Virus record (IMG/VR): IMGVR_UViG_3300020418_000018
Coordinates: 1 to 34,783 of that record
Direction: 5' to 3' (one strand)
Length of the DNA stretch: 34,783 nt
From: a virus
Part shown: positions 1-34,783 of the stretch, piece after piece
How the letters are laid out: each line of letters begins with the position of its first letter
How positions within the stretch are numbered: the first letter of the stretch is position 1
The notes under the pieces: generated by a model
Told to the model about the DNA's origin: nothing
Databases searched by the model: none
What the model saw: only the letters and a program-made list of their open reading frames with translations
Made by a program: the position numbers and the translations under genes

Positions 1-933
1 GAGTGCGTTTTATATGATGGTGGGGTTAATATATATCATTTAGACGCTACAACAGTTAGAATGAGTAAATCAAAAAAAGAGGTTTATGTAAATTCAGATT
101 GGTGTAGATATTGGAATAATGACACAAAAATAAAAAGGCTACCTCTTTACCCTAGAGTAGCTCACAATAAATTCGTAATACACTTCAAAGATTACGAGCC
201 TACATTTAATTATTATGGTTTACCTGACTATGTAGCTGCACTAGAACATATATGTGTAGACTACGAAATTGGTAAATGGAATCATCATAAATTCTTAAAT
301 GGGTTTCAGCCTTCTGCCATTGTAGAAATAAATGGCGATATGGGAGAAAAAGAAGCACAAAAAATGGTACGTGAAGCTCAGAAAAAATTTGTAGGAGAGG
401 GTAATAATGGGAAAATATTATTTATTGTAAAGAATGGAGACACTTCTCCTGCCAACGTACAAGTAATTAAAGACGACCAAGAAGGTAGTTGGATAGATTT
501 ACAAAAAATAACAGACCAAAACATTATAACTGCTAATAGATGGCAGCCTTCACTTTCAGGTATTGTTAGTTCAGGTAAAATGAATAATACAGGTAGTGAA
601 ATAAGAATTGCTTATGATTTAGTAATGACAACAGTAATTAGAGATACATCAGAAATGTTGTTAAATGGAATAAGAACAGTTCTTTATAATGAAATGGCGT
701 TTGACCCAAAAGATTTAAAGATACATTATGAGCCACCAATCTCATATGCTAATGATGTAGATATAAGAGAGGTTCTGACTATAAACGAGCAAAGAGCATT
801 AATAGATGAAGATTTACCAATGCTAGAAGATGGAGATATGTTTGTTGCAGATAGAGAGATTATAGTTACTCAAAGAGACGAGGACGGAGATGGAGAAATA
901 GAAGAAGAAAAGTCAGTAACATTAGAGCAGTAA
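1..933 (+). CDS. Phage portal protein, C-terminal 310 residues (5' end of gene is at the other window edge)
   Basis: The reading frame is open from base 1 and continues in frame from the ORF that runs off the window end (34391-34783); joined, they give 441 residues. Portal proteins form the dodecameric DNA-entry ring at one capsid vertex and contact the terminase. Visible hallmarks are GNAYME at the junction followed by ECVLYDGG, then YHLDATTVR, and the YGLPDYVAAL segment resembling PBSX-type portals. The C-terminus is a very acidic tail (about residues 285-310 of this part), typical of a cytosolic or scaffold-facing end. The internal ATG at 61 is not the true start. The connector-like gene begins 4 bases downstream, consistent with an operon. 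Family assignment is by motif and length; the joining across the window edge is inference. Confidence 0.85.
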   Translation, partial: ECVLYDGGVNIYHLDATTVRMSKSKKEVYVNSDWCRYWNNDTKIKRLPLYPRVAHNKFVIHFKDYEPTFNYYGLPDYVAALEHICVDYEIGKWNHHKFLNGFQPSAIVEINGDMGEKEAQKMVREAQKKFVGEGNNGKILFIVKNGDTSPANVQVIKDDQEGSWIDLQKITDQNIITANRWQPSLSGIVSSGKMNNTGSEIRIAYDLVMTTVIRDTSEMLLNGIRTVLYNEMAFDPKDLKIHYEPPISYANDVDIREVLTINEQRALIDEDLPMLEDGDMFVADREIIVTQRDEDGDGEIEEEKSVTLEQ

Positions 934-936
934 AAA

Positions 937-1554
937 ATGGCAAACACAAAACAATATAATACTTTAGTAACAGCAGGAGAGGTAATTGAAAAAACTTTTA
1001 CTAATAAAAACACAGACCCTGTTTTGATTTCTGAAAATACTATTGTTTTGGCAGAACTTGCACACATAAGACCTTTGCTAGGAGAAAAATTTTATGCAGA
1101 ATTAAAAGAACAACACCATAATGGTACTTTAACTGTTAAAAATCAAGAGTTTATGCAGTATTACCTAGAAGATACTTTATGTTGGTTTGTTAGGTTTGAG
1201 GTTGTAAACGATATTATGAGCAACATAACATCTAGTGGTATTGTGCATAATATAGATGAGTTTTCACGAATTATAAATCAAGAAACTTACAATGCTTTTA
1301 AGCAAGACACTTACAGAAAAGCAGAAATATTTGCAGAAGATATGATAGAGTATTTAAATTCAACTGACGAACAAGGTAACTATTCAACTTTTGAGGCAAA
1401 TAAACCAAAAAGTTTACACGATACTTATAAAAACCACGGAATGATATTTTACGATACTATATATAAATACGAAGGTGTAGATGGTTGTTATAAGTGTGGG
1501 ACTTATGGTAATAATGGTAGATGTAATTGTAATTCTAATTGTAACGATTGTTAA
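937..1554 (+). CDS. Putative head-tail connector/adaptor-like protein
   Basis: This 205-residue protein lies directly after the portal, where siphoviruses of Bacteroidota usually encode a head-tail adaptor. It is mostly predicted helical (residues 30-160: LAELAHIRPLLGEKFYAEL, then helices around YYLEDTLCWFVRFEVV), which fits the small helical connectors that attach below the portal. The extreme C-terminus is unusual: a Cys- and Asn-rich tail (CYKCGTYGNNGRCNCN, ending CNDC) with seven cysteines in about 25 residues, possibly a small metal-binding or disulfide knot. Start ATG at 937 follows the portal stop by 3 bases in an A-rich context. Function is inferred from position and helical content. 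Confidence 0.55.
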   Translation: MANTKQYNTLVTAGEVIEKTFTNKNTDPVLISENTIVLAELAHIRPLLGEKFYAELKEQHHNGTLTVKNQEFMQYYLEDTLCWFVRFEVVNDIMSNITSSGIVHNIDEFSRIINQETYNAFKQDTYRKAEIFAEDMIEYLNSTDEQGNYSTFEANKPKSLHDTYKNHGMIFYDTIYKYEGVDGCYKCGTYGNNGRCNCNSNCNDC

Positions 1555-1563
1555 TATATAAAT

Positions 1564-2070
1564 ATGGCTGCAAACGAACATAAAAACCTTTTAGACGCAA
1601 ACAGACATTATCCTCTTGGTTATGAGAGTGCTGATAATAATATGGTTATCTATAAAAAAACAGGAACTGTTTATGGAGACAAAACAGGTAATTATGGTTG
1701 GGCTTTTCCTTGTCAAACATTTATTTTAAGCAAAGATGGTTCTTTTACTTTAGGAGCTTCTACAGCATCTGTAGACTACTTAAGAATGCCATATGATTTT
1801 AGGCTAACAGAGGTTAGAGCTAGTGTTGGTACAGCAGGAGCAGTTTTATTAACAGTAAATATTAAAGAATCAGCAACAACAATATTGTCTACAAACCTAA
1901 CTATTGATGCAGGAGAAAAAACGTCTACAACTGCAGCAACACCTGTTGTAATATCTGATTATGATTTAGGAAACGATAATGAAATAACTATTGACATTAC
2001 GTTAGGGGAGGGAGAATCTTCTCCACAAGATTTAAAAGTGTATTTAATTGGTTACAGAAAAGTAGGTTAA
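1564..2070 (+). CDS. Virion-associated protein, beta-rich, unknown function
   Basis: The protein has 168 residues rich in Thr, Ala, Val and Gly with alternating hydrophobic strands (for example RMPYDFRLTEVRASV and AVLLTVNIKESATTIL), a pattern common in jelly-roll or Ig-like virion decoration and fibre domains. There is no signal peptide or membrane segment. It begins 9 bases after the connector-like gene and ends 1 base before the tiny membrane ORF, so it is co-transcribed with the structural block. Its composition resembles the protein at 25583-26311, another beta-rich late protein. I do not recognise a named family; head decoration or fibre component is a guess. Confidence 0.5.
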   Translation: MAANEHKNLLDANRHYPLGYESADNNMVIYKKTGTVYGDKTGNYGWAFPCQTFILSKDGSFTLGASTASVDYLRMPYDFRLTEVRASVGTAGAVLLTVNIKESATTILSTNLTIDAGEKTSTTAATPVVISDYDLGNDNEITIDITLGEGESSPQDLKVYLIGYRKVG

Positions 2071-2071
2071 A

Positions 2072-2233
2072 ATGAAAAGTGAGATGAAAGATACAACGGA
2101 GGTATTACTTGCAAATGGTGGAGTTTTGGGATTGAGTTTAGCAGAGTGTAATGAAATACTTTTATTGATTTCAACTACACTTGCGATATGCTTTACAATT
2201 TACAAGTTTTATAAATTACAAAAAAAGAAATAA
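2072..2233 (+). CDS. Tiny single-pass membrane protein, possible holin/lysis accessory
   Basis: This 53-residue ORF fits exactly between its neighbours (stop of the upstream gene at 2070, next start at 2237). It has one hydrophobic segment at about residues 28-44 (EILLLISTTLAICFTIYKF) and a Lys-rich C-terminus (QKKKK-like, positive inside). Small size, one transmembrane helix, basic tail and closeness to the M15 peptidase fit a holin or antiholin, but another holin-like ORF lies at 3290. It could also be a virion membrane-contact protein. No Shine-Dalgarno sequence is visible. Existence as a gene is supported by the tight packing; the role is inferred. Confidence 0.5.
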   Translation: MKSEMKDTTEVLLANGGVLGLSLAECNEILLLISTTLAICFTIYKFYKLQKKK

Positions 2234-2236
2234 GAA

Positions 2237-2737
2237 ATGGCAAATACAGTACAACAAACAACACTATCAGTTCAGATAAACGAGTCTATTAGTATTAATG
2301 GTGTTGATTATGGTAACAATATATCTAAAACTATACAGGGTTGTGGTAAAGTAGACCAAAGAGTTATGGAGATGAATAGTAGTGCCATGACTCAGGTTTT
2401 TGCTTACAATGCTGCTTTACCTGACTTAAAAGGTACAGGTGTAAAAGGAGAATTTAAATATTTTAGAATTACAAATTTAGACGATTCAGTAGGAATAACA
2501 GTACAAATATATGTTAGTGCAGCTAAAACAGGGTATTTTAAATTAAGTGCAGGAACAAGTTTAGTTTTATTTGAAAATGATGTAGACTTTTTGTGCGAGG
2601 GAGACGCTTTTAGTTTAACTGACTTAGTAGCTGTAGCTGTAAAAACTGACCAAGCAGGAGACGAGGTGGTTACTTCTTATATTGAATATATGGCTGTGTT
2701 TGCAGGAGGTGTTGGTGTAGGCGAAGGTGGAGAATAA
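2237..2737 (+). CDS. Virion-associated protein, beta-rich, unknown function
   Basis: The protein has 166 residues, is beta-rich and acidic, starts MANTVQQTTLSVQINE and ends with a Gly/Glu tail (FAGGVGVGEGGE). It contains short strands such as KYFRITNLDDSVGITVQIYV and GYFKLSAGTSLVLFE, a pattern typical of small structural phage proteins with an Ig-like or jelly-roll fold. Its stop codon TAA overlaps the next start (TAATG at 2735-2739), showing translational coupling with the basic ORF at 2737. The place after the connector genes and before the lysis genes suggests a minor capsid or neck component. No named family is recognised. Confidence 0.5.
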   Translation: MANTVQQTTLSVQINESISINGVDYGNNISKTIQGCGKVDQRVMEMNSSAMTQVFAYNAALPDLKGTGVKGEFKYFRITNLDDSVGITVQIYVSAAKTGYFKLSAGTSLVLFENDVDFLCEGDAFSLTDLVAVAVKTDQAGDEVVTSYIEYMAVFAGGVGVGEGGE

Positions 2738-2865
2738 TGGCTAAAAAATTAAGCTTTACTTTTCGTGAAACAAAGAATAAAAAGCGTAAGGGCGTACATT
2801 CTAAGAATGCTTCAAAAGGTCAAAATGGTTACAAAAAAAAATATAGAGGACAAGGCAGGTCATAG
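2737..2865 (+). CDS. Tiny basic protein (42 aa) coupled to upstream virion gene
   Basis: The 42-codon ORF starts in a TAATG overlap with the preceding stop and ends TAG at 2865, overlapping the start region of the M15 peptidase in another frame. It is strongly basic: about 16 of 42 residues are Lys or Arg, with no long hydrophobic stretch (MAKKLSFTFRETKNKKRKGV, later YKKKYRGQGRS). Its composition suggests nucleic-acid binding or a virion-internal peptide. From memory, similar short basic ORFs with a GVH...YRGQG pattern recur in marine phage contigs, but I could not check this. Coupling and composition support a real gene. Confidence 0.5.
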   Translation: MAKKLSFTFRETKNKKRKGVHSKNASKGQNGYKKKYRGQGRS

Positions 2866-3274
2866 TAGTTATTATTATGATTTTGACAGAAATAAACCTG
2901 TAGAAAGAAAAATTAAATTTTTTTCTTTAAAAGAGTTTGACAGTCCTGATGATGAAGGCTCAGGTAATAATATGGATTTAGACTTTGTTAGATTAATTGA
3001 CGAAGCTAGAGAGACAGCAGGAATACCTTTTAAAATAACATCAGGATATAGAACTCCTACACACAATACTTCTGTAGGTGGCTCAAAAACCTCATCACAT
3101 ATGAATATACCTTGTAATGCTTGTGATATTGCAGTACCTAACAGTTCTGCTAGATATAAAATAATAAAATCTTTGTTAAATGTTGGTGTAAATCGCATTG
3201 GTATTGGCAAAAATTTTATACATTGCGATACAGATTCAAACAAAAGTCAAAATATTATTTGGCATTATTATTAA
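2825..3274 (+). CDS. M15-family peptidase endolysin (D-Ala-D-Ala carboxypeptidase-like)
   Basis: The enzyme is a zinc peptidase expected to cut peptidoglycan cross-links or stem peptides for lysis. The conserved core reads FFSLKEFDSPDDEGSG (residues 32-47), ITSGYRTPTHN (71-81), SSHMNIPCNACDIA (90-103, giving zinc ligands His92 and Asp101) and FIHCDTD (131-137, with His133). The His-to-Asp spacing is two residues longer than the classic SxHxxGxAxD, a form I associate with Bacteroidota phages. I chose ATG 2825 (149 residues), because an upstream in-frame ATG at 2765 would add a basic segment lying wholly inside the coupled small ORF. There is no signal peptide, so it needs a holin, which lies at 3290. 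Confidence 0.85.
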   Translation: MVTKKNIEDKAGHSSYYYDFDRNKPVERKIKFFSLKEFDSPDDEGSGNNMDLDFVRLIDEARETAGIPFKITSGYRTPTHNTSVGGSKTSSHMNIPCNACDIAVPNSSARYKIIKSLLNVGVNRIGIGKNFIHCDTDSNKSQNIIWHYY

Positions 3275-3289
3275 TTAAAATTAAATAAA

Positions 3290-3490
3290 ATGAAAAAATT
3301 TTTAGAAAATTTCTTAATCGGACAAATGTTAAAATCAAAAAAGTTTTGGTACACAGTTATTGCTGTAATTGTTACGTTTTTAAACGAAACTTTTGGTTTA
3401 GACCCTGTGCAAACTGAGTCTATATTGTACTCTATAATGGCACTTGTATTAGGTCAAGGTATTGCTGACGCAGCAAAATCAAAGAAATAA
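3290..3490 (+). CDS. Holin-like small membrane protein
   Basis: The protein has 66 residues and two hydrophobic stretches (about residues 21-33, WYTVIAVIVTFL, and 44-57, ESILYSIMALVLGQG) separated by a short acidic turn, and ends with a basic tail (DAAKSKK). Two-helix topology, size and placement 15 bases after the endolysin fit a class II holin that opens the inner membrane for the M15 enzyme. An intergenic leader rich in TTAATTAAAATTAAAT precedes the ATG. It is the last gene before the promoter at 3493, so the head/lysis transcript probably ends nearby. Holin function is inferred from topology and neighbourhood. Confidence 0.7.
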   Translation: MKKFLENFLIGQMLKSKKFWYTVIAVIVTFLNETFGLDPVQTESILYSIMALVLGQGIADAAKSKK

Positions 3491-3492
3491 AA

Positions 3493-3522
3493 CTTGGTAA
3501 TTAAAAAAAATCATTACCTTTG
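3493..3522 (+). promoter_or_regulatory. Bacteroidota-type promoter P1
   Basis: There is a -33-like CTTG at 3493-3496 and a perfect -7 TAnnTTTG box (TACCTTTG) at 3515-3522, spaced 18 bases. This is the known sigma-ABfr consensus of Bacteroidota. Transcription is expected to start near 3528-3530 and to pass through the hairpin at 3568-3598. Confidence 0.75.
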
Positions 3523-3567
3523 TAGTTCCTTTCTTAAGTGTGTTTTCAGATTGGAATAGTTAGTGTT

Positions 3568-3605
3568 AAGGGCGAGTCGTTAATAACTTCTCGTCCTTTT
3601 ATTTT
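3568..3605 (+). terminator. Hairpin plus T-rich tail: terminator or attenuator in the P1 leader
   Basis: The arms AAGGGCGAG (3568-3576) and CTCGTCCTT (3590-3598) pair with one G-U wobble. An inner GTT/AAC stem is possible, and TTTTATTTTT follows. It lies about 40 bases after the P1 start site and before the metallophosphoesterase, so it may attenuate that gene or define a small RNA of about 75 nt. Confidence 0.65.
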
Positions 3606-3634
3606 TCAGAGGTGTTTTTTTAATAAATTTGAGT

Positions 3635-4720
3635 ATGAAAAAATACGGAAGAAGATTAAGGTTGTCTACAGAAGAAGAAAACCTTATATATCAACACAGA
3701 GCTAAATCTTTAGATAATATAAATGACAACACAGCACTAGATGAGCATTTATCAGAAAGAGGTATAGACAAAAAAGACGTTGTTTCTGTAAAACATTGGC
3801 AATCAGCTAATGGCGAATACAGATTCTCTATTGTTACTAAAGAACATTATGGTTTAGATGAGAAACAAATATTTGACAACGTAAATAAATTTATAGAAGG
3901 ATATTCTCCTGATTATAAAAAAATAAAAAGAAAACAAGGTAGCCACTTACTTGTTATAAACCCTGCCGATATACATATAGGAAAATATGCTAATGAAGTT
4001 GAAACAGGAGAAGGTTATGACTGTGAAACTGCTGTATCAAGAGTTTTAGAAGGTGTTGTAGGCCTTATAAACAAATCTCAAGGCTTTGATATAGATAAGG
4101 TTTTATTTTGCATTGGTAATGATGTTTTACATATTGACAATGTATATAACACAACCACAAAAGGCACACATCAAGATACAGATGGAAAGTGGTGGGAGCA
4201 TTATGAGATAGCTTTAATGTTGTATGTTAGAGTTATAGAGTTATTAAGAGAGATAGCTCCTGTAGATGTTTTACACTCTATGAGTAATCACGATTATCAA
4301 AGTGGTTTTCATTTAGCACATACACTAAAATCTTGGTTTAGAAAAGCAGAGGACGTTAAGTTTGACATAAGCGTATCTCACAGAAAATATTATCAATATG
4401 GTAATAACTTAATAGGTTTAGAACATGGAGATGGTGCAAAAATGGACAAATTACCTTTATTAATGGCACAGGAACGACCTAAAATGTGGAGTGAAACTAA
4501 ATTTAGATATTGGTATTTACATCACTTACATCACAAAGTAAAACACAAATGGCTAGACGCAAAAGATTTTATAGGAGTTACTGTAGAATATATGAGAAGT
4601 CCTTCGGCAGCAGATAGTTGGCACTCAAGAAAAGGCTTTACAGGTTCATCTAAAGCTTGTGAAGCTTTTATACACGATAAAGAAAGTGGTCAAGTAGCAA
4701 GATTAACACATTATTTTTAG
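3635..4720 (+). CDS. Calcineurin-like metallophosphoesterase
   Basis: The 361-residue protein carries the full dimetal phosphoesterase signature: DIH at Asp112-His114, GND at 161-163 (in place of GD), SNHD at 217-220 (the GNHD motif), EHGD at 263-266 and HHLHH at 296-300 (the GHxH position). The family includes phosphodiesterases and nucleases such as Mre11/SbcD. The N-terminal 100 residues are a separate, partly helical, basic region that may bind nucleic acid. I chose ATG 3635; an in-frame TTG lies 6 bases upstream. The gene is the first after promoter P1 and its hairpin, so it is probably expressed independently of the lysis block. The exact substrate is unknown; DNA processing is plausible. 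Confidence 0.8.
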   Translation: MKKYGRRLRLSTEEENLIYQHRAKSLDNINDNTALDEHLSERGIDKKDVVSVKHWQSANGEYRFSIVTKEHYGLDEKQIFDNVNKFIEGYSPDYKKIKRKQGSHLLVINPADIHIGKYANEVETGEGYDCETAVSRVLEGVVGLINKSQGFDIDKVLFCIGNDVLHIDNVYNTTTKGTHQDTDGKWWEHYEIALMLYVRVIELLREIAPVDVLHSMSNHDYQSGFHLAHTLKSWFRKAEDVKFDISVSHRKYYQYGNNLIGLEHGDGAKMDKLPLLMAQERPKMWSETKFRYWYLHHLHHKVKHKWLDAKDFIGVTVEYMRSPSAADSWHSRKGFTGSSKACEAFIHDKESGQVARLTHYF

Positions 4721-4730
4721 GGTATTTAAA

Positions 4731-4745
4731 GGGTATAACATACTC
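4731..4745. promoter_or_regulatory. GGGTAT-N3-ATACTC imperfect palindrome (operator candidate, copy 1)
   Basis: The 15-bp inverted repeat lies just after the metallophosphoesterase and about 70 bases before promoter P2. It is flanked by TTTAAA upstream and TTAAATATA downstream. A second copy with the same flanks lies at 14438-14452. Repetition with conserved flanks suggests a protein-binding site. Confidence 0.5.
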
Positions 4746-4758
4746 TTAAATATAAATA

Positions 4759-4781
4759 TAAAGATAAATCTAAAGATAAAT
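4759..4781. repeat. Tandem 11-bp direct repeat TAAAGATAAAT
   Basis: TAAAGATAAAT occurs at 4759-4769 and again at 4771-4781, a 12-base period. It lies between the palindrome at 4731 and promoter P2. It may be part of the same regulatory site or simple AT-rich sequence. Confidence 0.5.
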
Positions 4782-4813
4782 ACCAAGTTATTTAAAAAAA
4801 ACTTATAAAAAAG

Positions 4814-4844
4814 TTTGGTACTTTAAAAAAATGTTGTATATTTG
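4814..4844 (+). promoter_or_regulatory. Strong Bacteroidota-type promoter P2 for the early operon
   Basis: TTTG at 4814-4817 and TATATTTG at 4837-4844 are spaced exactly 19 bases, a perfect match to TTTG-N19-TAnnTTTG. The predicted start is near 4850, followed by a CTAACTATTAACTAA leader before the ATG at 4886. It likely drives the early genes up to the hairpin at 7251. Confidence 0.85.
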
Positions 4845-4885
4845 CATAGAAATTCAACTAACTATTAACTAAAACACTAACTATT

Positions 4886-5101
4886 ATGAATTATGACGAT
4901 TGGAAATTAAGCAACCCTATAGATGACGGACACTACTACGATATGGTAAGCAACTGCTGTGGAGCTAGAGTGTGTGATGAAACAGATGTATGTTCTGACT
5001 GTAAAGAACATTGTGAGCCTATAGAGGACTACGAATACGAAGCACTACAAAGAGAATCTTATTTAGAAATGATGGCAGATGGAGAAAGAGACGAGAGATA
5101 G
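4886..5101 (+). CDS. Small Cys-rich (zinc-ribbon-like) protein, early gene
   Basis: This 71-residue acidic protein has a compact Cys cluster: VSNCCGARVCDETDVCSDC, giving CxxC-type pairs about 14 residues apart, as in a single zinc ribbon. It is the first gene after the strongest early promoter, the usual place for host-takeover proteins. The C-terminus is strongly acidic and its last codons overlap the next small ORF in another frame. No catalytic motif is visible. The gene call is well supported by promoter, leader and packing; the function is unknown. Confidence 0.6.
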   Translation: MNYDDWKLSNPIDDGHYYDMVSNCCGARVCDETDVCSDCKEHCEPIEDYEYEALQRESYLEMMADGERDER

Positions 5102-5240
5102 TCTTATACAAGAGTATTCTGAAAGTATAAAGAAAAACCCAAACACTATAAATTTTTCTGACTACTTTAAAAATTCAGGCAAAACATATGCTTACTTAAA
5201 AATATTTCTATCAAGAAAAAAAAATAAAAATAACTATTAA
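5079..5240 (+). CDS. Small basic hypothetical protein (53 aa)
   Basis: This short ORF starts inside the end of the 4886 gene (23-base overlap) and ends 18 bases before the next gene. It reads MEKETRDSLIQEYSES at the start and SRKKNKNNY at the end, with a helical N-half and a basic C-terminus. It fills an otherwise empty gap of 150 bases in a region where genes are tightly packed. No family is recognised; it may be an early accessory peptide. Confidence 0.45.
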   Translation: MEKETRDSLIQEYSESIKKNPNTINFSDYFKNSGKTYAYLKIFLSRKKNKNNY

Positions 5241-5258
5241 CCAATTAAATATTACATT

Positions 5259-5546
5259 ATGCAGAAAACACAAACGAGTGATATTCTACAACACTTAAAA
5301 GATGGTAGAGAACTAACACAGAAACAAGCTATTAACGAGTATGGTGCTTATAGATTATCAGGCATTATACATCAGTTAAGAAAGCAAGGACACGATATAG
5401 TCTCAGTTCCTAAAACAGTAAAAACAAGATATAAAACTAAAGAAGGTAAAAATAGAACTACCACTATATCAAGTTATGTTTTAAATGAGAAGAAAAAAAG
5501 CTTTGACTTTAGGCTTAAAAATTTTATAAAGTCAATTACAAACTAA
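5259..5546 (+). CDS. Helix-turn-helix protein (HTH_39-like)
   Basis: The 95-residue basic protein has the order expected for the HTH_39 winged-helix family: residues 7-16 SDILQHLKDG, 18-28 ELTQKQAINEY, then GAYRLSGIIHQLRKQGHDIVS (29-49), a turn and a basic wing. It is probably a DNA-binding regulator or accessory replication protein. It sits early in the P2 operon, after two small ORFs. A basic C-terminal extension (KKKSFDFRLKNFIKSI) could add nonspecific DNA contacts. It has no dimerisation or sensor domain, so its partner and target are unknown; the GGGTAT palindromes are possible targets. Confidence 0.65.
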   Translation: MQKTQTSDILQHLKDGRELTQKQAINEYGAYRLSGIIHQLRKQGHDIVSVPKTVKTRYKTKEGKNRTTTISSYVLNEKKKSFDFRLKNFIKSITN

Positions 5547-5568
5547 TTATTAATTTAAATTTTAAAAA

Positions 5569-5994
5569 ATGAAAAAACTAGAAAACACAAATGACGTTAA
5601 AGAAACTAAAGAACAAACACTAAAAAGATTATTTTTAGAAAATGATTTAGTCAAAGAAGATGTTTACAAAGACAAAAGAGGTTTTGTAATCATAACAAGA
5701 ACAGGTATAGATAAGATTGTATCTAAACAAAACATTACAGTTGCTTATGAGCCTGTTGTAATGCAAAAAGATTGGGTTGTTATGAGGGCTACTGCTACTA
5801 TGAAGTCAGGACACAAAGGAAAAGATGTTAGAAATATGATGAGTTTTGGAGAGGCTTCTGATGATAACTTAATGGGAGGTGGTAAAAAGTTTCCTGTTGC
5901 TATGGCAGAAAAGAGAGCTATGTCAAGAGTTGTCCTTAAAGTTGCAGGTTTCTACGAGCAAGGAGTATTTGGTCAAGACGAAATTGTAGACTAA
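5569..5994 (+). CDS. Conserved early protein, possible recombination/ssDNA-annealing role
   Basis: The 141-residue protein has a helical, charged N-terminus (ENTNDVKETKEQTLKRLF), a central beta region (RGFVIITRTGIDKIVSKQ, then VVMQKDWVVMRATATMK), a GEASDDNLMGG loop, and a FPVAMAEKRAMSRVVLKVAG helix at about 109-128. The AMAEKRAxxRVVLK helix is reminiscent of the A..KRA..RALR helix in phage Rad52/Sak-like annealing proteins, but length and fold could not be checked, so this is tentative. The stop overlaps the next start (TAATG at 5992-5996), so translation is coupled. Neighbours encode replication proteins, which fits a DNA metabolism role. Confidence 0.5.
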   Translation: MKKLENTNDVKETKEQTLKRLFLENDLVKEDVYKDKRGFVIITRTGIDKIVSKQNITVAYEPVVMQKDWVVMRATATMKSGHKGKDVRNMMSFGEASDDNLMGGGKKFPVAMAEKRAMSRVVLKVAGFYEQGVFGQDEIVD

Positions 5995-6269
5995 TGAGTG
6001 ATTGGATAGATGAGGTTCTTGATGGTAAGCCACTAGAAGCAGAGCTTTGGAAATTAGGATATATTGAGAACCTCCTACCATACACATCAATTAGTAATGA
6101 AGAAAAAGAAGAAATATATAATAAGTTATCAACTCTAACAGATATAGAAGCAGACGAGTTAATACCTTACTTAAAAGAAAATGAAATACATTTAGACCCA
6201 AAGCATCAATATGAAGCTATGAGAAAAAATGGAATGTTTAACCCTGAAAATTATAAAAATGAAAAATGA
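5994..6269 (+). CDS. Hypothetical acidic early protein
   Basis: The protein has 91 residues, is acidic and mostly helical (MSDWIDEVLDGKPLEAELWK; then EEKEEIYNKLSTLTDIEADE). It is coupled to the upstream gene by a 1-base stop/start overlap and overlaps the next gene's start by 11 bases. The C-terminus reads DPKHQYEAMRKNGMFNPENY, which could be a short interaction motif. No family is recognised; the position suggests a partner of the upstream annealing-like protein. Confidence 0.5.
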   Translation: MSDWIDEVLDGKPLEAELWKLGYIENLLPYTSISNEEKEEIYNKLSTLTDIEADELIPYLKENEIHLDPKHQYEAMRKNGMFNPENYKNEK

Positions 6270-6567
6270 TTATGAAAAAGTAAAGACTTCAAGAAATGAG
6301 CTTGAAGCAATCTTAAGAATAAGAGGAATATCTAAACAAAGATTTGGTAGAGTGTTAAATATAAAAGGCTCTACTATAGAAAAATATTTAGACAATCCAT
6401 ACTTTTTAAGATATTATCAAATGCAAAGATTAGCTAATTTTTTAAATGTAGATGTTAAAGATATTGTAGATATTATAGAAGTAGATTTAAAAGACAAAGC
6501 TATGATTTATGTAAAAGGAGAAGAAAACTTTGAAGGCGTAAAATCAATAAATATAGACAATGAATAA
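6259..6567 (+). CDS. Cro/C1 (XRE-like) helix-turn-helix protein
   Basis: The 102-residue protein has an XRE-like HTH at about residues 10-65: SRNELEAILRIRGISKQRFG, then VLNIKGSTIEKYLDNP, then MQRLANFLNVDVKDIVDII, a typical five-helix arrangement. I use ATG 6259; a longer in-frame ATG at 6229 would add 10 residues lying inside the upstream gene. The C-terminal part ends acidic. It is a likely transcription regulator of early genes and a candidate binder of the palindromes at 4731, 7562 or 14438. There is no divergent integrase or repressor gene, so it is not clearly a lysogeny repressor. Confidence 0.6.
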   Translation: MKNDYEKVKTSRNELEAILRIRGISKQRFGRVLNIKGSTIEKYLDNPYFLRYYQMQRLANFLNVDVKDIVDIIEVDLKDKAMIYVKGEENFEGVKSINIDNE

Positions 6568-7015
6568 GTATAGATTAGATTTTACACAGGAGAGAGACGA
6601 AAAAATTAAATCAGAAATATCTGCTAGGTATGATTTGCCTTGGGCAGCTATAGAAGGCAAAACTAGAATAAGAAAAGTTATAGATGCTAGAAGGCTTTAT
6701 AGTGGAATATTAAGAGACCTTTTTTCTTTGTCTTATCATAGGATAGGTAAAATACTTAATAAAAATCACGCTACAATTATTCACAATATGCAGCAACACG
6801 AATTTTTTGTTAAGAATTTAAAATCATATAAAAAAAATTATGAGGATATTGAAAGGCTTTTAATGATAGATAGCAATTATTATATACACGAAATAAAAGA
6901 AGTTGAAAGGCAGATGGACGATTTAGCAGACAGACTAAATGATTTAATAGAAAAGAAAAACAATTATAAACTTAAAATTAAAAATCAAGAAAAATGGCAG
7001 ACAAAAACTATGTAG
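6560..7015 (+). CDS. DnaA domain IV-like DNA-binding protein (replication initiation)
   Basis: The 151-residue protein has a central segment matching the C-terminal DNA-binding domain of bacterial DnaA: ARRLYSGILRDLFSLSYHRIG (43-63) followed by KILNKNHATIIHNMQQHE (64-81), the HTH signature that contacts DnaA boxes. There is no AAA+ ATPase, so it is a stand-alone domain IV. A coiled-coil-like tail follows (residues 100-145). It overlaps the upstream gene by 8 bases and the SSB-like gene by 22. In phages such proteins may recruit host replication machinery or mark the phage origin. A TTATCAACA site lies in the putative origin at 12106, giving a plausible target. Confidence 0.7.
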   Translation: MNKYRLDFTQERDEKIKSEISARYDLPWAAIEGKTRIRKVIDARRLYSGILRDLFSLSYHRIGKILNKNHATIIHNMQQHEFFVKNLKSYKKNYEDIERLLMIDSNYYIHEIKEVERQMDDLADRLNDLIEKKNNYKLKIKNQEKWQTKTM

Positions 7016-7242
7016 CAAGTAGTATAAAAAAAGTTACTACACAATATGGAGATTTATTTAACGCAAGTTTCAAAGTAGAAGATTTGCAAAAAATATCTAA
7101 AAGAGGTTGGGTAAACATTACAATAGCAGAAAGGAGAGAGCCTTCTGAAAAAGGTGCGACTCATTATGCTTATGAGAATACTTATGAGCCACCTAAAGAA
7201 GTTACAGCAGACAAATCAAATGATGAAGATTTACCGTTCTAA
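6994..7242 (+). CDS. Miniature SSB-like protein with DEDLPF acidic tip
   Basis: The protein has only 82 residues. A compact beta-rich N-part (residues 3-55, for example YVASSIKKVTTQYGDLFNAS and GWVNITIAERREP) is followed by a linker and the C-terminus SNDEDLPF, resembling the DDDIPF tip by which bacterial SSB recruits partner proteins. Full SSB proteins have about 110 residues of OB fold plus a long linker, so this is a reduced form or an unrelated fold that mimics the tip. It ends the first half of the P2 operon, just before the hairpin at 7251. Its closeness to the DnaA-like gene supports a replication role. Confidence 0.6.
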   Translation: MADKNYVASSIKKVTTQYGDLFNASFKVEDLQKISKRGWVNITIAERREPSEKGATHYAYENTYEPPKEVTADKSNDEDLPF

Positions 7243-7250
7243 ACAGTATA

Positions 7251-7320
7251 GGTTGGGGGAAAGCAAACACTTTACAGATTTAAATATCTAAGACGTAAAC
7301 TTAACCCCCTTCCTTTTTTT
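7251..7320 (+). terminator. Probable terminator with G/C stem and T7 run
   Basis: GGTTGGGGG at 7251-7259 can pair with CCCCCTTCC at 7305-7313 (two T-T mismatches), followed by seven T at 7314-7320. The loop is long (about 45 bases) and contains a minor AGAT/ATCT hairpin. It is placed after the SSB-like gene, before a small ORF and promoter P3. Confidence 0.5.
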
Positions 7321-7339
7321 ATTAACTAAATTAATATAT

Positions 7340-7519
7340 ATGAAATCTTATATACCTTTAAATCTTATAAACGCAGACTTAGATAAAAAAACATTAAGAG
7401 AAAGGCTTGATGAAGCAACTGCAGATAAAAAAAGATTGCAAAAATATAATTTAAATTTGAAGCTAGAAATTATAAATTTACAACAGAAAATAAATAATAT
7501 AGAAAAAACTACTAAATAA
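7340..7519 (+). CDS. Small coiled-coil protein (59 aa)
   Basis: The 59-residue ORF lies between the hairpin at 7251 and promoter P3. It is highly charged and Lys/Leu-rich, with heptad-like spacing (LDKKTLRERLDEATADKKRL, then LNLKLEIINLQQKINNIE) that predicts a coiled coil along most of its length. A TTAACTAAATTAATATAT leader like those of other early genes precedes its ATG. Another small coiled-coil ORF lies at 12465. No family is recognised; it may be a dimerisation partner or inhibitor of a host protein. Confidence 0.55.
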   Translation: MKSYIPLNLINADLDKKTLRERLDEATADKKRLQKYNLNLKLEIINLQQKINNIEKTTK

Positions 7520-7551
7520 TTTGGTAGATTAAAATATTATTCGTATCTTTG
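7520..7551 (+). promoter_or_regulatory. Bacteroidota-type promoter P3 for the metallopeptidase operon
   Basis: TTTG at 7520-7523 and TATCTTTG at 7544-7551 are spaced 20 bases, a near-perfect match to the consensus. The predicted start is near 7557, so the transcript begins with the palindrome at 7562. Confidence 0.8.
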
Positions 7552-7561
7552 TAATCAAATC

Positions 7562-7581
7562 AAAGGGTTAGCTAACCCTTT
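7562..7581. promoter_or_regulatory. Perfect 20-bp palindrome AAAGGGTTAGCTAACCCTTT in the P3 leader
   Basis: The 10-bp arms are perfect with no spacer. It lies at the very 5' end of the predicted P3 transcript, so it can be an operator for a dimeric regulator or an RNA hairpin that stabilises or blocks the leader. Its arms share AGGGT...ACCCT with the palindromes at 4731 and 14438. Confidence 0.6.
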
Positions 7582-7615
7582 ACACTAACTATTTACTAAC
7601 TAAAAAAACACGCTT

Positions 7616-8737
7616 ATGATTAGAAAAGATTTACTTATTGACTTGTTATCAGTACAAACCACAAGTGGTAACGAGTACGATATGATTGCACATATTCACA
7701 ATTTTTGCAGACAGAATGTGCCTGACGCAACTGTAAAAATCAAAGACAATAATATTTATGTAACCAAAGGTTATGCACAATACTATCCTTGTATTGTTGC
7801 ACACACAGATACAGTACACGACATTCACAAAAGCTACAAAGTTTTTGACGACAATGGCTGTTTGTTTGCTTTCAACTCTGACACAGGCAAACAGGTAGGT
7901 GTAGGTGGCGATGACAAGGTAGGTATATGGTTAGCACTAGAGATGCTTCTTATGTTTGACAACATCAAGTGTGCTTTCTTTCACTCAGAGGAGGTAGGTT
8001 GTATAGGCAGTCGTGCTGCAGATATGACGTTTTTCAAAGATGTAGGTTATTGTTTGCAAGGCGACAGACGAGGTAACTCAGACTTTGTAAACAATATATC
8101 AGGCAAGTTGTTCAGCAAAAAGTTCAGTAAAAAAATCAACCCTATTATCAAACAGTTCGGTTATTCACAAACATCAGGTGCTATTACAGATGTAGGACAA
8201 CTAGCAGAGAATGGTATAGGTGTATGCGTTGCTAACATGAGTTGTGGTTATTATTCTCCACATTCAGATGACGAGGTTGTTATATATGACGATGCTAACA
8301 ACTGTCTGAATATGCTTATGTCTTTGGTACAAGAGCTAGGTTGCAAAAAGTACGAGTACACTTACAGCACTTCTTACTCTTATTGCAATACCAACAAGTG
8401 GGGAGATTGGTATGGTGCAGAAAAAGATTTTTGGTATGATGATGAGGTAGAGGTTATAAAAGACGCACAGGGCGAAGATATGTGTTATTACTGTAACAGT
8501 AGAAACCTACAAGAAAGTTCTTTTGCAGGTTACAAGTTTTGTCCTGATTGTGAAAGCGATATAGTTTTTTGTGAGGACACAATAAACGAGGAAAAAGAAA
8601 AATTAGATTATGCTGATTGGAAAGAATACAATGAGTCTTTTGACGAGTATGAAGATATATCAGATAACTATGATGGCTCAATGGAACACAGAGCTATAGT
8701 AAACAAATATTTAGCTAACTATAAAAAAAATAAATAA
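7616..8737 (+). CDS. M20/M42-like di-zinc metallopeptidase with C-terminal zinc ribbon
   Basis: The 373-residue protein carries the ordered metal and catalytic motifs of M20/M42 aminopeptidases: VAHTDT (His63, catalytic Asp65), GVGGDDKVG (Asp99), HSEEVGC (catalytic Glu125, Glu126), QGDRRG (Asp150) and YSPHSDDE (His216). All expected ligands are present, so activity is plausible. The family removes N-terminal residues or cuts small peptides. After about residue 285 comes a fused zinc ribbon (Cys290, Cys293, Cys309, Cys312) and an acidic tail, not usual for cellular relatives. Codon use is richer in C-ended codons than its neighbours, suggesting later acquisition. It is first in the P3 operon. 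Its target, host peptides or a phage protein, is unknown. Confidence 0.8.
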   Translation: MIRKDLLIDLLSVQTTSGNEYDMIAHIHNFCRQNVPDATVKIKDNNIYVTKGYAQYYPCIVAHTDTVHDIHKSYKVFDDNGCLFAFNSDTGKQVGVGGDDKVGIWLALEMLLMFDNIKCAFFHSEEVGCIGSRAADMTFFKDVGYCLQGDRRGNSDFVNNISGKLFSKKFSKKINPIIKQFGYSQTSGAITDVGQLAENGIGVCVANMSCGYYSPHSDDEVVIYDDANNCLNMLMSLVQELGCKKYEYTYSTSYSYCNTNKWGDWYGAEKDFWYDDEVEVIKDAQGEDMCYYCNSRNLQESSFAGYKFCPDCESDIVFCEDTINEEKEKLDYADWKEYNESFDEYEDISDNYDGSMEHRAIVNKYLANYKKNK

Positions 8738-8739
8738 TT

Positions 8740-8931
8740 ATGGATAATATACAATTTATGAAATTGTTCCTAAAATTAGGTACATTTGCAGACTACAACG
8801 ACAAACAAGCATTAGAGTTTCAAGAAAGAATAGTGTTTGCTACACAAGGCATAATAAAGCCTGATAATTGGGAGCAGTTATCTTTTGAAGAAAAAAAGAA
8901 AAGAATGAATAATTTACTTAAAGAAATATAA
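8740..8931 (+). CDS. Hypothetical small protein
   Basis: This 63-residue ORF follows the metallopeptidase stop by 2 bases. It reads MDNIQFMKLFLKLGTFADYN, then mostly helical charged sequence ending KKKRMNNLLKEI. It has no Cys or membrane helix. Tight packing with both neighbours supports a real co-transcribed gene; the function is unknown. Confidence 0.5.
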   Translation: MDNIQFMKLFLKLGTFADYNDKQALEFQERIVFATQGIIKPDNWEQLSFEEKKKRMNNLLKEI

Positions 8932-8933
8932 TT

Positions 8934-9128
8934 ATGACAGAGAAAAATAAAAAACAAAAAAATTGGGATATAATGAATAAAATGTATTGGTACTATGCTT
9001 CTATGCCTAGTATTGAGGATTTTAAAAACATAACAGAAAAAGACCTTAAGTTTCATAGAGAACAGTTACATATACAAGGTTTAATTTTAGACTTACAAAG
9101 AGCAATAGAAAAATTTAAAGACAAATAA
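8934..9128 (+). CDS. Hypothetical small helical protein
   Basis: The protein has 64 residues, is basic, and contains two likely helices (WDIMNKMYWYYASMPSIED and EKDLKFHREQLHIQGLILDL). It starts 2 bases after the previous stop and ends 2 bases before the replisome-organiser-like gene, so it belongs to the same operon. Aromatic residues cluster at 18-22 (YWYY), perhaps an interaction surface. No family is recognised. Confidence 0.5.
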   Translation: MTEKNKKQKNWDIMNKMYWYYASMPSIEDFKNITEKDLKFHREQLHIQGLILDLQRAIEKFKDK

Positions 9129-9130
9129 TT

Positions 9131-9790
9131 ATGGCAAAGAGATTTACAGACACAGATAAATGGAAAAAAGGTTTTATAAGAAACCTACCTTCTAAATACA
9201 AACTGTTATGGTTATATATATTAGACGATTGTAACCACGCAGGAATATGGGACACAGACTTTGAGGTTGCGTCAATAAGGATTGGTAGTAAAATTAATCC
9301 TGTAGAAGCTGCTAAGGTATTTGAAAGTCAAATAAAAATATTTGATGAAGGTAACAAATGGTTTATACCAAAGTTTATAGATTTTCAATATGGCACTTTA
9401 AACGAAAACTCACGACCTCATCAGGCTGTTATTAAGCTTCTTGACAAGCATAACGTGTATAATATAGAGGGTATTAGTCCTGTAGATGTTGCAGGTTTTC
9501 AGGGAGAGATAAGTAAGCCTGTTAAGTTTAAAAGATTTGTAAAGCCAACATTAAACGATTTAGAACTTTATTGTGTTGAAAGACAAAACAAAGTAGATAT
9601 ACAAAAGTTTTTTGACCATTATGAAAGTAATGGTTGGAAGGTAGGTAAAAACCCTATGAAAGATTGGAGGGCTGCTATAAGAACTTGGGAGAAAAATAAC
9701 TTTGAAACTGTTAGCAACAAGAATGGTAGTAAATTAGAAAATCAATTATCGTCTTGGAAAAAGGCAAGAGATATAATAAGTAATCAATAA
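9131..9790 (+). CDS. DnaD/replisome-organiser-like replication protein
   Basis: The 219-residue protein has the two-part form of phage replication initiators. The N-terminal winged-helix-like region (TDTDKWKKGFIRNLPSKYKL, then LWLYILDDCNHAGIW, about residues 6-40) resembles phage replisome organisers. The C-terminal module (FFDHYESNGWKVGKNPMKDW, then RAAIRTWEKN, about residues 160-193) is the YYxxNGW..GKN..KDW..A...W motif seen in DnaD/DnaT-like proteins that load helicase. It sits in the P3 operon, with the next gene overlapping its stop (TAATGA). No phage helicase or primase was recognised, so it likely recruits the host machinery. An origin may also lie inside this gene, as in related phages. 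Confidence 0.7.
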   Translation: MAKRFTDTDKWKKGFIRNLPSKYKLLWLYILDDCNHAGIWDTDFEVASIRIGSKINPVEAAKVFESQIKIFDEGNKWFIPKFIDFQYGTLNENSRPHQAVIKLLDKHNVYNIEGISPVDVAGFQGEISKPVKFKRFVKPTLNDLELYCVERQNKVDIQKFFDHYESNGWKVGKNPMKDWRAAIRTWEKNNFETVSNKNGSKLENQLSSWKKARDIISNQ

Positions 9791-10152
9791 TGAAACATAT
9801 AAAGCAAGAAAATAAAAAAGACTTAACATTAAAGTGCGTTGATTTAGTTAGTAAGACCTTTGTTGAATTAGGTCAGACAAAGAGTGAGCAGGATATAGTA
9901 ATACTTGCTCAGTCTCTTTGTGATGATTTGTATGCAGATTTTAAAAATCTTATGTTTGAAGATATACAAATGGCGTTTAGAAAAGGAGTAAGAAATACTG
10001 ACCTTTTTGTTTTAAATGTTAAAACATATTACAGTTGGATAAAGAGTTGGAGAGCAGTTATTTGGGAAGCAAGATGTAAGGTAGAAAACGAAGGAGCAGA
10101 CCCTAAAACTGTAGTAGGATATAGACCTGAACCTAAATTATTAACAAAATGA
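9790..10152 (+). CDS. Conserved replication-region protein, possible helicase-loader partner
   Basis: The 120-residue helical protein is coupled by a 1-base overlap to the replisome-organiser-like gene. The middle segment (ILAQSLCDDLYADFKNLMFE, then DIQMAFRKGVRNTDLFVLN, then VKTYYSWIKSWRAVIWE) looks like proteins next to initiators in Bacteroidota phages. No Walker motif is visible, so it is not an ATPase loader of DnaC type. Its likely role is an accessory of the upstream initiator, by gene coupling only. The next ORF starts inside its last codons. Confidence 0.5.
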   Translation: MKHIKQENKKDLTLKCVDLVSKTFVELGQTKSEQDIVILAQSLCDDLYADFKNLMFEDIQMAFRKGVRNTDLFVLNVKTYYSWIKSWRAVIWEARCKVENEGADPKTVVGYRPEPKLLTK

Positions 10153-10412
10153 GTTTAATTAAAAAACATAAAAAAATTAAGATAAATAAAAGATATTTTC
10201 TTTCTTTGTCTTTAAATGAGAAGTTACAAACGCTAGAAAGCTTATTATTAGACAGTTACAATGCCTATATGATTGTTGCTAAATACTATTTAGAAACACC
10301 TGTAAGACAAGGAGGTTTGCCTAGTGAATTAGTAAAAAAACATTTTGCAAAAAGCGTTAAGAGAAAATATTATTTAGAAAAAAAGAAAAAGAAATGTTTG
10401 AATTTTTGTTAG
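10149..10412 (+). CDS. Small basic hypothetical protein
   Basis: The 87-residue ORF overlaps the previous stop by 4 bases (ATGA) and the next start by 19. It is strongly basic, with Lys-rich ends (SLIKKHKKIKINKRYF and KRKYYLEKKKKKCLNFC) and a helical middle, a charge pattern typical of nucleic-acid binders. No motif identifies a family. Translational coupling supports it as real. Confidence 0.45.
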   Translation: MSLIKKHKKIKINKRYFLSLSLNEKLQTLESLLLDSYNAYMIVAKYYLETPVRQGGLPSELVKKHFAKSVKRKYYLEKKKKKCLNFC

Positions 10413-10537
10413 TTTTTGTTGTTTTTTGTTTGGTTTTAGAGATAAAACCGATAAAAAGGTTTTTAAAAGGAGATAAGCAGAACAGCACTTTGTTAAAAAA
10501 TATGAAAAAATATGAAGATGACAGAAAAGAAAAGTAA
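10394..10537 (+). CDS. Tiny single-pass membrane protein (47 aa)
   Basis: It begins with a hydrophobic segment (MFEFLLVFVVFCLVLEI, residues 1-17) and continues with a charged, basic cytosolic-type tail (KRFLKGDKQNSTLL, then KKYEDDRKEK). It overlaps the previous gene by 19 bases and the DUF3310-like gene by 26. It could be a membrane-targeted host-takeover peptide or a superinfection-exclusion factor. It rests only on ORF packing and the hydrophobicity pattern. Confidence 0.45.
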   Translation: MFEFLLVFVVFCLVLEIKPIKRFLKGDKQNSTLLKNMKKYEDDRKEK

Positions 10538-10742
10538 AATACCTTGGTATTACATAGGTAATAATGGTTATGAAGCAAGAAAAGTTGTTTCAGGTTTTGA
10601 CTTATCATACAATATAGGAACTGCTGTTACTTATTTGTTAAGAGCAGAAAGAAAACACGCAAAACCTACAGAGTGTATAAAAAAAGCGATAGCTCATTTA
10701 GAGTTTGAGCTAGAAAAGATTGACGAAAAAAAAGATGCCTAG
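10512..10742 (+). CDS. DUF3310-like protein (phage nucleotide-kinase-associated family)
   Basis: The 76-residue protein has the characteristic segment at about residues 27-72: VSGFDLSYNIGTAVTYLLRA, then ERKHAKPTECIKKAIAHLEF, matching the GNAVKYILRAG..K..DL.KAIWYLE pattern of DUF3310. The family is common in phage early regions and has no firm function, though it is sometimes linked to nucleotide metabolism. An alternative ATG lies 6 bases downstream. It overlaps the next gene by 8 bases. Confidence 0.65.
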   Translation: MKMTEKKSKIPWYYIGNNGYEARKVVSGFDLSYNIGTAVTYLLRAERKHAKPTECIKKAIAHLEFELEKIDEKKDA

Positions 10743-10971
10743 CCCTATCTACAGAGTTATTATAGAGTTTGGGTATAAAGCAAAAGGGAGTGTAAGACAA
10801 TATAAGTATTCTAAAATAGATACTTTTGTTTTAACAGATGATGTAGAGTTAATAAAAGTAAACGAAAGTTTATTACAAAAAATAAAAAGAAAGGTTAATG
10901 CAAAAAAAGAAATAGACATAACCTTTAAAAACATCTATGTTGAGGGACAATATGGATTCACTAATTATTAA
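10735..10971 (+). CDS. Hypothetical small basic protein
   Basis: The protein has 78 residues, chosen from ATG 10735 (an upstream in-frame TTG at 10720 is less likely). It has two likely strands (SPIYRVIIEFGYKAKG and DITFKNIYVEGQYGF) around a basic helix (LLQKIKRKVNAKKE). It overlaps the DUF3310-like gene by 8 bases. The beta-alpha-beta layout could be a small RNA- or protein-binding fold, but no family is recognised. Confidence 0.45.
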   Translation: MPSPIYRVIIEFGYKAKGSVRQYKYSKIDTFVLTDDVELIKVNESLLQKIKRKVNAKKEIDITFKNIYVEGQYGFTNY

Positions 10972-10986
10972 TTAAATATTAAAACT

Positions 10987-11223
10987 ATGACAACATTCTT
11001 ATTAATTTTGACTATTTTGTACGCAATTTATTTAAACATTAGAATTAAAGATTTAGATAATGAGTGTAGCGACATGACAATAGGACTTATGGAGCTAGAC
11101 GTTAAGTTTGAAAACAAAAGCAGGGAAATAGATAAAGATATTAAAGATTGCTTAAAAACAAAAATAGTTGAGAGACCAAGAAGCAGAGGTACAAAAAGGC
11201 GTGGTAAAGTATCTAAAGATTAG
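10987..11223 (+). CDS. Small membrane-anchored protein
   Basis: The protein has 78 residues: an N-terminal hydrophobic segment (MTTFLLILTILYAIYLNIRI, about residues 4-17), then a charged, probably helical domain (DNECSDMTIGLMELDVKFEN, then KSREIDKDIKDCLK) and a very basic end (RPRSRGTKRRGKVSKD). The basic tail overlaps the N-terminus of the VRR-NUC gene by 56 bases, a large overlap. The overlap could be an artefact of a long 3' extension or real compact coding. It resembles a small anchor peptide; no family is recognised. Confidence 0.45.
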   Translation: MTTFLLILTILYAIYLNIRIKDLDNECSDMTIGLMELDVKFENKSREIDKDIKDCLKTKIVERPRSRGTKRRGKVSKD

Positions 11224-11551
11224 ATACCCACAGGCAAGGTTCTGTGCTAGTTTAGGAGGTATTAGAACGTCTTATAAACAGGCTGTAAAGGCTAAGGCCA
11301 CAGGCTATGTAAAAGGCTTTCCTGATTTACAAATATGCGTTCCTATGCAGAGGAGGGGGGACGCTAAGGAGGGGGGAGGGGTATATCACGGATTGTTCCT
11401 AGAAATAAAGAAAGATAAAAAATCTTACCCAACTAAAGAACAGAAAGAGTGGATAGAATATTTAAACGAGCAAGGGTACTGTGCTAGGGTTACTAAAGGG
11501 TTAGACGAGACTATACAAGTTATTGATGATTATTTTAATAAAAAGCTATGA
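11168..11551 (+). CDS. VRR-NUC domain nuclease
   Basis: The 127-residue protein has the VRR-NUC order: an N-terminal helix with Glu (QEAEVQKGVVKYLKIRYPQA), the FPDL motif at residues 51-54 with catalytic Asp53, GLFLEIK at 75-81 (Glu79 and Lys81 of the PD-(D/E)xK core), and a Gln plus WIEYL helix then GYCARVTKGLDE. Such stand-alone nucleases are often structure-specific and assist replication or recombination. The start is TTG at 11168, because no ATG exists upstream of the essential helix. The loop between the two core motifs is encoded by a remarkable G-rich stretch (11352-11381). It is coupled to the next gene by ATGA. Confidence 0.8.
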   Translation: MRDQEAEVQKGVVKYLKIRYPQARFCASLGGIRTSYKQAVKAKATGYVKGFPDLQICVPMQRRGDAKEGGGVYHGLFLEIKKDKKSYPTKEQKEWIEYLNEQGYCARVTKGLDETIQVIDDYFNKKL

Positions 11552-11748
11552 GTATAAATATATATGACAGAAAAGATATGCGAGGTGGAGGATATGCTAA
11601 ACGTAAGTTCACATATGACGAAGCAGAGCAGATAAGAGCTGACTACAAATCAGGTAAATACACGCAACATCAGTTAGCGTCTTTGTATAAGGTAAGTCAG
11701 TCTATAATAAACAAGATTTTAAGGTTTAAGACCTACGTTAAGGTCTAA
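11548..11748 (+). CDS. Small helix-turn-helix protein
   Basis: This 66-residue protein carries an HTH at about residues 22-60: YDEAEQIRADYKSGKYTQHQ, then LASLYKVSQSIINKILRFKT, the form seen in resolvase- and sigma-like HTHs and in phage proteins beside nucleases. The N-terminus is Gly-rich and basic. It overlaps the nuclease stop by 4 bases and ends just before the terminator at 11794, closing the early operon. It is a possible regulator of the origin region next to it. Confidence 0.6.
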   Translation: MSINIYDRKDMRGGGYAKRKFTYDEAEQIRADYKSGKYTQHQLASLYKVSQSIINKILRFKTYVKV

Positions 11749-11793
11749 AGGTAAAGTGTTTCATAATACGCTTTTTTTTAGTTAGTGAAAAGT

Positions 11794-11828
11794 AGCCAAC
11801 AGTTTGATAGCCTGTTGGTTATTTTTTT
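11794..11828 (+). terminator. Intrinsic terminator closing the early operon
   Basis: AGCCAACAG (11794-11802) pairs with CTGTTGGTT (11812-11820), including one G-U, with a 9-base loop, followed by a run of T to 11828. It is a textbook hairpin plus T-run after the HTH gene at 11748. Confidence 0.85.
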
Positions 11829-11942
11829 ATACGACATATTTTATATAATGTTTTAAAATAAAAAGATAATTTATTTTTATTTTTTATTTTCTAAAAATTT
11901 TATTTTTTTTATTTTTTTATTTTATTTTTTTAAAATTTCTCC

Positions 11943-11996
11943 TGAAACTGCTGAGGCTGTTGAAACTGCTAGACCCTATGAAACTGCCAGGCCTGT
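11943..11996 (+). repeat. Three tandem 18-bp iterons with core TGAAACTGC
   Basis: TGAAACTGC recurs at exactly 18-base spacing (starts 11943, 11961 and 11979), each followed by a 9-base partly conserved spacer (GCTGT- or GCCTGT-like). GC content is near 50%, far above the surroundings. Iterons of this kind bind replication initiators. In one frame the repeats read ETAEAV/ETARPY/ETARPV, so a short coding origin cannot be excluded. Confidence 0.65.
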
Positions 11997-12027
11997 TGTT
12001 AAAGGGGTATGCCGCCATTTTACAATA

Positions 12028-12053
12028 TTTAACATAATATTTTTTATGTTAAA
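12028..12053. repeat. Inverted repeat TTTAACATAA / TTATGTTAAA
   Basis: Perfect 10-bp arms (12028-12037 and 12044-12053) flank a 6-base loop TATTTT. T-rich sequence follows, so it could act as a weak terminator or an origin hairpin. It lies between the iterons and the DnaA-box-like site. Confidence 0.55.
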
Positions 12054-12084
12054 TTTTATTTTCTTTACATATTTTCTTTATGTA

Positions 12085-12099
12085 TGCAAATTATTTGCA
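12085..12099. promoter_or_regulatory. 15-bp palindrome TGCAAAT-T-ATTTGCA
   Basis: It has perfect 7-bp arms with one central base and is placed 6 bases before the DnaA-box-like site. The core AAATTATTTG reappears at 12139-12148 and 12161-12170, suggesting a repeated binding site in the origin/promoter region. Confidence 0.5.
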
Positions 12100-12105
12100 A
12101 GAAAG

Positions 12106-12114
12106 TTATCAACA
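12106..12114 (+). promoter_or_regulatory. DnaA-box-like site TTATCAACA
   Basis: It differs by one base from the DnaA consensus TTATCCACA. It lies at the edge of the putative origin and could be bound by host DnaA or by the phage DnaA domain IV-like protein encoded at 6560. A single match can occur by chance in AT-rich DNA. Confidence 0.4.
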
Positions 12115-12138
12115 TTCTAATTGTTGAAAAACTTTTTT

Positions 12139-12178
12139 AAATTATTTGTATTTTATTTAAAAATTATTTGTATGTTTG
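12139..12178 (+). promoter_or_regulatory. Weak promoter P4 embedded in a 13-bp direct repeat
   Basis: AAATTATTTGTAT occurs at 12139-12151 and 12161-12173. The overlapping boxes are TTTG 12145-12148 and TATGTTTG 12171-12178, spaced 22 bases, longer than optimal. It would serve the genes at 12208-13789. The repeats may be an operator over the promoter. Confidence 0.4.
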
Positions 12179-12207
12179 TTGCAGTTATTAACCAAAAAAA
12201 TAAAAAA

Positions 12208-12438
12208 ATGAACTATTTTTCAGTAACAAACAGAAACACAAGAAAACAACAAATTTTAAATACTAACGAAATATTGTTATTTTTTAAAAAGAATAATATT
12301 AAAGAGTATGCAGTCAGGGAAACACTAAGCCCAACAGCTAAAAAATACGATAATATTTTAAATACTATAGCTATATCTTTTTTTTCTGTTGCTTTTGTCA
12401 TCTTAATTAGCGACTTAATTTTTAACTTAATTAAATAA
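12208..12438 (+). CDS. Small C-terminal membrane protein
   Basis: The 76-residue protein starts at ATG 12208; an upstream in-frame TTG at 12121 is unlikely since that region holds the promoter and repeats. The N-half is polar and basic (NYFSVTNRNTRKQQILNTNE) and the C-terminus is a transmembrane helix (about residues 52-75, IAISFFSVAFVILISDLIFN). This tail-anchored layout would place the soluble part in the cytosol. No family is recognised. It is first in the operon after the origin. Confidence 0.5.
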   Translation: MNYFSVTNRNTRKQQILNTNEILLFFKKNNIKEYAVRETLSPTAKKYDNILNTIAISFFSVAFVILISDLIFNLIK

Positions 12439-12464
12439 TTTTATAAACTAAACTAACTAAAAAA

Positions 12465-12644
12465 ATGTCTTTAAAAAATTTAACCAACGAACAATTAAAA
12501 AAAGAATTAATCAAATATTTATATGATTTAGACGGAACTATATATCATTATAAATTTTTGAATTTTACTTATCAAAGCGAACAAGTAAAAGAAATACGGA
12601 AAGATATTGAAAATTTAAAAAACAAAATAAACAATTTGAAATAA
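12465..12644 (+). CDS. Small coiled-coil protein (59 aa)
   Basis: The 59-residue, strongly charged protein reads MSLKNLTNEQLKKELIKYLY, then aromatic residues (YHYKFLNFTYQ), then a likely coiled coil (VKEIRKDIENLKNKINNLK). Its ATG is preceded by a CTAAACTAACTAAAAAA leader, as for other early genes. Its size and composition match the ORF at 7340, perhaps a paralogous pair, though no long identity is visible. No family is recognised. Confidence 0.55.
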   Translation: MSLKNLTNEQLKKELIKYLYDLDGTIYHYKFLNFTYQSEQVKEIRKDIENLKNKINNLK

Positions 12645-12670
12645 ATTTATAAACCTAACTACTAAAAAAA

Positions 12671-13789
12671 ATGGAAACACAAAACACAATTAAAAAGGCG
12701 ATTGATTATCTATCTATATACGCCACTAAAAGCGATAAATTCAACGATTTTAAATATATAGGCACTAGCATAGATAACCCTTTAAAAGTTTCTTATATCA
12801 AGCAAGATAAAATTGATTCTTTGCTTGATTATACAGGCACAAAAATAAAAGGCACAAAAGAACAAAGAAAAAAATATTTTACTAGCACTAGCATTAATAA
12901 AATTTTATCGGCAATGTTTATAGATGAGAAAGAAAAAACCGACTTAATATCTGCCGATATAGATAAACAACTTAGAAAAAATTATTGTAAAAATGTAGAT
13001 TTATTTTTTGAAGATGATTTAAAAGGGTTTTATTCTCAAGAAAATAAAAAATACATCTATAATCCTAACGGCTCTTGTATGTCAAAAAAACCGATTAGTT
13101 ATTTTGAAATATATGATAAATTTATAAATACAAAGGCTCAAATTGTAGGCTTAAAAGTGGGGAAAAGTGTTGTGGCTAGGGCTATTCTTTGGACAAAGAC
13201 AAACCAAGAAACAAAAGAAAAAAATTATTTTTTAGACAGAATTTATATCGCTAATGAGTTTCAAAATAGCAATCAAGCAGAATTACAAAGTAAACTATAT
13301 CATAAAGTAAAAAGAGCTTTAAAATTAAAAAAATTAGATTGCTATTCTATTAGCCATATAAAAGACACATTAAAAAAATATTCTGATTTGTTTAATAAAG
13401 ATTTTAAAAATTCTAAACCATATCCAAACTTTACAATACAAATAAACTCAAATACATTCTTTGAATTAACAAATTATCCTTATATGGATTCGTTCAGATG
13501 GGGCAAAGAATTAAACGAAAATATTAAATTTGATGCAGATGAGGACTCTAACGAATATATTTTAGATTCTACTTGCGGAGATTACACCGAAGGCGGCGGC
13601 TCAATTTGTGATTGTTGCGGGGAGAGATTCCACGAAGATGACCTTAATTATTCAGAAGTAGAAGATGAATATCTCTGCGAAAATTGCAGTACATATATTG
13701 AAGAAAGAGGCGAAGTAGTGAGAGAAGAAAATGCAGTAAGAAACAATTATACGGGCGAATATCACTATAATAATGACCTTGATTATTAA
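12671..13789 (+). CDS. Conserved phage protein with GSCM motif and C-terminal zinc ribbon, unknown function
   Basis: The 372-residue protein lies behind the putative origin. The central part carries PNGSCMSKK at 132-140 and a beta region with VVARAILWTK at 167-176, then NYFLDRIYIAN (185-195). The C-terminal part has PYMDSFRWG (270-278) and a zinc ribbon with Cys313, Cys316, Cys336 and Cys339. From memory, the GSCM...ARA.LW...DRIY layout recurs in many phage hypothetical proteins without a function. A leader (CTAACTACTAAAAAAA) precedes the ATG. It has no membrane segment or nuclease motif. The zinc ribbon suggests nucleic-acid or protein binding. Confidence 0.6.
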   Translation: METQNTIKKAIDYLSIYATKSDKFNDFKYIGTSIDNPLKVSYIKQDKIDSLLDYTGTKIKGTKEQRKKYFTSTSINKILSAMFIDEKEKTDLISADIDKQLRKNYCKNVDLFFEDDLKGFYSQENKKYIYNPNGSCMSKKPISYFEIYDKFINTKAQIVGLKVGKSVVARAILWTKTNQETKEKNYFLDRIYIANEFQNSNQAELQSKLYHKVKRALKLKKLDCYSISHIKDTLKKYSDLFNKDFKNSKPYPNFTIQINSNTFFELTNYPYMDSFRWGKELNENIKFDADEDSNEYILDSTCGDYTEGGGSICDCCGERFHEDDLNYSEVEDEYLCENCSTYIEERGEVVREENAVRNNYTGEYHYNNDLDY

Positions 13790-13821
13790 AGAAAACTATT
13801 AACTATTTATTAACTAAATTT

Positions 13822-13930
13822 ATGCCTATGACATACAAAAAAACTACACCCTAATAATTTTGATAAAATACCTTTTAACGATTTTTCAATCTGTTTAATA
13901 GCAATAATTATTGTTCTTTGCGGCTGCTAA
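13822..13930 (+). pseudogene. Tiny ORF with good leader but broken at an A7 run; possible frameshifted membrane peptide
   Basis: A leader CTATTAACTATTTATTAA (13796-13813) like those of real early genes precedes ATG 13822, but the frame stops after 10 codons (TAA 13852). At the run of seven A (13837-13843) a +1 shift would open a 35-residue frame ending at 13930 with a membrane-like C-terminus ICLIAIIIVLCGC. A -1 shift gives a shorter hydrophobic peptide. This may be recoding, decay, or a homopolymer assembly error. Confidence 0.35.
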
Positions 13931-13949
13931 GAGGTATTAAAAAAAAATT

Positions 13950-14009
13950 GCAGATAGTTAAATTTATTTTAACAAAATGCTTTTAATTATCTGCTTTTTT
14001 TCTTTTTTT
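13950..14009. terminator. Strong bidirectional terminator
   Basis: GCAGATAGTTAAA (13950-13962) pairs with TTTAATTATCTGC (13982-13994) over 13 bp with one wobble. Rightward it is followed by TTTTTTTCTTTTTTT (13995-14009). Leftward it is followed by AATTTTTTTTT. It can stop both the rightward early transcript and the leftward transcript from 14331. Confidence 0.85.
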
Positions 14010-14140
14010 ATGCAAATAAAAACATAAAAAGTTATTAAAAAAAAGTTTTTTTTATTAAAAAGTTAAAAAAAAAGTTTTAAAAAGAATTTTTTTGAAATTT
14101 TGGGGAGTTTTTTTTCAAATTCCGTAAAAAATGCGAAGCC

Positions 14141-14206
14141 CTATTCTTGAGCATATCTACATACACATTCTAATTTTGATTTCAATTTCATAATTAGATA
14201 TTCCAT
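14141..14206 (-). CDS. Possible 21-residue peptide overlapping the previous one
   Basis: It begins MEYLIMKLKSKLECVC and ends RYAQE, a mostly helical, basic peptide with two Cys. It overlaps the upstream mini-ORF by 13 bases, as in coupled genes. Such ORFs occur by chance in AT-rich DNA, so support is weak. Confidence 0.2.
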   Translation of the reverse strand: MEYLIMKLKSKLECVCRYAQE

Positions 14207-14262
14207 ATTATTTTAGGTGGTAATAGTTGTATAGTTACTTTTCCAATTTTAAACTTAAACAT
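14194..14262 (-). CDS. Possible 22-residue peptide on leftward transcript
   Basis: The ORF reads MFKFKIGKVTIQLLPP, then KIIWNI and a stop. It is basic and hydrophobic with alternating residues. It is the first ATG on the leftward transcript, about 70 bases from its start. A second ORF begins inside its end in another frame. Very short; reported because of its place behind a good promoter. Confidence 0.25.
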   Translation of the reverse strand: MFKFKIGKVTIQLLPPKIIWNI

Positions 14263-14336
14263 ATTGTTGATTTTTGATTATTAGGTTATCAAATATGCTA
14301 GTTGCGATATGAGCAACAGCGTATTCTATAGGAAGT

Positions 14337-14381
14337 CAAAGGTATGCTATAAAAAATATATATTCAAGAAGTTTTTGGAAG
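14337..14381 (-). promoter_or_regulatory. Leftward promoter with TTCCAAAAA box (late-class)
   Basis: Read on the minus strand: CTTCCAAAAA (14381-14372), CTTG (14368-14365), spacer of 20, and TACCTTTG (14344-14337), a perfect -7 box. The TTCCAAAAA box is exactly 44 bases from the last G of the -7 box, the same as in the promoters at 17503 and 31308. It is the only well-supported leftward promoter in the genome. Confidence 0.7.
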
Positions 14382-14437
14382 TAGAAAAATTATAAAAATG
14401 GAAACAAATTCAATTTCATAATAGTTAAATGTTTATA

Positions 14438-14452
14438 GGGTATTATATACCC
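14438..14452. promoter_or_regulatory. GGGTAT-TAT-ATACCC palindrome (operator candidate, copy 2)
   Basis: Perfect 6-bp arms are flanked by TTTATA and TTAAAGATATATA, nearly the same flanks as at 4731-4745. It lies 14 bases before ATG 14467 at the start of the packaging region. It may be bound by one of the encoded HTH proteins to switch between early and late genes. Confidence 0.55.
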
Positions 14453-14466
14453 TTAAAGATATATAT

Positions 14467-14556
14467 ATGGAAAAAGATAAAGTTATGAATAAAGACAGGT
14501 TAGTAAAATTTCTGCAAGTTTCTTATGAAATATGGAAAAAATTGTTTTATTTGTAA
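14467..14556 (+). CDS. Possible 29-residue peptide
   Basis: The ORF reads MEKDKVMNKDRLVKFLQVSY, then EIWKKLFYL: basic, helical and amphipathic. It follows the GGGTAT palindrome and precedes the late genes. It is too short to classify and may be only a leader peptide for the virion gene at 14567. Confidence 0.3.
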   Translation: MEKDKVMNKDRLVKFLQVSYEIWKKLFYL

Positions 14557-14566
14557 AAAAAGAATT

Positions 14567-14929
14567 ATGGCATTGTACCACCCAACTGAAATGATTACTG
14601 CAAATCAAGCTCCGATAATATCGGCAGACTTAAAATATGAGAATCATGGAAAATGTAACCAAACAACAGTATTATCTAGCCACACAGGTATAACTACATT
14701 TGTTGCAGGTCAAGATGATTTTGGACAGGGCAATGGTTGGAAAGTAGTTTTTTTAGAAGAAACAACTTTAGCATTAATAACCACAAATAATATTCCTGCA
14801 ACAGAAACAGCAGCTTTTACTTCTGTAGGTTTTTCGTTTGCATCAGGATTAGAAATTATGGCTGATATTGTTAGGTTAAGAATTATTGAAGGTACTTGTA
14901 TAATTTATAAAAATTGTAATCAATCTTAA
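14567..14929 (+). CDS. Beta-rich virion protein, unknown function
   Basis: The protein has 120 residues from ATG 14567; an in-frame ATG at 14525 would add a Cys-rich segment that overlaps the small ORF. The beta-rich sequence includes TTVLSSHTGITTFVAGQDDF, GWKVVFLEETTLALITTNN and FSFASGLEIMADIVRLRIIE, typical of small phage structural proteins. It is the first solid gene of the late region, before the TerS/TerL block. It may be a head decoration or packaging accessory protein; no family is recognised. Confidence 0.5.
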   Translation: MALYHPTEMITANQAPIISADLKYENHGKCNQTTVLSSHTGITTFVAGQDDFGQGNGWKVVFLEETTLALITTNNIPATETAAFTSVGFSFASGLEIMADIVRLRIIEGTCIIYKNCNQS

Positions 14930-14942
14930 AAAAATAGAAATT

Positions 14943-15326
14943 ATGCCTTGCGAGGAATGTGAAAACGGAAAATACAAATGGGGAGAGACAGGAGAGTGTG
15001 AATACGAAACTCTTGAAGATTGTCAATTAGCAAATCAGGGAGAGTATTTAGAGGAAACTATAAAACCAAAATATAATCACGAAGAAGATGTTGATTATAC
15101 TATGAATTTTACTCAAGAACAAATGGAAGAGCTTCATACTAATGGAGAGGTAATAGTTCATGTTGAGGAAGAAGGAAAAGAAATGGTAATTAAATTTACA
15201 TATACTCCTGATGAGGTAGATGCTGAAGAGCTTGAAAGAGAGTATGAGAATTTAACTGACTCACTACTTGATGATGAGTTAGATGAGTATATAGATAAAT
15301 TAGCTGACTCTATAAAAAAGTTATAA
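14943..15326 (+). CDS. Acidic protein with N-terminal Cys ribbon, unknown function
   Basis: The 127-residue protein has two parts: a short Cys motif (PCEECENGKYKWGETGECEY, residues 2-21, a possible zinc binder) and a long acidic part (about 45-127) with a DELEREYENLTDSLLDDEL-like helix and an EEEGKEMVIKFTYTPDE beta hairpin. High acidity and helix suggest a DNA mimic, scaffold or chaperone-like role in packaging. It starts 13 bases after the previous gene and ends 1 base before the next. The N-terminal PCxEC..G..KWGE pattern is, from memory, common in Bacteroidota phages, without a function. Confidence 0.5.
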   Translation: MPCEECENGKYKWGETGECEYETLEDCQLANQGEYLEETIKPKYNHEEDVDYTMNFTQEQMEELHTNGEVIVHVEEEGKEMVIKFTYTPDEVDAEELEREYENLTDSLLDDELDEYIDKLADSIKKL

Positions 15327-15327
15327 T

Positions 15328-15663
15328 ATGGCAGAAACATATAATGATTATCCACAATCTGCAACAAATAACGCAAAAAGGGCGTTAAAATGGGTTGAAG
15401 AAAATGGTTGGGGGTCTTGTGGAACTGACGTAGGAAAAAAAAGAGCTAGACAATTAGCAAATAGAGAAAGCTTGTCAAGAGATACTATTGCTCGTATGGC
15501 TTCATTTAAAAGACACCAACAACACAAAGACGTTCCTTATGACGAAGGCTGTGGAGGGCTAATGTGGGACTGTTGGGGAGGTACGAGTGGTATAAATTGG
15601 GCTATAAGAAAATTAGAACAAATTGACGGACTAGCTGCATTAGTAAAAAAATTAAAAATATGA
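15328..15663 (+). CDS. Conserved phage protein (YPxSATNNAKRAL domain), unknown function
   Basis: The 111-residue protein contains a domain I associate with Bacteroidota phage packaging or protease regions: YPQSATNNAKRALKWVEENG, CGTDVGKKRARQLANRESLS, then TIARMASFKRHQQHK, followed by GCGGLMWDCWGG, a Gly/Cys/Trp-rich loop. It sits directly upstream of the small terminase, overlapping it by 4 bases (ATGA). It may be a DNA-binding or packaging accessory domain. There is no catalytic triad. Assignment is by pattern memory only. Confidence 0.5.
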   Translation: MAETYNDYPQSATNNAKRALKWVEENGWGSCGTDVGKKRARQLANRESLSRDTIARMASFKRHQQHKDVPYDEGCGGLMWDCWGGTSGINWAIRKLEQIDGLAALVKKLKI

Positions 15664-16061
15664 GTGAAGATAAAAGATATAAACTTAAAGAAAGTAATCT
15701 TAATAAATTAAACCCATATAAAGAGGTAACTGAAAAATATTTTCCAAATGGAGGAAAAATAAATACAGAGGGTAGAAAAAAGGGAGAAAAAAATAATGTA
15801 ACAGTAACTAAAATTAGTAGAAACGCTTTGACTTGGGCTTTAGAAGGGCATTCTACAAAAATTAGATTAGCACTAGATAAATTATTTGACCAAAATCCTG
15901 AGGCCTATATAAATGCAGTTTCTAAACTGTTAAATTATACAGTACCAAAATTATCGTCATCTGAAATAAATGACAATACCACAAAAAAAGTAAAAATAGA
16001 GTTGAATGATGATGTTAGCATAGAGGAATTAAGAGCCAAGCTTGATGACCTCAACAGCTAA
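15660..16061 (+). CDS. terS: Small terminase subunit (TerS-like)
   Basis: The 133-residue protein is placed directly upstream of TerL, the usual site of TerS, which recognises the packaging site and regulates TerL. A middle segment (NTEGRKKGEKNNVTVTKISR, then NALTWALEGHSTKIRLALDK) and NPEAYINAVSKLLNYTVPKL resemble TerS-like proteins of flavobacterial phages. The acidic C-terminus (KIELNDDVSIEELRAKLDDL) is the likely TerL-binding part. It overlaps TerL by 17 bases. Its identity rests on position and motif memory. Confidence 0.65.
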   Translation: MSEDKRYKLKESNLNKLNPYKEVTEKYFPNGGKINTEGRKKGEKNNVTVTKISRNALTWALEGHSTKIRLALDKLFDQNPEAYINAVSKLLNYTVPKLSSSEINDNTTKKVKIELNDDVSIEELRAKLDDLNS

Positions 16062-17502
16062 CGACCAAGCACTAAAATTTGCATTAGAAAAAAAATTATG
16101 CGAATTATCTTTCTATGAGTTTTTTAAAAAAGCTTGGCATATCGTTGAACCTAGTATTGAGCTTTCTACTAATTGGCATCATAAATATTTATGTGATATT
16201 TTACAAGAAGAAGCAGAACGAATAATTGCGAACAAGCCTAAAACAAAAGACATTGTTATAAACATACCCTTTCGTTCTACTAAATCACTTTTAGTAACAG
16301 TTATGTTTCCTGTATGGAGTTGGATAAGAAATCCAAAATTTAGATTTATAACAGCTTCATATTCTGCAGAGCTTTCTATAGAACACTCAACAAGAAGTAG
16401 AGATATAATAAATTCTAAATGGTTTAAAGATAGATGGGGGGAAATTTTTCATATTAAGAAAGACCAAAACTTAAAATCAAGATATGAGAATAATTTTTTG
16501 GGGGTAAGAAGGGCGACATCAGTTGGAGGAACAGTTACAGGGCAGGGGGGAGATTTTTTGATTGTAGATGACCCTGTATCTCCCCAAAATGCAGCTTCTG
16601 AAATAGAAAGGGAAAATGCAAACGAATGGTATAGAACAACATTTTACTCACGACTTAATAATCCTCTAACAGGAATAAGAATAGTTATTATGCAGAGAAT
16701 ACACGATAACGATTTAAGTGGTTTCTTATTGTATGGTAGAGATAGCAGAATAAAATATAGACATATCTGCATACCTGCAGAGCTTTCTGATGACGTAAAA
16801 CCAAAATCTTTAGAAAGTTATTATGATAAAAATGGTCTTTTTTGGACAGATAGATTTAGCAAAGATATATTAGACGATTACAAACAAGCTTTAGGTAGTT
16901 ATGGTTATGCAGGACAGCTTATGCAAACACCAACACCTTTAAATTCAGGTATGATAAAAGCAGAATGGCTAAGAATTGACCAAAATAAAATGATAGATGT
17001 AGGAGAAAAAGTAATTGTAGATTTTGTTATAGACCCTGCATATACATCTAACGAAAAAAATGACCCTTCGGCACTTTTAGCATATATATTTAAAAATAAC
17101 AAGTGGCAAATTATAGATTGTGTCAATGTAAGAAAGGAGTTTCCTGAATTAGTTAAGTTTATACCTCAATGGGTGCAAAAAAATGGGTATAGCAACAGAA
17201 GCAGAATATATGTAGAGCCAAAAGCATCAGGAAAGTCTATTGTGCAAACACTACAAAAAGAAACAGGATTAAATATAAGAGAAGATAAACCACCTTCTAA
17301 AGATAAAGTAGCAAGAGTGCAAGATATTTCTGCAGCTTTAGAGTCAGGAAGGGTTAGTTTATTAAGAGGTCAATGGAATGAGGAGTTTTTACAACAATTA
17401 GTAAAGTTTCCTGCAGCAAAACATGACGATATGGTAGACTGCTTGGTAATGGCACTAAATAAAAATATGTGGAATAGTGCTAAAGTTGTTTATTTTGCCT
17501 GA
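16045..17502 (+). CDS. terL: Terminase large subunit (TerL)
   Basis: The 485-residue packaging motor and nuclease has an ATPase with an atypical Walker A (NIPFRSTKSL, residues 73-82, Lys80), a Walker B FLIVDDP (171-177, Asp175-Asp176) and a coupling motif IMQRIHDND (215-223). The nuclease part is RNase H-like: VIDPAYT (Asp330), YVEPKASGKS (Glu391) and HDDMVD (Asp461-Asp465). All expected acidic residues are present, so it is likely active. The start is ATG 16045, with an in-frame TTG 3 bases upstream. The gene overlaps terS. It ends at the promoter 17503, which starts exactly at its stop. Confidence 0.92.
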   Translation: MTSTANDQALKFALEKKLCELSFYEFFKKAWHIVEPSIELSTNWHHKYLCDILQEEAERIIANKPKTKDIVINIPFRSTKSLLVTVMFPVWSWIRNPKFRFITASYSAELSIEHSTRSRDIINSKWFKDRWGEIFHIKKDQNLKSRYENNFLGVRRATSVGGTVTGQGGDFLIVDDPVSPQNAASEIERENANEWYRTTFYSRLNNPLTGIRIVIMQRIHDNDLSGFLLYGRDSRIKYRHICIPAELSDDVKPKSLESYYDKNGLFWTDRFSKDILDDYKQALGSYGYAGQLMQTPTPLNSGMIKAEWLRIDQNKMIDVGEKVIVDFVIDPAYTSNEKNDPSALLAYIFKNNKWQIIDCVNVRKEFPELVKFIPQWVQKNGYSNRSRIYVEPKASGKSIVQTLQKETGLNIREDKPPSKDKVARVQDISAALESGRVSLLRGQWNEEFLQQLVKFPAAKHDDMVDCLVMALNKNMWNSAKVVYFA

Positions 17503-17547
17503 TTTCCAAAAATTTCTCGTTTAATATAAAAAAAAATAATATACTTG
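17503..17547 (+). promoter_or_regulatory. Late-class promoter with TTTCCAAAAA box for the tail genes
   Basis: TTTCCAAAAA at 17503-17512 is followed at the fixed distance by the -7-like box TATACTTG at 17540-17547 (one mismatch from TAnnTTTG). There is no proper -33 TTTG. The first T to the final G is 44 bases, as in two other promoters, so an activator bound at the C/A box could replace the -33 contact. Confidence 0.65.
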
Positions 17548-17568
17548 CGAAGTAATTGGAATTATTTT

Positions 17569-18006
17569 ATGCAAATCTGTAGCCTAAATAAAAAACACGA
17601 AAAAATTTTAACAAAATATATAAAATTTATTCAAGGTACTGTGTATCACGCTACAGAAGGTTATGGTAGCGATAAATTTACTGATTTTAACGATATTATA
17701 GATAATATTATAAATTATGTAAATGCTTTTAACAGAATAGTTAAAGACACAAAAGACAAAAGAACAGAATGGGTTTATTTGACGCCAAATTTAATGATGT
17801 ATGCAACCATGGGCTTTTTAGCAGCTTTAAAAAATAAACACAACAACGAATATATAGAAGAATTAACAGAAGATATGTTTGAAACAACAGTAGAATTTAT
17901 AGGAGAAACTACTGATATTTTATATGACATAAAAGCAAAAGAAGAAAGACAGAAAAAAATATTAAAACTAACGAAAACAAAAAATGAGCATAACCATAAA
18001 CATTAA
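17569..18006 (+). CDS. Hypothetical tail-region helical protein
   Basis: The 145-residue protein starts at ATG 17569, about 15 bases after the predicted late promoter start; the longer in-frame TTG at 17545 lies inside the promoter box and is rejected. It is mainly helical and charged (KKHEKILTKYIKFIQGTVY, FNDIIDNIINYVNAFNRIV, then EELTEDMFETTVEFIGETT) with a basic His-rich C-terminus. It is next to the tail chaperones, so an assembly role is likely. It overlaps the next gene by 23 bases. No family is recognised. Confidence 0.5.
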   Translation: MQICSLNKKHEKILTKYIKFIQGTVYHATEGYGSDKFTDFNDIIDNIINYVNAFNRIVKDTKDKRTEWVYLTPNLMMYATMGFLAALKNKHNNEYIEELTEDMFETTVEFIGETTDILYDIKAKEERQKKILKLTKTKNEHNHKH

Positions 18007-18676
18007 AAGAGATAATGGAGGGCAATATGATTTTGACATTCCTACAGAATGGAAAGATATGACGTTAAAATATTGGTCAGAACTTGCTGCTATTATTAAA
18101 ACACACCACGACAATACTAAGTTAAAACATAATTCATTTAAAGAAAGATACGCAGAAGATGAAGAAGATTTAACAAAAATACTAGAGAGTATAGAATTTG
18201 TAGATAATGTAGCTTTAAATGGTAAAATATTTTCATATATGAGTGGTATTAGTGCAGAAGATATGAAAAATGTAGATATGGAAAAGGTTACACAGGTTAT
18301 TGAGCTTGTAGGAGATTTAACTAAAGAATATCAACCTAAAGGTATAAGGTCTTTTGATTTTGAAGGCGAAACTTACTATTTTCCATCAGATTCATTAAAA
18401 GATAACACTTATGGAGATTTTATTGAATCAACAGCACTTGATATGACTGTTGAGTCTATGAAACACGGAAAATATGATATTTTACCTCAACAAATGGCTA
18501 TTTTATGTAGAAGGGCAGGAGAAGATTATAATGAGGAGATTGTAGAAGAAAAATCAAAGAAATTTAAAAATCTTACTATGGACATTGTTTATGAGTTCGC
18601 TTTTTTTTTGACCAATCAAAGCAAAAGATTGCTGAAAATTTCCAATATGTATTTGGAGAAAAAAGAAAAAGTATGA
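17984..18676 (+). CDS. Tail assembly chaperone-like protein
   Basis: The 230-residue helical protein begins with a beta strand region (SITINIKRDNGGQYDFDIPT) and WKDMTLKYWSEL, a layout seen in Bacteroidota phage tail chaperones. It sits upstream of the small ORF at 18673, and the stop and start overlap (ATGA). The pair mimics lambda G/GT, where the first protein and a read-through or coupled product fold the tape measure. It has an acidic middle and a basic C-terminus (SKRLLKISNMYLEKKEKV). No frameshift slippery site is evident at the end, so coupling rather than frameshifting is likely. Confidence 0.55.
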   Translation: MSITINIKRDNGGQYDFDIPTEWKDMTLKYWSELAAIIKTHHDNTKLKHNSFKERYAEDEEDLTKILESIEFVDNVALNGKIFSYMSGISAEDMKNVDMEKVTQVIELVGDLTKEYQPKGIRSFDFEGETYYFPSDSLKDNTYGDFIESTALDMTVESMKHGKYDILPQQMAILCRRAGEDYNEEIVEEKSKKFKNLTMDIVYEFAFFLTNQSKRLLKISNMYLEKKEKV

Positions 18677-18912
18677 TGGCTGCAAAAACAGAGGGTCTAT
18701 ATAATAAATACATAAAGCCTTTTGGTTGGCTAAACAGTTTATATGTCTTAGCAGAGAAAGGAGTTTTTAAACAAGATGGTAAAAATGATATAGATAGTGT
18801 AAAAGACACAAATTTATATAAAGTTTTAACATATTTAAGTTGGATAACTGCAAAAAATGAGTATGAATCAAAGGTTAGTGAGAAAATTTCTAACCCAAAT
18901 AAGGTAGAGTAA
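18673..18912 (+). CDS. Second tail assembly chaperone ORF (small)
   Basis: The 79-residue ORF overlaps the previous stop by 4 bases (ATGA), so its translation is coupled. The sequence YNKYIKPFGWLNSLYVLAEK, then DTNLYKVLTYLSWITAKNEY resembles the second chaperone ORF in Bacteroidota phages (W..SLY.LA....Y.ALT.L). It likely works with the upstream protein in tape-measure folding. It ends 3 bases before the next gene. Confidence 0.55.
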   Translation: MMAAKTEGLYNKYIKPFGWLNSLYVLAEKGVFKQDGKNDIDSVKDTNLYKVLTYLSWITAKNEYESKVSEKISNPNKVE

Positions 18913-18915
18913 AAT

Positions 18916-20079
18916 ATGCAAATAAAACTAACAGATATAGTTGCTGTAATGAAAGACAAATGGACTTATGGAGATAAGTTTTTTGGCTATACAGAAGAAT
19001 TTAACGATAATCACAATACACAATACCCTTCTTTACTAATTACACCCCCTGATTCTGTATTTCCTGCAGTAGGACTTGATAATGGTTGGGAAAATTATAC
19101 TTTTGAAGTGTTTTTCTCAGATTTATATAACAGAACACAACAAGCTAATGAGTCTATTGAGCAAAGATGGGAAAACCTACAAGATTTAGGTACAGAATGG
19201 TTAGATAATTTTTTAAAATACTACCAAAGGAACGCACCTGTTTTAGCTTTTTTAGAAGATGAGAGTGTTTCTATTGAAAGAAATAAAGAGGTTGCTAATG
19301 ACCAACTTTTGCAAATAAAAATGACATTTACTTGGAGGGTTATGAGTAAGTGTTTTAGACCACAAAGTAATTATCCAAACGAGTTAAGCGATTTAGTAGT
19401 ATGGCTAAAAGCTGATAGTGGTATAACGTATAGCACACCTACTAAAAAAATATCACTATGGACAGACCAATCAGGAAGTGATAATAGTGTTAGACAAACA
19501 AACTCAGAATTTAGACCTTTACGTTACAGTTATGGAGGTGCTTTAGATAAAACAAGAGTATCTTTTGACGGAACAAATGATTTTTTAATTTCATCTTATG
19601 ATTGTCCTATAACAGGAAATGATTTATCTATTTTTTATGTAGCAAAATCAAATTCTACATCTGTTGCAACACAAAGAGTTATAGGATATAGAGAAGGTAG
19701 CGACAGGTTAAATTTTGGTATGAATAATCAGGGTAGAGTAATTTTTAAAGCCCTAGATGATAGTAATAATGGTGGAGAATTGATAACACCAAGTCAAGAT
19801 TTAGGAACTGTAAATCATATAGCTTGTGCTAGAATAAACGACACAAGTTTTTATTTACAATATAATAACAATACAGAACTAACAAATACTTTTGCTAGTT
19901 TCAACAATGGCAATGGGTTTAATGCAGCGTCTTTTAGTATAGGACATATAGATTTAGGAGGTGTAGGAACTTATTGGAATGGAGATATACAAGAGGTAAT
20001 AATATATAATAGATTTTTAAATAATTATGAGAGAGATAAAGTAAAAGGCTATTTAAATAAAAAATATAAAATATATTAA
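18916..20079 (+). CDS. Tail-completion domain fused to LamG/jellyroll domain
   Basis: The 387-residue protein has two modules. Residues 1-145 (QIKLTDIVAVMKDKWTYG... YQRNAPVLAFLEDESVSI... MTFTWRVMSKC) look like a small tail-terminator/completion protein. Residues 155-387 are a concanavalin/LamG-like jellyroll: DLVVWLKADSGITYS, ISLWTDQSGS, VSFDGTNDFLISS, FGMNNQGRVIFKA, GDIQEVIIYNRFL. Such domains bind carbohydrate. The fusion would put a glycan-binding domain at the tail, for attachment to host surface sugars. It lies upstream of the large receptor-type tail proteins. Module limits are approximate. Confidence 0.65.
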   Translation: MQIKLTDIVAVMKDKWTYGDKFFGYTEEFNDNHNTQYPSLLITPPDSVFPAVGLDNGWENYTFEVFFSDLYNRTQQANESIEQRWENLQDLGTEWLDNFLKYYQRNAPVLAFLEDESVSIERNKEVANDQLLQIKMTFTWRVMSKCFRPQSNYPNELSDLVVWLKADSGITYSTPTKKISLWTDQSGSDNSVRQTNSEFRPLRYSYGGALDKTRVSFDGTNDFLISSYDCPITGNDLSIFYVAKSNSTSVATQRVIGYREGSDRLNFGMNNQGRVIFKALDDSNNGGELITPSQDLGTVNHIACARINDTSFYLQYNNNTELTNTFASFNNGNGFNAASFSIGHIDLGGVGTYWNGDIQEVIIYNRFLNNYERDKVKGYLNKKYKIY

Positions 20080-20082
20080 GGT

Positions 20083-22242
20083 ATGGCGTATGCAATAAAT
20101 GATACTATAAGTATGGGACAAGACCCATACGGATATGATTCTTCTAGTTTAAACAGAACAAGAAACTATGTAAATTCATATAACTTTACTAGGTCAGTAA
20201 ACGACCCTATTATTGTAAGTGTTAGATGGAATACATCTTTAAAAGAAAATGAAGAACCTAGTGCAGCTAACTCAACTTACTCAAGTGGTACAACATATGG
20301 AGATGTTGTTAATGTTTTATTTGACGTTTATCAGATAAGTGATTGGGAAAATGGTGCAAATTGGCCTAACGATTGGACTTTGGTGGGAACAATACGAAAA
20401 TCAAGAGATATTAGAAATATTAGTCAGTATGATAGAGTTTTAGGTGGAGATGGTGTGCAAACAGCGACAGGACACACCTTTACTGTTGATATTAGTGAAA
20501 TGTGCAAAGATTTACTTTCTTATTCTTTAGTACCACATGGAAAGGGAACTTGGACTAATGTTTGGTTTGGTGGTCAAAATGGAGGTGCACAACCACAGGC
20601 AAACTTAATGGAAAATTGGATAGGGGATAAATATTTAGTAACTAAAAATGGTACTTGTAGAAGAATTAGAGTTAAGGCTAGATGTGAAATTATTGATGGT
20701 AATGGTATAATAAGAGAAGCAACTACGTTAGCTAGTTCAAAAAGTATGAATTCAAACATACAACTGCTTAATACAGCTTTAGATTATGACAATTCTATAG
20801 TTCCAAGTAGAGGAATAAGAGCAAGTACTTTTGTGCATTTAGGTTGGGGTACGAGTAATAGATATATTAGAAGCTTTCAAACGCTATGCAGGAATGGATA
20901 TTGGGGAGGAACACAGCCAAAAATAGAGTTAGCTTGTCGTAAAGAGGTAAGAATGGACGAGGCTGCAGAGTTTTTACAATGGAATCAAGGAACTTGTAAT
21001 AATTATGCAATATATTTTAGTCCAACAGCAGCAGGAGAGTCTCCATATAACACTAATAACACATCAGATTTAGTTACTAATTTATTTATAACAGTAGTTG
21101 CTTACGATAGTAACGGAGGACTTCTTAGGTCAGGAAGGCTTTTTGATTGGACGCAAAATTTAGAGCCTAAAACAACAATTAATGGAGTAACAGACGTTTA
21201 CCCTAGAAATCACTATAGAATGTGTGTGCAAAATGTTTCTCCTGTATATATAAACGCTAATATAATTCACAACGATTCAACAGTACAAGATATATGGGAA
21301 AATGGAGGTCAAACATACACTAGAAAGCTTATTGATGATGATGGTCTGTCAGGCCACGATGCTTTATTTCTAAATGATGATGTTTATTATTATGGTGTTT
21401 ATATAAATTCAATAACTACTACTCAGGGCAATGGTACAGGAGCAACCAAACAATTTAGTGAGCAAAGATGGTATAAAATAGATAGAGAAAGTAGTTTGAT
21501 AAACTCATCTTATAATACATCTCCTAGGTATTATGGTATATACTACACAGAATTAAGAACCGACCAAGCTGCACGAATAGCAGTAAATGAAGCTATAAGA
21601 TGTAAAGGTTTTAGGTGGAATTCGCCAAGACAAGATAGGTTTTTTAGAATACATTGGCTAAACAAAGCAGGAGGTATAGATAGCTATACTTTTAAAGGAT
21701 ATAAAACTGAGTCTTATAACGCACAAAGAGATTTTATTCAAAGAAAAGAACCTAACAGACACGGAGGTTTAATTGGAAGAACAGCAAGTGCAAACCCATA
21801 TCCTTCTGCAAATCAAACTACAGTAGGAAACTATCAAAGCGACTACGTTGTAGATAATAATATTTATGGAGGAACAGAAGTGTTAAGCATATCAGGTACA
21901 AGGTCAGGAACAGTAACATCAAGACCTTTAAATATAGATAAAGCACAATGGTTAAGAGAAATCTTAACGTCTCCAAATGTATGGACAGAAAATTTAACAC
22001 AAGATAGTAACGGAAGCACAAGTCCTGATTTTAATTTTTTAAATTTTAGGACTGTAGGCCACCCTACTACCGACCCTAATGATGATGGCTCAAGACAATC
22101 AGGTCTATTTGGTAATAATATGGAGTATGTTCCTATTGTTATAACAAATTCAGAGATAACAACATTTGACGAACAACAAGGTTTAGTAACTATAACTTTA
22201 GAATATACTCACTCACACGCTATAAAAACACAAACAAACTAA
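20083..22242 (+). CDS. Large tail/baseplate-region structural protein
   Basis: The 719-residue protein is beta-rich, with many Asn, Tyr and Gly and no membrane segment. It starts 3 bases after the previous gene and ends 3 bases before the 1108-residue gene. The N-terminal region (SVNDPIIVSVRWNTSL) and the C-terminal end (FDEQQGLVTITLEYTHSHAI) look like flavobacterial phage tail proteins. It has a Trp-rich middle with GRLFDWTQNLEPK. It is likely a distal tail or receptor-adhesin component. No enzyme motif was seen. Identity rests on order and composition. Confidence 0.6.
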   Translation: MAYAINDTISMGQDPYGYDSSSLNRTRNYVNSYNFTRSVNDPIIVSVRWNTSLKENEEPSAANSTYSSGTTYGDVVNVLFDVYQISDWENGANWPNDWTLVGTIRKSRDIRNISQYDRVLGGDGVQTATGHTFTVDISEMCKDLLSYSLVPHGKGTWTNVWFGGQNGGAQPQANLMENWIGDKYLVTKNGTCRRIRVKARCEIIDGNGIIREATTLASSKSMNSNIQLLNTALDYDNSIVPSRGIRASTFVHLGWGTSNRYIRSFQTLCRNGYWGGTQPKIELACRKEVRMDEAAEFLQWNQGTCNNYAIYFSPTAAGESPYNTNNTSDLVTNLFITVVAYDSNGGLLRSGRLFDWTQNLEPKTTINGVTDVYPRNHYRMCVQNVSPVYINANIIHNDSTVQDIWENGGQTYTRKLIDDDGLSGHDALFLNDDVYYYGVYINSITTTQGNGTGATKQFSEQRWYKIDRESSLINSSYNTSPRYYGIYYTELRTDQAARIAVNEAIRCKGFRWNSPRQDRFFRIHWLNKAGGIDSYTFKGYKTESYNAQRDFIQRKEPNRHGGLIGRTASANPYPSANQTTVGNYQSDYVVDNNIYGGTEVLSISGTRSGTVTSRPLNIDKAQWLREILTSPNVWTENLTQDSNGSTSPDFNFLNFRTVGHPTTDPNDDGSRQSGLFGNNMEYVPIVITNSEITTFDEQQGLVTITLEYTHSHAIKTQTN

Positions 22243-22245
22243 ACT

Positions 22246-25200
22246 ATGGCTAAAGACATTAGAATTGAGCTTTTACAAGACAGAGAAAATGTTAGAATTG
22301 GTAGTATAAAAATAGGCAATTCTGAGTTTTCAAATTCGTCAGGTTGGACTTCTCCAACAGGTTCTTGTGCTGATGCTTTTACATTTACAGGTGGTTTAAT
22401 GCAAAAAGCAGTAACATCAGACTGTGCTAGAGCTACAATATCTGCAAATTTTTATGAAGGCAATGAGTATGAGGTAAAAGTAGCAGTAAAAAACTACAAC
22501 AGAGTGGGTAAGCTTCTTTTAGCAAATCACGGAGTAGGAGGTGCTAATGTTACTTTGCTAGATTCAACGATTGTTCCTGCAGGAGGTGCAGGTACAGGAA
22601 GTAGTTATGGTTTTTATACTACAAGATGGGTGCAAGGTGCATCAAACACCGATAATTTACAAGTTTACGCTAACGCAGGAACAAAATTAGATTTAACTTA
22701 CATACGTCCTTATAGAACTGCAGTAGATAAAAGTTCTGTATATGGAGTTTTAGAAGCTAGTACGTCAGATGACTTTCCTATGGCTTTAACTTTTTCTGTA
22801 AACGACCCTGCAAATATTGACGCTAGAAAAGGTGCTTTTAGTAAAACTTTTCAAATACCTGCAACAAAACAAAACAATACTGTTTTAAAACATTTTGCTA
22901 TACCTAACTCTACCTTAATGGACGCACAGATATACAACAAAATACCTTGTAGAATTACTGTTGGTAATATGTATGCTATAACAGGTTTATTGCAAGTGCA
23001 AGACGTAGAAAGATTAAACGACAAGCCTATATTATACTCTTGTATATTTTTAGGAGATAACCTTGCTTGGTCTACTTTGATGGAAGGTAAATATTTAAGT
23101 GATTTACAACTAAATAATTCTACAAATTTAGTATTAGATGCTGAAAACGTAACAAAATCTTGGTATTCTGATAACGCAACAAGCACAACAGATAGGTCAG
23201 GAACGACAACAACAAATACTTCTCCTGTAGTTTATCCTCCTGTAAGTTATGGTAGGGTAAATGAAACAGGCTATGACTATGGTAATGGTTTTCAATTATA
23301 TAGACGTACTTGGGAGATTAAGTATATGAATAATGTTTCTTACAACACTTCTGAAACAGGTTATAATGACTTGCAGGTAGGGTGGTCTGGCTACCCTGTT
23401 GTAGATTGGAGGCCTCTTGTTTGGATATACAATATGATGCACCAAATATTTAATGATGTTGGTTACAAAATTAGTTCTAATTTCATGGAAACTGACAACT
23501 TTAAAAGACTTCTTTATGCTTCTCCAAATTTTTTGTTTAATAATCCAAATGAAAGAAAGCAGAACAATATGTATATTGGTAATTTTAAAGACAGTAGTTG
23601 TGCAGCATCACAAACAAATTTAAAGTTTTTTGATATAACAGGTAATTGGACTTTTAATGTAACTCAAACACCACAAACCACAACATATAGCAATACTGCT
23701 CAAAACCCATATCAAGCTATACAATTTGGCGGTACTTGTGGCTCAGGGGTAGGTAGTGGTAGATTTCAACCTGCATCAGGAGTTATAACTACAACTGCAG
23801 GTCATCAACAAGAACTTTTAGTTAGTTTAGCAGGTTCAGGAACTGCAGGAGACCCATATTATAATATGTGGACAATAAATGAAAATGGTTATTATAAAAT
23901 AACCACACAAAACATAATGTATTATTTTAATTGGGGTGTAGGAGATTGGACAGGTGCAGGAGCTATTACTAATAATAGCGTTACAGGTATAACTATTTTT
24001 GCAAATCTAGTAACAGAAGTTAGAAGGGTAGGTGGCTCAACTTGGGAAGCAATAGACCAAATAGATAATGATTCAGGAACAGAGTTAGCAGGTTTTAAAG
24101 ATGCAAAACACTCTAATATGCCATATTCTTTTGGAGGAACACTACCTGCAAGAGAAAAAACATTTTACTTTAATAAAGGAGACAACATAAGAATTACTTT
24201 TGGTATTGCTCCTAAAGTTAAAGTATCTAATCCACAATTTAATTTTGCATCTAGTGGTGGACAAACAAATCTTAATGTAAGAACAGAACTTTTTGGAACA
24301 ACTTATACTGATTGGCAGAATAATTCTGCAGGAAACCCTACAGGCTTAGTAACTATAGAGATGGTAAACGAAGACCAACCTGCTTGGGGTTCAACATATA
24401 ACTTACAAGATATATTTCCTAAAGACCAAAAACAAATAGATTTTGTTAAAGGTGTAGCACACGCATTTAATTTACAGTTTTACACGCAAGAATCTTCTAA
24501 AACAGTATTTATAGAGCCTTACAACGACTTTTATCTACCACCTAAAGATGCGGTAGATTGGAGCCATAAACTTGCTAGAAATCAATCTGACGTACAAAGT
24601 TTTATACAAAGTAATTTTACAAGAAGATTAGTATTTAAATATAAAACAGACGACAAAGATTGGAGGGTAAACAGAATGAGTGAAACATACTTTGATAATT
24701 TAGGAGATAATTATCCAAAACAAGTAGAACTTCCTGACACTTATCCTGCAGGAACAACAGTATTTGAAAACCCTTTCTTTGCAGGTACATATGATTCTCA
24801 AAATTGGGGTGCAGGAGGTTTAGAAACTTATAATCAAAACAATTATACTGCTTCTTTGTGGACTGCTGATGAGTGGTACAACTCTCCAAAAGGTTATGAA
24901 TTTAAACCTAGATTATTATACTACAATAAAATGACAATGCCTTCAGCACACACCCCACTATGGCAGGGTTTTAGGGTGCAAGATGGCTCTTGGAATGCCT
25001 TACAAACTTGGAATTTTCAAAATCAAAGAGTACAAACTGCTGATGTAACAACTCACGCACAAAGTACATATTCACCTGCTTCTCCTAATGAAACTAATGC
25101 TTTTTATTGTTCTGCTACATTTATTGATAGACATAGTTATACAAATCAGTTTGGACTTTCTTATGGTAATTATTGGGCTAAAGATTACGACCCTGCTACT

Positions 25201-25572
25201 AATACATATACAGCATCAGGAGACCAAGTAGGTCATGGTTTATACGAAAGATATTACAGGCCTATGGTTGAAGGGTTACAAGCTAGACCAAAACTTAGAG
25301 TTTGTTATATAGACTTAAGACTAAAAGATATAATACAACTTAATTTTAGAAGAATGGTTTATATAGATGGTGTTTATTATAGAATATCTAAAATAGTTGA
25401 TTATCAGCCACATACAAATGGATTGACTAAGGTTGAATTACATCAATGGAGTCCTTCTAGTGGTAGTGCTGTGCCTACAACAGGAGTATGGATAAACCCT
25501 ACAGGCGTAGAGCTACCAACAGGAGGTGGTAGTGATGACCCTGCACCTGACAACCCTAATCAAGGAGCTTAA
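22246..25572 (+). CDS. Large tail tip/baseplate protein with inserted N-terminal binding-type domain
   Basis: The 1108-residue protein begins DIRIELLQDRENVRIGSIKI, but about residues 25-160 form a separate beta domain (SSGWTSPTGSC, KVAVKNYNRVGKLLLANHG, YANAGTKLDLTYIRPYR), like a galactose-binding or CBM module. The main part then starts with FPMALTFSVNDPANIDARKG AFSKTFQIPATKQN. The C-terminus LRVCYIDLRLKDIIQLNFRR, YIDGVYYRISKIVDYQPHTN, TKVELHQWSP resembles the conserved end of Bacteroidota phage tail-tip proteins. The last 40 residues are a Pro/Gly/Asp-rich tail. Probably a host-recognition structural protein. Confidence 0.65.
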   Translation: MAKDIRIELLQDRENVRIGSIKIGNSEFSNSSGWTSPTGSCADAFTFTGGLMQKAVTSDCARATISANFYEGNEYEVKVAVKNYNRVGKLLLANHGVGGANVTLLDSTIVPAGGAGTGSSYGFYTTRWVQGASNTDNLQVYANAGTKLDLTYIRPYRTAVDKSSVYGVLEASTSDDFPMALTFSVNDPANIDARKGAFSKTFQIPATKQNNTVLKHFAIPNSTLMDAQIYNKIPCRITVGNMYAITGLLQVQDVERLNDKPILYSCIFLGDNLAWSTLMEGKYLSDLQLNNSTNLVLDAENVTKSWYSDNATSTTDRSGTTTTNTSPVVYPPVSYGRVNETGYDYGNGFQLYRRTWEIKYMNNVSYNTSETGYNDLQVGWSGYPVVDWRPLVWIYNMMHQIFNDVGYKISSNFMETDNFKRLLYASPNFLFNNPNERKQNNMYIGNFKDSSCAASQTNLKFFDITGNWTFNVTQTPQTTTYSNTAQNPYQAIQFGGTCGSGVGSGRFQPASGVITTTAGHQQELLVSLAGSGTAGDPYYNMWTINENGYYKITTQNIMYYFNWGVGDWTGAGAITNNSVTGITIFANLVTEVRRVGGSTWEAIDQIDNDSGTELAGFKDAKHSNMPYSFGGTLPAREKTFYFNKGDNIRITFGIAPKVKVSNPQFNFASSGGQTNLNVRTELFGTTYTDWQNNSAGNPTGLVTIEMVNEDQPAWGSTYNLQDIFPKDQKQIDFVKGVAHAFNLQFYTQESSKTVFIEPYNDFYLPPKDAVDWSHKLARNQSDVQSFIQSNFTRRLVFKYKTDDKDWRVNRMSETYFDNLGDNYPKQVELPDTYPAGTTVFENPFFAGTYDSQNWGAGGLETYNQNNYTASLWTADEWYNSPKGYEFKPRLLYYNKMTMPSAHTPLWQGFRVQDGSWNALQTWNFQNQRVQTADVTTHAQSTYSPASPNETNAFYCSATFIDRHSYTNQFGLSYGNYWAKDYDPATNTYTASGDQVGHGLYERYYRPMVEGLQARPKLRVCYIDLRLKDIIQLNFRRMVYIDGVYYRISKIVDYQPHTNGLTKVELHQWSPSSGSAVPTTGVWINPTGVELPTGGGSDDPAPDNPNQGA

Positions 25573-25582
25573 AAATTAAATT

Positions 25583-26311
25583 ATGCCAAGAAGATATAAT
25601 ATAACAGGAAGAAACACTACAAGTAACGGACTAAAGTTAAATACAGGTTTGGGAACTATGTGTGATTTTAATTTAGTTACTGCAGTAGAAAATAAAGAAA
25701 CAAATTTAAACGTAAGATTTAGGTTTCCTTCTTCGGCTAATACACTAAACGATTATTTTAGTGATGTAAACCACCACCCACAATTTAAATCTAGTGCAGG
25801 TGCTATTATTTCTGATGGTGGTAATTACAATAATAATTGGTCGTCTGCTCGTTCACAAATGATAGTTTCAGAAAAATGTTATTTAAAAAGTGTTAGTGGT
25901 TTTATTAGCCCACAAGGAGCTAGTGGTTGTACTGCAAATATTGTTTTATCTGTTTGGAAAAAGCCTACAAATGCAGACTCTACTTCTAGCACAGCAATAA
26001 CATTATTGTTTAGTCAATCTTTTACGTTTGTGTCAAAAGCAAACTCTTATGTGAGCAAAGTTGATGGTAGAACTGATGCAAGAGTAAATGACAGCACAAG
26101 AACAATAGATGCAGATGACGCTATAATTGTAACAATTAGAAGAACTGATGAAGAAACTTGTGGAAATTTTGATGTTTCTATGGGTATGGTTTTTAAATCT
26201 ACAGAATCACAAGCAACTACTGATGATTTTAAATTTAACACTATTAGTAGCAGCTTTCAAAGATATGACCAAACACTTAGCAATCCTGATAGAGCTTATA
26301 AAAAGAAATAA
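25583..26311 (+). CDS. Beta-rich virion/tail accessory protein
   Basis: The 242-residue protein has a basic start (PRRYNITGRNTTSNGLKLNT) and many beta strands (SARSQMIVSEKCYLKSVSGF, TANIVLSVWKKPTNAD, DADDAIIVTIRRTDEE), typical of a jellyroll tail-fibre module. There is no motif for enzymatic function. It is 10 bases after the tail-tip gene and 2 bases before the gp10-like gene. The C-terminus is basic. Possibly a receptor-binding accessory; no family is recognised. Confidence 0.5.
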   Translation: MPRRYNITGRNTTSNGLKLNTGLGTMCDFNLVTAVENKETNLNVRFRFPSSANTLNDYFSDVNHHPQFKSSAGAIISDGGNYNNNWSSARSQMIVSEKCYLKSVSGFISPQGASGCTANIVLSVWKKPTNADSTSSTAITLLFSQSFTFVSKANSYVSKVDGRTDARVNDSTRTIDADDAIIVTIRRTDEETCGNFDVSMGMVFKSTESQATTDDFKFNTISSSFQRYDQTLSNPDRAYKKK

Positions 26312-26313
26312 AT

Positions 26314-26829
26314 ATGTCAAAATTAACTATCATAAAAGATGCTTTAAGAACTGCAGGTGGTTTATATATTGACCTTTTGAGAGAGGAGCTTGACTTTCAA
26401 AAGCATAACGCAACAGGAAGATTAAGCAAAGGTTTTTTTGTAAGAATACACAAAAAAGGTGGCAGTCTTGTTATGGACGTTATGAATAATGTAGAGTATA
26501 TGTGGCTTGTTAATGATGGTAAGTCTACAGGTGTAGATGCTAGTTATGATGAAATAAAAGAATGGGCTTTAAACAAAGGTTTTGTTTTTGACAACAAAAG
26601 ACACGAAAAAGCTTCAATATCACACATTGTAAGTGAATTAAAAACAAAATACTTTACACCTATGGGAGATAAAGTGGCTCCTAGAAGGTATTTTTTTATA
26701 GAAGTAGCTTTTGACACAGCAGAAAGAATGGGTTTGAATGAAATGATAGAAGAAGATATTAGAAAACAAATAGACTTAGAAATAGGTCAAACAGGTAAAA
26801 GTAAAGCAATACAATTAACAATAGGATAA
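26314..26829 (+). CDS. HK97 gp10-like neck/tail completion protein
   Basis: The 171-residue protein has the pattern of gp10-type proteins: a helical N-terminus (TIIKDALRTAGGLYIDLLRE), the NATGRLSKGFFVRI strand (about 32-45), VEYMWLVNDGKS (52-64, the MxxxEFGTxxx-like position) and a PRRYFFIEVAFDTAERM helix (about 125-141). Such proteins help join head and tail. It is directly upstream of the tape measure, separated by 1 base. Its sequence match is moderate; identity is inferred from motif order and place. Confidence 0.65.
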   Translation: MSKLTIIKDALRTAGGLYIDLLREELDFQKHNATGRLSKGFFVRIHKKGGSLVMDVMNNVEYMWLVNDGKSTGVDASYDEIKEWALNKGFVFDNKRHEKASISHIVSELKTKYFTPMGDKVAPRRYFFIEVAFDTAERMGLNEMIEEDIRKQIDLEIGQTGKSKAIQLTIG

Positions 26830-26830
26830 T

Positions 26831-29800
26831 ATGGCGAGAAATTCAAAAGTAGCAATAGAGGTAGAAATCAAAAATATTAAAAAGATTGCCGATTTAAAGC
26901 AAGAGTTAAAAGAATTAAGAAAAGCTCAAAGAGAACAAGAAAAAGAGTCTAAATCAGGTAGACTTCAGTCTCATAAAAACGCAAAAGCATATAAAGAAAG
27001 AGCCAAAGCAATAAAACAAAATTCTAAAGAATTAAGAGACTTAAACAAGCAAATGAGTTCTACTACACAAGTAACTCAAAAGGCAACTAAATCTCAAAAT
27101 GCTATGGCAAAGCAGTTTATTAAGGGGGCTGCTGCTTTAGGTATTATAGTTGGAGCGTTTAGAACTGTATCAAACGCTATAAGTAGTGTTGTTAGAACTT
27201 TTACAGAGTTTGAATTTACAATGTCTAAAGTTTTAGCAGTTTCAGGGGCTACTGATAGTGAATTTAAAGCCTTAACTGCAACAGCAGAGGAACTAGGTAG
27301 AACTACATTCTTTACAGCAGAACAAGTTGGGCAATTACAATTAGCGTTTTCTAAATTAGGTTTTACAGCAGCAGAAATACAAGACGCTGTTAAGCCTACG
27401 CTAGACTTAGCAACAGCAACAGGAACAGACCTAGCAAGGGCAGCACAAGTAGCAGGAGCAGCAGTAAGAGGTTTTGGATTAGACGCTAGTGAAACAGAGA
27501 GGGTGGTAGATGTTATGGCTGTGTCTTTTAGTAGTTCTGCTATGGATATTGAAAAGTGGCAAACAGGTATGACAAAGGTTGCTCCTATTGCAAAGGCAGC
27601 AGGGTTTTCTATTGAGGACACAGCAGCAATAATGAGTAAACTTTCAGACTCAGGTATTGAGGCTTCTATTGCAGGTACATCTTTAAGAAATATTTTATTA
27701 AAAATGCAAGACCCTACATCAGAACTTTCTATGAGGTTTGGCAGAACAATACATTCCTTAGATGATTTAGTTCCTGCCATGAAACAATTTATCGCAGAAG
27801 GAGGTAGTATGGCTGATATTATGGAGGTGGTTGATTTAAGACAAGCGGCAGCTTTTGAGCAAATGCTTACTACAGCAGATGGAACATTAAAACTAAGAGA
27901 TGAGTTAAAAAATGCTAATGGAGAGGGGGAAAGGATGGCTGCATTAGTTGGAGACACATTGCAAGGTGCTTTCCTTAAATTAAAATCAGCACTACAGGGT
28001 GTTTCTATATCTTTAATGAAAGATTTTGCTGAAGGAATGCAAAGTGCAGTAGAAAAAGCGGCAAACTTTTTTAATATGATTGCTGAAAACAGCAAGACAA
28101 TAACTAATGCCATTAAGTTTTTAACTAAATTAGTAAGGGTAATTGGTCTTTATAAATTAGGGGTTTTTGCTGCTTCAAAAGCTATGCTTATTTACAATAA
28201 AAGGTTTGTTATTGCTAGGCTTGTTACTATAAAATTAGCAACAGCAACTAAAGGCTTAACCCTAAGTGTTAATGGTTTAAAAATTGCTGTAAAAAGTCTT
28301 TTGGGCTCTACAGGAATAGGCTTGTTATTAGCCTTTGCTCCTGAAATATTAAATTTCTTTGGTTTGTGGAAAAATGAAACAGATGATGTAGCAGGGGCAA
28401 CTGACACTTTATCAGAATCACAAAAACAATTAGATAGTGTTTTTAAAGATGCAAATGCTGAGTCAGAAAAAACTAAACTGCAATTTGAGCAACTTATTGG
28501 ATTGAAAGAGGAAATGAATAAAATGCTCAACAAAGAAGGGGAGCTTTTAGAAAATACAGAAACAAATCAAAAGGTGTATAATGGACTTAAAGGTCAGGCA
28601 GCAATATTAATTAGAGAGTTAAATAAAGAATTAAAAGACAACGACCAAGCCTTAATTGATGAAAAAACATCTATAGATAATTTAACTATCGCTATGGACA
28701 AACTGACAACATCAATGATGCAACAGGCTATAGCTGAAGGGTTTAAAGAGAGAATGGGTGTCATAACCTCTAATGCTGCTAGTGCAAGACTTGCTCTTAT
28801 AGAATTACGGAAAGAGGTTGATGCTGCCTCAGATGAGGAGCTTTTAGATATGAATTTTAAATATTCTGTAGGAAATAAACCTAATACTGATATTTCTAAT
28901 CAAGTAGCTCAAAGTTATGCTCAAGGGGCTCAACTACAGTTTGATTTAACTACTGGTAATATCAAAAAAATATTTGAAAAGTATAATATTGATTTTACAG
29001 GAGACATTAGTGAAACTATAGCAAATTTAGTTTCAGATTCATCAAGTGCAGATGATGCTGTAAAAAGTTTAAGAGAGTCATATATGAGCCTAATAGATGA
29101 GTTAGGACTAGACGCTATGTCTGTTTTTGGTACAGGAACTGATACAGGCGATGACGATGACGATGATGATGACGGACAAAAAGTTACTGAATGGTCTATA
29201 AAAACCAAAGAGGCATTAAATGAAGTAAAAAAACAGTTGCTTGCCAATCAACTTTCTGAGGAAGGGTATAGAGATGCAGTAATAGATGCTAGAAAAGATA
29301 TATTACAGCGAGAGCTTGATAGTTTAGAGGATAACGAAACAAATGCAAAAAGAATATTAGAAATAAAAACTCAATATTTAGACTTGGAAATTCAAGAAAG
29401 AAAAAATTCATTTTCTGATGGGTTAAGACTACTTCAAGAAAACCTTAGAGCAGAACAAGAACAAATAAAAAATGACCATACCGTTAATGGTAAATTAACA
29501 GCAGAGGGTCAAAATGCAATGATTCAATCTGAAATTGATTTTTTAAATGCAAAAAAGAAATTGCACGGAAAGTACGCTATGTATCTAATGAATATTGATG
29601 AGGATATAGCAGCAAGTAACAGAAAAAAGCATGAACAACAGATGAAAAATTTCAACGAGCAGGTTTCTGCTATGGGTGGTGTTGGAAGTGCTTTGACAAA
29701 GTTAGCAGGGGATAATGAAAAATTAAATGCAGTAAAAGAAGCAGGTAATAAAATTAATCAAATAGCTAATACAATACAAGCTATACAAACATTACAAACT

Positions 29801-30433
29801 AATCTACAGACTATTGCAGACGGAAAACAAACTATAGCTACTCTTTTAAAAACAAAGTCAGAAGTTGCAGAATCTTCAGTAGTAGCTAGTCAGACTCCTT
29901 TAATATATGCAAATACTGCTGCAGAAATGATGAGTATTGGGCCGAAAGTAGCGTCAGGAGCTGCATCACAAGCTAAATTGCAATTTCCTTTAAATATAAT
30001 TGCTGTTATTGCTACAATAGCTCTATTATCAAAAATTATGAAAATGTTTGAAAAAGGTGGTATTGTAGATGAGTTTGGCAAAGGTGGTGTAATTAAAAAG
30101 TTTGCAGATGGTGGAATGGTTCAAGGAAGGTCTCACGCACAGGGAGGGGAGAAATTTGCTGTTGGTGGCAGAGTAGTGGAATTAGAAGGAGGAGAAGCTG
30201 TAATAAACAAAAGAAGTACAGCTATGTATAGAGACCAATTATCAGCTATAAATCAAGCAGGTGGTGGTGTCAAGTTTGCCGATGGAGGTCTTATGAATTT
30301 ACCTCAATTTGCAAATCAACAATTTACTAGAGCGGTAGGTGGCTCAGGTATGCAAAAAGTAGTAGTAGTAGAATCTGATATAACACAAAGTCAAAGAACA
30401 GTAAATGTGTTAGAATCACAAGCAACAATTTAA
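26831..30433 (+). CDS. Tape measure protein
   Basis: The 1200-residue tail-length ruler has a coiled-coil N-terminus (1-90, Lys/Gln-rich), then a PhageMin_Tail/TP901-like core (about 130-340: FEFTMSKVLAVSGATDSEF, AEELGRTTFFTAEQVGQLQL, ASIAGTSLRNILLKMQDP). Hydrophobic helices lie at about 95-118, 492-512 and 1055-1075. The middle carries a run of eight Asp (774-781), and the end has repeated GG(G/I)(V/M) segments with FADGG, GEAVINKRSTAMY. Size predicts a tail of roughly 180 nm if the usual 0.15 nm per residue holds. It starts 1 base after the gp10-like gene. Confidence 0.9.
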   Translation: MARNSKVAIEVEIKNIKKIADLKQELKELRKAQREQEKESKSGRLQSHKNAKAYKERAKAIKQNSKELRDLNKQMSSTTQVTQKATKSQNAMAKQFIKGAAALGIIVGAFRTVSNAISSVVRTFTEFEFTMSKVLAVSGATDSEFKALTATAEELGRTTFFTAEQVGQLQLAFSKLGFTAAEIQDAVKPTLDLATATGTDLARAAQVAGAAVRGFGLDASETERVVDVMAVSFSSSAMDIEKWQTGMTKVAPIAKAAGFSIEDTAAIMSKLSDSGIEASIAGTSLRNILLKMQDPTSELSMRFGRTIHSLDDLVPAMKQFIAEGGSMADIMEVVDLRQAAAFEQMLTTADGTLKLRDELKNANGEGERMAALVGDTLQGAFLKLKSALQGVSISLMKDFAEGMQSAVEKAANFFNMIAENSKTITNAIKFLTKLVRVIGLYKLGVFAASKAMLIYNKRFVIARLVTIKLATATKGLTLSVNGLKIAVKSLLGSTGIGLLLAFAPEILNFFGLWKNETDDVAGATDTLSESQKQLDSVFKDANAESEKTKLQFEQLIGLKEEMNKMLNKEGELLENTETNQKVYNGLKGQAAILIRELNKELKDNDQALIDEKTSIDNLTIAMDKLTTSMMQQAIAEGFKERMGVITSNAASARLALIELRKEVDAASDEELLDMNFKYSVGNKPNTDISNQVAQSYAQGAQLQFDLTTGNIKKIFEKYNIDFTGDISETIANLVSDSSSADDAVKSLRESYMSLIDELGLDAMSVFGTGTDTGDDDDDDDDGQKVTEWSIKTKEALNEVKKQLLANQLSEEGYRDAVIDARKDILQRELDSLEDNETNAKRILEIKTQYLDLEIQERKNSFSDGLRLLQENLRAEQEQIKNDHTVNGKLTAEGQNAMIQSEIDFLNAKKKLHGKYAMYLMNIDEDIAASNRKKHEQQMKNFNEQVSAMGGVGSALTKLAGDNEKLNAVKEAGNKINQIANTIQAIQTLQTNLQTIADGKQTIATLLKTKSEVAESSVVASQTPLIYANTAAEMMSIGPKVASGAASQAKLQFPLNIIAVIATIALLSKIMKMFEKGGIVDEFGKGGVIKKFADGGMVQGRSHAQGGEKFAVGGRVVELEGGEAVINKRSTAMYRDQLSAINQAGGGVKFADGGLMNLPQFANQQFTRAVGGSGMQKVVVVESDITQSQRTVNVLESQATI

Positions 30434-30449
30434 TAATTTAAAAAGTAAA
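30431..30449 (+). repeat. 19-bp leader repeat, copy 1
   Basis: TAATAATTTAAAAAGTAAA ends 3 bases before ATG 30453 and is identical to 32360-32378 before the capsid gene. See the finding on leader repeats. Confidence 0.7.
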
Positions 30450-30452
30450 CAT

Positions 30453-30653
30453 ATGTTTGTTAGTAAAAAAATAAAAAAAGACAGAATAGATACTTGTAAA
30501 AAATGCGATTTTTACAGAAACTTGTTAATGTTAAAAATACCAAAATGGACATTAGGTGCAAGATGTGGAAAGTGTAGTTGTTTTTTAGACGCTAAAGCTT
30601 CTTTAACAAAAGAATACTTTGGCGAATGTCCTATAGGAAAATGGAAAGAATAA
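30453..30653 (+). CDS. Small zinc-finger-like protein
   Basis: The 66-residue basic protein has paired Cys motifs: TCKKCDFY (residues 14-21), GARCGKCSCFLDAKA (about 35-49) and GECPIGKW, giving a likely zinc ribbon. A similar R..C..C...CG.CSCFL..KA pattern is common after tape-measure genes in Bacteroidota phages (from memory). It uses the same leader repeat as the capsid gene, suggesting comparable expression. It may be a structural or packaging regulator. Confidence 0.55.
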   Translation: MFVSKKIKKDRIDTCKKCDFYRNLLMLKIPKWTLGARCGKCSCFLDAKASLTKEYFGECPIGKWKE

Positions 30654-30671
30654 TAACCAAACTTTATATAT

Positions 30672-31001
30672 ATGGACTTAGAATCAATAATTAAAAACTA
30701 TTCTGACGCAAAACAGGATAAAATTGTAGAATTAGCCAAGCAAAACAAAAAATCAATGGCAGGTAATACATATCACACTAACGCTTTAAATTATTTCTTC
30801 AATTTATGGCACGAACATTTTCCTCAACAAAAACAATCTAAACATTGTAATGGGTGTAGGAAAGCTGTTTGTAAATTTTTTCATAATGTAGCTGACTATA
30901 TTATTTCTTTAAGAAAAGCTCCTGAAGTTGTGGAGGTTGCTAAAAGTGTAAAAACAAAAAAACCTAAACAAGAAAATAAATCTAATGTCAAGAAAAAATA
31001 A
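30672..31001 (+). CDS. Small Cys/His protein, unknown function
   Basis: The 109-residue basic protein contains a helical N-terminus (LESIIKNYSDAKQDKIVELA), the segment NYFFNLWHEHFPQQKQSKHC and the CNGCRKAVCKFFHN motif (about 55-69), which could bind zinc through Cys and His. The C-terminus is Lys-rich (KTKKPKQENKSNVKKK). It overlaps the HTH gene by 17 bases. It occurs between tape measure and prohead protease; no family is recognised. Confidence 0.5.
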   Translation: MDLESIIKNYSDAKQDKIVELAKQNKKSMAGNTYHTNALNYFFNLWHEHFPQQKQSKHCNGCRKAVCKFFHNVADYIISLRKAPEVVEVAKSVKTKKPKQENKSNVKKK

Positions 31002-31302
31002 AATAGATATAGTTTACGAATACATCAAGGTAGCAGAAAAAGAAATTTTAAAAAGATGGCACGAGCCAACAATAATTGATATTTTAAGACACCTTACAGA
31101 AAGAGGTATAGTAGAGCCTAAAAGATTAAGAAACTATATGATAATTCACGATTTTGACACTATGTTAAGGTTTAACGAGGGCAATAGAACACATACTTTT
31201 ATGGACTTATCAATAAAATATGATATTTCTGAAAGACAAGCACAAAGCATAGTTTACAAAGAAAGAGTTAAAGAAAACGCTAATTACAATATTACCTATT
31301 AA
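30985..31302 (+). CDS. HTH protein, candidate late regulator
   Basis: The 105-residue protein has an N-terminal helical domain (KIDIVYEYIKVAEKEILKRW) and a C-terminal HTH (FMDLSIKYDISERQAQSIVY, about 72-91) of Mor/sigma-like type. It is 5 bases before the TTTCCAAAAA box of the promoter at 31308, so it could regulate that promoter, perhaps as the activator that reads the box. It could instead be a structural-region DNA-binding protein. Confidence 0.55.
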   Translation: MSRKNKIDIVYEYIKVAEKEILKRWHEPTIIDILRHLTERGIVEPKRLRNYMIIHDFDTMLRFNEGNRTHTFMDLSIKYDISERQAQSIVYKERVKENANYNITY

Positions 31303-31307
31303 AGTTT

Positions 31308-31352
31308 TTTCCAAAAACTGCGTAAAATAACAAAATCTTTAAAATATTTTTG
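31308..31352 (+). promoter_or_regulatory. Late-class promoter with TTTCCAAAAA box for protease/capsid genes
   Basis: TTTCCAAAAA is at 31308-31317 and TATTTTTG at 31345-31352, a perfect -7 box with no -33 TTTG. The spacing from first T to last G is 44 bases, identical to 17503 and to the leftward promoter. The predicted start, about 6 bases after 31352, coincides with ATG 31358. Confidence 0.65.
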
Positions 31353-31357
31353 CGTTT

Positions 31358-32359
31358 ATGGAAAAATGGTATAATATAAATAATATGGCATCTACAAGTA
31401 TTGTAGATGTTTATATTTTTGATGAAATAGGTTCTTATGGTGTTAATGCACAATCTTTTATAGAGGAGATAAAAGCATACAGAAAGAAGCCTATGAATCT
31501 TCATATTAACTGTGTTGGTGGAGATGTCTTTGATGGAATGGCTATTTATAATGTTATTAAAAAAAGAACTGCAGAAACTACAGTTTATATAGAGGGTATT
31601 GCTGCAAGTATGGGTAGTGTTATTGCTTTAGCTGCAGATAATGTCGTAATGGCTGAAAATTCTCTTTTTATGATACACAACGCTTGGGGTGGAGCTATGG
31701 GAGAAGCAAGTGAGATGAGAAAAACAGCAAATCTTTTAGAAAAAATAAGTAATGAGATTGCTGACATCTATGTTAAGAAAACCAAATTACCTTATGATAA
31801 GGTTAAAGATATGATGGACGAAGAAACTTGGTTAAATGCTGACGAAGCATTAGAACTAGGTTTTGTAGACTCTATCTCGGACGCTATTAAAGTAGCTGCC
31901 AAATATGATGTTTCTAAGTTTAAAAATATTACAAACGAAGAAATTGTAAATAAGTTGAATGTTAATTTAAAAAGTAAAAAAATGACTGATGAATTAAAAA
32001 ATTGGTTCAACAACAAAGTTGATGATATTATCGCAAGAGTTAAAAGCGAAAAATCTGAAAATGAAGATGTTGATACAAACAAGGAGGTTGAGATTACTAT
32101 AGCTGACGAAGCACAAGTTTTAAATAAGCTTGTAGATTTTGAAACTAAAGTAACTGAGCTTAATGGGTCAATCGCAGAATTAGAAGGAGAAAAAGCAACT
32201 CTTACTGAGGAAGTAGAAAGACTTAATGCTTTATTAAGTAAAGCAGATGCAAAGGGAACTGAAATCTCTACAGACGGAGACCCTGCAGTAGTAGAAAATA
32301 AAGTAGAGAGCAAAGATGTTGCGTTTTGGAATAAAATAGCAACAAAGTTAAAAGTTTAA
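31358..32359 (+). CDS. ClpP-like prohead protease with C-terminal scaffold domain
   Basis: The 333-residue protein has a serine protease part (residues 1-185) with the ClpP/S14 fold: VYIFDEIGSYGVNAQ, INCVGGDVFDGMAIYN, VYIEGIAASMGSVIALAAD with Ser84 nucleophile, NSLFMIHNAWGG with His107 and DMMDEETWLNADEALELGFVD (Asp around 151-154). After about 205, an acidic coiled-coil region (DFETKVTELNGSIAELEGEK) forms a scaffold domain, so protease and scaffold are fused. It processes the prohead during capsid maturation. The start at 31358 coincides with the predicted RNA start; a second ATG lies at 31385. Confidence 0.85.
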   Translation: MEKWYNINNMASTSIVDVYIFDEIGSYGVNAQSFIEEIKAYRKKPMNLHINCVGGDVFDGMAIYNVIKKRTAETTVYIEGIAASMGSVIALAADNVVMAENSLFMIHNAWGGAMGEASEMRKTANLLEKISNEIADIYVKKTKLPYDKVKDMMDEETWLNADEALELGFVDSISDAIKVAAKYDVSKFKNITNEEIVNKLNVNLKSKKMTDELKNWFNNKVDDIIARVKSEKSENEDVDTNKEVEITIADEAQVLNKLVDFETKVTELNGSIAELEGEKATLTEEVERLNALLSKADAKGTEISTDGDPAVVENKVESKDVAFWNKIATKLKV

Positions 32360-32378
32360 TAATAATTTAAAAAGTAAA
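32360..32378 (+). repeat. 19-bp leader repeat, copy 2
   Basis: Identical to 30431-30449; it ends 4 bases before the capsid start at 32383. An A-rich stretch follows. Confidence 0.7.
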
Positions 32379-32382
32379 AAAA

Positions 32383-33495
32383 ATGGCAGTAAATGATATA
32401 GCAGATAATGGTTTAGGTGGTGCTTATATTGGCACATACGCATCTAAAATCTTGTTAGAACCTATGTTTCACTCAGATGATATTAAGCGTAATTACACTA
32501 TATATCCAACTGTGAAATATAAGCAAAACATAATGATGGCTCCTTCTTTAAAAGGAATTACAGCATTAAACACAGGTTGTACAGCAACAAACACTTGTAC
32601 AGGTAACACATTTCAAGTAACTCAAAAAACAATAGAAACAATGAATGTTTCTGTTAAACAACAACAATGTTGGGACGAGTTCAAATCAGAAGTAATTGTA
32701 GAGTCTTACAAAAATGGTATTAATATGCCTGATTTATCAGGAACACAATTAGCAGATGTTATCATTAACCGAGTAAGAAATGGTATAATGAATGATATGA
32801 GCAGAAACATTTGGGCAGGTTTTGCTACAGGTGGAGCTGCAGTAGCAGATTGTTCTTACGAATCAATGGGAGAAGGGCTTTGGAATAAATTAGGAGCAGA
32901 TGCTAATTTCGCTAACGCAGGTTCTTTACAAAGAGTAACAGGTGGTGGTGTAGCAGCAGACTACAATGTAGTAGGAGCAAGAATACCTGCAGCAGACGCA
33001 GCAATAGTATTAGGACAAGCTTTTGAAGGTGCACCTGCTGAATTACAACAAGTAGATGCAAGTAAGAAAAGAATGTTTGTAACTCCAAACATTTACAATG
33101 CTTGGTATGCTAGTTTAACAGCAGTAGCAACAAATGGAGCAGTTGATTACGGACACTCAGAAGCACAAACAGGTAAAGGTAGATTATTCTTTAGAGGAAT
33201 TGAATTAGTTCCTATGTATGTTTGGGACGAAGCTTTAACTGCAAGAACAGGAGCAGACAGACCTGATATTTTTGATGTAACTGATTCTGCAGCAGCAGGT
33301 TTTTCTTCAATGAATGGTGTAATTTATGCAGCAGTAGATAGTTTATTTATCGGAACAGATGTTAATGCACCTGAAAATGAGTTAAAAATGTTCTATGATG
33401 AGGTGTCTGACAATATGTATGTTCGTTCTTACTTTACTATGGGCTTCCAATATGGTTGGACTAATTTAGTATATGGAGCAACACTTACATCGTAA
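32383..33495 (+). CDS. Major capsid protein
   Basis: The 370-residue protein lies after the protease-scaffold gene and before the tail tube, the usual place. It is Ala/Gly-rich, acidic and soluble, with no membrane segment, and its length fits the HK97-like fold. Sections such as ILLEPMFHSDDIKRNYTIYP, DLSGTQLADVIINRVRNGI, KKRMFVTPNIYNAWYASLTA and VYGATLTS at the end are consistent with a capsid. There is no N-terminal delta domain; scaffolding is supplied by the protease fusion. Identity is by position and composition. Confidence 0.8.
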   Translation: MAVNDIADNGLGGAYIGTYASKILLEPMFHSDDIKRNYTIYPTVKYKQNIMMAPSLKGITALNTGCTATNTCTGNTFQVTQKTIETMNVSVKQQQCWDEFKSEVIVESYKNGINMPDLSGTQLADVIINRVRNGIMNDMSRNIWAGFATGGAAVADCSYESMGEGLWNKLGADANFANAGSLQRVTGGGVAADYNVVGARIPAADAAIVLGQAFEGAPAELQQVDASKKRMFVTPNIYNAWYASLTAVATNGAVDYGHSEAQTGKGRLFFRGIELVPMYVWDEALTARTGADRPDIFDVTDSAAAGFSSMNGVIYAAVDSLFIGTDVNAPENELKMFYDEVSDNMYVRSYFTMGFQYGWTNLVYGATLTS

Positions 33496-33526
33496 TTAAT
33501 TAATAACCTTAAAAAAATAGAATAAA

Positions 33527-34108
33527 ATGGCAATAGATAGTGGACTTTTAGTGGAATGTGCAGATTTAAATGCAGTAGGTGGTATAAGACAAATACTTTT
33601 AACAGATTTAAGTAACATAGCAACTGTTACTCCTACTACATTGGCTGCAGACCACACAGTAACAAGCATCACAGCTACAAGTGCGTGGGCTAGATTTGAG
33701 TTTAAGCACGAAACTGCCTCTTTAACAATAACAGGAGCTAAAGAAGGAGGAAGCACTTCATATGAGTGTGCTTTATCTTTTTACATTCCTGATATTGACG
33801 GAGCTAGATTTCACGAGCTAACAAACTTAGAAAGTGCGTGTCCTGTTGCGTTAGTAGAGTTAAACTCAGGTAAAATGTTTTTGGTAGGATTCTCATACAA
33901 GTATGAGCAACTATCACAAGGCTCAACTCCTTGGGTTAGAAACCAAACTTACGCTAACCTTACTTCAATAGAAGGAGGTTCAGGAGCTGCATATGCAGAT
34001 GATAATGGTGTAACTGTAGTTTTAACTGCAAGACAATTTGAATTACCTCTTGAGTATTCAGGAGCTATTACAGTTGTTGCAGGAGATGTTACAGCTACAA
34101 CTTCATAA
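33527..34108 (+). CDS. Putative major tail tube protein
   Basis: The 193-residue protein is Thr/Ala/Ser-rich, beta-predicted (for example AWARFEFKHETASLTITGAK, CALSFYIPDIDG, MFLVGFSYKYEQLS, VTVVLTARQFELPL) and follows the capsid gene, fitting a tail tube or tail-associated head protein. A long hydrophilic loop (TSIEGGSGAAYADDNG) sits near residue 150. A hairpin terminator (34123-34149) follows it, which would reduce transcription into the portal. A major decoration role cannot be excluded. Confidence 0.6.
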   Translation: MAIDSGLLVECADLNAVGGIRQILLTDLSNIATVTPTTLAADHTVTSITATSAWARFEFKHETASLTITGAKEGGSTSYECALSFYIPDIDGARFHELTNLESACPVALVELNSGKMFLVGFSYKYEQLSQGSTPWVRNQTYANLTSIEGGSGAAYADDNGVTVVLTARQFELPLEYSGAITVVAGDVTATTS

Positions 34109-34122
34109 TTGATTTTGATAAT

Positions 34123-34161
34123 AGCGAGGGGTTATAAACACCCCTTGCTAATATCTTTTTT
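34123..34161 (+). terminator. Hairpin with T-run after the tail tube gene
   Basis: AGCGAGGGG (34123-34131) pairs with CCCCTTGCT (34141-34149) with one G-U and a 9-base loop, then AATATC and a run of T to 34161. Likely a partial terminator that lowers portal-cluster expression compared with capsid and tail tube. Confidence 0.8.
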
Positions 34162-34458
34162 ATGTGCGATTGTAATAGTAAAAAAAATGTGGTAGATTTA
34201 CCACATCTAAAAATATATACAAAAATGGCAAATTATAAAGTAAAAAAAGAATTTAAAAATACAGCAACTTACTTTGGCAATGTTAGAGTACGTTGGGAGG
34301 ACGCTACTGATGAAACTCTTGCTTGGGTGTATGAAGAAGCAAAAAATGGTTCTCATTATGTAGAAAAAATTGACAAAATCAATAAATCATATGAAAAAAG
34401 CGACAGTAAAGTCAGCAAAAAAGGTAGCGACAACAAGAAAGACTCAAAAGAAGAATAA
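34162..34458 (+). CDS. Small basic protein upstream of portal
   Basis: The 98-residue protein is basic and Lys-rich at its C-terminus (SKVSKKGSDNKKDSKEE). The part from the second ATG at 34225 (ANYKVKKEFKNTATYFGNVR, then VRWEDATDETLAWVYEEAKN) looks like the functional unit, so the start may be 34225. A perfect hairpin (ATGTGGTA/TACCACAT, 34187-34206) lies between the two ATGs, perhaps controlling start choice. It overlaps the portal start by 68 bases. It may be a connector or virion peptide; no family is recognised. Confidence 0.5.
   Translation: MCDCNSKKNVVDLPHLKIYTKMANYKVKKEFKNTATYFGNVRVRWEDATDETLAWVYEEAKNGSHYVEKIDKINKSYEKSDSKVSKKGSDNKKDSKEE
34187..34206. repeat. Perfect inverted repeat ATGTGGTA-GATT-TACCACAT
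   Basis: 8-bp arms and a 4-base loop form a stable RNA hairpin in this AT-rich genome. It lies inside the first 21 codons of the 34162 ORF and before the alternative start at 34225. Confidence 0.6.
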
Positions 34459-34783
34459 TACGTTTGAGTTTGGGGTATTTGATTTAACAGTACCACCAAG
34501 TATTAAAGAGCCTAAAAACTTACACAATATTCAAACAGATTGGATACCTTTTGGAGATGACAATTTGTTTCCTCAATACCTAGCTGAATTAAAAAGAAAA
34601 TCATCTACTCACAGAAGTGTTTTAGCTCAAAAAACTGTATTTACAAGTGGAGCTAAATTTGTTTGTGATAATGATAGTTTAAGAGAGTTTATAGAAGATG
34701 TAAACGCTGACCACGAATCATTAAGAGATGTATTTAAAAAATTAGCTGACGATTACTACACTTTTGGTAACGCATACATGGAG
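34391..34783 (+). CDS. Phage portal protein, N-terminal 131 residues (continues at base 1)
   Basis: It starts at ATG 34391 (MKKATVKSAKKVATTRKTQK) and runs open to the last base, where it continues in frame at position 1. The portal core begins around FGVFDLTVPPSIKEPKNLHN and WIPFGDDNLFPQYLAELKRK, with TFGNAYME at the window end. The basic N-terminus overlaps the upstream ORF by 68 bases; a later start is impossible because no other Met precedes the core. It is the first part of the 441-residue portal described at 1-933. Confidence 0.85.
   Translation, partial: MKKATVKSAKKVATTRKTQKKNNTFEFGVFDLTVPPSIKEPKNLHNIQTDWIPFGDDNLFPQYLAELKRKSSTHRSVLAQKTVFTSGAKFVCDNDSLREFIEDVNADHESLRDVFKKLADDYYTFGNAYME

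Follow-up and report, generated by a model that had tools for sequence, protein, structure and literature searches.

The window, by which we mean the whole 34,783-nucleotide stretch of DNA analysed here, is a contig of a tailed phage (34.8 kb), complete or nearly so. Its two ends (34370-34783 and 1-933) carry two parts of one portal-like gene that match adjoining stretches in distant relatives, and the window is therefore probably circularly permuted or circular. TerL, the terminase gene, occupies 16042-17502, and 31358-32359 encodes a ClpP-like prohead protease; the closest cultured terminases are those of Croceibacter phage P2559Y (~44% identity) and Cellulophaga phage phi17:1 (39%). The -7 boxes of its promoters indicate a Bacteroidota host. 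A host search in genome contigs returned no relative of the protein encoded at 30985-31302, discussed below, and only distant terminases, while a search of the window for known RNA families and tRNAs found none.

The pattern YTTCCAAAAA-N27-TAnnYTTG occurs at three sites with the same spacing and has no further match in the record; the preliminary description had placed it at 17503-17547, 31308-31352 and 14381-14337, and both these coordinates and the identical spacing are correct. Late promoter A (17503-17547, plus strand; box 17504-17516, -7 box 17540-17547) follows TerL and heads the tail and tape-measure operon, and late promoter B (31308-31352, plus strand; box 31309-31321, -7 box 31345-31352) heads the protease, capsid, portal and lysis genes. 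Late-type promoter C (14337-14381, minus strand; box 14380-14368, -7 box 14344-14337) faces leftward, towards a predicted small transcript. A further site that had been overlooked, D (14510-14553, plus strand), is divergent from C, heads the packaging cluster and reads TTCTGCAAGTTTC...TTTATTTG, with a degenerate box at 14510-14522 and the -7-like TTTATTTG at 14546-14553. Its score in the window (10.7) is within the shuffle range, the best shuffle score averaging 11.0, and D is counted as a putative box promoter by homology only, its orthologues being clear in several relatives. The first open reading frame of the packaging cluster has a listed start at 14525 that overlaps promoter D; translation more likely begins at the in-frame ATG at 14567. 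Judged by gene content, A, B and D are the heads of all rightward late operons, which make up the whole late half of the genome, and these operons would accordingly be expressed late.

The box as first described is real but too short. Base frequencies over 99 sites give a longer box (TTCCWAAAACTKC), which occupies positions 0-12 and reads TTCC[AT]AAAACT[TG]C; on this count, the -7 box has its G at position 43. The nine-base word TTCCAAAAA alone occurs at about the chance level in the window (4 matches against 1.46 expected), the fourth match (24290-24298, minus strand) being within coding sequence and without a -7 box. The combination of box and -7 box at fixed spacing, observed three times, did not arise even once in 500 dinucleotide shuffles, and a scan of gaps from 15 to 40 bases between the two elements gave matches at 27 only. 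A packaging or replication site was also considered for the box, and was rejected because it leaves the fixed distance to the -7 box unexplained.

Bacteroidota sigma-A promoters combine a -7 TAnnTTTG with a -33 TTTG (PMC9723704, PMC7366714), and the early promoters of this phage conform to that type. As had been claimed for the window, the early promoters at 3493-3522, 4814-4844 (plus strand) and 7520-7551 (plus strand) carry no box; the latter two have the -33 TTTG and, in most of the relatives checked, recur as TTTGGTA...TATCTTTG or a similar sequence, scoring far below zero for the box. All three have the extended -33 element [CT]TTGGTA in common, and those at 4814-4844 and 7520-7551 keep it in most relatives. 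The late promoters, by contrast, retain the sigma-A -7 box as TAnnYTTG but exchange the -33 TTTG for the phage box. The absence of TTTG noted at the two rightward copies turned out to be general: of 99 unique box sites, just 1 has TTTG at a spacer of 18-21. Promoter C, the leftward copy of the window, has CTTG near -33. Flavobacterial sigma-A -7 boxes span -12 to -5 (PMC9723704), and on that basis the phage box would extend from about -48 to -36, with its centre near -42, just upstream of the -33 place.

Whether relatives keep the box and its spacing had been set beforehand as a test, and it was passed in about 20 related phage records, which carry the box at up to four homologous places (D before the packaging cluster, C leftward, A after the terminase and B before the ClpP-like protease) and at background level elsewhere. 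For the comparison of single loci, 58 terminase and 80 ClpP loci were taken from viral contigs. Site A is present in nearly all close relatives fetched, as TTTCYAAAAACTTCTAG...TATAATTGCG downstream of TerL, and site B stands upstream of ClpP as TTCCWAAAACTKCG...TATTTTTG or near variants in 79 of the 79 loci read (one partial). Across 99 unique sites, conserved blocks cover positions 0-13 and 36-44, and the AT-rich spacer between them is free to vary. When 2.9 million viral contigs were scanned for the exact pattern, at least 119 stretches were recovered, and among the matches listed nearly all belong to this phage group at homologous positions. In the cultured relatives Cellulophaga phi17:1 and Croceibacter P2559Y and P2559S, the best box scores were inside the shuffle range. 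One relative (locus L027 of genome G006, at ~3882 of the locus, after TerL) has an intact box, and the bases from there up to TATTGCG are deleted, so that this site A promoter looks broken or misassembled.

These data bear on the simplest alternative, namely that three AT-rich intergenic sequences resemble one another by chance or shared descent and have no function. The genome is indeed AT-rich, and the nine-base word by itself is no commoner than expected; nevertheless, the shuffles and the conservation of the layout down to ~40% ClpP identity rule out a chance AT-rich word, and because two conserved blocks flank a variable spacer the reading of chance or descent is already refuted, which leaves it exceedingly improbable.

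The box differs among clades of relatives, and site B provides the fullest series. Type I is TTCCWAAAACTKCG (approximately TTCC-N6-TKC), type II GTAAGAAAATTRGG, type III TTCCAAAARTTRGG, a hybrid, and type IV TTCCATTTTTTTCG; the type III and IV records are short fragments. In the type II clade (G013-G016; ~75% identity in TerL and ~62% in ClpP), the canonical box is absent and GTWAGAAAAYTRKG stands instead at sites A and B, at an unchanged spacing or one base longer; C has a similar but weaker sequence, as does D in two records. Such a joint change at several promoters of G013-G016 is a sign of a trans-acting factor, and we consider it very likely that some trans-acting activator reads the box. 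In type V (~40% ClpP identity; sites located by regular expression and matrix), site B is TTCC-N6-TTCC, a perfect 10-bp direct repeat, with 44 bases from the first T to the -7 G. At site A of this group (before the orthologue of the 17545 gene, at L469 3122 of G044 and in G042, G043 and G045), box and -7 box are exactly 10 bp closer together than at site B; the spacers are 12 and 22 bases, respectively, a difference of one helical turn. The -7 box of the group V late promoters (L463-L473) is TATATTG[TC], a form that resembles the SM5 motif TAnnTTGY of Flavobacterium psychrophilum (PMC9723704) and may reflect a different host or sigma factor.

The transcript predicted from promoter C has features of its own. 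It carries a micro-ORF of 22 amino acids (MFKFKIGKVTIQLLPPKIIWNI; 14194-14262, minus strand) that is under purifying selection (pN/pS 0.26 over 24 unique sequences from relatives) and is gone in the type II clade. In its leader (~14300-14320, minus strand), the leftward transcript contains TTGCTCATATCGCAA, which is retained in G013-G016 despite the loss of the micro-ORF. RNAalifold found no consensus structure in the leftward RNA.

The best candidate for the activator is a 105-residue helix-turn-helix protein encoded at 30985-31302 (plus strand; hereafter 30985). Its AF2 model (mean pLDDT 83.6) is all-helical with a C-terminal helix-turn-helix, in which residues 83-93 form the predicted recognition helix and Arg84 is the key residue. 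The protein co-occurs with the box throughout, down to phages at 40% ClpP identity: four group V genomes encode homologues (E about 1e-35) in the syntenic place. Over 144 box/protein pairs, residue 84 and box base 12 change together, with R84 accompanying C12 in 93 of 93 pairs and S84 accompanying G or T in 51 of 51. Residue 84 is the sole column of 30985 fixed for different residues between box classes, and in the ClpP control from the same loci 0 of 331 columns are fixed-different. Type IV combines R84 with C12 and group V K84 with C12, from which the simple inference is that Arg or Lys 84 may contact the guanine opposite C12. On the ClpP tree, residue 84 and box base 12 each show two changes, only one of them on strongly supported branches, and because this amounts to one or two evolutionary events the covariation is suggestive, not significant. 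Another factor may read the upstream half of the box, as that half changes separately from residue 84 in type III.

The covariation also speaks to the possibility that the phage has no activator and exploits a host regulator that reads the box. Phages can exploit host factors, the clades may differ in host, and the binding protein named here for the box is a candidate only. A common host factor would nonetheless be expected to keep the box constant, whereas the box varies by clade at several promoters at once and tracks a residue of a phage protein; we therefore regard a host regulator as very unlikely.

Among the helix-turn-helix proteins put forward in the preliminary description (30985, 6229 and 11548), co-occurrence and covariation favour the first. 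The box could instead be the site of an activator made early and acting at late promoters, namely the 66-residue helix-turn-helix protein at 11548-11748 (plus strand), the Cro/CI-like helix-turn-helix protein of the early operon at 6229-6567 (plus strand) or a small early protein. The 11548 gene has a position usual for a late activator, near the early operon's end, and its helix is similar to that of Mu C; the helices of 11548 and 6229 are both altered in the type II clade, and several small early genes are kept in group V as well. Yet a search of four group V genomes with both the box and 30985 did not find 11548, which makes it the less likely protein, and its helix varies (VSQSIINK, VDQTIINK, VSQPLINQ) among phages in which the canonical box is constant. 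Nor was it found in the type III and IV records, but these fragments are too short for that result to carry weight. The 6229 protein is marginal in group V, at E 0.002-0.005 in two genomes. An early-made activator is thus possible but rather doubtful, and 30985 is in our judgement probably the activator of the late promoters, although the position of its gene at the end of late operon A means that its first expression would need read-through or leak.

Comparisons of 30985 with known proteins did not place it in a described activator family: profile searches against PDB sequences, Pfam searches and Foldseek gave no significant match. The 30985 profile found nothing significant among PDB sequences; Foldseek against PDB and viral models returned none at E 0.001, the best viral model having E 2e-3; and no match to 30985 was found in cultured phages. 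Weak matches to PHROG 836, annotated as a late transcriptional activator, came from 37 of 39 orthologues.

Three phage systems offer points of comparison. Mu C and Mor are small phage helix-turn-helix activators that bind beside or over the -35 of promoters without a good -35, and their sites are dyads. Superposition of the C-terminal helices of 30985 gives Z 5.2 with C (9l0x) and Z 4.9 with Mor (1rr7), values within the background for helical models; a profile comparison with C and Mor was not significant, and the Mor Pfam family (PF08765) had no match above its curated cut-off in eight records searched, the window included. The box here is asymmetric or a direct repeat, not an inverted one. 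Lambda CII reads TTGC-N6-TTGC, a 10-bp direct repeat near -35, and the group V box likewise has two tetramers in direct repeat six bases apart (TTCC-N6-TTCC), type I doing so approximately. Unlike the CII site, however, the box does not straddle the -33 place but sits immediately upstream, and it serves late genes; among 39 orthologues of 30985, none matched the CII Pfam family up to E 5. The T4 MotA box replaces the -35, works with a good -10 and is centred near -30. Here too the box stands in place of a -35-type element, but its centre would fall near -42, and no match to MotA was found. By analogy, the system may work like a phage late activator such as Mu C, with a repeat geometry like that of lambda CII, and we assign it to neither family.

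Sigma appropriation, in which a sigma factor works with a phage co-factor, or recognition by a phage or alternative sigma factor, would turn the box into a -35-type element contacted by the polymerase itself. The box does adjoin the -33 region and takes the place of TTTG, an alignment to sigma regions 3-4 covers part of the 30985 model (Z about 5), and some 11548 orthologues show a weak Sigma70 region 4 match. Against this, the box promoters have the ordinary sigma-A -7 box TAnnTTTG, a Z of about 5 is background for helical models, and the 13-base box sits upstream of the -33 place rather than on it, so that we rate direct contact by the polymerase as unlikely.

The preferred reading is thus that the box is the predicted binding site of a phage-encoded late activator, likeliest 30985, which would act in a class-II-like manner and represent a new small activator family; on the sequence comparisons made here we judge this probable. 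The earlier suggestion that the shared box is a phage-activator site is supported by its conservation and its confinement to late-type promoters, activation itself being what we infer. At class II positions, a bound activator contacts sigma region 4 and the RNA polymerase alpha subunit. In the mechanism we propose, a sequence-specific activator encoded by the phage would bind the box at about -48 to -36, a class II position, and offset the missing -33 contact, switching on the packaging, tail and head/lysis operons together with the leftward small transcript. The recognition helix of 30985 would read the downstream half-box, with Arg84 on the guanine opposite C12. On this mechanism, 30985 is probably the switch for the late genes and has changed in step with its box.

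More broadly, the 30985 family may be a new and widespread family of late activators in phages of uncultured marine Bacteroidota, with a bipartite box whose halves lie one helical turn apart and a specificity rewired via residue 84 as the box changes at several promoters; we see the case for this wider claim as evenly balanced. A full-text search, with most subscription papers outside its scope, turned up no account of activated late promoters as a class in Bacteroidota phages. The analysis provides a predicted map of early and late promoters for a widespread group of uncultured phages with a named candidate activator, and makes available natural activator/box pairs of differing specificity. 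If the proposal is true, it shows how a Bacteroidota sigma-A promoter dispenses with the -33 contact.
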